A stretch of DNA of 37,191 nucleotides. It comes from a virus. Shown in pieces: positions 1-37,191 of the stretch (positions within the stretch are counted from its first letter, which is position 1; the number at the start of each line of letters is the position of its first letter). The notes beneath the pieces are model-generated. The model did no database searches. It was given only the letters and a program-made list of their open reading frames with translations, and had not been told where the DNA came from. A program made the position numbers and the translations under genes. The DNA lies in the IMG/VR virus record IMGVR_UViG_3300032288_000806, positions 1-37,191 of that record; one strand, written 5' to 3'.

Positions 1-123
1 GATGGAATATGCGGTTGAAAGCAGGGTTGGCTTTGGTGATTTTCTGCCTGACGTTTTTGGTTCTACCGATCTTCTTGGTCGCCTTGGTGATAGAGCGATT
101 GTTCTGGATTGGAAGTTTGGCGA
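1..123. repeat. Terminal direct repeat, left copy (circular junction)
   Basis: These 123 bases recur exactly at 37069-37191. The repeat lies inside a coding gene, and joining the copies restores one open frame. It therefore reads as the overlap of a circular or circularly permuted genome assembly, not as a transposon end or a functional repeat. The unique length is 37,068 bp. A genuine short terminal redundancy in the virion cannot be excluded from sequence alone. Confidence 0.95.
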
Positions 124-841
124 TGGCGTGGCTGTCGAAGTCGAGGAAAACAGCCAGCTACTCTTCTACGCTGCGGCGGCTAAACGCACGCCGGAAACGT
201 CGTGGGCTTTCAAAGACGCAAAAGAAGTCGAACTAATCATTGTCCAGCCGCCTTACGTCAAGCGTTGGGTGACGGACATCGCCCGCGTCGACGCGTTCGA
301 GAAAGAACTTGCCGCCGCCGTCAAGATTGCGAAGCGTCCAGACGCACCGTTGGCGTCAGGCGACCACTGCAAGTGGTGCGCGGCAAAGCCGGTTTGCCCT
401 GTCATGACCGGCGCTGTGGACCGCGCGCTGAAGGCCAAGCTGGAAGCGTTGCCGGTTGAGCAGATCGCACACTATCTGGAACAAGCGCCGCTAATCGAAG
501 GGTTCATCAAGGACTTGCAGCAGTTGGCGCACGGACTTCTGGAAGAGGGGCAGAAAGTCCCCGGCTGGAAGCTGGTCAACAAGCGCGCCACAAGACAGTG
601 GACAAATGAGGATAAGGCTGTAGCCTTCCTAACCAGTGCTGGTGTAGAAGCATGGGCAGAACCCAAGCCGCTATCACCAGCCCAAGCGGAAAAGGTTTTG
701 AAGAAAGCCAAAATAGAATTGCCGGCAGACTTAATTGTCGCCGTCTCCAGTGGTTCAACCCTTGCGCCGGAGAATGATCCCCGGCCAGCGGTCGTTCAAG
801 TGGCCCATGTTCTGCGAAGAGCATTGGCTAAAATCCAGTAA
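2..841 (+). CDS. DUF2800-like RecB/Cas4-type nuclease, C-terminal part
   Basis: This is the larger piece of a gene that starts at 36788 and crosses the circular junction; the joined protein is 373 residues. It looks like the phage DUF2800 family, a PD-(D/E)XK nuclease of the RecB/Cas4 type. In joined numbering, the core reads STDLL (about 115-119), LDWKFG (D130 and K132) and QLLFY (Q146 to Y150, the QxxxY motif). Cysteines C217, C220 and C226 (C-x2-C-x5-C), together with C18 near the N-terminus, have the one-plus-three layout of AddB/Cas4 iron-sulfur nucleases. It is the first gene of the replication unit, so a role in DNA processing or recombination is likely. The ATG at base 2 is an internal methionine. 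Family assignment is from memory of motifs; the catalytic activity is inferred. Confidence 0.85.
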   Translation: MEYAVESRVGFGDFLPDVFGSTDLLGRLGDRAIVLDWKFGDGVAVEVEENSQLLFYAAAAKRTPETSWAFKDAKEVELIIVQPPYVKRWVTDIARVDAFEKELAAAVKIAKRPDAPLASGDHCKWCAAKPVCPVMTGAVDRALKAKLEALPVEQIAHYLEQAPLIEGFIKDLQQLAHGLLEEGQKVPGWKLVNKRATRQWTNEDKAVAFLTSAGVEAWAEPKPLSPAQAEKVLKKAKIELPADLIVAVSSGSTLAPENDPRPAVVQVAHVLRRALAKIQ

Positions 842-858
842 AGAAAAGGTACAATACA

Positions 859-1524
859 ATGTCAGATATTACAAATTTTTCCAGTGCAAACCTCCCATCT
901 GTTCAGGCCTTGACTTCGGCTTTGCGGAGCGTTGCCGCCGATGTCGGCGGGGCTAATGGCGTAGTCATTTTGAAGTGCGACAAGACCGGCCATTGGGTTT
1001 TCGGTGCAGACCAGACCGAAATCGAAGAAGGCAGCATTTGGGCTGTCAACCCTAATTCGTTTGTCCACGGTTATATTGCTTGGGGCAAAGGTGAAGTTCT
1101 TGGCGAAAAGATGGCCAGCGTCAACGCCCCGCTGCCGGAACTAGACCCAGCGCCGGAAGCAGCGGAACGCGGTTGGGAAAAGCAGGTGGGTATGACGCTG
1201 GCTTGCACCAACGGCGAAGACGAAGGACTGCAAGCGCGTTTCTCCGCTACGTCAGTTGGGGGTAAAAAGATGTGGGCAACTGTCGCGCTTGCGGTGGCAG
1301 AGCAGACTGAAAAAGACCCTTCAAATTGCGTGCCGTTGGTTCGTTTAACCAGCGAACACTACGCGCATAAACAATATGGCCGCGTATATAACCCTATCGC
1401 AACTATCGTAGGGTGGACTTCGCTTGACGCAGATGCGGCTGCCGAAACAGAGGACGCGGAGTTGGAAGTCGCCGCTGAACCTGAAGCCGCTGATGGTGCG
1501 CGTCGTCGTCGTCGCGTAGTATAA
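859..1524 (+). CDS. Probable ssDNA-binding protein of the replication module
   Basis: The protein has 221 residues and lies between the DUF2800 nuclease and the polymerase, where related phages place a DUF2815-type single-strand binding protein. I do not recognise a diagnostic motif. The body is mixed beta-like sequence, with an acidic stretch near residues 190-212 followed by a run of five arginines and two valines at the very end. An acidic tail is typical of SSB proteins, but the basic end is unusual. An AAAGAAAAGG ribosome-binding site precedes the ATG. A strong hairpin follows the gene. Function is inferred from position. Confidence 0.6.
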   Translation: MSDITNFSSANLPSVQALTSALRSVAADVGGANGVVILKCDKTGHWVFGADQTEIEEGSIWAVNPNSFVHGYIAWGKGEVLGEKMASVNAPLPELDPAPEAAERGWEKQVGMTLACTNGEDEGLQARFSATSVGGKKMWATVALAVAEQTEKDPSNCVPLVRLTSEHYAHKQYGRVYNPIATIVGWTSLDADAAAETEDAELEVAAEPEAADGARRRRRVV

Positions 1525-1535
1525 GTGGTGCGAAA

Positions 1536-1560
1536 GCTGGGGTGTGTCCTGCACCCCAGC
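1536..1560 (+). other. Gene-end hairpin after the SSB-like gene
   Basis: GCTGGGGTG (1536-1544) and CACCCCAGC (1552-1560) form a perfect 9-bp stem with a 7-base loop. No T-run follows, so it is not a standard intrinsic terminator. It could stabilise the upstream mRNA end or attenuate transcription into the homing endonuclease gene. Confidence 0.6.
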
Positions 1561-1584
1561 AAGTAGCGGAAGAGTGAGAACTTC

Positions 1585-2058
1585 ATGGAAATTTGGAAAG
1601 ACGTACCCGGTTACGAAGGCCGATATCAGGTCAGTGATGAAGGCCGCGTAAAATCGTTTCGACGCCGCAAAGATGGTGTTTTGTTAGCGCCGGGGCGTAT
1701 GCCCTGCGGCCATCTTTCTGTGGCCCTTGGGCGCGGTCATTCGCGTTGCGTTCACGAATTAGTGCTTTTGGCTTTTGTGGGGCCGAGGCAACCGGGGCAA
1801 GAATGTTTGCATGGCAACGGTATACCATCAGACAATAATTTATCAAACCTTCGCTGGGGTACGCGCAGCGAAAACTTGCGTGATAAGACGCTGCACGACC
1901 AAAATAAGTTAAAGCTGTCCGACGTGATTGCGATTAAAGCGGCGTTAAAAAACTATCGTCGTGGATTGCAACGAGATTTAGCGCGCCAATACGGTGTAAC
2001 CGAAAGCACTATTTCAGCAATTAAGTTGGGGAAGCAACATGGCTATATTGTGGGTTGA
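1585..2058 (+). CDS. NUMOD4/HNH homing endonuclease
   Basis: This 157-residue protein has three parts. The NUMOD4 DNA-binding motif is at residues 3-25 (WKDVPGYEGRYQVSDEGRV). An HNH_3-type core spans about 55-100 (H57, H76, N78, and the NLSNLRWGT and EN signature). A C-terminal helix-turn-helix-like segment lies at about 110-152 (LARQYGVTESTISAIKLGK). Such enzymes cut a related phage genome lacking the gene and spread by recombination. It is free-standing, with no intron visible. Its end overlaps the DNA polymerase start by 20 bases, and the polymerase ribosome-binding site lies inside this gene. A GGAAGAGTGAG site precedes its own ATG. Confidence 0.9.
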   Translation: MEIWKDVPGYEGRYQVSDEGRVKSFRRRKDGVLLAPGRMPCGHLSVALGRGHSRCVHELVLLAFVGPRQPGQECLHGNGIPSDNNLSNLRWGTRSENLRDKTLHDQNKLKLSDVIAIKAALKNYRRGLQRDLARQYGVTESTISAIKLGKQHGYIVG

Positions 2059-3994
2059 CATGGAAACTAGGAGCCGTTGCGACCTTCGCAGCCGCGGCGT
2101 GTACAATTACGCGCAGGACGCCAGCACCGACGTGCTGTGTATGTCATACGCATTTGACGACGAAGACGTGCGGACGTGGCTCCCCGGTGAGCCTTTCCCG
2201 CAGGCCGTCCGTGACCACAAGGGGCTGGTGTACGCGCACAACGCAGCGTTCGAGCGCCTGATATTCTGGTATGTCCTTCAGGTAAACTTCAAGCTGGAGC
2301 AGTTCTACTGCACCGCAGCGCAGGCGCGCGCTAACTGTGCGCCGGGCAGCCTTGAGGATGTGGGCCGCTTCGCTGGCGCTACCATGAAGAAAGACCATCG
2401 CGGCGGACAGCTAATCCGCGCGCTATCCATCCCGCAAGCCGACGGCACGTTCCGTGAAGACGCGAAGCTGTTGCAGGAGATGGTCGATTATTGCGAACAG
2501 GATGTCCGTGCCATGCGCGCTATCGCGCAGGCGCAGCGCCCGCTGTCGGCTGATGAGTTGGCCGACTACCACACCAACGAGCGCATCAACGACCGCGGCG
2601 TCCTGCTTGATAAGCCGCTGGCGCAGGCGGCGGTCGCGTATTCAAACGCAGAAACAATTGAAATACAGAACTTGGTGTGTGAGATAACGCAGCGGGAGAT
2701 CACAAGCGTTCGCAGCACGCGCATGAAGGACTGGGTTTGGGACCGCGTCGGGCCTGAGTCCCGTAAACTTATGACGCTTGTCAAGAATGATCGTGAGCAT
2801 AGATGTTTAGATAAAAACGTGCGCGCCAATTTGCTGGTGTTAGCGGAGGGGAGCCCTGATGAAATACCATCGGAAGTTGCGGATGTCATCCAGTGCGCGG
2901 ACGATCTGTGGGCATCGTCCGTTGCGAAGTTCCAACGTGCGGCGGCGCTTGCTGATGAGGAGGATTTTCGCGTTAGAGGAGCGTTCGTATTTTCTGGAGG
3001 CAGTGCTACTGGGCGCGCTTCATCGTTTGGGCTTCAAGTCCATAACTTCCCAAGAAAGTGCGCCGCCGACCCTGCATTAGTGCGGCAGGCTATGGTGCGC
3101 GGCCACAGTATAGTCCCTGAGCATGGCCGCCGCGTGACGGACGTGCTGAAAGGGATGCTACGCCCTGCGCTGATGGCCGACAAAGGCAAGCGCCTTGTTG
3201 TTGCCGATTGGGCTGCGATTGAAGCGCGGGTGACGCCGTGGGCGTCCAACAGCGTCTTCGGCGCAAACAAGCTAGACATCTTTGCCAAGGGTGAGGATGT
3301 CTACAAGCACAACGCTATGGCGACATTCCATGTCGGCTATGACGACGTTGACAAAGACCAGCGTCAGATCGGTAAGGTGCAAGAGTTGGCGTGCGGCTTC
3401 GCCGGTGGTGTCGGAGCCTTCGCCAGCATGGGCCGCATCTACGGCCTGACGATGTCGGAGAGCGACGCAAAGCGCATGGTGGACGCGTGGCGCAGGGCTA
3501 ACAAGTGGGCTGTGCCTTACTGGTCTGGCCTTGAGGAAACCTATATGCGCGCCATGCGTAACAAGGGCCGCGAGTTTACCATCGGGCGCGTCACATATTT
3601 ATTCGACGGACTGCATCTTTGGTATGCTCTTCCGTCTGGCCGTGTGTTATGTTATCCTTTCGCCCGCTTCGATGAGGAGGGCAATCTAACCTATGCCAAG
3701 GCTTCATGGAAGCCAGCCGCAGACGCTAAGGAGTGGCCTAGAGCGCGGCTATGGCGCGGTCTGGCGTGTGAGAACATCACGCAGGCTGTCGCTAACGACC
3801 TGCTGCGCGCCGCCTTACGTCGGTTGGATGACGTAGTGCTGCACATCCACGATGAAATCGTCTTGGAAGTGCCAGAAGATGAAGCCGAAGCCGCCGCAGC
3901 GCGGCTGGTGCAGATTATGTGTGAGCCGCCACCTTGGGCCGCAGGGCTACCCCTGAACGCTGAAGTGGCAATTATGGAACGATACGGGAAATAA
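2039..3994 (+). CDS. Family A DNA polymerase with 3'-5' exonuclease
   Basis: The 651-residue protein begins with a DnaQ-like proofreading domain: Exo I is D7 and E9 in LWVDMET, Exo II is AHNAAFE near 65-71, and Exo III is YCEQD near 152-156. The polymerase domain has motif A (VVADWAAIEAR, D390), motif B (R442 and K446 in RQIGKVQ) and motif C (HDE at 604-606). These are the catalytic residues of pol I-type enzymes. It has no 5'-3' exonuclease domain, as is usual in phages. The first ATG (2039) is preferred because the Exo I beta-strand begins at residue 3, and a GGGGAAG site lies upstream. It should replicate the genome with the downstream primase-helicase. Confidence 0.96.
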   Translation: MAILWVDMETRSRCDLRSRGVYNYAQDASTDVLCMSYAFDDEDVRTWLPGEPFPQAVRDHKGLVYAHNAAFERLIFWYVLQVNFKLEQFYCTAAQARANCAPGSLEDVGRFAGATMKKDHRGGQLIRALSIPQADGTFREDAKLLQEMVDYCEQDVRAMRAIAQAQRPLSADELADYHTNERINDRGVLLDKPLAQAAVAYSNAETIEIQNLVCEITQREITSVRSTRMKDWVWDRVGPESRKLMTLVKNDREHRCLDKNVRANLLVLAEGSPDEIPSEVADVIQCADDLWASSVAKFQRAAALADEEDFRVRGAFVFSGGSATGRASSFGLQVHNFPRKCAADPALVRQAMVRGHSIVPEHGRRVTDVLKGMLRPALMADKGKRLVVADWAAIEARVTPWASNSVFGANKLDIFAKGEDVYKHNAMATFHVGYDDVDKDQRQIGKVQELACGFAGGVGAFASMGRIYGLTMSESDAKRMVDAWRRANKWAVPYWSGLEETYMRAMRNKGREFTIGRVTYLFDGLHLWYALPSGRVLCYPFARFDEEGNLTYAKASWKPAADAKEWPRARLWRGLACENITQAVANDLLRAALRRLDDVVLHIHDEIVLEVPEDEAEAAAARLVQIMCEPPPWAAGLPLNAEVAIMERYGK

Positions 3995-4005
3995 AGGAGC
4001 AAGCG

Positions 4006-6354
4006 ATGAGTGAGGATCGCACGAAGTTCATAGAGTATATAACTGGCTTGGCGACGGACAATGTGGGCGAGACAGCCCTTGTTGTGCGCCAGAAGCCGCA
4101 GCACGACAGCGACGGCAACCTGATGTATCACGCAGACGGCGCGCCGAGGGCTACGTTCCCTGCGTTCCTACCAGAAAAGACCCGCATGAAAGAAGGCGAG
4201 GCATGGTATGTCAACACAGGCGCGTTCATCGTTGACCGCTTTGTAGACGGCAAGCCAGCCGCTAAGTCCAGCAACGTCGAGTATGTGCTGTTCATGATGC
4301 TGGATGACGTTGGCACGAAGTCCAAAGAGCCGCCGCTAGCGCCGACATGGATACTAGAAACCAGCGAAGGTTCGTTCCAGTGGGGCTACGCGTTCAGCGA
4401 ACAGCCCAAGAAGGGCGACTTCTGCGCTGCCATCAAGGCCATAGCTGATGCTGGCTACACCGATCCGGGCGCGACTAACGCTGTCCGTAACTGTCGCATT
4501 CCCGGCAGCGTCAACCTGAAGCAAGGGCGCAATAACTTTGCTGCACGGCTGGTATCGTTCAACCCTGAGCGTGAGTATACGCTAGAGGAGATATGCACGG
4601 CGCTGGACGTTACGCCAGAGGAAGGCGACACAGCCGACTATAAAACTGTGCAGTTGCGCGACACTGGGCAAGACAACGTCCTTGCATGGTTGAGCGAACA
4701 GAACCTAGTCCTTAGCGCGCCTAACGCTGACGGCTGGTGCGGCATCGTCTGCCCTAACCATGCAGAACACAGCGACGGCATGATCGAAGCGCGCTACAAG
4801 CCGCTCGACCGTTCGTTCTGCTGCTATCACGGTCACTGCCAAGACTTAGACAGCCGCACGTTCCTTGATTGGGTAGCCAACAACGGCGGTCCGAAGGCAA
4901 CGCCGGGGTTGCGTGACGAACTAATCGCAGAGCGCATGGCGTCGCTGCTTGACAAGATAGCACCGACCGAAGCCTTCCCTGATGAGGCCGCAGCGCGTGT
5001 GCGTGAGGTTGAAAAGAAAGAAGCCGGACGGCTGGAACAAAACGAATGGTTCGAGCGTTTCGCTTATATACAGTCTGATGACTGCTATTTTGACATGGTG
5101 ACCCGTCAAGAGATAGCCCGCAACGTCTTTAACGCGTTGTTCCGTCACGTTGACTGCCGCTCCATCCACAAGAAGACGCAGCGGGTGCAGTCATCCATCT
5201 ATTTTGATGAGCGTCGGCAGGATCGCGGCGCGCCTGCGCTGTCGGCAGTGACGTTCGCCGCTGGCGATGACGTTCTGGTGACGCGTGACGGTCTGGTCTA
5301 TGGCAACCGCTGGACGAACGCCCGCCCTGATGTGTCGGGCAGCGACAAGATTGCAGACCATGATGTCGAGCCTTGGCTTGAGCATTGCCGCAATCTGGTG
5401 GCCGATGATGTCGAGTTAGACCACATCCTTAACGCTATGGCGTTCAAGATACAGAACCCACACATTAAGATTAACCATGCCATCCTGATTGGCGGCGATG
5501 AAGGCGCGGGTAAGGATAGTATGTTCCAGCCGTTCCTGTGGGCGCTGGGCGGTAAGCATTGGCGCAACAGGTCAGTCATTGAGGCTGGCGGCTTGGACAG
5601 CCAGTGGGGCTATGCGCTTGAGGCTGAAGTTGTCATTCTGAACGAACTAAAAGAGCCAGAGGCACGCGAACGTCGCGCTATGGCTAACAAGCTGAAGCCG
5701 TTGATCGCTGCACCACCTGAAACGCTGTCGGTCAACCGCAAGGGGATGCACCCTTACGAATTGGTCAACCGCCTGATGGTGATTGCCTACACTAACGATC
5801 CGCTGCCTATCACGCTGCCTACGCAAGACCGCCGCTGGTTCTGCGTCTGGACGCACGCGCCGCGTATGTCAGTGCCAGCAGCTAAGGCGTTGTGGTCATG
5901 GTATGAGAACGGCGGCTATGAGAAGTGCGCCGCTTGGCTGCATCAGCGTGACGTGTCGTCGTTCAACCCTGCTGCTGCACCACCAGTGACCGAATGGAAG
6001 CTGAACATGGTCGAGCATGGTATGAGCGTAGCCGAAAGCTATCTGGTAGACCTGATGCGCGCGAAGTCGGGCGTGTTTGCCGATGGTGTCATTGGTGGGC
6101 CGTTCCATCGTATCTGCGATGCGCTGGCGATTAACGTCCCTGCTGGCGTGAAGATACCGCAGGCGGCGCTGCTTCATGCGTTAAAGGAAGCTGGTTGGAT
6201 TGACATGGGGCGCATAGGTTCAACTGAACTGCCAACCAAAAAGCACATTTTTGTCGCGCCTGATATTGTTAAGCTGCACAGCAAGTCTGAATTGCGCCGC
6301 ATGGCGGACGAACTGCCTAAGCCAACCGCAATGTCAAATTTAGGCAAGAATTGA
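4006..6354 (+). CDS. Primase-helicase fusion (RepB/AEP-like primase plus DUF5906-type helicase)
   Basis: The 782-residue protein combines two replication activities. Residues 90-185 resemble the RepB/archaeo-eukaryotic primase fold: an acidic pair at D100-D101 (MMLDDVG) and R-x2-R-x-PGS-x-N around 161-170. A cysteine/histidine cluster at 245-278 (C245, C249, H252, C272, C273, H275, H277, C278) may bind zinc. The C-terminal ATPase is an SF3/D5-like helicase of the DUF5906 (NrS-1-like) type. Its Walker A is GGDEGAGKDS at 496-505, the Walker B-like strand is EVVILNE (541-547), the sensor is AYTND (594-598) and the arginine-finger candidate is DRR (608-610). It starts 11 bases after the polymerase, behind AAAGGAG. 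Helicase assignment is strong; primase activity is inferred. Confidence 0.88.
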   Translation: MSEDRTKFIEYITGLATDNVGETALVVRQKPQHDSDGNLMYHADGAPRATFPAFLPEKTRMKEGEAWYVNTGAFIVDRFVDGKPAAKSSNVEYVLFMMLDDVGTKSKEPPLAPTWILETSEGSFQWGYAFSEQPKKGDFCAAIKAIADAGYTDPGATNAVRNCRIPGSVNLKQGRNNFAARLVSFNPEREYTLEEICTALDVTPEEGDTADYKTVQLRDTGQDNVLAWLSEQNLVLSAPNADGWCGIVCPNHAEHSDGMIEARYKPLDRSFCCYHGHCQDLDSRTFLDWVANNGGPKATPGLRDELIAERMASLLDKIAPTEAFPDEAAARVREVEKKEAGRLEQNEWFERFAYIQSDDCYFDMVTRQEIARNVFNALFRHVDCRSIHKKTQRVQSSIYFDERRQDRGAPALSAVTFAAGDDVLVTRDGLVYGNRWTNARPDVSGSDKIADHDVEPWLEHCRNLVADDVELDHILNAMAFKIQNPHIKINHAILIGGDEGAGKDSMFQPFLWALGGKHWRNRSVIEAGGLDSQWGYALEAEVVILNELKEPEARERRAMANKLKPLIAAPPETLSVNRKGMHPYELVNRLMVIAYTNDPLPITLPTQDRRWFCVWTHAPRMSVPAAKALWSWYENGGYEKCAAWLHQRDVSSFNPAAAPPVTEWKLNMVEHGMSVAESYLVDLMRAKSGVFADGVIGGPFHRICDALAINVPAGVKIPQAALLHALKEAGWIDMGRIGSTELPTKKHIFVAPDIVKLHSKSELRRMADELPKPTAMSNLGKN

Positions 6355-6438
6355 CATCCCATGTTGACCGATGTTATACGAATGCGGTCGGTTACGCTCC
6401 ACTAGCCCTCTTGGGGATGCTCTGCTGACCCTTTTAAG

Positions 6439-6471
6439 CCCCCGGCGTCCTCACTCCGCCGGGGGTTTTTT
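6439..6471 (+). terminator. Intrinsic terminator of the replication unit
   Basis: CCCCCGGCG (6439-6447) pairs perfectly with CGCCGGGGG (6457-6465) across a 9-base loop, and six T residues follow (6466-6471). This is a strong rho-independent terminator for rightward transcription. Read leftwards it lacks a T-run, so it would stop the leftward unit less well. It separates two convergent units. Confidence 0.95.
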
Positions 6472-6479
6472 ATTGTCTG

Positions 6480-6680
6480 CTAACGCAGCCGTGTGACTGT
6501 CAGCTTGTTACCCTTGGATCGCGTCATGTAGCGGCGCTCTGTCCGCTCGTTTTGGTTGTGTGCCGCACGGCGCAGGATGTCTTTGTCGCGTTCGGTAGGC
6601 GTGTAGAATACGCGAATTTCACCGATAGCCATTGCGTTAAGGCCGTGCTTAGATTTGCGTGTGTCAGAACCGAATGTCAT
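6480..6680 (-). CDS. Small basic protein of unknown function, C-terminal similarity to 8280-8465
   Basis: This 66-residue protein is rich in arginine and lysine. Its layout matches the protein at 8280-8465: an AMAIGE/TLEVGE-like segment, a basic helix, then a closing strand ending in TRLR. I read both as members of one small phage family, possibly nucleic-acid binding, but no function is known to me. It is the last gene of the leftward unit. Its start overlaps a possible 25-residue frame at 6664-6741. Confidence 0.7.
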   Translation of the reverse strand: MTFGSDTRKSKHGLNAMAIGEIRVFYTPTERDKDILRRAAHNQNERTERRYMTRSKGNKLTVTRLR

Positions 6681-6741
6681 CTATTTCCCAATCATAAATA
6701 TCCCAGCCGAAATTGTCGTGTAGGAATTGGCGCAGCGTCAT
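6664..6741 (-). CDS. Possible 25-residue peptide
   Basis: A short frame (MTLRQFLHDN, then aromatic and acidic residues) starts in an ATGA overlap with the stop of the 147-residue gene upstream, with GGGG about 9 bases before the ATG. It overlaps the start of the 66-residue gene by 17 bases. The tight coupling matches the other genes of this unit. It may be a real peptide or only a ribosome-transfer relay between its neighbours. Confidence 0.4.
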   Translation of the reverse strand: MTLRQFLHDNFGWDIYDWEIDDIRF

Positions 6742-7181
6742 TTGCTTTGCCCCTGTAACACACGCTCAATGCGCTTAATTAAATTGCAAGCATATTGCTT
6801 TGGCGCTTCCGTCCCTTGCACATCGCGCAGCTTAACGAGGCATTCCTGCAAAAGCTGGTCACGCAGCGCATCGCTCTGTGTGAGCGGACGGTCGCGTTGA
6901 CCATCATAATAGCCTTGGTCATATCCATATTGACGATGACGGGCAAAGGCTTTTGCAATAGCCTCTTGGTCATCAATGATAGTGTCAACCCATAGGATGC
7001 TTTTCATAGCGTCTATGTCGGCTTGCAACGCATCGCTCTGTGTGGGCTGGCGTAGTGCTATTTCCACCGCCTCGCGCATCCGAACGCGGTAGACAACATC
7101 CTCAATATTAGATGCGCAGTCTTCTTCGCGGATGATTGCAGTAATCCGTGCTTCAAGCGCGTTTAGCTGTTCTTTAGTCAT
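6738..7181 (-). CDS. Hypothetical protein, early accessory unit
   Basis: The 147-residue protein is mostly helical and charged, with two copies of an LTQSDALR/PTQSDALQ motif about 57 residues apart and a YGYDQGYYDGQRD segment between them. It starts inside the KNDD codons at the end of the upstream paralogue (7174-7539), so translation is coupled. No family is recognised. It does not share the main modules of the three paralogues upstream. Confidence 0.8.
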   Translation of the reverse strand: MTKEQLNALEARITAIIREEDCASNIEDVVYRVRMREAVEIALRQPTQSDALQADIDAMKSILWVDTIIDDQEAIAKAFARHRQYGYDQGYYDGQRDRPLTQSDALRDQLLQECLVKLRDVQGTEAPKQYACNLIKRIERVLQGQSK

Positions 7182-7539
7182 CGTTCTTTTCCCTTATCTC
7201 AAAGCCAAGTTTGTCCAGTGCGGCGCGGATGGTCTTGGCGTCGTTGGGTGGGTAATGGTCAAACGTCACACCCTCTAGCGCGGCCACCAGCGGGTCAGGC
7301 TTGGGGTTAATGAGGGCTGCTATTTCCGCCCGCAATTGCACGATGGTGTTTACATGGTCGGCACAAGCCTCGGCGGTTGCCCTTAACGCCGTGTTGATGG
7401 CATCGCGTTGCTCGATGGCGCGGCATAGGGCGATGATTTCCGGCGCGCTGTCCAATAATTTAACGTAGGGTAATATGCCTTTCTCGCGGCATATCTGGTT
7501 CACCATCGCCAGTGCTTTGTCTTCAGTTGTCTGTGTCAT
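7174..7539 (-). CDS. Tandem paralogue C, unknown function
   Basis: This 121-residue protein is the third of three adjacent paralogues. Shared modules are the N-terminal EDKALAMVNQ segment, the central IALCRAIEQRDA segment and a C-terminal block starting PKPDPLVAALEGVTF and ending near IRAAL. The C-terminal block is identical over 30 residues with paralogue B at 7523-7894. The middle (NTALRATAEACAD) is closer to the protein at 10760-11044 than to its sisters. Its ATG lies in the last codons of paralogue B. No catalytic motif is visible. Confidence 0.82.
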   Translation of the reverse strand: MTQTTEDKALAMVNQICREKGILPYVKLLDSAPEIIALCRAIEQRDAINTALRATAEACADHVNTIVQLRAEIAALINPKPDPLVAALEGVTFDHYPPNDAKTIRAALDKLGFEIREKNDD

Positions 7540-7894
7540 CGTTCTTTACCTCCACGATTTTAAGTCCACGGGCTTCGAGGGCGGCGCGTATGGTCTTGGC
7601 GTCGTTGGGTGGGTAATGGTCGAACGTCACGCCTTCTAACGCAGCCACCAGCGGGTCAGGCTTGGGCTTGGGAATGATCAGGCTATTAAGTTTTTCCCAA
7701 TCATCTGGCCCACCACATGCGTAGACGTAGTGATGCACAATATCGCTCACCTCTTGCCGGAACGCTTCGTGCTGCTCGATGGCGCGGCATAGGGCTTCGA
7801 TTAAGTTGATAGGGTGTGCATCGCACAGTGCGTAGCAACCTATATTCGCCACCTCATTCACCAGCGCCAGTGCTTTTTGTTCAATGTCGCTCAT
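7523..7894 (-). CDS. Tandem paralogue B, unknown function
   Basis: This 123-residue protein has the same plan as its neighbours: DIEQKALALVNEV at the N-terminus, ALCRAIEQHEAFRQEV in the middle and the PKPDPLVAALEG block at the C-terminus. The middle segment matches paralogue A (7891-8280), while the C-terminal block is nearly identical to paralogue C. It therefore looks like a recombinant of the two. Its ATG overlaps the stop of paralogue A in AAATGA. Coding for KNDD near its end carries the start signal of the next gene. Confidence 0.82.
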   Translation of the reverse strand: MSDIEQKALALVNEVANIGCYALCDAHPINLIEALCRAIEQHEAFRQEVSDIVHHYVYACGGPDDWEKLNSLIIPKPKPDPLVAALEGVTFDHYPPNDAKTIRAALEARGLKIVEVKNDDTDN

Positions 7895-8280
7895 TTGCTT
7901 TCCTTTTCCCGTATCTCAAAGCCAAGGGCGTCCAGTGCGGCGCGGATTTCTTCGACCCAAAGTTTATCGGGTGAGCTATGGTACCCCCAAGTTTCAGCAA
8001 TAAGCGCCAGCGGGTCAGGCTTTGGCTCCGAGCCGATAAGGGTGGAAAAACGAATAGCCAAATACTCGGCCAAATGAACGGGGTTGCCTTTCGCAAATTC
8101 AGCAAGCTCTTTTACCGCATCGCGCACCTCTTGCTTAAAGGCTTCGTGCTGTTCGATGGCGCGGCATAGTGCTTCGGTATACGGGGAAACCTCTCGGCGC
8201 ACTGCGCGTTTGTCGCTTAGGTTGCGTTCGGCCAGCACTTCGCGCACCAGCGCCAAAGCCTTTGCTTCAATGTCTGTCAT
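7891..8280 (-). CDS. Tandem paralogue A, unknown function
   Basis: The first of the three tandem paralogues, with 129 residues. It carries DIEAKALALVREV (about 3-15), EALCRAIEQHEAFKQEV (about 37-53), PKPDPLALIAE (about 86-96) and IRAALDALGFEIREK near the end. The segments between these blocks differ from those of B and C. The protein is predicted helical with no membrane segment and no recognised family. It follows the small basic gene at 8280-8465 without a gap. Confidence 0.82.
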   Translation of the reverse strand: MTDIEAKALALVREVLAERNLSDKRAVRREVSPYTEALCRAIEQHEAFKQEVRDAVKELAEFAKGNPVHLAEYLAIRFSTLIGSEPKPDPLALIAETWGYHSSPDKLWVEEIRAALDALGFEIREKESK

Positions 8281-8465
8281 TATCTTAACCTTGTGATGAA
8301 CGTGACGCCCTCAACGGTGCGGCACTTGAAAGCCTTACCATGGCGGATGCCGTATTGTGAGACGTTGCGGCTGGTGCGCTTGGCATCGCCGCGCTTGGCG
8401 CCTGGCATAGTGGCGCTCTCGCCAACCTCTAGCGTTCCCATTGGGTAAATCATAGGTCTAGCCAT
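8280..8465 (-). CDS. Small basic protein of unknown function, C-terminal similarity to 6480-6680
   Basis: The start chosen is the ATG at 8465, which gives 61 residues beginning MARPMIYPMGTLEVGE. It overlaps the stop of the upstream gene in TAATG, and GGGGG lies just upstream. An in-frame ATG five codons earlier (8480) is possible. The protein has a short beta-like N-terminus, a helix rich in K/R (AKRTSRNVSQYGIRHG) and a final strand (GVTFITRLR). The shape suggests a small nucleic-acid-binding protein, but this is inference. Confidence 0.75.
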   Translation of the reverse strand: MARPMIYPMGTLEVGESATMPGAKRGDAKRTSRNVSQYGIRHGKAFKCRTVEGVTFITRLR

Positions 8466-8998
8466 TATTCGCACCCCCAAACTTGCGTTGATGTCTTTAT
8501 GTCAGTCGGCCAGCCTGCGTCTTCCGTGAAGCTGCGCTCTTCGAATAGAACCATGTTGGTCGGCCTGATCAACAGTCTATCGCCTGTCGTTCGCATAAAC
8601 ATAAATTCCTTTGATTGTTCGGGCGCTGCGCTGAACCCGTCACCATGTGGGCAAGCGGTGAACAGACAGGTCGCGCGGCTTTCTGTCCCGTCATAACGCG
8701 CTGTCAGGTCTGCCAAGTATACATATTTGATAACATCAAATTCTGTGCCGTAGCAGTCCCAGACTTGCGCTTGCTGCAATGTCCAATAGGGCCAAGGGTC
8801 GGCACTAAACGCTAACGCATGGGGCGGAACGTTGCGGTAGACAGCGCCACATTCCAGCATCACATGGCAACCCCATGCGCGGTTGGGTGTCGAGCGTAAC
8901 GCAAACCAAACGGCAGGCTCAAAGCCTTTGCCGCCCTTGCGGATAAATGCGCTGTCAACGTAAACGTAGAGGTGGTTCGGCAGGTTGCGGCTGCTCAT
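8465..8998 (-). CDS. Hypothetical protein, 177 residues
   Basis: This is the largest protein of the leftward unit. It is rich in aromatic residues, cysteine and histidine, with YVYVDSAFIRKGGKGF near the start, AWGCHVMLECGAVYRN near 42-57 and TACPHGDGF near 118-126. The composition suggests a compact globular enzyme or a metal-binding protein, but I cannot match the Cys/His pattern to a family. Its ATG overlaps the upstream stop (ATGA). The downstream gene starts in its stop codon. Confidence 0.82.
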   Translation of the reverse strand: MSSRNLPNHLYVYVDSAFIRKGGKGFEPAVWFALRSTPNRAWGCHVMLECGAVYRNVPPHALAFSADPWPYWTLQQAQVWDCYGTEFDVIKYVYLADLTARYDGTESRATCLFTACPHGDGFSAAPEQSKEFMFMRTTGDRLLIRPTNMVLFEERSFTEDAGWPTDIKTSTQVWGCE

Positions 8999-9240
8999 TT
9001 CATCAGCCCCCGTGCGATGCAGGCTTGGCGCAGATGCTCCGGCCTAAAACCCCACACGCGGTAGTGCTGGCCGTAGGTCTGGCAGACACGCGACAAATGC
9101 TGCTCATGCTGCCGCAGTTCAGCCTTCAGGCGTTCGTGCTTTTGTATGGCCTTTGCGCCTACGCGCAGCAGGTCCAATTCAGGGTCGATGTCCTTTTCAT
9201 CATCATCGACGGACGGGTCTATAACTTTAATCTCAAACAT
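8995..9240 (-). CDS. Hypothetical protein, 81 residues
   Basis: A short acidic N-terminus (DPSVDDDEKDIDPELD) is followed by a charged helical segment with several histidines (HERLKAELRQHEQHLSR) that could form a coiled coil. No family is recognised. The ATG is preceded by AAGGAAACCTAAACC, one of three nearly identical start leaders in this unit (see also 10050 and 10348). Its stop overlaps the next start. Confidence 0.78.
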   Translation of the reverse strand: MFEIKVIDPSVDDDEKDIDPELDLLRVGAKAIQKHERLKAELRQHEQHLSRVCQTYGQHYRVWGFRPEHLRQACIARGLMK

Positions 9241-9253
9241 GGTTTAGGTTTCC

Positions 9254-9586
9254 TTATAATTCTATTGTTGTGGTAGGCTTGGGGCGTCGGTCGTTTAGCC
9301 GCGCTATCCAGTAGGCGCGTTCAGGGCCATCTGCCCGCTTGGCGTGGTAGTTGAACAACGCAAGGGCTAGGGCGTCATATCCCTTGCGTTTGTGCGTCAC
9401 GATTAGTGGTGACGGTGCCATTGGCGTCAGGTTGGGGCGATATTCCCTAATCCCTATGCAAGCGTCTTCAATGTCGCGCAGCGTCAGGTTCAGGTTACGT
9501 TCGCGGTTGATATATTGCATCACCGCTGTTTTGTCGGTGATATATCCGGCCAAGTGGCGAATTTTAGCGCGTAGGTTCCTATCCAT
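9254..9586 (-). CDS. Hypothetical protein, 110 residues
   Basis: The basic N-terminal half (DRNLRAKIRHLAGYITDKTA, then a segment around TLRDIEDACIGIREYR) resembles a helix-turn-helix in spacing, so DNA binding is possible. The C-terminal half is also basic (ARLNDRRPKPTTTIEL). No named family is assigned. Its start overlaps the stop of the upstream gene in TAATG. A 13-base gap with a start leader separates it from the next gene. Confidence 0.75.
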   Translation of the reverse strand: MDRNLRAKIRHLAGYITDKTAVMQYINRERNLNLTLRDIEDACIGIREYRPNLTPMAPSPLIVTHKRKGYDALALALFNYHAKRADGPERAYWIARLNDRRPKPTTTIEL

Positions 9587-9786
9587 TAGATATCACCCTT
9601 GCGCTTATAGCGTCCCGTCGCAGGATCGCGCATCAGGCCGTAGCGTTTCCATTGCAGCAATTCGATAGCGTCGCGCAGCCATGCCTTGCGCCATGCGTCG
9701 CAGTCCTTTTTTGTGAGCCATAGCAGGGCAAGCGTAAAGGCTTGCGCGGCTGTCAGTCCCGCGATTGCTATTTGATCATGTGTCAT
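9586..9786 (-). CDS. Small protein with one N-terminal membrane-like helix
   Basis: The 66-residue protein has a hydrophobic stretch at about residues 6-25 (IAIAGLTAAQAFTLALLWL) followed by a basic, tryptophan-rich cytoplasm-type tail. This fits an inner-membrane protein with its C-terminus inside. CTGGAGGATTAAA before the ATG gives a good ribosome-binding site, which lies inside the end of the 19-residue peptide gene upstream. Function unknown; a role in altering the host envelope is possible. Confidence 0.75.
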   Translation of the reverse strand: MTHDQIAIAGLTAAQAFTLALLWLTKKDCDAWRKAWLRDAIELLQWKRYGLMRDPATGRYKRKGDI

Positions 9787-9787
9787 T

Positions 9788-9847
9788 TTAATCCTCCAGT
9801 ATTAAAGTTAATAGAAACAGGGCAGCGCCAGCTAACAGCGCGGTCAT
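9788..9847 (-). CDS. Tiny hydrophobic peptide, 19 residues
   Basis: The frame MTALLAGAALFLLTLILED starts in an ATGA overlap with the stop of the gene upstream and ends two bases before the next ATG. Almost all of it is one membrane-spanning segment. Its position fills the only gap between two coupled genes, and its last codons supply the next ribosome-binding site. It is too short for standard gene callers. It may be a real membrane peptide or a translated linker. Confidence 0.55.
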   Translation of the reverse strand: MTALLAGAALFLLTLILED

Positions 9848-10050
9848 TCGGCCATATTGTCCAACAGGGCGTTGTTCTCAGCGACTAGGCGGTCGTATAG
9901 CGTCTGTAGTTGCTCTAGTTGCTCTTCAACGTCCAACGCGGCGCTCAGGCGTTCGCCTAGCACTAAGGCTAAGTCATTGTCGCAATAGCGTGCAGCTTCA
10001 GCCAATGCGGTATCGGATAGCATTCTGAAATATGTGCGATCTTGTGTCAT
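9844..10050 (-). CDS. Hypothetical coiled-coil protein, 68 residues
   Basis: The start is taken at the ATG at 10050 (MTQDRTYFRMLSD), because AAAGGAAACTGAACCA lies directly before it and matches the leaders at 10348 and 9240. A longer frame to 10128 would overlap the gene upstream. The second half (LDVEEQLEQLQTLYDRLVAE) is a strong heptad-type coiled coil. The protein is acidic. No family is recognised; oligomerisation is likely. Confidence 0.75.
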   Translation of the reverse strand: MTQDRTYFRMLSDTALAEAARYCDNDLALVLGERLSAALDVEEQLEQLQTLYDRLVAENNALLDNMAE

Positions 10051-10054
10051 TGGT

Positions 10055-10348
10055 TCAGTTTCCTTTCCGTGCAATGTTGTCGGACTCTTGCTGGCCTGCG
10101 TCGAATAATTGCGCCAGCGTTGCGGCATGGCATTGGTTCAGCGCATTTGCGGCTTGCTCCACAAACGCACAGGCGTAAAAGTCTTTCCCTGCTAGGTTTG
10201 CCATGTTGCGTCGGGTGATTACCTCTGACGCGACAGCAACGCACAGGTCGGCCATTTCATCAGTATAGCGGTTATAGTATAGGGCGTCAGTGCCTGCATC
10301 GGCGGCGAATATCGCGGCATAGCGGGCTAATTCTTGTGCGTCTGTCAT
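10055..10348 (-). CDS. Hypothetical protein, 97 residues
   Basis: An alanine-rich, predicted all-helical protein with three cysteines (about residues 35, 59 and 73) and a tyrosine pair (ALYYNRYTDEM). No family is recognised. The ATG at 10348 is preceded by AAAGGAAACTAAACC. The gene end carries the start leader of the next gene, so the two are translated together. Confidence 0.78.
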   Translation of the reverse strand: MTDAQELARYAAIFAADAGTDALYYNRYTDEMADLCVAVASEVITRRNMANLAGKDFYACAFVEQAANALNQCHAATLAQLFDAGQQESDNIARKGN

Positions 10349-10351
10349 GGT

Positions 10352-10441
10352 TTAGTTTCCTTTCAGCGTGTAAATGATTGACCATATCGCCAGCGCACCA
10401 GCGCCAGCGAATAGGGATAGGGCGGCGATATGCGCGATCAT
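10352..10441 (-). CDS. Tiny hydrophobic peptide, 29 residues
   Basis: The frame begins MIAHIAALSLFAGAGALAIW and ends YTLKGN. It starts in an ATGA overlap with the stop of the 84-residue gene and ends three bases before the next ATG. It is a single predicted membrane helix with a positive end. It is the second peptide of this kind in the unit (see 9788-9847), which makes chance less likely. Confidence 0.6.
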   Translation of the reverse strand: MIAHIAALSLFAGAGALAIWSIIYTLKGN

Positions 10442-10692
10442 GCGTGGGTGCCGCCAACGTTGACGAAATAATAGCCTGTGCCGTCGGTGTTGCCGCCTTG
10501 TGCATAGGTGCCGTTCCAGCCCATCTTGGCGATCAGGGCGTCTGCAGCGGCCTTGTGGTTGTCTTGAACGTCTAGGGCATAGTCATATGGCACGGTTATG
10601 TTGCCGCCCCATGCCGTCGCTTTGATGCGCCCGCCACGGGTGTTGGTTGCGCCAAGATATTTGGTTGCGATTGCTTGTGTTGTAATAGTCAT
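10438..10692 (-). CDS. Conserved-looking small protein, 84 residues
   Basis: A compact alpha/beta protein with the segments TKYLGATNTRGGRIKA, ITVPYDY and AADALIAKMGW. It looks like small proteins common in phages and plasmids that carry no functional name; I assign no family. AGGAGTGAGAACAA before the ATG is a strong ribosome-binding site. A hairpin lies between it and the first gene of the unit. Confidence 0.8.
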   Translation of the reverse strand: MTITTQAIATKYLGATNTRGGRIKATAWGGNITVPYDYALDVQDNHKAAADALIAKMGWNGTYAQGGNTDGTGYYFVNVGGTHA

Positions 10693-10731
10693 TTGTTCTC
10701 ACTCCTAATGTTGGCACTAGCGCCAGCCTCG

Positions 10732-10749
10732 CGGCGGATTGCTCCGCCG
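10732..10749 (-). other. Leader hairpin with GNRA loop in the leftward mRNA
   Basis: On the transcribed strand CGGCGGA pairs with TCCGCCG around a GCAA loop, a GNRA tetraloop, giving a 7-bp stem. It lies in the 67-base gap between the first two genes of the leftward unit. The loop class is expected for an RNA, not a DNA, element. It may protect the downstream mRNA after processing or tune read-through. Confidence 0.55.
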
Positions 10750-10759
10750 TCCGGTGGTG

Positions 10760-11044
10760 TTAGTCTGCAGTCCCCCATACTTTGCGGCGGTGCGCCGCTA
10801 ATTCGCTCTTGAATCGCTTTACATAAACGCCGTTGAATTGGCGCAAGGTCTGAAACAGCGTATCGACCTTAGCCTTGGCAACTTGCCAGCGCGGGTCAGC
10901 TTTGACGCTGTCAGGCGTTAAGCCCATTGGGCGAGGCGCATCACCTGCTAACTCATTTGTTAGCGCAAGAAGCGCGGCGGTCGCATCGCGCAAGTCAGCG
11001 TTGATTGCGTTGCGCTGTTGTGTGGCTGTTATAAAGTCGGTCAT
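10760..11044 (-). CDS. Hypothetical protein, first gene of leftward unit
   Basis: The 94-residue protein is helical and basic towards the end (VKRFKSELAAHRRKVWG). The segment QQRNAINADLRDATAALLA near residues 9-27 resembles EQRDAINTALRATAEACAD of paralogue C (7174-7539), so the two may share a module. ATGGAGTGAGACACC before the ATG gives the ribosome-binding site. It is the first gene after the leftward promoter at 11079-11105 and so probably strongly expressed early. Confidence 0.8.
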   Translation of the reverse strand: MTDFITATQQRNAINADLRDATAALLALTNELAGDAPRPMGLTPDSVKADPRWQVAKAKVDTLFQTLRQFNGVYVKRFKSELAAHRRKVWGTAD

Positions 11045-11078
11045 GGTGTCTCACTCCATTGCGTTGTTGATGCCCTCT

Positions 11079-11105
11079 TATGTACCCTCTTACTCATGCT
11101 GTCAA
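11079..11105 (-). promoter_or_regulatory. Leftward promoter
   Basis: On the minus strand TTGACAG (-35) is followed after 12 bases by GGTACATA, close to the alphaproteobacterial -10 form GCTANAWC. Transcription would start near 11072 and give a short leader before the ATG at 11044. TAAGAGGG occurs twice around the -10 box and GAGAGGGCA lies again near 11138-11146, so a repressor or activator may bind here. Confidence 0.65.
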
Positions 11106-11144
11106 CAACAAAATGTGTTGCGAATAAAAAGATTTTATGCCCTC

Positions 11145-11730
11145 TCAAAATAGTCATTTGGCTTTTCTAAATGACCTAACCATAGCCTAACTTATGACTA
11201 TTTTTGATCCCGCGCGAATGGCGCGAAAATTGTTAGGTGAAAAATTAGGCGAAATAGTCAAAAGTTAGGCTATGAAAACAGCCGAAATAGCCTAGGAAAA
11301 AATGGCTCATTTGCGCGGGTTACAAGGGGAGTTAGGCGATCTAGGCTATGAGATGTTAAGTCAGTTTCAGAAAAGTATATAATTAACCTATATGGTTAGA
11401 ATATAACTTTCTAGTAAGCGACTTCCAAATCGATAGCCTAGAACGCCCATGTAGTTGACTAACACAGTTAGAGGGCCGCCACTCGCCTACGCAGTCATGG
11501 CACGCCTACGCAATTTTGTTGCGCGGCTCATGCCCCGATATCGATTGGCTTTTGCATAGCCTAGATCGCCTATGTGTTTTTACGCGAGCGTAGCTAGCCA
11601 GCCAGCAGATGTGTTTTTGCGAACCGCTCGCAACATGGAAAGGGAAAGGCCATTTCTAATTCCAGCAAGAACAGAACAAGAACGCTAATCGCACAGCGCA
11701 ACGCGAGCCAGCAAACGCAAGCCAGCCTAT
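11145..11730. repeat. Array of GCCTA/TAGGC repeats with an 18-bp inverted repeat
   Basis: GCCTA or its complement TAGGC begins at 11185, 11246, 11266, 11290, 11333, 11342, 11436, 11485, 11504, 11559, 11568 and 11725. The fullest unit, CATAGCCTAGATCGCCTATG at 11555-11574, is a near-palindrome of two CATAGSCKA half-sites. Eighteen bases of it recur inverted at 11333-11350, and a third copy at 11432-11451 matches 17 of 20. The pattern fits binding sites of a dimeric protein, such as iterons of an origin or operators. No initiator gene is recognised in the window. Confidence 0.85.
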
Positions 11731-11761
11731 GACTGAAAACAAAAACCAGAAAATATTTGAC

Positions 11762-11783
11762 GGGGAGGGGTAGGGCCGGTGGG
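11762..11783 (+). other. G-quadruplex motif
   Basis: Four runs of three or more G occur on the plus strand: GGGG, GGGG, GGG and GGG, with loops of 1, 2 and 5 bases. This satisfies the usual G3+N1-7 rule. It starts immediately after TTGACG at 11757-11762, a perfect -35 box for which no -10 box is visible. It lies 45 bases upstream of the rightward promoter. A role in replication, packaging or promoter control is possible. Confidence 0.7.
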
Positions 11784-11827
11784 CCGCGACTCTGTGCCGG
11801 GTAGGTCCGCAAACAATTTTTTATTTT

Positions 11828-11856
11828 TTGCAAATTAGAATGCAACACACTATAGT
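11828..11856 (+). promoter_or_regulatory. Rightward late promoter
   Basis: TTGCAA (11828-11833) and TATAGT (11851-11856) are separated by exactly 17 bases, a good sigma70-type match (4 of 6 and 5 of 6). Transcription would start near 11863, directly before the ATG at 11864. An A/T-rich stretch precedes it, as in an UP element. It should drive the terminase and structural genes. Confidence 0.65.
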
Positions 11857-11863
11857 ACGCCCA

Positions 11864-12373
11864 ATGACTTTCTACTCACTGCCATTTACGCCAGAGCGGA
11901 CGCAGGCCACCGAGTCGCGGCTAGAGGCAATCTATGAAGCCGCCAAGTACGGACTAAAGGGTGACAGCCTCGCTATGGCCGCTGGATTAACCCCGCGGCA
12001 GTTCCGCGTGCTGGCGGATGCGGACCCGCTGGTGGAGATGGCAGAGATTAAAGGTCGTGCCGACGGCGAGATGACTGCGGCCAAGACTATGTACGAAGCG
12101 GCACGCGATGGCGACAGCAAGGCTGCGCTGGAGATACTCAAGCATCAGCACGGCTGGGTAGCCAAGCAGCAGATCGACGTGAACATCGACCAACAGATAA
12201 GCATTACAGGCGCACTGGAAAAAGCACAGTCGCGCGTCATCGAAGGGCTGTACACTGACGTGACGCCCCCAGCGCAGCTAGAGGATAACACATACCATGC
12301 AGCAGCCGATATACTCAGCCCAAGACGAGATGGAGTTGATGGCAAGGTTGTGGTCACCCAGCCTGAAGGATGA
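11864..12373 (+). CDS. terS: Small terminase subunit
   Basis: With the start at 11864 the protein has 169 residues. The segment RLEAIYEAAKYGLKGDSLAM followed by AGLTPRQFRVLAD is a helix-turn-helix typical of small terminases, which recognise the packaging site and recruit the large subunit. The helical middle (GEMTAAKTMYEAARDGDSKA) and a beta-like tail (IDVNIDQQISI) follow, as in P22-like TerS. Starts at 11828 (TTG) and 11840 (ATG) are in frame, but they lie inside the promoter and lack a ribosome-binding site. The 11864 start also lacks one and may be translated leaderless. It overlaps the large subunit gene by 77 bases. Confidence 0.85.
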   Translation: MTFYSLPFTPERTQATESRLEAIYEAAKYGLKGDSLAMAAGLTPRQFRVLADADPLVEMAEIKGRADGEMTAAKTMYEAARDGDSKAALEILKHQHGWVAKQQIDVNIDQQISITGALEKAQSRVIEGLYTDVTPPAQLEDNTYHAAADILSPRRDGVDGKVVVTQPEG

Positions 12374-13832
12374 CCCGCTAGCTTTCGTATTATATACATT
12401 CCCGTGGGGACAGCAGGGTACACCGCTGGAACATTTCCCCGGACCGCGCAAATGGCAGCGTCAGATACTCGGCGACCTGCGTGATCACATCAAGGCGAAC
12501 AATGGTAAGGTTGACTTCGACACTGCGCGGCTGGCGATTGCGTCAGGACGCGGTATCGGCAAGTCGGCGCTGGTGTCATGGCTGACGATATGGATGCTCT
12601 CCAGCAGAATCGGCTCGACAACTATCGTGTCGGCTAACTCTGAGGCGCAGTTGCGGTCGGTAACATGGGCAGAAATTACCAAGTGGCTGGCAATGAGCCT
12701 TAACAGTCACTGGTTTGAGATAGCGGCCACACGCATCATGCCTGCCAAATGGCTGACGGAACTGGTCGAGCGTGACCTGAAGAAAGGCACGCGCTACTGG
12801 TCAGTCGAAGGGCGGCTGTGGTCAGAAGAGAACCCTGACGCATATGCAGGGGTGCATAACTTCGACGGTGTGATGCTGATATTTGACGAAGCCAGCGGTA
12901 TTCCAGACAGCATATGGTCAGTGTCGGATGGTTTCTTCACAGAGAATACGCCGCATCGCTTTCATCTGGCCTTCTCTAACCCGCGGCGGAACACTGGCTA
13001 CTTCTACGAGACGTTCCACAGCAAGCGCGCGTTCTGGCAGACGCGCACTATCGACGCACGCGATGTCGAGGGTACAGATAAAAACCTGTATCAGCGCATT
13101 ATCGACGAATATGGGCCAGACAGCTACCAAGCCAGTGTCGAAGTCTACGGTAACTTCCCCTCAGAAGGCGACGATCAGTTTATCGGCAGCGCGCTGGTGG
13201 ACGATGCCATGCGACGCACACCTGCTAAAGACGCTACAGCGCCGATTGTTATCGGCGTAGACCCTGCACGCTTCGGGGCTGACGCCACCGTCATCGCTGT
13301 GCGCCAAGGGCGGGACATTTTAGAACTGCGGAGACACCGCGGCGCGGATACTATGGAAGTGGCCGGCCATGTCATCGACGCCATAGAAGAGTTTAAGCCT
13401 GCGCTGGTCTGCATCGACGAAGGCGGCCTAGGCGCAGGCGTCGTAGACCGGCTGAAAGAGCAACGGTACAAGATACGCGGCGTAAACTTCGGCAATAAGG
13501 CCAAGAATCAGACCATGTGGGGCAACAAACGGGCCGAAATGTGGGGCGCCATGCGGGATTGGCTGAAAACGGGCCATATACCGACCGATAGGTTCCTGAA
13601 AACGGACCTGATCAGCCCGCGCACCAAGCCTGACAGCAAGGGTACGCTGTTCCTAGAGAGCAAGAAGGATATGAAGGCGCGCGGCCTAGCCTCTCCTGAC
13701 GCTGCGGACGCCATAGCGGTCACGTTCGCGTTTCCTGTAGCATCTACTGATCCGCGTCTAGGACGCGTTGACAAGCGACGCACAAGCAGTTATTCTACGT
13801 CTGGAATTTCTACAAGCTGGATGGGCAGTTAA
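12297..13832 (+). CDS. terL: Large terminase subunit
   Basis: The 511-residue protein is the ATP-driven DNA packaging motor. The ATPase has Walker A SGRGIGKS (83-90), Walker B VMLIFDEA (192-199, D197 and E198) and coupling motif LAFSNP (224-229). The RNase H-like nuclease that cuts the concatemer has D322 (GVDPARFGAD), D374-E375 (CIDEGG) and D468 or D471 near the end (SPDAADAIA). Length is normal. The start overlaps the small subunit by 77 bases, with AGAGGA upstream. Confidence 0.96.
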   Translation: MQQPIYSAQDEMELMARLWSPSLKDDPLAFVLYTFPWGQQGTPLEHFPGPRKWQRQILGDLRDHIKANNGKVDFDTARLAIASGRGIGKSALVSWLTIWMLSSRIGSTTIVSANSEAQLRSVTWAEITKWLAMSLNSHWFEIAATRIMPAKWLTELVERDLKKGTRYWSVEGRLWSEENPDAYAGVHNFDGVMLIFDEASGIPDSIWSVSDGFFTENTPHRFHLAFSNPRRNTGYFYETFHSKRAFWQTRTIDARDVEGTDKNLYQRIIDEYGPDSYQASVEVYGNFPSEGDDQFIGSALVDDAMRRTPAKDATAPIVIGVDPARFGADATVIAVRQGRDILELRRHRGADTMEVAGHVIDAIEEFKPALVCIDEGGLGAGVVDRLKEQRYKIRGVNFGNKAKNQTMWGNKRAEMWGAMRDWLKTGHIPTDRFLKTDLISPRTKPDSKGTLFLESKKDMKARGLASPDAADAIAVTFAFPVASTDPRLGRVDKRRTSSYSTSGISTSWMGS

Positions 13833-13834
13833 TA

Positions 13835-14101
13835 ATGGCCGACAAGAAAAAGTCTGTGTCGCTGTCGGTTGGCCGTGGAGAGAAACTGTCCGCTGCCCAA
13901 GGCGCGGGGCTGACTGCCAAAGGTCGTGCTAAGTATAACGCTGCCACAGGCAGCAAATTGAAGGCGCCTGCGCCCAACCCGAAGACAAAGGCTGATGCAG
14001 GCCGCAAAGCGTCGTTTTGTGCGCGTATGGGCGCCGTAGCCGCCAAGGCTAAGGACGGAACCCGCGCTAAGGCAAGTTTGAAAAGGTGGAAATGCTCATG
14101 A
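13835..14101 (+). CDS. DUF6321-like small basic protein
   Basis: The 88-residue protein is lysine- and arginine-rich, with the conserved pattern GLTAKGRAKYNAATGS, then KAPAP, and ending KASFCARMG and LKRWKCS. I recognise this as the phage family called DUF6321, usually near the packaging genes. Function is unknown; the charge suggests DNA or RNA contact. Its stop overlaps the next ATG (ATGA). Confidence 0.8.
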   Translation: MADKKKSVSLSVGRGEKLSAAQGAGLTAKGRAKYNAATGSKLKAPAPNPKTKADAGRKASFCARMGAVAAKAKDGTRAKASLKRWKCS

Positions 14102-14259
14102 AGCCCGGACTATATGCAAATATCCACGCCAAAAAGGCCCGCATAGCGGCTGGATCAGGCGAAAAAATGCGTAAACCGGGTGCTAAAGGCGCTCCTACAG
14201 CCAAAGCGTTCAAAGAGAGCGCCAAAACCGCTAAAAAACCAGTTAAGAAGGGTAAGTAA
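14098..14259 (+). CDS. Lysine-rich small protein, 53 residues
   Basis: The frame begins MKPGLYANIHAKKARIAAGS and continues GEKMRKPGAKGAP to a lysine-rich end. It starts in the ATGA stop overlap of the gene before. The GSGEKMRKPG pattern recurs in small proteins of many environmental phages, though I know no function. It is almost free of acidic residues, so it may bind nucleic acid. Confidence 0.78.
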   Translation: MKPGLYANIHAKKARIAAGSGEKMRKPGAKGAPTAKAFKESAKTAKKPVKKGK

Positions 14260-14260
14260 T

Positions 14261-14509
14261 ATGCCAGCAGATAAATATGGTAAAAGCCTGTACAAAGCCG
14301 GAACTATGAAGGCCGAAAAAGCAGCTATTGCTAACCGCGATCCAGCCCGCAAGGCAGCCGCCATGAAGATTTTGGAGCGCGAAGGTTCGACAAACCCCAG
14401 CGGCGGACGCCCAGCGGCTAAAATGCCTGCTAAAACTGCGATGCCTAGAGCGCCACAGGTTATCCGCACGACCGTCATGTTTAAGCCAACACCGACAAAG
14501 AAGAAATAA
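14261..14509 (+). CDS. Basic small protein, 82 residues
   Basis: The start is placed at 14261 (MPADKYGKSLYKAGTMKAEK), right after the previous stop; the frame is open further upstream to 14180 but that part overlaps the 53-residue gene. The protein is Ala/Lys/Pro-rich and strongly basic, with likely disorder. It is the third of four consecutive basic proteins between terminase and portal. Function unknown. Confidence 0.72.
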   Translation: MPADKYGKSLYKAGTMKAEKAAIANRDPARKAAAMKILEREGSTNPSGGRPAAKMPAKTAMPRAPQVIRTTVMFKPTPTKKK

Positions 14510-14511
14510 CC

Positions 14512-14655
14512 ATGCCGCTGTCCAAATCGACAAGCAAAGCTGCGTTCCGCAAGAACATCAAGGCTGAATTGGCCGCGGGAAAAAAGCGTGACCAAGCGAT
14601 AGCGATAGCATATAGTGTGCAACGCAAAGCTGCACATAAAAAGGGAAGTAAATGA
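14512..14655 (+). CDS. DUF6496-like small basic protein, 47 residues
   Basis: The sequence MPLSKSTSKAAFRKNIKAEL followed by AAGKKRDQAIAIAYSVQRKA fits a widespread small family (I believe DUF6496) in which a basic helix is followed by a QAIAIAYSV segment. It begins two bases after the previous stop and its own stop overlaps the LAGLIDADG gene start. Nucleic-acid binding is plausible but not shown. Confidence 0.75.
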   Translation: MPLSKSTSKAAFRKNIKAELAAGKKRDQAIAIAYSVQRKAAHKKGSK

Positions 14656-15095
14656 ACCTTGCGTATGTGGCCGGTCTTATGGACGGCGAAGGCTCTATTG
14701 GTTTTACGCGTAGTCGCAGCGCAATGGTGCCGCGCATCAGTATCACTAACACTGACATTGAGGTGCTAGAAGATATTAAAACTGCTTTTGGTGGCCGTAT
14801 TCAGAAGTTAACGCGCGGCAAAGATAACTGGAAAACAGCATACGCATGGATTTTAAACAACTCCAAAGCTGTTGATTTTGCTGAAAAAATTGAGCCTTGG
14901 CTTCGCATCAAAAAAGAACAAGTGTGGCTTTTATACGCATGGGATGCTATTCGCCCCGGATATAACAAGCGTTGGGACGCTGAAAAACTTGACGTTCTTG
15001 GCCTGCTTAACGCACAATCTAAATGGCTAAATTATCGCGGTACCGGAAGACCGGAAACTAGCCCGATTGACGCCGAAATGAAAGCAGCAGTATAA
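14652..15095 (+). CDS. LAGLIDADG homing endonuclease
   Basis: The protein has 147 residues with a single motif, LAYVAGLMDGEGSIGF (residues 3-18), so the active enzyme would be a dimer. The acidic catalytic position is D10 or E12 within the motif. A beta-rich body follows, with YAWILNN near 57-63. It is free-standing between the basic-protein cluster and the portal gene, with start and stop fitted tightly (ATGA overlap before, one base after). Base composition is lower in G+C than the portal gene. It is the second homing endonuclease in this genome. Confidence 0.85.
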   Translation: MNLAYVAGLMDGEGSIGFTRSRSAMVPRISITNTDIEVLEDIKTAFGGRIQKLTRGKDNWKTAYAWILNNSKAVDFAEKIEPWLRIKKEQVWLLYAWDAIRPGYNKRWDAEKLDVLGLLNAQSKWLNYRGTGRPETSPIDAEMKAAV

Positions 15096-15096
15096 C

Positions 15097-17325
15097 ATGG
15101 CCGACCCCACAGGCATCAACACGGCAGGCAAAGTTGCCAACGTCGGCTCTAACCCGCCCAAAACATCAGGTGATGACGGCGACAAGATGGCGACCATGCG
15201 GTCGCGCCTGCAAATGGCGCAGGCTGCGTACTCTGACAGCCGTGAAGATGAACTGGATGACCTACGGTTTATGGCAGGATCGCCAGACAACCAGTGGCAA
15301 TGGCCTGCTGACGTGCTGCAAACGCGCGGAAGCGTGCAAGGACAGACAATTAACGCACGTCCATGCTTGACAATTAACAAATTACCGCAACACGTCCGTC
15401 AAGTTACGAACGAACAGCGTCAAAACCGGCCCAGCGGTAAGGTAATCCCTGCCGATGACAACGCTGACGTAGAAGTTGCAGAGATTTTCAACGGCGTCAT
15501 GCGTCATATTGAGTATATGTCGGACGCCGACGTTGCATATGACACTGCTTGCGACAACCAAGTTACCTACGGCGAAGGCTACATCCGCCTGATAACTGAG
15601 TATTGCGACGAAGACAGCTTCGACCAAGACATCCGCATTATGCGCGTCCGTAACTCGTTTAGCGTCTACATGGACCCGACGATCCAAGACCCATGCGGCG
15701 CAGACGCTGAATGGTGCTTTGTTACTGAAGACATCCTGAAATCTGACTATGAGCGTATGTTTCCAGACGCAGCGCCTATCTCGACTCTTATGTCGCAGGG
15801 CGTTGGCAATGAAAGCATGGCGCAGTGGCTAGCTGAAGATACCATCCGCATCGCGGAATACTTCTACAAAGACTACGAAAAAGCTACGCTGCACCTGTAT
15901 CCGGACAATCAGACAGCTTTCAAAGGTACGCCACAGGACGCTAACTTGCAGGCTATGTTTGGCAAGCCCATCCGCACACGCGAAGTAGACCGCCAGAAGG
16001 TGATGTGGATGAAAACCAACGGTTTTGACATCCTCGACGAACGCGAATGGCCGGGCAAGTGGATACCTGTCGTGCGCGTCATCGGCAACGAATGGGAAGT
16101 CGAAGGTCGTATGTACATCTCTGGCCTTGTGCGTAATGCCAAGGACGCCCAGCGGATGTACAACTACTGGACGAGCCAAGAGGCAGAAATGCTGGCGCTG
16201 GCACCGAAAGCGCCGTTTATCGGCTACGGCGGCCAGTTCGAGGGCTACGAACAGCAGTGGAAGACAGCCAACACGACCAACTGGCCGTATCTGGAAGTCA
16301 ACCCTGACGTTACAGACGGCGCTGGAGGCGTTCTACCGCTGCCACAACGCGCACAGCCACCTCTACCCCAAACAGGTCTTATACAGGCTAAAATGGGCGC
16401 TGGAGAGGATATTAAGGCCACTACAGGCCAGTATGACGCATCGCTGGGCCAACAGGGCAACGAACGGTCGGCTAAGGCTATTGTCGCACGCGAAAAGCAG
16501 GGTGACGTTGGCACGTATCACTATGTTGATAACCTTGCCCGCGCCATTCGCCACATTACACGGCAAGTCGTTAATCTTATCCCTAAGATTTACGACACGC
16601 AGCGCATCGCACGCATCATCGGCGTTGATGGCGACGTGAGCATGGTTAAGTTTAACCCAACGCAGCCAGAGCCTGTCAAGGAAGTCCGCGACATGGAAAC
16701 TGGCGGTTTGATCGAAAAGATTTACAACCCCGGCGTTGGTACTTACGACGTTATGGTCACAACTGGCCCCGGCTACATGACCAAGCGCCAAGAAGCACTC
16801 GACGCCATGAGCCAGATTCTGCAATCCAACCCACAACTTTGGGGTGTCGCAGGCGATCTGTTCATCAAGAACATGGATTGGCCCGGCGCGCAAGAAATGG
16901 CTGAACGGTTCAAGAAAATCCTTGATCCTAAAGTACTTGCTTCAGGCGATGAGTCACCTGAGATGGCTGCTGCACAGCAACAAATAGAAGCAATGACCCA
17001 AGAACTGAACCGCATGGTCGATATTATCGAGGGCGTTCAGGCTGACGTTGCGAAGCGTGAAGTGGACATCAAGGAATACAAGGCTCAGGTAGACGCTTAC
17101 GACGCTGAAACAAAACGTATCAGCGCGATGCAAGCAGGGATGACAGAAGAGCAAATTCAGGATATTGTCATGGGGACGATTGCAGGCGCATTGGATACAG
17201 GCGATTTGATTAGCGGATCGCCTGAGATGCGTGAGCAACCCATGATGAACGAAGAAATGCCTGAACCGCAACCAATGCCAGAAATGGGCGCCATGCCTGA
17301 GATGCCGCCTGAAGGAATGATGTAA
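15097..17325 (+). CDS. Portal protein, P22-like
   Basis: The 742-residue protein should form the dodecameric ring at the head vertex through which DNA enters and leaves. The N-terminal region (DDLRFMAGSPDNQWQW, NKLPQHVRQVTNEQRQNRP) and the segment DTACDNQVTYGEGYIRL are typical of P22-type portals, as is the length of over 700 residues. A helical region near 630-690 probably forms the crown or barrel. The tail is Met/Pro/Glu-rich (PQPMPEMGAMPEMPPEGMM) and likely disordered. Its stop overlaps the next start in TAATG. Confidence 0.93.
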   Translation: MADPTGINTAGKVANVGSNPPKTSGDDGDKMATMRSRLQMAQAAYSDSREDELDDLRFMAGSPDNQWQWPADVLQTRGSVQGQTINARPCLTINKLPQHVRQVTNEQRQNRPSGKVIPADDNADVEVAEIFNGVMRHIEYMSDADVAYDTACDNQVTYGEGYIRLITEYCDEDSFDQDIRIMRVRNSFSVYMDPTIQDPCGADAEWCFVTEDILKSDYERMFPDAAPISTLMSQGVGNESMAQWLAEDTIRIAEYFYKDYEKATLHLYPDNQTAFKGTPQDANLQAMFGKPIRTREVDRQKVMWMKTNGFDILDEREWPGKWIPVVRVIGNEWEVEGRMYISGLVRNAKDAQRMYNYWTSQEAEMLALAPKAPFIGYGGQFEGYEQQWKTANTTNWPYLEVNPDVTDGAGGVLPLPQRAQPPLPQTGLIQAKMGAGEDIKATTGQYDASLGQQGNERSAKAIVAREKQGDVGTYHYVDNLARAIRHITRQVVNLIPKIYDTQRIARIIGVDGDVSMVKFNPTQPEPVKEVRDMETGGLIEKIYNPGVGTYDVMVTTGPGYMTKRQEALDAMSQILQSNPQLWGVAGDLFIKNMDWPGAQEMAERFKKILDPKVLASGDESPEMAAAQQQIEAMTQELNRMVDIIEGVQADVAKREVDIKEYKAQVDAYDAETKRISAMQAGMTEEQIQDIVMGTIAGALDTGDLISGSPEMREQPMMNEEMPEPQPMPEMGAMPEMPPEGMM

Positions 17326-18812
17326 TGACCGTAAGCCTCAAGCATATCTTTCAGTCTGCCAAACCTGACAGCGCCGATGAGACACTTATCCAGCCGTCAA
17401 ACTGGAATGAAGAGCATGAACTAACGGCGGCTGCCGGTAAAGTTCTTGGCCGTGATACGTCCGGCAACGGCGCGGTGCAGGAACTGCCGATTTCCGTATC
17501 GCCGGCTGGTAATGTTACTATACCTAATAACCTAGCCGTTACAGGTACACTTGGTGTTACAGGCACTACGACGGTTACAGACCTGAACGCTACAGGAACT
17601 GTAGGGCTTACCAACGCACTTGCTGTTACGTCTGGCGGCACAGGCCTTGCAACGCTGCCCGCTAACAACGTCTTGATTGGCAATGGCACATCGGCTGTGG
17701 CTTCTGTTGCGCCGGGTACTACAGGCAATGTTTTGACCAGCAACGGCACAGCGTGGACGAGCGCCGCCGCGCCAGCAGCCGTGGTGAGTTTCCCACAAAA
17801 CAGCCAAACAGCAAGCTACACGCTACAAATAACTGATCAAGGCAAACAGATCAGCATTACGACAGGCGGCATTATCATTCCCGCAAACAGTTCGGTGCCA
17901 TTTCCTATCGGCTCGACAATATGTTTTTACAATAATAGCAGCAGTAATCAGTTTATCAGCATCACGAATGACACATTGCGCGAAGCGGGAACTGCCGCCA
18001 CCGGAACACGTATGCTAGCCCAATATGGCTTTGCAACTTGCGTAAAAGTTGCTTCTACAACTTGGGTAATCTCAGGCACGGAGCCATTCTCTGTAGAATA
18101 CCTCGTTGTTGCTGGCGGCGGTGGTGGCGGAGGTAGTAGTGGCGGCGGGGGCGGTGCTGGCGGGTTTTTAACCGGAACATTTACACCTGTTGTTACCGGA
18201 ACTACATACACTGTTACTGTTGGCGCTGGCGGTGCCAGCACCGTCAACGGAAATAATTCTGTTTTTGCAGGCGTCACTTCTTTTGGCGGCGGCGGCGGTG
18301 CCACCAGCGTTACTCAGAATGGTAGAAGCGGCGGCTCCGGCGGTGGAGGGGCTGGCACTGGGGGTACCGGCGGCGCGGGCACGTTGGGGCAGGGTAACTC
18401 CGGCGGCGGCGGCGGCACAGATCGGGGCGGCGGCGGCGGCGGCGCGGGCGCGGTTGGTGGTAGCGGCGTTAGCGTTGCTGGCGGCGGCGGCGCGGGCCTG
18501 TCTAGCAGCATTAGCGGAAGCAGTGTCTTTTACGCGGGCGGCGGGGGTGGCCGGGGTAACCCTGCTGGCGCTGGTGGCACTGGTGGCGGTGGTGGTGGGT
18601 CATACAGCGGCACCGGTACTGCTGGCACGGCTAATAGCGGCGGTGGCGGCGGCGGCGGCTCCACCGGTGGTGCTGGTGGGTCTGGAGTTGTTATTATTCG
18701 CTATCCCGATGCTTTAGCAAACGCATCAAGCACAACTGGCTCACCCACACTAACCACCACAGGCGGCTATAAAATTTATACGTTCAATGCGTCGGGAACG
18801 ATTACATGGTAA
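17325..18812 (+). CDS. Glycine-rich tail adhesin
   Basis: The 495-residue protein starts with a segment (SLKHIFQSAKPDSADETLIQ, then PSNWNEEH) common in phage tail-fibre proteins. Thr/Val/Gly repeats of the kind seen in trimeric fibres follow (VTGTLGVTGTTTVTDLNATG). The C-terminal half, from about base 18100 to 18690, is a polyglycine-rich domain with many runs of four or more glycines separated by short polar segments. In T-even-like gp38 adhesins such sequences fold into a polyglycine-II sandwich that presents receptor-binding loops; the same is inferred here. It should contact the host surface. The following sulfotransferase gene overlaps by 7 bases. Confidence 0.8.
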   Translation: MTVSLKHIFQSAKPDSADETLIQPSNWNEEHELTAAAGKVLGRDTSGNGAVQELPISVSPAGNVTIPNNLAVTGTLGVTGTTTVTDLNATGTVGLTNALAVTSGGTGLATLPANNVLIGNGTSAVASVAPGTTGNVLTSNGTAWTSAAAPAAVVSFPQNSQTASYTLQITDQGKQISITTGGIIIPANSSVPFPIGSTICFYNNSSSNQFISITNDTLREAGTAATGTRMLAQYGFATCVKVASTTWVISGTEPFSVEYLVVAGGGGGGGSSGGGGGAGGFLTGTFTPVVTGTTYTVTVGAGGASTVNGNNSVFAGVTSFGGGGGATSVTQNGRSGGSGGGGAGTGGTGGAGTLGQGNSGGGGGTDRGGGGGGAGAVGGSGVSVAGGGGAGLSSSISGSSVFYAGGGGGRGNPAGAGGTGGGGGGSYSGTGTAGTANSGGGGGGGSTGGAGGSGVVIIRYPDALANASSTTGSPTLTTTGGYKIYTFNASGTITW

Positions 18813-19609
18813 CGGATAATAGAAACCAGCAATTTGCGGTGTTTTGCGGCTTGCCCAGAACCGGATCAACCCTGCTAATAAATATGCTTATGCAGAACCC
18901 TAATATACATGGGGAGGGTACATCGCTTCTTTGCGAACTGATGTGGCAGACGCAGCAAACGTGCGATAATTACCCGCCTCTTTTCGCCAATAACCGGTTA
19001 CATACGAAAAAAGATATTATGTCTGCGTTGCCCGGCTTGTACTATAAAGATGTGCGGAAACCTATCATAATAGAAAAAGGCCGGATGTGGTGTCACCCCG
19101 CAAACACAAAAATGTGGCGGGATAATATTAACCCAGACCAGAAATTTGTCGTTATGGTCCGGCCTGTCGAAGACGTTATGAAATCTCTAGTATCTTTACG
19201 TATTAAAAATACGTTCCAAGGCGATTTGTACGAAGACTTAATGCAACCGGGAGCGGAACCTATTTTTAGATCTGCGGCGGCTATAGCGCTTTGTAAAACT
19301 CAGCCTCAAGAAAATTTTCTGTATGTAGACTACCGGGATTTAGTTTCTGAGCCGCTTAAAGTTTTAGAGTTAATCTACGATTTTTACGGTTGGGATAAAT
19401 TTGAGCATAACGTTGAAAAAGTTGAGCAAGTTTTTATCGAGGATGACCGGCATCACGGCCTTGACGGTATGCACAAAATTAGAGAAAATATCTCTATTAA
19501 GAAGGTTGACGTTAAACTACCCCCAAAAGTCGTCGAGTTCTGTGAAGAACTAAACAAAATGATTTACGATAAACAAATCGACGGCGAATGGGCCTTTAAC
19601 AATTCTTAA
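18806..19609 (+). CDS. Sulfotransferase
   Basis: The 267-residue protein carries both PAPS-binding elements of the sulfotransferase family. The 5'-phosphosulfate loop is GLPRTGSTLL (15-24). The 3'-phosphate motif is VVMVRPVEDVMKSLVS (115-130), with R119 and S127 or S130. It should move sulfate from PAPS to a hydroxyl group, most likely on a glycan or a tyrosine. It has no signal peptide, so it would act in the cytoplasm. It is richer in A+T than its neighbours (19 G+C in the 60 bases 19381-19440), which suggests separate origin. Translation is coupled to the adhesin gene, so the substrate may be host surface sugar precursors or the fibre itself. The family is secure; the substrate is unknown. 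Confidence 0.88.
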   Translation: MVTDNRNQQFAVFCGLPRTGSTLLINMLMQNPNIHGEGTSLLCELMWQTQQTCDNYPPLFANNRLHTKKDIMSALPGLYYKDVRKPIIIEKGRMWCHPANTKMWRDNINPDQKFVVMVRPVEDVMKSLVSLRIKNTFQGDLYEDLMQPGAEPIFRSAAAIALCKTQPQENFLYVDYRDLVSEPLKVLELIYDFYGWDKFEHNVEKVEQVFIEDDRHHGLDGMHKIRENISIKKVDVKLPPKVVEFCEELNKMIYDKQIDGEWAFNNS

Positions 19610-19624
19610 CAAGGCGAAGGCATC

Positions 19625-19984
19625 ATGTCTCATTTTGCAAAAGTACAAAACGGTATCGTCACTGAGGTTCTGGTCATCGAGCAGGACGTTATCGACACGG
19701 GCGTCTTTGGCGACCCATCGCTCTGGGTGCAGACATCTTACAACACCTATGGTGGTCAGCATCCTGAAGGGCGTCCGCTTCGCAAAAACTATGCCGGTGT
19801 CGGTTTCGCCTATGACGCAGAGCGCGATGCGTTTATCCCGCCACAACCATTTCCGTCATGGACACTGAACGAAGACACTTGCTTGTGGAACGCGCCGACA
19901 GCCAAACCAGATGACGGTAAGACATACCGCTGGGATGAAGCTACCGTAGCTTGGACCCTTCAGCCAGAAAGTCCATCGTTATGA
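19625..19984 (+). CDS. Tail-associated hypothetical protein, cyanophage-like
   Basis: The 119-residue protein has the pattern MSHFAKVQNGIVTEVLVIEQ, then WVQTSYNTYGG, PLRKNYAG and WTLNEDTCLWNAP. I recognise this as a frequent protein of marine cyanophages and related environmental phages, often beside tail-fibre genes, with no proven function. The aromatic C-terminal half looks like a small beta domain. AAGGCGAAGG lies upstream of the ATG. Its stop overlaps the next start. Confidence 0.8.
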   Translation: MSHFAKVQNGIVTEVLVIEQDVIDTGVFGDPSLWVQTSYNTYGGQHPEGRPLRKNYAGVGFAYDAERDAFIPPQPFPSWTLNEDTCLWNAPTAKPDDGKTYRWDEATVAWTLQPESPSL

Positions 19985-20343
19985 AATGTGCTGATTTTAT
20001 AGGTACACTGTTTCTGGCGCGTGACGTAGCGCACAGCACGCACCTGAACACCCGCAGCTTTGCCAAGCACTCCGCTTTGAACACTTTCTATGATGAAGTG
20101 ATCGAACTGGCTGACAAATTTGCTGAAGCCTATCAGGGCAAATATGGCCTTATCGGGCCTATTTCGCTTATGTCGGCTAAGAAGACAAACAACATTGTCG
20201 AGTTTCTTGAAGGTCAAGTAGACGAACTGATGGAAATGCGGTATAAAGTCGTTGATAAGGAGTGTACCCCACTCCAAAACATTATCGACGAGATTTTTGG
20301 GTTGTACTATTCAACCTTGTACAAATTGAAATTTTTGGCTTAG
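19981..20343 (+). CDS. DUF5856-like helical protein
   Basis: With the start at the ATGA overlap (19981) the protein has 120 residues. The segment GTLFLARDVAHSTHLNTRSF and AKHSALNTFYDEVIELAD plus AEAYQGKYG fit the phage family I know as DUF5856, predicted as a ferritin/Dps-like helical bundle. His and Glu positions could bind metal, but this is not established. An earlier ATG at 19951 would overlap the previous gene by 34 bases and is less likely. Confidence 0.75.
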   Translation: MKCADFIGTLFLARDVAHSTHLNTRSFAKHSALNTFYDEVIELADKFAEAYQGKYGLIGPISLMSAKKTNNIVEFLEGQVDELMEMRYKVVDKECTPLQNIIDEIFGLYYSTLYKLKFLA

Positions 20344-20353
20344 GATAATACGT

Positions 20354-20632
20354 ATGGCTGCAACATTTAGAAACTTAACCGCAACCGCACAGGTAAAGAT
20401 TGGCCTTGGTAAACTGAAAGGTATTTTCGTATCTTCAGGAACCACCCCAACTATTGCTGTTTACGACAGCGCGACGGCGTCCACCAGCGATCCGGTTATC
20501 TTAGGCACTTTTACTGCGACCACCCCCGGTAACTATACGTTCACCGGCGACGATGGCGGCGTAGGTTTTAGCAGGGGGTTGTACGTCGTTGTCGGCGGCA
20601 CATCACCCGTTGTATCTGTTTTTTACGAGTAA
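20354..20632 (+). CDS. Small beta-rich virion-type protein
   Basis: The 92-residue protein is rich in Thr, Gly, Val and Ser (VKIGLGKLKGIFVSSGTTPT, TATTPGNYTFTGDD) and predicted all-beta. The composition resembles head decoration or small tail proteins. It sits just before the scaffold gene. No named family is assigned. Confidence 0.7.
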   Translation: MAATFRNLTATAQVKIGLGKLKGIFVSSGTTPTIAVYDSATASTSDPVILGTFTATTPGNYTFTGDDGGVGFSRGLYVVVGGTSPVVSVFYE

Positions 20633-20670
20633 ACCTTACTCAAAAAACCGTACTGGTGCGGCACATCAGG

Positions 20671-20685
20671 AACTCCAAAGGAGTT
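20671..20685 (+). promoter_or_regulatory. Hairpin covering the scaffold ribosome-binding site
   Basis: AACTCC (20671-20676) pairs with GGAGTT (20680-20685) across three A residues. The GGAG in the second arm is the ribosome-binding site of the scaffold gene, whose ATG is at 20690. When folded, the hairpin would block initiation. A further small hairpin, GAGTAA/TTACTC, lies at 20627-20641. In P22 the scaffold protein limits its own synthesis after transcription; a similar control is possible here. Confidence 0.5.
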
Positions 20686-20689
20686 AAAC

Positions 20690-21475
20690 ATGGACGAAAC
20701 AGTCCCCAACGTAGCGGATGCCTCCGCGCCAGAACTCGAAGCCACGGCAGCAATCGAGCCTGTAGAAAACACGACGCCGGAAACGCCTGCTGAACAGGAA
20801 GCAAATAAGTCCTTCACACAAGAAGAACTTGACGCAATTGTTGGCAAGCGCCTCGCAAGAGAACAGCGCAAATGGGAGCGCGAACAGGCTCAAAGAGCAG
20901 AGGAAATGCAGGCCCGCCAACAAGCGGTCCAAGACATTGTCCCCGAACACTTTGAGACTTATGAGGATTACGCAGAGGTTTTGGCCGAACGTAAAGCCGA
21001 AGAATTGCTGGCACGGCGGGAAACTGCCCGACAGCAAGCTGAATTGCAGGATGCCTACCATGACCGTGAAGAAGCGGCGCGGGACAAGTATGATGACTTT
21101 GAACAAGTCGCTTACAACCCCAACCTTCCAATCACGGATTTCATGGCGCAAAGCATCCAAGCGTCAGACGCAGGCCCAGACGTTCTATATTATCTCGGCT
21201 CAAATCCGAAAGAAGCTGATCGTATCGCCCGCCTAGCGCCAATTTTGCAGGCAAAAGAAATTGGAAAACTTGAGGCTTCATTGTCCTCAAATCCGCCGGT
21301 TAAAAAAACCTCAACCGCCCCGGCACCAATTGCGCCTGTCACTGCTCGTTCTGCTGGGTCGCCCCAGTACGACACCACCGACCCTCGCTCGACTAAGTCG
21401 ATGAGTACGTCGGAATGGATCGAAGCTGAACGGATGCGACAGATCAAGAAGTACGAGGCACAACGCAACAGATAA
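20690..21475 (+). CDS. Scaffolding protein
   Basis: The 261-residue protein lies directly before the coat gene, the standard place for scaffold. It has an acidic, disordered N-terminus (residues 1-45), a long charged coiled coil (about 50-125, with LAREQRKWEREQAQRAEEMQ) and a basic C-terminal end (EAERMRQIKKYEAQRNR). P22-type scaffolds bind coat through a basic C-terminal helix-turn-helix, which this matches. It should guide procapsid assembly and then leave. No protease motif is seen. Confidence 0.88.
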   Translation: MDETVPNVADASAPELEATAAIEPVENTTPETPAEQEANKSFTQEELDAIVGKRLAREQRKWEREQAQRAEEMQARQQAVQDIVPEHFETYEDYAEVLAERKAEELLARRETARQQAELQDAYHDREEAARDKYDDFEQVAYNPNLPITDFMAQSIQASDAGPDVLYYLGSNPKEADRIARLAPILQAKEIGKLEASLSSNPPVKKTSTAPAPIAPVTARSAGSPQYDTTDPRSTKSMSTSEWIEAERMRQIKKYEAQRNR

Positions 21476-21490
21476 TTTGGGATTATTACC

Positions 21491-22699
21491 ATGTCTAACT
21501 CGATTTTAACAATTGACATGATTACGCGGAAGGCTCTGGAAATTCTGGAGAACAACCTCGTACTCACACGTAACGTAAACCGCCAGTACGACGACAGCTT
21601 CGCTGTTGAAGGTGCTAAAATTGGCTCGACCCTGCGTATCCGTCTTCCAGACCGTGCGCTTGTAACTGACGGCGCAGCCCTTCAGGTACAGGATGACAAC
21701 GAACAGTTCACAACGCTGACCGTTGCCAGCCAGAAGCACATCGGCGTCAACTTCACATCTGCTGAATTGACCATGCAGCTTGACGATTTCGCAGAGCGCG
21801 TTCTCAAGCCACGTATCTCGCAGCTTGCTTCCAGCATCGACGCTGACGTTGCAAACTCGTTTGCAACCATCGGTAACTCGGTCGGCACGCCCGGCACTAC
21901 ACCAGCTACTTCGGCTGTTCTTCTTGCTGCACAGCAGAAGCTGAACGAAAACGCTGCTGTAATGTCGCCACGCTACGCCACCGTCAACCCAGCAGCTAAC
22001 GCTGGCTTGGTCGAAGGTTTGAAGGGTCTCTTCAACCCAACCGACACGATCAGCAAGCAGTTCAAGAACGGCATGATGGGTACAGGCGTACTTGGTTTCG
22101 ACGAAATCAATATGTCGCAGTCCATCAAGCAGTTCACCACTGGTTCGCGTACTGCAACTGGCGGTTCGACTTCGGCTGCTGTCACCGCTGAAGGTGCAAC
22201 AACCATCGCCATCACTGGTGCTGGTAACGCTGCTGTCGTCAAAGCTGGGGACGTGTTCACTGTAGCTGACTGCTTCCAAGTCAACCCACAGACCCGTGAA
22301 AGCACTGGCTCGTTGTTCCAGTTCGTTGCGTTGGCAGATGTCACGCTCAACGCTTCTGGCGCAGGCAACATCACTGTTGCACCGGTCTACTCGGCTAACC
22401 ACGCTCTCGCCACAGTCAACACATTGCCCGGCAACAGCAAGGCAGTCGTGTTCGTCGGCGCAGCGTCCACACAGTACGCTCAGAACCTTGTATACCACAA
22501 GGACGCTATCACCTTCGCAACCGCCGACCTTCTGCTCCCACAGGGCGTAGATATGGCTTCGCGTCAGGTGCATAACGGCATCAGCTTGCGCGTTGTTCGT
22601 CAGTACGACATCAACAACGACCGTATGCCTTGCCGTATTGACGTTCTGTATGGCTACAGCACGATCCGTCCACAAATGGCCGTCCGGATGTGGGGTTAA
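21491..22699 (+). CDS. Major capsid protein, P22 coat-like
   Basis: The 402-residue protein matches P22-type coat proteins: MSNSILTIDMITRKALEILE at the start, LVLTRNVNRQYDDSFA, then KIGSTLRIRLPDR. Residues about 220-300 are rich in Ala, Gly and Thr and probably hold the inserted domain. The C-terminus (DRMPCRIDVLYGYSTIRPQM) is typical. The fold should be HK97-like without proteolytic maturation, since no prohead protease gene is present. Expression should be very high, and a GC-rich hairpin follows the gene. Confidence 0.94.
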   Translation: MSNSILTIDMITRKALEILENNLVLTRNVNRQYDDSFAVEGAKIGSTLRIRLPDRALVTDGAALQVQDDNEQFTTLTVASQKHIGVNFTSAELTMQLDDFAERVLKPRISQLASSIDADVANSFATIGNSVGTPGTTPATSAVLLAAQQKLNENAAVMSPRYATVNPAANAGLVEGLKGLFNPTDTISKQFKNGMMGTGVLGFDEINMSQSIKQFTTGSRTATGGSTSAAVTAEGATTIAITGAGNAAVVKAGDVFTVADCFQVNPQTRESTGSLFQFVALADVTLNASGAGNITVAPVYSANHALATVNTLPGNSKAVVFVGAASTQYAQNLVYHKDAITFATADLLLPQGVDMASRQVHNGISLRVVRQYDINNDRMPCRIDVLYGYSTIRPQMAVRMWG

Positions 22700-22708
22700 T
22701 TTAATCAT

Positions 22709-22730
22709 GGCCCTCGGTTCGCCGGGGGCC
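22709..22730 (+). other. Gene-end hairpin with UUCG loop after coat gene
   Basis: GGCCCTCGG (22709-22717) pairs with CCGGGGGCC (22722-22730), including one G-T pair, around a TTCG loop. UUCG is an extra-stable RNA tetraloop. No T-run follows. It may stabilise the coat mRNA or reduce transcription downstream. Confidence 0.65.
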
Positions 22731-22753
22731 AACTATCTTAAAGGATTTTTATT

Positions 22754-23149
22754 ATGACTCTTCCTAATGGTGCCGGCGGCTATCAAGTCGGTGACGGCAA
22801 TCTCGGCGAAGTTACTCTGTCAACTTCAGCTATCCCTACTGCGTACACCGCAGCAGCAACACTAACCACTGGCGATTTGGCTGGCGGCGCAGTTGTGTAC
22901 ACGTCGAGCAGCACTGCTGACCTCGCACTTCCTGCTGTTAGCGTTGTTAATGCTGACATCAGCAGCGCAAAAGTTAACTCGTCGTTTGACTTTGCTTTGG
23001 TCGCTACCAGCACTGGCGTTCCTACCATCACGGCAGGCACTGGCTGGACGTTGGTCGGCGTTGGCACAGGCGTTGCATCGCGCAGCGTACTGTTCCGTGC
23101 TGTTAAAACCAGCGCGACAACGTACAACCTGTACCGCATCGCTGGCTAA
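22754..23149 (+). CDS. Putative head decoration protein
   Basis: The 131-residue protein is rich in Ala, Thr, Ser, Val and Gly and predicted all-beta (VVYTSSSTADLALPAVSV, TITAGTGWTLVGVGTG). It follows the coat gene and has its own strong AAAGGA site and a hairpin on each side, as expected for an abundant virion protein. The role in decorating or cementing the head is inferred. Confidence 0.65.
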   Translation: MTLPNGAGGYQVGDGNLGEVTLSTSAIPTAYTAAATLTTGDLAGGAVVYTSSSTADLALPAVSVVNADISSAKVNSSFDFALVATSTGVPTITAGTGWTLVGVGTGVASRSVLFRAVKTSATTYNLYRIAG

Positions 23150-23155
23150 TAGGTT

Positions 23156-23177
23156 TGCCCCGGCTACGGTCGGGGCA
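23156..23177 (+). other. Gene-end hairpin after putative decoration gene
   Basis: TGCCCCG (23156-23162) pairs perfectly with CGGGGCA (23171-23177) across eight bases. TCCTTTT follows, so weak termination is possible. It resembles the hairpins at 22709-22730 and 23619-23638 in position relative to gene ends. Confidence 0.6.
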
Positions 23178-23197
23178 TCCTTTTCAGGAGAAAACTA

Positions 23198-23611
23198 ATG
23201 GCTAACAGCAAATCTATCGGTGTTGCTTTCCTCGACCAAGACATCCGCGGTGCGGATTTTGTGTATGCGGACGGCGAAATCGGATACACCGCCGCTGCAC
23301 GCGGCGCGGTTACGCAAGAGACAAGCAAGTCAACCGCAATCACGCTGAACAAATCAGCGGGGACTGTGACGATGAACGCCGCGGCTCTAGGCGCTACCAC
23401 ATCAGTAAACTTTACGCTGAACAACAGCACGATTTCCGCAGGTGATGCAGTCATCGTGTCGTTTGTTAGCGGTGCGGCCACACCCGGCTCGTACACGTTG
23501 TGGGTTACTGGTCTGACAACCGGCTCCGCGACGCTTACTCTCCGTAACATTACTGGGGGTAGCTTGAGCGAAGCTGTCGTGTTCAACTTCGTAATTGTTC
23601 ACGCGCTTTAA
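23198..23611 (+). CDS. Putative virion surface protein
   Basis: The 137-residue protein has an N-terminal segment (SIGVAFLDQDIRGADFVYAD) and an Ig-like beta region (SVNFTLNNSTISAGDAVIVS, GSYTLWVTGLTTGSATLTLR). The pattern suggests a domain exposed on the capsid or a head fibre. It is preceded by TCAGGAG and flanked by gene-end hairpins. The assignment rests on composition and position. Confidence 0.62.
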   Translation: MANSKSIGVAFLDQDIRGADFVYADGEIGYTAAARGAVTQETSKSTAITLNKSAGTVTMNAAALGATTSVNFTLNNSTISAGDAVIVSFVSGAATPGSYTLWVTGLTTGSATLTLRNITGGSLSEAVVFNFVIVHAL

Positions 23612-23618
23612 CTAATCT

Positions 23619-23638
23619 GGGCGGCTTTCGGGCCGTCC
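23619..23638 (+). other. Gene-end hairpin
   Basis: GGGCGGC (23619-23625) pairs with GCCGTCC (23632-23638), with one G-T pair, across six bases. ATTTTA follows, giving at most a weak terminator. It is the third hairpin in a row at the end of a structural gene. Confidence 0.55.
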
Positions 23639-23654
23639 ATTTTACGGAGTTTTT

Positions 23655-23834
23655 ATGGCTGTTATCTATCTTGTCCACGACATCCACGGCGCAAAGGTCG
23701 CTATATCGGAAGAAGAAGCCCGCGCGGATGAAGACTTTGGGTGGGAAAGATACTATCCTGACGCGCCTGTAGCTGCTATAGTCAACGAAATGCCGGCGCG
23801 CACTGGCCGCCGCCGCACAACGCAGGAAGACTAA
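23655..23834 (+). CDS. Small conserved-looking protein, 59 residues
   Basis: The frame MAVIYLVHDIHGAKVAISEE continues with DFGWERYYPDAP and ends in an arginine-rich tail (ARTGRRRTTQED). Small proteins with a VIYL-x2-(P/I)HG-x-KVAISE pattern occur beside the neck genes of similar phages in my recollection, without known function. ACGGAG precedes the ATG. It ends three bases before the gp4-like gene. Confidence 0.75.
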   Translation: MAVIYLVHDIHGAKVAISEEEARADEDFGWERYYPDAPVAAIVNEMPARTGRRRTTQED

Positions 23835-23837
23835 ACG

Positions 23838-24548
23838 ATGGAAACGGCTGGGGACATAATCAACGGTTCGCTTAGGCTTCTAGGCGTTCTGGCAGAAGGC
23901 GAAACTCCCTCGGCTGAAACGTCGCAAGACGCCTTGCGCGCTATGGACCAGATGATTGATAGCTGGAACACCGAGCGCCTGTCCGTTTTCGCTACGCAAG
24001 ATCAGATATTCACATGGCCTGCCGGCGAACTGTCGCGCACGCTTGGTCCTAGCGGCGACTTTGTGGGCAACCGCCCTATCCTGCTTGAAGACAGCACATA
24101 TTTCAAAGACCCCGGCACTGGCGTTAGCTACGGCATCAAATTTATTAACCAGCAGCAGTATAACGGCATTGCGGTTAAGACGGTAACATCTACGTTTCCG
24201 CAGGTCATCTTCGTCAACAACACGTATCCCGACGTGGAGATGTACGTTTACCCGCGCCCGACGCGCGCTCTGGAATGGCATTTCATTTCGGTCGAAGAAC
24301 TGACGCAGCCGGCGACGCTGGCAACAGTCCTGCATTTCCCGCCCGGCTATCTGCGTGCGTTCCGCTACAACCTAGCCTGCGAACTAGCCCCTGAGTTTGG
24401 TGTTGAGCCATCGCCGCAAGTCCAGCGTATAGCTATGACATCTAAGCGCAACCTGAAGCGCATCAACAACCCAGATGACATCATGTCGATGCCATACAGC
24501 ATTGTGGCTACACGCCAGCGGTATAACATCTTCGCAGGAAACTACTAA
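23838..24548 (+). CDS. P22 gp4-like tail accessory factor
   Basis: The 236-residue protein starts with METAGDIINGSLRLLGVLAE and continues with an ALRAMDQMIDSWNTE helix and TWPAGE, the pattern of P22 gp4-type proteins. These bind below the portal ring, close the filled head and form the site for the tail fibres. The C-terminal region (RIAMTSKRNLKRINNPDDIM) is helical and basic. It overlaps the gp10-like gene by one base. In P22, gp4 also has muramidase activity, which cannot be judged here. Confidence 0.88.
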   Translation: METAGDIINGSLRLLGVLAEGETPSAETSQDALRAMDQMIDSWNTERLSVFATQDQIFTWPAGELSRTLGPSGDFVGNRPILLEDSTYFKDPGTGVSYGIKFINQQQYNGIAVKTVTSTFPQVIFVNNTYPDVEMYVYPRPTRALEWHFISVEELTQPATLATVLHFPPGYLRAFRYNLACELAPEFGVEPSPQVQRIAMTSKRNLKRINNPDDIMSMPYSIVATRQRYNIFAGNY

Positions 24549-26080
24549 TGAAGACGCCCATACTGGGCAGCGCGTATGTGGCCCGTTCAGTAAACGCTGC
24601 TGACGCGCGCATGATAAATATGTTCCCGGAAGTCGTACCGGAAGGCGGCATGGAGCCTGCGTTCCTACAGCGTTGCCCCGGCTTGCAGCTTCAACAGGTT
24701 GTTGGGGAAGGCCCGATCCGCGGGCTGTGGGCGCACCAGACGCGCGGTGATGACTTCTACGTCGTATCCGGCTTTGAAGTCTACAAGCTGTCCAGCCTAA
24801 CCGGAACGCCGATTAAGCTAGGCGACGTAACCGGCACAGGCCCAGTATCCATCGCCGACAACGGTACGCAGATATTCTTCGCCTGCAATCCTGACGCGTT
24901 TATTTACGACGAGTCAACCGACACGTTTGGGCAAATCACCGACCCTGACTTCCCCGGCGCGGTCACCGTCGGCTATCTAGACGGCTATTTCGTGTTCAAC
25001 GAACCAAACAGCCAGAAGATTTGGGTGACGCAGCTTTACGACGGCTTCCAGATTGACCCGCTAGAGTTTGCCAGCGCCGAAGGTAGCCCTGATGGCGTCG
25101 TCGGCCTGCTGGTAGACCACCGTGAATGCTGGGTATTCGGCACGGACTCCACCGAAGTGTGGTACAACTCCGGCGGCCTAGACTTCCCGCTTTCGCCGAT
25201 ACAAGGCGCGTTTAACGAAATCGGTTGCGCTGCGCCGCACTCTATCGCCAAGATGGACAACACTGTGTTCTGGCTGGGCGCTGACGCCCGCGGGCAGGGC
25301 GTTGTTTACAGAGCCGCTGGATATAACGCACAGCGCGTGTCCACACACGCGATTGAATGGCGCATCCAAAACTATCTAAACATGAGCGACGCTGTAGGGT
25401 ACACCTACCAGCAGGACGGCCACGCGTTCTACGTCCTGTCGTTCCCGTCCGCTGACGAGACGTGGGTGTTCGACGCATCCACTGGCGCATGGCACCAGCG
25501 GTCATCATATTCCGCCATCGCGCCGTCTGAAGGCGCGTTCGAGGCCGAATCGTTTTATTCCGGCGCATATTACGTCGTGCAACCAATTACAGCTTCCGGC
25601 AACAGCGGTGTGTTCTCGCGTCACCGCAGCAACTGCCAGTGTAACTTCCAAGGCAATATCATTGTCGGCGACTACGCTAACGGAAACGTCTACACGTTTG
25701 AACTAAATGTTTTTGAAGACAACGGGATCGCGCAGCGTTGGTTGCGGTCGTGGCGCGCGCTGCCGACAGGCCAAAACAATCTTCGCCGTACAGCAAACCA
25801 CTCCTTGCAGCTTGAGTGCGAAACGGGCGTCGGCCTGAACACCGGCCAAGGGAGCGACCCGCAAGCCATGCTTCGCTGGTCCGACGACGGCGGCCACACA
25901 TGGTCTAACGAACACTGGGCGTCTATGGGCAAGATCGGTGCAACTGGCACCCGCGTCATGTGGCGCCGACTTGGCATGACGCAGAAGCTGCGCGACCGCG
26001 TCTACGAAGTGTCCGGCAGTGACCCTGTCCGCATCTACCTAACCGGCGCTGAACTGCTGTTGAGCGGCACAAATGCCTAA
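24548..26080 (+). CDS. P22 gp10-like DNA stabilisation (tail hub) protein
   Basis: The 510-residue protein begins MKTPILGSAYVARSVNAADA followed by INMFPEVVPEGG, the hallmark of gp10-type proteins that seal the neck below gp4. The body is a long beta-propeller-like series (LWAHQTRGDDFYVVSGFEVY, VGLLVDHRECWVFGTDSTEV, VFWLGADARGQGVVYRA). The length is close to the P22 protein. It overlaps the following gene by 8 bases. Confidence 0.9.
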   Translation: MKTPILGSAYVARSVNAADARMINMFPEVVPEGGMEPAFLQRCPGLQLQQVVGEGPIRGLWAHQTRGDDFYVVSGFEVYKLSSLTGTPIKLGDVTGTGPVSIADNGTQIFFACNPDAFIYDESTDTFGQITDPDFPGAVTVGYLDGYFVFNEPNSQKIWVTQLYDGFQIDPLEFASAEGSPDGVVGLLVDHRECWVFGTDSTEVWYNSGGLDFPLSPIQGAFNEIGCAAPHSIAKMDNTVFWLGADARGQGVVYRAAGYNAQRVSTHAIEWRIQNYLNMSDAVGYTYQQDGHAFYVLSFPSADETWVFDASTGAWHQRSSYSAIAPSEGAFEAESFYSGAYYVVQPITASGNSGVFSRHRSNCQCNFQGNIIVGDYANGNVYTFELNVFEDNGIAQRWLRSWRALPTGQNNLRRTANHSLQLECETGVGLNTGQGSDPQAMLRWSDDGGHTWSNEHWASMGKIGATGTRVMWRRLGMTQKLRDRVYEVSGSDPVRIYLTGAELLLSGTNA

Positions 26081-26720
26081 CGACCAACTCACCCGTATCC
26101 CCGCCGCCCGCGTCCCGATTACGGATGCGGAAAACGGTACGGTAACGCGTGAGTGGTATAGGTATCTGTTTAACCTCTTTACGCTGGTGGGTGGCGGCCA
26201 AGCTAACTCAGCCGCCAGTTCGTCTTTCGGGCAAGACTTAGCGCCGGCCTATACGCCGCAAGTTGATGCTAAACGTCACGGCGTGTTCTTCGACACCACC
26301 ACGCAGTCCGCTGCTGTTATCAACACCGCGTATCCAATCACAATTAACTCCACAAGCATAACTGACGGCGTCTACATCGGCACGCCTACATCGCGTGTGT
26401 ATGTGGACCGCATAGGTACGTACAACTTTCAGTTTTCTATCCAGCTTATCAAAACGTCTGCCAGCGCCAAACACGTCTATATTTGGTACAGGGTAAACGG
26501 CGCCGACGCGGCAAACTCAGCAACCAAAGTGACGTTGGTCGGAAATAACGCAGCAGTTGTCGCCGCATGGAACTTTGTGATAGAGTTAAACGCAGGTGAT
26601 TATTTTGAACTGGTTTGGTCTACAGATGATACAGACTGCCAAATTTACGCTCAGGGGGCTAGCGCCCCTGTACCCGCAATTCCGTCCGTCATCCTGACGG
26701 TTACTGATAACATTAATTGA
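26073..26720 (+). CDS. Tail protein with jelly-roll-like C-terminus
   Basis: The 215-residue protein starts with PNDQLTRIPAARVPITDAEN and TREWYRYLFNLFTLVGG, an N-terminal adaptor found in tail proteins of podovirus-like phages. The C-terminal 120 residues (DRIGTYNFQFSIQLIKTS, WNFVIELNAGDYFELVWS) look like a C1q/TNF-type jelly roll, a fold used in trimeric receptor-binding tips. It lies where P22 has the gp26 needle gene, so it may form the tail needle or its tip, though no coiled-coil shaft is visible. Confidence 0.7.
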   Translation: MPNDQLTRIPAARVPITDAENGTVTREWYRYLFNLFTLVGGGQANSAASSSFGQDLAPAYTPQVDAKRHGVFFDTTTQSAAVINTAYPITINSTSITDGVYIGTPTSRVYVDRIGTYNFQFSIQLIKTSASAKHVYIWYRVNGADAANSATKVTLVGNNAAVVAAWNFVIELNAGDYFELVWSTDDTDCQIYAQGASAPVPAIPSVILTVTDNIN

Positions 26721-26729
26721 GGTCTGATC

Positions 26730-27521
26730 ATGGCTGTTCTTGCTCCACAACCTAAAGCGCAATTCTTCGACGCCAGCGGCACTCCGCTGGTTGGCGGTAA
26801 GGTCTTTACCTATGCAGCCGGTACGACAACGCCGCTGGCTACGTATACGGATGCGTCGGCAGCTACGCCAAACACCAACCCTGTCATTCTAGACTCCCGC
26901 GGCGAATGTAACCTGTGGTTCTCTAACGCGACCAGCTACAAAGTGGTGTTGAAAAACGCCACTGACGAACTGCAATGGACCGTCGATAACATTGCGACCT
27001 ACGGCACCATCGCCAGCCAAAACTCCAACAACGTGGCTATAACCGGCGGTACGATCAGCGGCGTCACAATCACAACGTCCACTATCACCGGCGACATATC
27101 GGGCAACGCAGGCACCGTGACGAACGGCGTTTATCTGAACGCAGTGCAGACGCTGACAAACAAGACCATCACAGGTCTGGCGTCGGCATCAACGGTCAAA
27201 GACAGCCTCGGTACGGATTACACTATCGGCTTCCGTAGCATTCCGCAAAGCCTGAACACGACCGCTGCGGCGTCGGACGTCGGAAAGCATCTGTTTGTTT
27301 CCGCTACGACCACAGTTCCGTCGGGCGTGTTTGTGGCCGGCAACGAGTTTCTCGTTGTCAACAGCAGCGCCAGCACCATTACGCTGACGCAGGGCGCTGG
27401 CACGACGCTGCGGCTTGGCGGCACTGCGACCACAGGCAACCGCACCATCGCAGCCTACGGCGTCGCTAGCGTTCTTTGTACCGGCACAGAAACATTCTAT
27501 GTCACCGGCAACGTAACCTGA
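26730..27521 (+). CDS. Tail fibre protein
   Basis: The N-terminal 95 residues (LAPQPKAQFFDASGTPLVGG, FTYAAGTTTPLATYTDAS, NPVILDSRGECNLWF) form the virion-attachment domain known from many phage tail fibres and spikes. A short repeat shaft follows (NNVAITGGTISGVTITTSTI, TNGVYLNAVQTLTNKTI). The C-terminal 80 residues form a small beta domain (TITLTQGAGTTLRL). With 263 residues it is short for a fibre and has no enzymatic domain. It probably works with the glycine-rich adhesin at 17325. Confidence 0.82.
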   Translation: MAVLAPQPKAQFFDASGTPLVGGKVFTYAAGTTTPLATYTDASAATPNTNPVILDSRGECNLWFSNATSYKVVLKNATDELQWTVDNIATYGTIASQNSNNVAITGGTISGVTITTSTITGDISGNAGTVTNGVYLNAVQTLTNKTITGLASASTVKDSLGTDYTIGFRSIPQSLNTTAAASDVGKHLFVSATTTVPSGVFVAGNEFLVVNSSASTITLTQGAGTTLRLGGTATTGNRTIAAYGVASVLCTGTETFYVTGNVT

Positions 27522-27533
27522 TAGGACCGGCTC

Positions 27534-27872
27534 ATGCCAATTATCGCAGTAAACATCATCCCTGCTAAGAACATGGAAAACGCCGATACTGTGCAGTATG
27601 TGTCGCCAAGCAGCACCACGACTATCATTGACAAGTTTACCGCGACTAACTTCAGCAGCGGCATGGTCAACGTAAGCGTCAACTTGGCCGCGGTCAGCGA
27701 AGCGACCGGCAACAGCAACCTGATTGTCCAGACGCGGACGCTGCAACCCGGCGAGACATACACCTTTCCAGAAATCGTAGGCCACATCCTGCCGTCCGGC
27801 GGGTATGTTTCGACGCTTGCGTCGGCAGCAGCCGCAGTCAACCTGCGCGCGTCTGGCCGCGAAATCAGCTAA
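27534..27872 (+). CDS. Hypothetical virion-associated protein
   Basis: The 112-residue beta-rich protein (VQYVSPSSTTTIIDKFTATN, LIVQTRTLQPGETYTFPEI) resembles small phage proteins found after fibre genes. It has no membrane segment or catalytic motif. It may be a fibre chaperone or a minor virion protein. Its stop overlaps the ATG of the next gene by one base. Confidence 0.7.
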   Translation: MPIIAVNIIPAKNMENADTVQYVSPSSTTTIIDKFTATNFSSGMVNVSVNLAAVSEATGNSNLIVQTRTLQPGETYTFPEIVGHILPSGGYVSTLASAAAAVNLRASGREIS

Positions 27873-28291
27873 TGCTGGAGCGTAGCTACGACACTGCGTT
27901 TATTAACAAGGTCGTAAACGATCCTGCGGTAAGGCCGTATGTTGGTGGCGGCGTTGACGGCGACATAGACACACAGATACTTGTTGACAATCCTGACAAC
28001 TGGTTTCTGATGGGCGAACACGGCGGTTTTCTGTTTAGCGGAACTGCCCCCGGCGTCCGCGAAGTACACACGTTTATCTTGCCTAGCGGGCGCGGCGAAT
28101 GGGCCGCTGCCGCAAGGGCAAAAGCTATTGAATATCTGCGCGACCACGGCACGGAAAAGCTGTGGACTAAAATCGAGCCAGATAGTAAACACGTAATAAG
28201 CTATGCCCTTGAAGGGGGTATGCAAATCACTGACGAAATGGTAGAGTTGTTCGGTACACTTTATCAAATTTACCGGATGGAGTTAAACTAA
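27872..28291 (+). CDS. P22 gp14-like protein (DUF2824), GNAT-type fold candidate
   Basis: The 139-residue protein (LERSYDTAFINKVVNDPAVR, WFLMGEHGGFLFSG, REVHTFILPSGRGEWAAAAR) matches in layout the DUF2824 family that includes P22 gp14. It has the strand order of acetyltransferase-like proteins. As in P22 it lies directly before the ejection-protein genes, where gp14 is required for particle maturation or DNA delivery. An acyl-CoA binding loop is not obvious. It overlaps both neighbours by one base. Confidence 0.72.
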   Translation: MLERSYDTAFINKVVNDPAVRPYVGGGVDGDIDTQILVDNPDNWFLMGEHGGFLFSGTAPGVREVHTFILPSGRGEWAAAARAKAIEYLRDHGTEKLWTKIEPDSKHVISYALEGGMQITDEMVELFGTLYQIYRMELN

Positions 28292-29880
28292 TGCCAATCG
28301 CACCTGTAGTCGGCGCAGCGTTAATCGGCGGGACCGCTGCCGTCGCGGGGGGCGTTATGGCTAGTAACGCGTCTAAAAAAGCCGCTAATGCTCAGGCTCA
28401 AGCAGCTACTGCGGCAGCGCAGTCGCAGGAGCGCGCAGCAGCGTTGGCAGTAGAGGCGCAGCGTACCGGATCGGCTGAAGCTGTTGCAGCGGCAAAAGAA
28501 GCAGCCGCCACAGCGCAGCAGGCGCAGAATGAGGCAAATTTTCAAGCGCAGAATCTGGAGCGCCTGCGCTACGACGAAACGCGCATTGCGGACCAGACGG
28601 CGTTCACCGGCGCCCAAAAAGCCGCGGACACGGGTTTCGACGCTGCTCAAGCTGCATACCGGACTTCGTTCGCCGACGCACAGGCGGCGGCGGATGCGGG
28701 CTTTGGTACAGCATTAGCCGACGCCAACAGGGGTTTCGACACCGCCCTAGCTGACACCACTAGGGGTTTTGACGAGGCTCAAACTGCCGCGGAACTAGGC
28801 TACACCACCGCTGAAGATGCTTACAGACAAGCGTACCAGCGGCAGGGCGAATTTCAAGACCCGTTTATAAGAAGCGGCCTTACCGCCCAAGAGCAGATTA
28901 TGCAGCTTATGGGTCTGGGCGGCGATGTAAACGCTGCCAATTACGGCCAATACGCACGCGCTTTTGGTGCCGACCAGTTCGAGCAAGACCCCGGCTATGC
29001 TTTCCGTCAGTCGGAAGGCTTGAAAGGTCTAGAGCGTTCAGCATCCGCCCGTGGCGGCATATTGTCTGGCGGCGCGCTGAAGAATATCCAGCGGTTCGGC
29101 CAAGACTTAGCCAGCCAAGAATATCAAAACGCGTTCAACCGTTACCAGACTGAACGCGCCGCGCGCCTTAACACGCTTGGCGGTTTGGCATCCGCGGGCC
29201 AGTCAGCATCAAATGTCATGACGGGCGCCGCAGGGCAGCTTGGGTCAAACAGCGCGGCAAACGCTTTGGCGCGGGCGCAAGCGACATCGGCAAACTCTAT
29301 AGGCCGCGGCGCCGCAACAAGCAATATCGCTACAAACCGCGCGGCAACGACCGGCGGTCTTGCTATCAATCGCGGTCAATCCGCAGCAGCAAATGCTTTG
29401 GGGCTTGGGCAAGCAACAGCAGGAACCGCCTTGGGCCGTGCTAACACGACCGCCCAAAACCTTATGGCCCAGAACGAGGCGACCAGAGCAAACAACGCGG
29501 CGTATTACGGTAATTTAGGTAGCCTTACGTTGGCCCGCGGCCAGAACACCGCGCAGAACGCATACAACGTAGCCAATGCTGTTTCAGGCGGTGCCATGAA
29601 CTTGGCGAATGCCGCGTCGCAAGGGGCTTACAATGTCGGCAATGCACAGGCCACAGGCGCGATGAACACCGGCGCAGCCCGTGCGTCAGGCTACATCGGC
29701 CAAGCCAACGCGCTTAACAACGCTTTGGGCCAAGTCGCTGGTATGGCTATGCAGGCGCCACTGAACAACGCCATGATGAAATACTACGCTAACAATACCC
29801 CGTCAGCGCCCGCGGCGCCAAGCGGCGGCGGTTTTGGCTCTAGCACGGGCTTCTATCTGCCCGGCATCCCAAGGAACTAA
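28291..29880 (+). CDS. Ejection (internal virion) protein, gp7/gp20-like, with hendecad repeats
   Basis: The 529-residue protein is rich in alanine. Residues 5-25 form a glycine-zipper-like hydrophobic segment (PVVGAALIGGTAAVAGGVMA). Residues 103-179 are seven consecutive 11-residue repeats of the form x-G-F-x-x-A-x-x-A-x-x. The segment around 230-280 (QDPGYAFRQSEGLKGLERSA, GGILSGGALKNIQRFGQDLA) is conserved in P22-like DNA-transfer proteins. The rest is Ala/Asn/Gly-rich, low complexity. Such proteins leave the head first and form a conduit through the host envelope. The role is well supported by family and position; which P22 protein it replaces is unsure. Confidence 0.82.
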   Translation: MPIAPVVGAALIGGTAAVAGGVMASNASKKAANAQAQAATAAAQSQERAAALAVEAQRTGSAEAVAAAKEAAATAQQAQNEANFQAQNLERLRYDETRIADQTAFTGAQKAADTGFDAAQAAYRTSFADAQAAADAGFGTALADANRGFDTALADTTRGFDEAQTAAELGYTTAEDAYRQAYQRQGEFQDPFIRSGLTAQEQIMQLMGLGGDVNAANYGQYARAFGADQFEQDPGYAFRQSEGLKGLERSASARGGILSGGALKNIQRFGQDLASQEYQNAFNRYQTERAARLNTLGGLASAGQSASNVMTGAAGQLGSNSAANALARAQATSANSIGRGAATSNIATNRAATTGGLAINRGQSAAANALGLGQATAGTALGRANTTAQNLMAQNEATRANNAAYYGNLGSLTLARGQNTAQNAYNVANAVSGGAMNLANAASQGAYNVGNAQATGAMNTGAARASGYIGQANALNNALGQVAGMAMQAPLNNAMMKYYANNTPSAPAAPSGGGFGSSTGFYLPGIPRN

Positions 29881-29884
29881 TGAT

Positions 29885-31735
29885 ATGGCAAACCAAATGA
29901 TAGCCCTTCAAGCGCGTAACCCACAGCTTCCCGATCCTTCGCGGGCAGCAGCGCAGTATGCGAACATGATGAACATGGCGTCGCAACAGCGCGCGTCGCA
30001 GCTTCAAAGTGAGCGTATCCGTCAGGAGATGGAATATGCCCGCGCTGGCGAAGCCCGCGCCGCAGAAACGCAGGTTCTCGACATACGCGGGAAACAGTTA
30101 GATAACGAAGATAAAGAACTGGCGCGGCTCTACAAGATGGGTGCTGCCATTTTAGAAACTGAAGACCCGCCCGCACGCGAAGCTGCATATCAGAATTTAC
30201 TGGGTTTGATAGGAACCACATCCCCGCAACTTGGCGCTACGATGCGTCAAGTCGCCAGCACGTTCAACCCTAACGTGCTACAGGCCGCGATGATGGAGAC
30301 TGAACAATATTTTAATAAAAAATACGCGACGCCAATAGCTAGTTTGGAAATCCGGGAGGACGGCACGCCAGTGTCCGTTCAAGTCGGTGGCCTTAACCCT
30401 GAGCAAAGGCCAATATTCGACGCACCAGAAACGCCGATGGCTGCACCGCGTGCGACGCCTACCGCACCGCAAGCTGCGCCTCCTTCGGGGCCGATACCCA
30501 CAGGTAAATTTGGAGAGACCCGCGTTATCCGCCCAGAGTCCATACCTCTCACGCCGGACCAGCAAGATCATATCCGCCGGATGCAAGAAGGACTGGGTAT
30601 GACAAATACGCCAGCGTCCTTCTCGCCGGGCGCAAGCGCAGGGCAGATGTCGCCAGACATGGTCCCCGCCATTCTTGACTCTGCAATCAACACTGGCGTC
30701 ATGGCGCAGATTGACCTTGATCAGATGTTGGCGCTGGCACCCCCGCAAGCCCGTCAGGGGATTATGGATGTAATCCGCGACAACAAGATTGCTCTGCAAG
30801 CCGACGCACCATCGTTGGCCGCCAGCGCAATGCCCCAGCAGCAGCCGCCAATGGCCCCTAACCCCGTGGGAAGACAGCAATCGCAGTCCGCTGTTATGCG
30901 TGGACAAGCACCACAGGCGTCGCTTGCCGATCTAGGTGGTCAGCCAGAGATGCAGAATGTAATGGCGCAAACGCAACCCCGCACAATTACAAGACTTCAG
31001 CAACGCACCCCAAATGTGTCACCAACCCCCGGCATTTACAACGTACCTACCGGACAGGTAGCAGCGACATCGCAGGCACAACGTCCGTCAAAGCAAGAAG
31101 TGTTCGATACAGAGTTGGCAAAAATTGAAGCGCAACGCAAGGCTGGCCCCCCGCCGTCAACTCCACAGCAGAAACGCGCACGTAAAACAGAAGTGGCGAA
31201 CGCATACACCAAAACGCAGACGCTGGTAGACCGAGCGTATGACCCGAAAGAAGGTATTGTTTCGCTTGCCCGTAAAATCAAATCGCTTTCGCCCGACCAA
31301 AAGGAAGCTATTACCGGTTTGAGTGGGTACATCCCTTCTTTCCGGGGGTCTACTAAAGAAGCGGACACGCTTATCGGCAACTTAAAAGGTATTGTCACTG
31401 CATTGGGTAAGGACACTGCCGCGGCTTCAGGCAACATTGGGCCTATGGCGGCGCAAGAGTGGAAAACCGTTGCGGACATGATCGCCGACCTTAAACTTGA
31501 AGGTATGACGCCGCGCGCGCTTGACGCCCAAATGGACCGTATTATCAGACAAGTTGACCTCGCAACCAATCTTGCTCAACGTGTGTACGACATTCAGTTC
31601 AGCGATGATATTAAAGAGTACCCTGAGTTTAGGGTAAGAGGGAATCCGTCCGCCAGAACAAAAACGCCGGTAGTTAAAGGTGGGTCTAGGATTTCGCCTG
31701 ACATTGACAAGATATTGAAGAGCCGCGGCATATGA
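29885..31735 (+). CDS. Second ejection-protein candidate
   Basis: The start is taken at 29885 (MANQMIALQARNPQLPDPSR), four bases after the previous stop and behind AAGGAAC; an open frame from 29834 lies inside the previous gene. The 616-residue protein has a helical N-terminal third (MASQQRASQLQSERIRQEME, a coiled coil), a Pro/Gln/Ala-rich middle likely disordered (about 190-430) and a helical C-terminal third. It lies where P22 has gp20. Its stop overlaps the next ATG (ATGA). Function is inferred from position. Confidence 0.72.
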   Translation: MANQMIALQARNPQLPDPSRAAAQYANMMNMASQQRASQLQSERIRQEMEYARAGEARAAETQVLDIRGKQLDNEDKELARLYKMGAAILETEDPPAREAAYQNLLGLIGTTSPQLGATMRQVASTFNPNVLQAAMMETEQYFNKKYATPIASLEIREDGTPVSVQVGGLNPEQRPIFDAPETPMAAPRATPTAPQAAPPSGPIPTGKFGETRVIRPESIPLTPDQQDHIRRMQEGLGMTNTPASFSPGASAGQMSPDMVPAILDSAINTGVMAQIDLDQMLALAPPQARQGIMDVIRDNKIALQADAPSLAASAMPQQQPPMAPNPVGRQQSQSAVMRGQAPQASLADLGGQPEMQNVMAQTQPRTITRLQQRTPNVSPTPGIYNVPTGQVAATSQAQRPSKQEVFDTELAKIEAQRKAGPPPSTPQQKRARKTEVANAYTKTQTLVDRAYDPKEGIVSLARKIKSLSPDQKEAITGLSGYIPSFRGSTKEADTLIGNLKGIVTALGKDTAAASGNIGPMAAQEWKTVADMIADLKLEGMTPRALDAQMDRIIRQVDLATNLAQRVYDIQFSDDIKEYPEFRVRGNPSARTKTPVVKGGSRISPDIDKILKSRGI

Positions 31736-33777
31736 GCGTGCGTGATATACAGCGTCTGGAAGCAGGCATTCGCCAAGCGCACAAGCAAGGCGACACCAAA
31801 ACGGTTGACGTTCTTGGTGCCGAACTGCGTCGCGTCCATAAAATGCAGCCACCAAAAAAAGCGCCGCCTAAGCGTTCGTTGTTTGGCGCTGCTGTTGAAG
31901 CTATACCTAATATCCCATCTAGTGCGGCTGAGTTTGCGACTGGGTTTTACAACGCCGTCACTAACCCTATCGAAACAGCAGGCACGCTTCTCGACATTGC
32001 GGCAGGCGGTTTGAAGACGGGCGCGCAAAAAGCGTTGCCGAAAAACGTGTACAATTTCATCAATGAATTGGACGCTAACCCCAAAGCGGCGGAGCGGGCC
32101 ATGCGTACAGCGCGGCAATTTGGCGGCCAAATGGCCGACCGCTACGGTACATATGACGCTATTAAAAATACGCTGGCGACTGATCCGGTAGGCTTTGCGG
32201 CTGATGTGTCGTCGCTACTGGCGCCCGCCAGCGGGGCTGTTCGCACTGGCGGAAAAGCCGTGTCAAAAGTCGCGCCTAAAGTTGGGGTAAACGTTGAACG
32301 CGTAGCCAACGCTATGACGCGTGCAGGCGAAGCCACAAACCCAGTAAATGTGCTGCGGCCTGCTGGCCGCGCTGTTGCCAAAGCCGCAGAACGCGCACCA
32401 CTTAAAATCTCTAATGCTTTGGCGCCTAAGTCGGCGGCGTATATGGAAGCCGCTGAAGGCCGCGCACCAGAACTTATTGCCCAGCTTCGCGCGCGCGGTG
32501 AGATTGTGCCGGGCAGCAAACCAACCGCCGCGCAGCAAGCATCGCCTTTGGGCCTGACTAAATTTGCTGCGATGGGCGAAGCCAGCGCCAAAGCAAAGCC
32601 ATCTGAGTATCTGGCCCGCGCAAACGAAGCCGAAGCTGCGCGTCTTGCCAGCCTTCGTACAGTTGGTAAGACACCTGCCGACCGCACGGCGGCGGTCAAC
32701 GCGCGCAAGGCGGCTACAGACCCGCTATACGCTGCTGCTGAGACACAGAAGTTCCGCGCTGATCCGCAACTTATGCAGTTGGCCGATGACCCGTACATCA
32801 AGCAAGCGATGCCAGATGCGGAACGACTTTCTGCCTCGCAGGGCGTGACGTTTGATAACAATCCAACGCGGTATATCCACAACGTTAAAATTTCGTTGGA
32901 CAAGATGCTTACGAAAACCGGCGAGACTGCGCTGGCGTCTACTGAACGCGCGCAAGTTGCAAAGGTAAAGACGCAACTGGTTAATTGGCTGGAGTCTAGA
33001 TCGCCTGATTACAAGGCCGCGCGCACGACATTCGCCGAAAAGTCTAAGCCGATCAACCAAATGGAAGTCGGCCAATATCTTGAAGGTAAACTTACTGCAC
33101 CGCTAGAAGGCGGCACCGAGCGCGCTGGCGCGTTTGCGACCGCCGTAAAAGACGCGCCGGGAACGCTGAAGCGCGCGACTACTGGCGAAGCGCGGTTCAA
33201 AGAACTGACTGATGTGCTTACGCCTGAGCAGGCGGGGGTTGTTAATGCTATACGCGACGATTTAAATCGCGTTCAGACTACCAAAGCGCAAGCCCAGAAG
33301 GGTGCGTCCGCTGCGCCGCGCATCTCTCAGTTGGCGTCGCAGACCGGAGATATGCCTGCGTTGCTAAACCGCGCTGCGACTATTGCGAACACGATTTTCA
33401 ACCGTCTTCAAGGCCAAATCGACCGTAAATTGGCTATTGAAATTGCTACCGAAATGCTTGACCCGAAAGTAGTCGCCGCGGCCATAGAAAAAGCAGCGAC
33501 GCGGGAGAGACGAGCAGCCAAAACAGGCCGCGTTACGGGCGCCACCGCCCGTGGTACAGGCAAAGTCTTGAGTTCGACGGCGGCTAAGGTTGGCGCGCAG
33601 ACGCAGAACATCATGACGCAGGCGCAAAACCAAAACGCCATGAACAACATATACGGCATCACTGAATTCCCTGATTTCGATCCTGAAACTGGTGAGCCGC
33701 TGATAAACATTGATTACTCCGAAGGGTATCCTGTACCGATATACGGCAGGGTATCCCGCAACATGATGAGACGCTAA
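31732..33777 (+). CDS. Third ejection-protein candidate, gp16-like position
   Basis: The 681-residue protein is helical and basic, with alternating alanine-rich amphipathic segments (AAGGLKTGAQKALPKNVYNF, AADVSSLLAPASGAVRTGG). A weakly hydrophobic region around 150-170 could insert in a membrane. The C-terminal end is acidic and Pro/Tyr-rich (PDFDPETGEPLINIDYSEG). In P22 the last of three ejection proteins, gp16, forms the inner-membrane channel; this gene has the matching position and size. No lytic transglycosylase motif is visible. Confidence 0.72.
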   Translation: MSVRDIQRLEAGIRQAHKQGDTKTVDVLGAELRRVHKMQPPKKAPPKRSLFGAAVEAIPNIPSSAAEFATGFYNAVTNPIETAGTLLDIAAGGLKTGAQKALPKNVYNFINELDANPKAAERAMRTARQFGGQMADRYGTYDAIKNTLATDPVGFAADVSSLLAPASGAVRTGGKAVSKVAPKVGVNVERVANAMTRAGEATNPVNVLRPAGRAVAKAAERAPLKISNALAPKSAAYMEAAEGRAPELIAQLRARGEIVPGSKPTAAQQASPLGLTKFAAMGEASAKAKPSEYLARANEAEAARLASLRTVGKTPADRTAAVNARKAATDPLYAAAETQKFRADPQLMQLADDPYIKQAMPDAERLSASQGVTFDNNPTRYIHNVKISLDKMLTKTGETALASTERAQVAKVKTQLVNWLESRSPDYKAARTTFAEKSKPINQMEVGQYLEGKLTAPLEGGTERAGAFATAVKDAPGTLKRATTGEARFKELTDVLTPEQAGVVNAIRDDLNRVQTTKAQAQKGASAAPRISQLASQTGDMPALLNRAATIANTIFNRLQGQIDRKLAIEIATEMLDPKVVAAAIEKAATRERRAAKTGRVTGATARGTGKVLSSTAAKVGAQTQNIMTQAQNQNAMNNIYGITEFPDFDPETGEPLINIDYSEGYPVPIYGRVSRNMMRR

Positions 33778-33780
33778 CCC

Positions 33781-33951
33781 ATGACAACTATCGACCAGAC
33801 CCAAGCACAACTTAACACGCACGAGCAGGTCTGCGCGTTCCGGTATGAGAGTATCTGTGCGCGCCTAAAGCGTCTTGAAACCATAGGTATGTCTGTGGCC
33901 GGCACAATCATTCTGTTGCTGGTCGGCGTACTCATGAAGGCTGGTGCATGA
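33781..33951 (+). CDS. XhlA-like small membrane protein
   Basis: The 56-residue frame begins MTTIDQTQAQLNTHEQVCAF and has a short coiled coil (YESICARLKRLETI) followed by one membrane helix (GMSVAGTIILLLVGVLM). This is the layout of haemolysin XhlA-type proteins, which often sit beside endolysins and help lysis. It begins three bases after the last ejection gene and overlaps the endolysin start in ATGA. Confidence 0.78.
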   Translation: MTTIDQTQAQLNTHEQVCAFRYESICARLKRLETIGMSVAGTIILLLVGVLMKAGA

Positions 33952-34340
33952 GTATCGTCCTCGGCGCGCGGTCGCTGTCACGCCTTGAGGGTGTACACCC
34001 TGACCTTGTCCGCGTTGTCAAGAAGGCCGCGGCGATGTCGGACCTAGACTTCACAGTGCTAGAAGGCTTGCGTACCGTCGCGCGCCAGACGCAGTTGGTC
34101 AAGCAGGGCGCATCAAAGACAATGAACTCGCGTCACATCACCGGACACGCTGTCGATTTAGCACCGATGATTGACGGCAAAGTATCTTGGGACTGGCCTT
34201 TATATCATCGGCTAGCCAAGATCGTGAAGGCCGCTGCGGCGGCTGAAAAAGTGCCGCTCCAGTGGGGCGGCGATTGGCGGACGTTCAAGGATGGCCCGCA
34301 CTGGGAACTGCCTTGGAAGTCCTACCCGAAAGGAAAGTAA
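33948..34340 (+). CDS. Endolysin, M15-type L-alanyl-D-glutamate peptidase
   Basis: The 130-residue protein carries the M15 (VanY/endolysin) zinc site: SRHITGHAVD, with H63 and D70, and DGPHWELP, with H118. D115 or E120 would be the catalytic acid. Such enzymes cut the peptide stem of peptidoglycan at the end of infection. Length fits single-domain endolysins. It has no signal peptide, so it needs a holin to reach the cell wall. Confidence 0.92.
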   Translation: MSIVLGARSLSRLEGVHPDLVRVVKKAAAMSDLDFTVLEGLRTVARQTQLVKQGASKTMNSRHITGHAVDLAPMIDGKVSWDWPLYHRLAKIVKAAAAAEKVPLQWGGDWRTFKDGPHWELPWKSYPKGK

Positions 34341-34341
34341 T

Positions 34342-34500
34342 ATGCTTAAAGGTTATCGCACATACGTTCTGGCTGCAATGGGCGTTCTCTCCGCCGTTGC
34401 CAGCTATTTGGTCGGCGACGCAGACTTGATGACGGCGGCTAACGCTGCGTTTACCGCAGGCGCTCTAGCGTTTCTGCGCGCAAGCGTCCCTCGCATTTAG
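34342..34500 (+). CDS. Holin candidate
   Basis: The 52-residue protein (start at 34342, MLKGYRTYVLAAMGVLSAVA) has one clear hydrophobic segment at about 8-25 and a second weaker one at about 30-46 (AANAAFTAGALAFLRASV). It follows the endolysin with AAAGGAAAG before the ATG. Position and membrane topology fit a holin, though no family is assigned. An open frame from 34291 overlaps the endolysin and is rejected as the start. The gene end overlaps a convergent gene by 4 bases. Confidence 0.75.
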   Translation: MLKGYRTYVLAAMGVLSAVASYLVGDADLMTAANAAFTAGALAFLRASVPRI

Positions 34501-34751
34501 GTTCGCCTAGCCATCATACGCCCGATCAGTATAACTATCGGGCCTAAGTCTTCAGGTGATTGCCCTGCCTTTAGCATGGCAATCACCTTCTCTAACGCCT
34601 CGGCTGTAGCCGCCGCATGGTCTGTCATCTTTTTAATCCGTTCATATTTATATTCTGGTTGAATACGCACCGGGTGCAAACCGCAGGCAGTGCATATAAC
34701 TTTTCGGCTGTCATGACCATGTACGCAAACCCAAGGGTTATTTTCGTTCAT
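34497..34751 (-). CDS. Hypothetical protein with CxxC-type zinc motif
   Basis: The 84-residue protein has C9-V-H11-G-H13 and C20-T-A-C23 in the N-terminal third, a likely zinc-binding knuckle (CVHGHDSRKVICTACGLHPV). A helical C-terminal part follows (EALEKVIAMLKAGQSPEDLG). It is the last gene of the short leftward unit, and the late genes run into it. Two inverted repeats near its 3' end may terminate transcription from both sides. Confidence 0.78.
   Translation of the reverse strand: MNENNPWVCVHGHDSRKVICTACGLHPVRIQPEYKYERIKKMTDHAAATAEALEKVIAMLKAGQSPEDLGPIVILIGRMMARRT
34520..34588. terminator. Two inverted repeats at the convergent junction
   Basis: GCCCGAT (34520-34526) pairs with ATCGGGC (34537-34543). 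A little further on, AGGTGATTGCC (34554-34564) pairs perfectly over 11 bp with GGCAATCACCT (34578-34588). Both lie just past the stop of the late unit, inside the 3' end of the opposing gene. No long T-run follows on either strand, so they are terminator candidates only. Confidence 0.5.
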
Positions 34752-34939
34752 TTCTTCAGCCCTTTCAAAAGTTCGACGCGCTCCCGCGCTGTCCGCAGCG
34801 CAGAGTAACGCTGGTGCAAACGCCGGGCGATGGCCGGGCGCTTGTGCGTCCGCAGTTCAGCGTCCAGCGCCGCCTTCAGTTCGTCTTCCGTAAGGTCGGA
34901 CAGCACGGCGATCATCGACCGCCAGTTTAGTTTACTCAT
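34748..34939 (-). CDS. Hypothetical helical protein, 63 residues
   Basis: A short, charged helical protein (MIAVLSDLTEDELKAALDAE, then RTARERVELLKGLKK) with a basic C-terminus. It overlaps the next gene by ATGA and is preceded by TAGAGGAATTGAAAA, the same leader as at 35131. No family is recognised. It could be a small DNA-associated or regulatory protein. Confidence 0.75.
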   Translation of the reverse strand: MSKLNWRSMIAVLSDLTEDELKAALDAELRTHKRPAIARRLHQRYSALRTARERVELLKGLKK

Positions 34940-34963
34940 TTTTCAATTCCTCTAAAGCTATGT
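34937..34963. repeat. 27-bp start-leader repeat, copy 1
   Basis: The plus-strand sequence CATTTTTCAATTCCTCTAAA and the following seven bases recur at 35129-35155 with one change. On the minus strand it carries TAGAGGAATTGAAAAATG, the ribosome-binding site and start codon of a downstream gene. In the second copy the same bases encode the end of the helicase. Confidence 0.85.
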
Positions 34964-35131
34964 TTCGTTGCGGGACAAATAGGGGCATCGCCCCTTTGCA
35001 GGGTCGTAAAGCCAGCAGTGAACCTTATCGACAATACTGTCGCAATCGTCGTCGAAATCGCTGCATACAGGTGGACGCGCTTGCAACTTTACCTCGCACT
35101 CGTCCATTTGCTTATCCGCTATATCAAACAT
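34958..35131 (-). CDS. Cysteine-rich small protein, 57 residues
   Basis: The frame begins MFDIADKQMDECEVKLQARP and has five cysteines (12, 23, 30, 39, 49), with CDSIVDKVHCW and GRCPYL near the end. It starts 8 bases before the end of the helicase gene. The cysteine spacing suggests metal binding. It is flanked by two copies of a 27-base sequence carrying the ribosome-binding site, so it may have arrived by a local duplication or insertion. Confidence 0.68.
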   Translation of the reverse strand: MFDIADKQMDECEVKLQARPPVCSDFDDDCDSIVDKVHCWLYDPAKGRCPYLSRNET

Positions 35132-36437
35132 TTTTCAATTCCTCTAATGCTATGTCGGACACCGCACGCTTGTCGTGCAGCGCCGCCCATATGCGTTCAT
35201 CAATACTCTTCTCGGTCATCATCACGTAGACCCAGACATCCTTAGTCTGGCCGCTGCGGTGCAGGCGCCCGACCGTCTGTTCGTACAACTCCAGCGACCA
35301 CGGCAGCGACAGGAACACCATGTGGCATCCGCCGTGCTGTAGGTTCAAGCCGTGGCCTGCCGACTTAGGGTGAGCCAGCAGCAGTTCGACCTGCCCTGCG
35401 TTCCAGCGTTCGATGACGTTGTCGTCATCCATTGTCTGCGCGTGCGGGAAGCGGCGCTTCAGTTCCGCCAACTCTTCCTGATAGGTGTAGGCGATGATGG
35501 TGTTGGCCCGCTGGTTCTCCGCCAGCAGTTCTTCCAGCCGGTCGAACTTGTGGCTGCTGAACCAGATGGACGGCGTGCCAGCGTCGCGGTTGTAGACAAA
35601 GCCGGACGCCATCTGTTGCAGCTTGGTCGTCACCGACGCTGCGTTCTGCGCTACAATCTGGTCGGCGCCGAAACGCGTTACGTATTCGCGCTTCATCTCA
35701 TCATATGGTTTACGATTTGCTAAGGGAACGCGCACTTCATTAACATGACAGGGCGGCAGCTTGTCCTTGTACTCGCCCGGCTCCAGCACGAACGTCGCAG
35801 GGCGGATGCGCTGCATGACTTGCTCCAGCGCGCCGGCTGCCGGCACCCACTGGCCGAAGTCGCGGTTGGTGCAGATGAAATACTGCTGCATGAACGCGCC
35901 CTTGGCACGGCCCAGCAGCGTCTGGTCAATGATCTTGCACTGGCCGAAGACATCCTCCAGCCCGTTCGACGTGAACGAGCCGGTCAAGCCCCAGCGCACC
36001 TTGACGTTAGCCAGCAGCTTGTCCAGCGCCTTGAAGCGTTTGCCGCTGGGGTTCTTTAGCCGCGTCAGTTCGTCGAACACAATTCCGTCGAAGCTGGATA
36101 AATCCTCTAGCTTATCTAAGTTATCATAGTTAATGACGACCGCACTGGCGTCGCTCTGCAACGCATCCACCCTTTGCGCTGGCGTGCCGACAGCCAGAGC
36201 AGGGACGACGCCAGACCACTTCGGCGCTTCGACCGGCCACACATCCGTACAGACGCGCTTCGGCGCTACCACCAGCCAGCGTTTGACATGGCCGTCGCGC
36301 AGCATCTCATCCATCGCCGTCAAGGTAATGGCGGTCTTGCCCGCGCCGACAGGCGCAAGGATCATGGCGCGGTCGCGTTCGTACAGGAACGTCGCAGCCT
36401 CTTGCTGGTATGGCCTTAGCTGAAGCGTTTTATCCAT
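35124..36437 (-). CDS. SNF2/SF2-type DNA helicase
   Basis: The start is placed at 36437 (MDKTLQLRPYQQEAATFLYE), because GGAGG lies 11 bases upstream; this gives 437 residues. It has a Q-like motif (LRPYQQ), Walker A APVGAGKT (28-35), motif II DELT in place of DEAH, motif III-like LTGS, and motifs V-VI (SAGHGLNL, QTVGRLHRSGQ). The layout is that of compact phage SNF2-type ATPases, which translocate on double-stranded DNA. It follows and overlaps the VRR-NUC gene by 22 bases, a common phage pairing for recombination or replication restart. No other domain is seen. Confidence 0.92.
   Translation of the reverse strand: MDKTLQLRPYQQEAATFLYERDRAMILAPVGAGKTAITLTAMDEMLRDGHVKRWLVVAPKRVCTDVWPVEAPKWSGVVPALAVGTPAQRVDALQSDASAVVINYDNLDKLEDLSSFDGIVFDELTRLKNPSGKRFKALDKLLANVKVRWGLTGSFTSNGLEDVFGQCKIIDQTLLGRAKGAFMQQYFICTNRDFGQWVPAAGALEQVMQRIRPATFVLEPGEYKDKLPPCHVNEVRVPLANRKPYDEMKREYVTRFGADQIVAQNAASVTTKLQQMASGFVYNRDAGTPSIWFSSHKFDRLEELLAENQRANTIIAYTYQEELAELKRRFPHAQTMDDDNVIERWNAGQVELLLAHPKSAGHGLNLQHGGCHMVFLSLPWSLELYEQTVGRLHRSGQTKDVWVYVMMTEKSIDERIWAALHDKRAVSDIALEELKNV
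35129..35155. repeat. 27-bp start-leader repeat, copy 2
   Basis: This copy differs by one base from 34937-34963. On the minus strand it encodes the last residues of the helicase (ALEELKNV) and supplies the ribosome-binding site and ATG of the 57-residue gene. Confidence 0.85.
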
Positions 36438-36691
36438 GCGTCTACATCCTCCACCGACCATAAGCACGCGTAGTGCTGCTTCGTGTGCGCCATCTCATCT
36501 GCAAAGATACGCTGCAACGCAGACAGGCGTCCGTTAGGCTGTTTAATCTCTATGAACCAAGCCTCGCCGTTAGGCATACAGGCTATGCGGTCGGCAACGC
36601 CTATCTGTGTAACGCTGCGGAACTTGTAGGCAAAACCGCCGCGCGCCCGCACGTGTTTACAGAAGTATCGCTCTATCTCTTTCTCAGTCAT
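36416..36691 (-). CDS. VRR-NUC nuclease
   Basis: The 91-residue protein is a stand-alone VRR-NUC domain, a PD-(D/E)XK-type nuclease. The active site is G31-V-A-D34-R, E48-I-K50 (FIEIKQP) and Q60. In bacteriophages such proteins act as structure-specific nucleases and are often encoded with an SNF2 helicase, as here. It is the first gene of the short leftward unit, close to the divergent promoter. Confidence 0.93.
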   Translation of the reverse strand: MTEKEIERYFCKHVRARGGFAYKFRSVTQIGVADRIACMPNGEAWFIEIKQPNGRLSALQRIFADEMAHTKQHYACLWSVEDVDAWIKRFS

Positions 36692-36711
36692 AACGAAGGG
36701 CTACCCCAAAA

Positions 36712-36738
36712 TTTTTTGCATTTCAAGGCTTGCATCAA
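36712..36738 (-). promoter_or_regulatory. Promoter for the VRR-NUC/helicase unit
   Basis: On the minus strand TTGATGC (one base from TTGACGS) is followed after 12 bases by GCAAAAAA, six of eight to GCTANAWC. Transcription would start near 36705, giving a leader of about 14 bases. Its -35 box is six bases from that of the opposing promoter. Confidence 0.5.
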
Positions 36739-36744
36739 ATTTTG

Positions 36745-36769
36745 TTGTCTGTATGATGAGGGTTCAAAC
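36745..36769 (+). promoter_or_regulatory. Promoter for the replication unit
   Basis: TTGTCTG (36745-36751) and GTTCAAAC (36762-36769) are separated by 10 bases and fit the alphaproteobacterial form loosely. The ribosome-binding site GAGTGAGG and the ATG at 36788 follow. It should drive the nuclease, polymerase and primase-helicase genes across the circular junction. Confidence 0.5.
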
Positions 36770-36787
36770 AGTAGAGTGAGGTACGAT

Positions 36788-37191
36788 ATGCAACATAGTA
36801 AGATAGTCGGCGGTTCGACCGCCAAGCGCGTCATCGCCTGCCCCGGCAGCGTGGCGCTGGTAGACACAGTCCCGCCAAAGCCCAGCAGCAGCTACGCCGA
36901 CGAAGGCACGCTCCTGCACGACACCATCGCGTCTATATTAGAGCGCGACCTTGACCCGTACAGCATGGTTGGCACGACCTATGAGAAGACCGTGCTGACT
37001 GAAGCACTGGTCGATGACAAGCTGATACCGGCGCTGCGCGCGCTGGACGAGATAGACCCCAAGGGGGAGATGGAATATGCGGTTGAAAGCAGGGTTGGCT
37101 TTGGTGATTTTCTGCCTGACGTTTTTGGTTCTACCGATCTTCTTGGTCGCCTTGGTGATAGAGCGATTGTTCTGGATTGGAAGTTTGGCGA
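36788..37191 (+). CDS. DUF2800-like RecB/Cas4-type nuclease, N-terminal part
   Basis: This is the start of the gene that continues at bases 2-841. It begins MQHSKIVGGSTAKRVIACPG; C18 is the first of the four cysteines proposed to hold an iron-sulfur cluster. SYADEGTLLHD (about 39-49) is the helix typical of the RecB/DUF2800 N-terminus, with E43 and H48. AGTGAGGTACGAT gives the ribosome-binding site. Within the linear window the frame is open to the end only because the contig is cut there. Confidence 0.88.
   Translation, partial: MQHSKIVGGSTAKRVIACPGSVALVDTVPPKPSSSYADEGTLLHDTIASILERDLDPYSMVGTTYEKTVLTEALVDDKLIPALRALDEIDPKGEMEYAVESRVGFGDFLPDVFGSTDLLGRLGDRAIVLDWKFG
37069..37191. repeat. Terminal direct repeat, right copy (circular junction)
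   Basis: Identical to bases 1-123. The repeat keeps the reading frame of the nuclease gene: ATG at 37070 is 94 codons after the start at 36788 and corresponds to ATG at base 2. Confidence 0.95.

Follow-up and report, generated by a model that had tools for sequence, protein, structure and literature searches.

The repeat array in front of the terminase genes of IMG/VR virus record IMGVR_UViG_3300032288_000806 is, we think with good confidence, a theta-type replication origin, with iterons that would be bound by the wing of the phage primase-helicase and read at bases 7 and 9 by wing residues 738 and 740. Comparison with relatives and analogy with the SaPI/PICI replication systems make origin function most likely.

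Genome context of the array

The window analysed here is the whole of this record, 37,191 nucleotides. The two ends of the record (window 1-123 and 37069-37191) form an exact 123-bp direct repeat, and the record therefore very probably represents a complete, circular genome of 37,068 bp, though the collection lists it as linear. A DUF2800/PD-(D/E)XK nuclease frame, open over 481 aa, crosses the record junction. The genome is that of a podovirus-like, freshwater-type phage, with terminase, portal, scaffold, coat and DNA-ejection genes running rightward from 11.9 kb. Replication genes, coding for a family-A DNA polymerase (2039-3994) and the primase-helicase, are located at 2.0-6.4 kb, and a block of small unknown genes runs leftward from 11044 down to 6480. 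The array lies in an 819-bp gap bordered on the left by these leftward genes (last start 11044) and on the right by the putative terminase small subunit gene (ATG 11864).

11045..11863, no strand: divergent intergenic region holding the array (ORF list, sequence, relatives)
11864..12373, + strand: putative terminase small subunit (TerS), neighbour and control; an ORF named from its position upstream of TerL, with no array-tracking column
12297..13832, + strand: terminase large subunit (TerL), neighbour and anchor (PHROG 2; 80 relatives)

TerS (11864..12373) had no PHROGs match, the small ORFs of the window had no Pfam family above the cut-off, and searches of Rfam and for tRNAs gave no match. 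A DNA search of the array region in named phages returned only a 139-bp gene match. A 177-aa protein encoded at 8465-8998 (- strand) matches PHROG 3704, annotated as ferredoxin in the host-takeover category. HNH/homing endonuclease genes are found near replication genes (window 1585-2058 and 14652-15095) and, in the relative MW202483.1, one such gene (L464:10712-11158) directly adjoins the repeat array; a link between endonucleases near arrays and origin-directed nucleases is possible. Related contigs were found in assorted freshwater MAGs.

The array and its putative iterons

Between 11185 and 11729, the control region carries 12 GCCTA/TAGGC words, as an initial annotation had claimed; a first-order Markov simulation of the region (5000 runs) gave a mean of 1.8 and a maximum of 8. 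Because the genome total is 65, the probability of finding 12 words in the array stretch is about 2e-10. Longer words are more telling for the reality of the array than these counts: all six genome copies of ATAGCCTA and all four of CATAGCCTA lie within it. The larger units described in the same annotation, a 20-mer at 11555 with an 18-base inverted copy at 11333-11350 and a 17-of-20 copy at 11432-11451, were all found at those coordinates. The array also contains a 23-nt inverted pair, 11181-11203/11252-11274, that is 96% complementary.

11185, 11290, 11436, 11485, 11504, 11559, 11568, 11725, + strand: GCCTA words
11246, 11266, 11333, 11342, - strand: TAGGC words

The natural repeat unit is a ~10-bp site, ATaGCCTA(G/A)a. 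A motif (PWM) built from relatives identified eight sites in 11180-11576, and sites of at least 10 bits number seven in the array versus two in the remaining genome. Four weak GCCTA words (11246, 11485, 11504 and 11725) score below the threshold for the ~10-bp site. Two unit pairs show 9-bp tandem spacing (11329/11338 and 11554/11563). An AT-rich stretch (73% AT over 11361-11420) separates two sets of sites: the two closest to it on the left are inverted and the right-hand sites are direct. Scores below are from the PWM of the GST class, classes being named by the residues of the wing triplet.

11180..11193, + strand: iteron CCATAGCCTAACTT, outer left, score 17.0
11262..11275, - strand: iteron TCATAGCCTAACTT, left, inverted, score 15.7
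11285..11298, + strand: iteron AAATAGCCTAGGAA, left, score 14.9
11329..11342, - strand: iteron AGATCGCCTAACTC, left, inverted, 9 bp in tandem with the 11338 site, score 17.2
11338..11351, - strand: iteron TCATAGCCTAGATC, left, inverted, score 18.4
11352..11430, no strand: AT-rich stretch, candidate unwinding element, with the inverted set on its left and the direct set on its right
11431..11444, + strand: iteron CGATAGCCTAGAAC, right, score 19.1
11554..11567, + strand: iteron GCATAGCCTAGATC, right, 9 bp in tandem with the 11563 site, score 19.2
11563..11576, + strand: iteron AGATCGCCTATGTG, right, score 8.4

Arrays in relatives

Relatives were collected from IMG/VR by searching with the terminase and four primase-helicases, which gave several hundred loci; 169 non-redundant loci with both genes present and enough sequence before the terminase were compared. 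A repeated motif was found at the same place in 169/169, always immediately upstream of the terminase genes, while its word differed: ATAGCCTA(G), AATGACCCAAA, ATTGTCCACA, ATGACGTCC, ACTGCCGAAA and others. Conservation of the repeats in related phages, on which the first reading had been made to depend, thus holds for their position and not for their word. Among phages with 95% identical terminase, some are without any GCCTA repeats and have another repeated word in the same place. Alternative words at the array position include GACGTCA, TGACCCAG, TGACCCAA, TTGTCCACA and TGCCGAAA, and the repeat words are variants of one frame, roughly A-T-x-x-x-C-b7-A-b9-A.

Although the site word changes, relatives share the position of the array, its AT-rich centre and the way its ~10-bp sites are arranged. 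The richest 60-mer has a mean AT content of 75-78% across classes. In the KSR, ASG, GST and DSG classes, sites left of the AT-rich stretch are mostly on the minus strand and those to its right mostly on the plus strand (KSR: left, 125 minus and 28 plus; right, 229 plus and 55 minus); in the NSK class the orientation preference is weaker on the left. The iteron of the KSR class (e.g. L462:14616-15115) is TTGTCCACA, with 217 exact copies in 35 loci.

The primase-helicase as predicted initiator

The initial annotation had recognised no initiator. The gene at 4006-6354, however, codes for a primase-helicase with the Pfam domains RepB_primase (PF16793) and DUF5906 (PF19263), and its wing co-varies with the repeats (see below).

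4006..6354, + strand: predicted initiator, a primase-helicase of 782 aa; AEP/RepB-type primase, SF3/D5-like helicase and C-terminal winged helix (Pfam PF16793 and PF19263; NrS-1 by sequence; NrS-1, SaPI5 PriRep1 and poxvirus D5 by fold)
6199..6255, + strand: codons of the wing hairpin, residues 732-750 (AlphaFold strands 732-737 and 746-750; co-variation)

By sequence the protein matches NrS-1 polymerase (6k9c/6k9e; E 5.7e-11). The best fold match of the whole model was to the C-terminal region of the NrS-1 phage polymerase, followed by SaPI5 PriRep1 (7pds, 7ola) and D5-type helicases. AlphaFold models, both of the C-terminal domain alone and of the full-length protein, show a winged helix and place G738 and T740 in the wing loop (738-745), and the wing region with both residues has a pLDDT of about 85-90. 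With VIA-align, the C-terminal model matched winged helices in general (Z up to 6.0), which identifies a fold class rather than a family; a PDB sequence search with the C-terminal profile alone returned chance matches only, and Foldseek with the C-terminal model gave no match at E <= 0.001. The primase-helicase is encoded on the opposite strand in 3/169 loci, and in L045 and L037 (G004, G006) its gene is inverted relative to the array and terminase.

Wing residues co-vary with the repeat word

For each pair of loci, the similarity of repeated array 7-mers was compared with residue identity at each primase-helicase column, blind over 636 columns and with the effect of overall primase identity removed. 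Columns 738 (r=0.494) and 740 (r=0.446) ranked highest, followed by 737 (r=0.287) and 743 (r=0.286); the 95th percentile was 0.114, and shuffling arrays within clades gave a maximum of 0.203 in 60 permutations. Restricted to the clade of the window, the comparison gave r=0.644 for 738 and r=0.521 for 740. Mean array similarity was 0.263 for loci with the same wing triplet at primase identity <85%, and 0.083 for those with a different triplet at primase identity >=90%. After thinning to 77 loci, or after dropping any of the four largest classes, 738 always remained first; 740 came second in these sets, except that it fell behind 754 once KSR was removed.

Any signal of linkage would be expected in single-copy 7-mers of the same region as well, but these gave none at 738/740. 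The controls TerL, TerS, PolA, nucleotidyltransferase and small ORFs had no comparable column (all <= 0.21). Because wing residues 738 and 740 track the repeat word and the controls show nothing comparable, the primase-helicase encoded at 4006-6354 is very probably the binder of the repeats. Linkage is a poor explanation, since the terminase genes lie closer to the array than does the wing, at a distance of ~5 kb, and yet carry no comparable signal.

These data also bear on two other candidate binders. A partition or packaging (pac) site, with repeats bound by TerS or a ParB-like protein, would fit an array that in every relative directly precedes the terminase genes. However, the adjacent putative TerS is conserved in 169/169 loci despite the changing repeat word, and none of its columns tracks that word (best r 0.12); we consider a pac or partition site highly improbable. 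The initial annotation had favoured small unknown proteins (6480, 8280 and 9254). These are present in only 5, 28 and 25 of the 40 relatives with G738, the GCCTA-type residue, and are also found in relatives with other repeats; no tested small protein tracks the array. Binding by one of them or by another neighbour, with the wing signal a result of hitch-hiking, would agree with the small leftward genes adjoining the array and with a small DnaA-HTH protein in MW202483.1. On the other hand, small ORFs are patchy in relatives with GCCTA-type initiators and have no array-tracking residue, the DnaA-HTH family occurs in 1/26 records and not in the window, and linkage would affect the array-adjacent TerS, which is without signal, more than a wing 5 kb off. 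We therefore give this explanation very little credence. The DnaA C-terminal DNA-binding domain (PF08299) was seen as a small protein or frame at L464:7083-7379 (MW202483.1) and at G007:34758-34940; a PF08299 small protein was absent from 25/26 records searched.

An apparent two-residue, two-base code

To relate individual residues to individual bases, bases 7 and 9 were read by per-locus motif finding blind to the wing, loose regular-expression calls being too noisy. Counted in loci, which are not independent events, residue 738 paired with base 7 as G-T in 26/27, A-C in 40/43, K-C in 35/35, D-G in 6/6 and H-C in 3/4. Residue 740 paired with base 9 as G-A in 35/35 loci, R-C in 33/33, K-C in 2/2, S-A in 11/13, V-G in 8/11 and T-G in 6/9. 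Among all 782 columns, 738 was the most informative on base 7 and 740 the most informative on base 9. Within the G738 class, the motifs are CCTAG for GST, CCTAA for GSS and CCTAC for GSK; within the D738 class, they are ACTGCCGAAA for DSG and ACTGCCGAGA for DST.

In disjoint close pairs of loci, base 9 changed in 33/39 pairs with a changed residue 740 versus 2/11 without (p=8e-5). For 738 and base 7 the same comparison was not significant alone (p=0.078), a weaker result because A, H and K all pair with C. Of the blind motifs, 39/169 fell outside the common frame, and the NSK class (ATGACGTCC) fits it only in part. Out-of-sample trials beyond about 55-60% initiator identity gave one success, the KSR initiator L462, which had the predicted TTGTCCACA array. 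In L456, L457, L461 and L464 the prediction either did not hold or gave nothing readable, and several contigs in these trials were too short or lacked a readable array. The ASR (L456) and FAP (L464) initiators have clear arrays with words not predicted by the code, and no matching cluster was found for the HSR initiator in L461. Taken together, the pairings suggest that residues 738 and 740 of the wing appear to choose the repeat letters at bases 7 and 9, in which case the origin 'address' would be readable from the protein.

The array as a probable replication origin

The co-variation speaks to who binds the repeats, and not to whether replication starts there. For the latter, we considered the hallmarks of iteron origins. 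Short sites are clustered in one intergenic region, an AT-rich element lies between them, and the repeats are matched to a cognate initiator through co-variation, a genetic rather than a physical match. Of the two options left open by the initial annotation for a multi-site binding region, iterons or operators, the relatives and the co-variation favour iterons, and nothing specific supports operators.

The most economical reading is that the origin is probably opened by two oppositely oriented helicase assemblies. As suggested by the co-variation, the primase-helicase would bind the iterons via its wing, with the side chains of 738 and 740 selecting bases 7 and 9. If the protein acts like SaPI/PICI Rep, its binding to both iteron sets, which face in opposite directions, would load two helicase rings. 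These would open the AT-rich stretch between the sets, and the opened stretch could then be primed for synthesis by the phage family-A DNA polymerase (2039-3994).

GC skew, proposed earlier as a check on an origin at this place, did not change direction at the array, either in the window or in MW202483.1, a circular relative. In the window it turns elsewhere (detrended minimum at about 36.5 kb, maximum at about 19 kb) and follows the coding strand, a result that is neutral to mildly adverse for the origin reading. No perfect DnaA box was found in window 11045-11865. In most classes, the array region has a higher density of DnaA boxes (TTATNCACA) than whole loci do, and a DnaA box near the array occurs in 5/17 GST, 3/3 GSK, 10/18 NSK and 14/35 KSR loci.

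The lack of a skew signal at the array would also suit an operator or enhancer for two divergent promoters, bound by the primase-helicase or its wing domain to set early versus late transcription, with the true origin elsewhere. So would the position of the region, exactly between the leftward and rightward gene sets, and a promoter-like TTGCAA-17-TATAGT just before the terminase gene that is conserved in the relatives aligned. However, the binder suggested by co-variation is a replication enzyme rather than a regulator, and an origin would fit both the DnaA boxes in many relatives and the AT-rich stretch that is flanked, in several classes, by two site sets of opposite orientation. We regard a purely regulatory array as unlikely, although origin and operator roles may coexist in it. 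The promoter-like element (within window 11828-11866) ends 7 nt before the putative TerS ATG (11864) and the transcript may therefore be leaderless; the block CACACTATAGTACGCCCAATGAC at this site is kept in most relatives aligned.

Relation to known initiators

An iteron origin served by a self-sufficient D5/SaPI-type primase-helicase initiator is already known. The Rep proteins of SaPI/PICI are primase-helicases of the D5/SF3 kind with a C-terminal domain that recognises short iterons (PMC7581432), and their origins have two iteron sets around an AT-rich region (PMC6092414). The phage described here shares the D5/SF3-fold primase-helicase, a predicted C-terminal DNA-binding domain (7pds and 7ola matches; winged-helix model) and two iteron sets flanking an AT-rich region. 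It differs in being a full phage rather than a satellite, and in the distance between gene and origin: ori lies directly 3' of rep in SaPI/PICI, whereas here the array is about 4.8 kb off, beside the terminase genes, with leftward small ORFs between the end of the primase-helicase gene (6354) and the first strong site (11180). A further difference is that the specificity is not the same among members of one close family, two bases being tracked by two wing residues.

NrS-1 primase-polymerase, a primase with a hexameric SF3 helicase, is the closest solved relative by sequence and fold. It has been described with an 8-nt ssDNA recognition sequence that occurs twice in its genome, and with Tail and Head domains of novel fold (PMC7102993), whereas the window phage has a multi-site dsDNA array.

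The alpha protein of phage P4 combines primase, helicase and C-terminal winged-helix origin binding in one protein, and its sites are the ori/crr iterons. By this description it works alike, as a one-protein primase-helicase with a winged helix; no P4 alpha structure was among the fold matches listed. PMC6092414 mentions both P4 alpha and the ori cognate to it.

In PLE of Vibrio cholerae, the DNA-binding domain of the initiator RepA and the origin co-vary, only cognate pairs replicate, and this co-variation can arise under attack by an origin-directed nuclease, Odn (PMC8263062). The likeness lies in co-variation of an initiator DNA-binding domain with the origin among relatives; RepA differs in being a RepA_N-type initiator with ~30-bp semi-palindromic iterons and whole-domain swaps, in place of the residue changes seen here. 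Geminivirus Rep-iteron specificity involves an unrelated protein, the rolling-circle Rep of ssDNA plant viruses. We found no paper describing a wing-to-iteron code of this kind in the literature searched, which lay outside subscription journals. What appears new is an origin far from its initiator gene, fast-changing specificity and an apparent two-residue/two-base code within a close family.

The analysis thus names a likely binder for the array, an otherwise uncharacterised PrimPol-helicase, and provides a set of natural examples in which changes of origin word go with changes of wing residue. These natural initiator/array pairs make it testable how the initiator can change along with its sites, a dozen or more of them, without loss of replication. 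More tentatively, the origin address could be under diversifying selection, with small changes in two wing residues, and then concerted change of some 10-20 sites, producing many mutually exclusive replication specificities within one phage family; we hold this to be possible but rather doubtful. If true, it would amount to an origin-level self/non-self system, perhaps an escape from origin-directed nucleases or from replicative interference. The KSR iteron TTGTCCACA is identical to the DnaA box of several bacteria, and phage initiator and host DnaA could therefore compete for or share sites. With such a code, origins of related metagenomic phages become predictable from protein sequence, and one can propose which co-infecting phages would be able, or unable, to replicate each other's DNA.

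Follow-up and report, generated by a model that had tools for sequence, protein, structure and literature searches.

Matched 11-residue steps in two repeat arrays point to an antiparallel hairpin in a long phage ejection protein

Introduction

Two arrays of 11-residue units, which differ in sequence and flank a conserved core in a long phage ejection protein, change length together across its relatives, the units added to one array equalling those added to the other in all but one of the long proteins measured. This paired-unit rule is the surprising element of our findings, and in the open-licence literature we found no paper linking paired-unit length change to phage ejection proteins, although the paired-length principle itself is already known from chemoreceptors, where the units are of seven residues. 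We consider it highly probable that the arrays, here called A and B, are the arms of one antiparallel helical hairpin.

The ejection proteins of short-tailed phages refold on exit, which makes the path of the DNA across the envelope an open structural question. Here, evolution supplies structural evidence without a structure, in that the steps of two unrelated arrays have stayed equal in number and level across 14 changes; matched steps of this kind would fix the topology of an antiparallel hairpin and would allow tube length to be predicted from sequence. Natural length variants with 9 to 15 added units are already on hand, as is a pair of near twins of which one is matched and the other mismatched (L324 and L322).

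Results

An ejection protein in the place of P22 gp7 and T7 gp14

The window, that is, the whole stretch of DNA analysed, is a virus record of 37,191 bases (IMGVR_UViG_3300032288_000806) that encodes a P22-type coat protein (PF11651), a portal protein (PF16510) and an Hc3 head-closure or hub protein. The ejection protein gene (28291..29880, plus strand, as are all features below unless stated) specifies 529 residues, of which 159-349 match the profile phrog_598 ('DNA ejection', E 2e-25), a match that bears out the identity proposed in the initial annotation. With the tail hub upstream and two larger genes (616 and 681 aa) downstream, it occupies the slot of P22 gp7 or T7 gp14 in a P22-like podovirus, and PHROG 598 is also matched by 54 of 54 short relatives. 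The protein is probably injected ahead of the DNA by a short-tailed bacterial virus. Neither Pfam nor NCBIfam gave a match to the 529-residue protein, and Pfam over 33 members of the family returned only two weak matches, each in a single member; PDB sequence searches, which may miss distant kinship such as one to phiX174 H, returned no match at E <= 1, and a tRNA search found none.

By hydropathy, a hydrophobic, small-residue-rich segment at residues 1-25 (28291..28365) is a putative membrane segment. Such a membrane-type segment is a feature of the P22 gp7 class, and hydropathy indicates it in all 34 long proteins, where no charge occurs in the first ~22 residues, a hydrophobic stretch with many small residues, much as had been proposed for the N-terminus of the window protein. 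The most hydrophobic 19-residue stretch starts near the N-terminus in 34/34 long proteins and in each of the 69 short proteins scored.

Two arrays around a conserved core

The initial annotation had divided residues 103-179 into seven consecutive 11-residue units, which correspond exactly to 28597..28827 and repeat far beyond chance. Aligned with itself at offset 11, this stretch scores 1.79 per position, a value equalled by 0 of 2000 shuffles at any offset from 5 to 29, and a chance repeat is thereby ruled out. Position 3 is F or Y and position 6 is A in all seven units, with G at position 2 and A at position 9 in five units each. The units themselves are real, but they had been bounded too narrowly, and the second array, the hairpin and the matching of the arms had been overlooked. 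Period 11 covers nearly the whole 529-residue protein, the middle excepted: the best offset is 11 (or its double, 22) in every 66-residue segment that begins between residues 1 and 144 or between residues 276 and 441. A second array, at residues 317-480, scores 1.00 per position (reached in 0/2000 shuffles), and the stretch 180-310 is non-repetitive, its best score being equalled by 611 of 2000 shuffles. The seven units are the crispest and most regular part of array A, within a larger two-array architecture around a conserved core.

Array A, the candidate outgoing arm, extends over residues 36-175 (28396..28815) and array B, the candidate returning arm, over residues 313-462 (29227..29676); both are delimited by offset-11 periodicity, by the predicted helices described below and by the table of units, and each stands 12 units above the short class. 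Between them lies the conserved, non-repetitive core (residues 176-312; 28816..29226), which is common to the long and short classes, would form the turn region and has low model confidence at 200-263. Array B is followed by the ARASGY anchor (residues 463-468), again common to both classes, and the C-terminal tail (29677..29877).

In both arrays the period is that of a hendecad, as the initial annotation had it for A and as in phiX174 H. The best hydrophobic angle, averaged over 34 proteins, is 98.0 degrees in A and 99.0 degrees in B, against reference angles of 98.2 for 11/3 and 102.9 for 7/2. A heptad coiled coil is therefore out, given an angle of 98-99 rather than 102.9, and the seven-residue units of chemoreceptor (MCP) hairpins are absent, the period being 11. 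Nor are A and B copies of one unit: in the window protein, the best score between them is 0.16, against 0.98 and 1.03 within the arrays. Since A and B differ in sequence, duplication of one arm into the other does not account for their matching.

The arms also differ in chemistry. P, H and C are absent from both in 34/34 long proteins; D and E together make up 13.2% of A against 2.2% of B, and N and Q 13.2% against 21.2% (34 proteins). Net charge ranges from -10 to -5 in A and from -1 to +6 in B, with -10 and +6 in the window protein. B is the less acidic arm in all 34 and the richer in N and Q in 33. One relative, L024 (2418-4067), has an alanine-rich array A of another style (AQAAQQDAAAK-like) that nevertheless comprises 14 units, as does its array B; a search using the L024 array found L024 itself only.

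Relatives and size classes

Scans of viral contigs, for which the best 80 matches listed were kept, yielded at least 407 loci, a sample that is not exhaustive. Of these 407, 13 were cut at the C-terminal end, 281 were duplicates and one was without a match, leaving 112 distinct complete proteins. Arm counts omit seven of these in which an anchor is missing or displaced (L219, L396, L399, L401, L403, L406 and L407, the anchor of L403 being displaced, with A 0 and B 18), so that 105 proteins were measured: 34 long (436-583 residues, the window protein included) and 71 short (229-283 residues). The short relatives are without both arrays. Among the first 59 distinct proteins, the 11-residue period forms a strong segment in all 24 long ones; among the short ones it is seen only in L059, L060 and L065, briefly and near the N-terminus. 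On a core-only tree (137 columns, a quick method that left many forks unresolved), the long proteins form one clade with support 98. Variation of repeat number among relatives had been suggested as a check, and repeat number does vary, from 9 to 15 added units across the long proteins.

Elsewhere, relatives were sparser. A scan of 55 genome-contig stretches found no relative, and tblastn of 50,697 annotated phage records gave 34 matches, none covering 80% of the query. Ten homologues from annotated phages are proteins of 228-343 residues, two of which (L409 and L413) have a significant 11-period stretch. In L409 (MW202483.1; 306 residues) the B arm is 62 residues, or 4 units above the short class, and its A arm would also stand 4 units above if the Q at residue 10, picked by eye and left out of the counts, is taken as the anchor; this is a lead, and L409 is possibly an independent or an intermediate case. 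BFVD contained two matches at E <= 0.001, both to proteins of uncultured phages whose names are uninformative. A predicted-structure library contains a 571-residue 'DNA transfer protein' of an uncultured phage, so long forms exist in other collections.

The arms change length in matched steps

Arm A was taken as the stretch between the N-terminal anchor and the core, and arm B as the stretch that separates the core from the ARASGY anchor. By this measure, 71 of 71 short proteins have an A of 8 and a B of 18. Both arms surpass these values by an identical multiple of 11 in 33 of 34 long proteins, the number of added units, counted in A, being 9 in two proteins, 10 in one, 11 in one, 12 in eighteen, 13 in four, 14 in seven and 15 in one. 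In 104 of the 105 measured proteins, long and short together, B is longer than A by exactly 10 residues. When B was shuffled among the 34 long proteins, at most 22 were equal in 100000 trials (mean 11.3), none of which reached 33; after clustering at 80% identity, 14 of 15 were equal, again reached in 0/100000 shuffles. The core-only tree requires 14 changes of A, 15 of B and 15 of the two taken jointly, so that all 14 changes in A coincide with changes in B. Independent variation of the arms is contradicted both by the equality in 33 of 34 proteins and by these joint changes.

Internal landmarks indicate where units are gained and lost. With NLER or DFARA in A and YYG or FYG in B, landmarks could be located in both arms of 31 of 34 long proteins; in the window protein the landmarks are NLER at residues 88-91 (28552..28563) and YYG at residues 405-407 (29503..29511), which would lie opposite each other in the hairpin register. 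On either side of the landmarks, towards the core and away from it, the two arms have equal numbers of units in 30 of 31 proteins, L322 being the exception. L015 and L349, on separate branches, have each gained one far-side unit in both arms, and the remaining gains and losses fall on the core side, also in both arms. Core-side units thus pair with core-side units, which argues for an antiparallel and not a parallel arrangement; parallel pairing would match the core side of one arm with the far side of the other, and this is not seen. At the level of the protein sequences, then, the two arrays, their hendecad period, their matched unit numbers and their matched levels are all demonstrated.

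The sole exception, L322 (2062-3672), combines 12 units in A with 14 in B, against 12 and 12 in its near twin L324. Its extra stretch lies inside near-identical DNA repeats, with 72 identical bases at a 66-base shift, and the mismatch may represent a fresh unpaired duplication or a misassembly; it still counts against the rule.

Predicted structure

AlphaFold2, run on the 529-residue protein with 33 long relatives, predicted two very long helices, at residues 15-194 and 260-499, with block mean pLDDT of 83-98 over residues 41-180 and 81-98 over 311-460. Confidence was low at 1-21, at 200-237 and in the tail, pTM was 0.40, and the five models span 51 to 74 in mean pLDDT. Helix rather than disorder had been anticipated for the repeat region, and high-confidence helix is what the model places there. 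A model of a short-class protein reached a mean pLDDT of 58.8, too low to show a hairpin there. Two long helices (predicted at a pTM of 0.40) and arms of matched length would be compatible with a hairpin of the T7 gp14 type in the window protein.

A Foldseek search of the PDB gave 66 matches at E <= 10 and none at E <= 0.001; the list, none of it significant, includes coiled-coil proteins such as Rad50, MukB and chemoreceptors. VIA-align laid residues 36-460 of the model in order along the Thermotoga chemoreceptor hairpin 2ch7_B, over 307 of 307 residues (Z 12.8, rmsd 8.2), although long helices reach such Z values without kinship. In this alignment the residue numbers of hairpin partners sum to ~495, and those of the landmarks to 493 (88 + 405).

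The long form travels with the tail hub

The tail hub or head-closure protein of the window (Hc3, P22 gp10-like; 510 aa; 24548..26080; phrog_578, E 4e-126) is the version found with the long class. On a hub tree of 59 loci the long/short label changes once, whereas on a tree of the next ejection gene (99 loci) it changes 14 times, all of them forced by well-supported branches; for the 54 loci having both genes, the next ejection gene requires 10 label changes and the hub one. Complete hubs are of 510-511 residues in 3/3 long loci and of 476 in 24/24 short loci. The next ejection gene (616 aa; 29885..31735) and the third (681 aa; 31732..33777) are assigned by position only, to the places of P22 gp20 or T7 gp15 and of P22 gp16 or T7 gp16 respectively, and neither product matches a PHROG. 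The size range of the next ejection gene overlaps between long and short loci, and compensation through its length is therefore out.

A 263-aa protein (26730..27521) accompanies every long ejection gene examined. It is near full length in 33/33 long loci, seven of them cut at the locus edge, and occurs in 8 of 60 short loci, where only the L160 protein scores like those of the long class. Its first 90 residues match phrog_26190, a family of unknown function, and by eye it is putatively fibre- or spike-like. On these trees and counts, the long form goes together with the hub and the tail protein but is not tied to the tunnel-type partner. That it segregates with the hub may reflect functional fit, or plain shared descent of a block of structural genes.

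The position immediately upstream of the ejection gene has seen gene swaps in long and short loci alike, with a homologue present in 8/33 long and 22/66 short loci. This slot (27872-28291) is occupied in relatives by unrelated genes (139, 355, 180+151 or 153-154 residues), and the preceding 112-residue gene is constant.

Discussion

A hairpin that may form part of a DNA conduit

We propose that A is the outgoing and B the returning arm of a very long hairpin, with the conserved core at the turn. Each hendecad added to the outgoing arm would need one level with it on the returning arm, and arm length would consequently move in matched 11-residue (1.65 nm) steps. With a helix rise of 1.5 angstrom per residue, 9 to 15 added units correspond to 15-25 nm and 12 units to 20 nm, so that, compared with the short class, each arm would gain some 20 nm in the window protein and 15-25 nm across the relatives, distances that approach the width of the periplasm.

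The fuller explanation, in which the hairpin is a wall piece of a DNA tube, strikes us as reasonably probable. After ejection, several hairpins would lie side by side, as six copies of T7 gp14 do, and form a straight tube prolonging the tail. We infer the oligomer, the tube, its copy number, the side facing the lumen, insertion into a membrane and which membrane that is. By analogy with T7, where a gp6.7 helix is described as binding both the nozzle and the gp14 turn (PMC11784390), the turn, here the core, would sit at the tail hub, with the termini at the far end and the hydrophobic N-terminus entering the membrane. Arm B, with few acidic residues and many N, Q and R, would line the DNA side, and acidic arm A would face outward. 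As a further and tentative step, the hairpin might serve as an evolvable ruler, in which paired hendecads set the reach of the tube from hub to membrane in 1.65-nm steps, the long form spans most of the periplasm, and the hub dictates the form while the tunnel protein is exchangeable.

The length evidence speaks throughout for pairing and not for a lumen, and would serve equally an antiparallel A-B pair that builds a rod, a strut or a coil internal to the virion, wrapped round the portal or acting as a packing element. In the virion, T7 gp14 is reported to wind round the portal barrel in another fold (PMC11784390), a state that the arrays could likewise serve. We nevertheless think such a role unlikely, since two antiparallel helices are the ejected, channel-forming state of T7 gp14 in the same account (PMC11784390), and the acid-poor, amide- and arginine-rich arm B resembles the lining of the phiX174 H tube, given as mainly amide and guanidinium groups (PMC7354561).

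Matched lengths and levels would be expected equally if A paired with B of a neighbouring subunit, in a domain-swapped or interlocked tube wall. That arrangement appears quite improbable, as the single-chain model gives both arms as confident long helices and the T7 gp14 hairpins, as described, lie within one chain (PMC11784390). That A alone forms an amphipathic helix lying on a membrane or building a tube, in the 11-mer manner of synucleins and apolipoproteins, as the initial annotation held, fits its hendecad period and hydrophobic face (best angle 98.0 degrees) but is very improbable, because outside L322 every length change in A comes with one in B, a coupling for which a free membrane helix would have no use, and A is acidic (net -10 to -5); membrane binding by the repeat region itself was backed by none of the analyses run.

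Relation to known systems

The paired hairpin that we favour can be set beside several described proteins. With P22 gp7 and T7 gp14 the window protein shares its gene place, a hydrophobic N-terminus and, through PHROG 598, membership of the P22 gp7 class. Ejected T7 is described as having six gp14 subunits, each a pair of antiparallel helices connected through a short loop, that extend the tail channel (PMC11784390); the likeness is one of analogy, no homology by sequence or fold being established here. P22 gp7 and T7 gp14 are listed at 229 and 196 residues (PMC8954989), and some 12 copies of gp7 are reported to be injected by P22 (PMC8402733), whereas the long proteins have 436-583 residues, arms that are both 9-15 hendecads longer, and the matched unit rule.

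The hendecads recall phiX174 H, a DNA-conducting tube of ten helices in which hendecads are followed by heptads, but again by analogy only: H makes a single pass with three hendecads (1-3 in Table 1 of PMC7354561), and in the long proteins each arm of the proposed pair carries as many as 15 extra hendecads. The paired-length principle is that of chemoreceptor hairpins, which have a conserved tip and whose length is stated to vary by symmetric seven-residue insertions and deletions (PMC5907407), giving length classes through symmetric changes in both arms; the units here are of 11 and not 7 residues, the protein is a phage ejection protein and not a receptor, and this too is analogy only. The schitovirus DEV proteins gp73 and gp72, compared by description only, provide a similar ejection-channel setting, with a small membrane ejection protein and a tunnel protein whose inner channel is positively charged (PMC10925440); unlike for the window protein, no repeat arrays are described for them in the passages of that source drawn on here.

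Other open frames in the window

Two further long open frames were observed. A 408-codon frame with a TTG start (21506-22732) runs antisense to the coat gene and is probably an effect of composition. At the right end, a 447-codon minus-strand frame with a GTG start (35124-36467) overlaps several small plus-strand frames.
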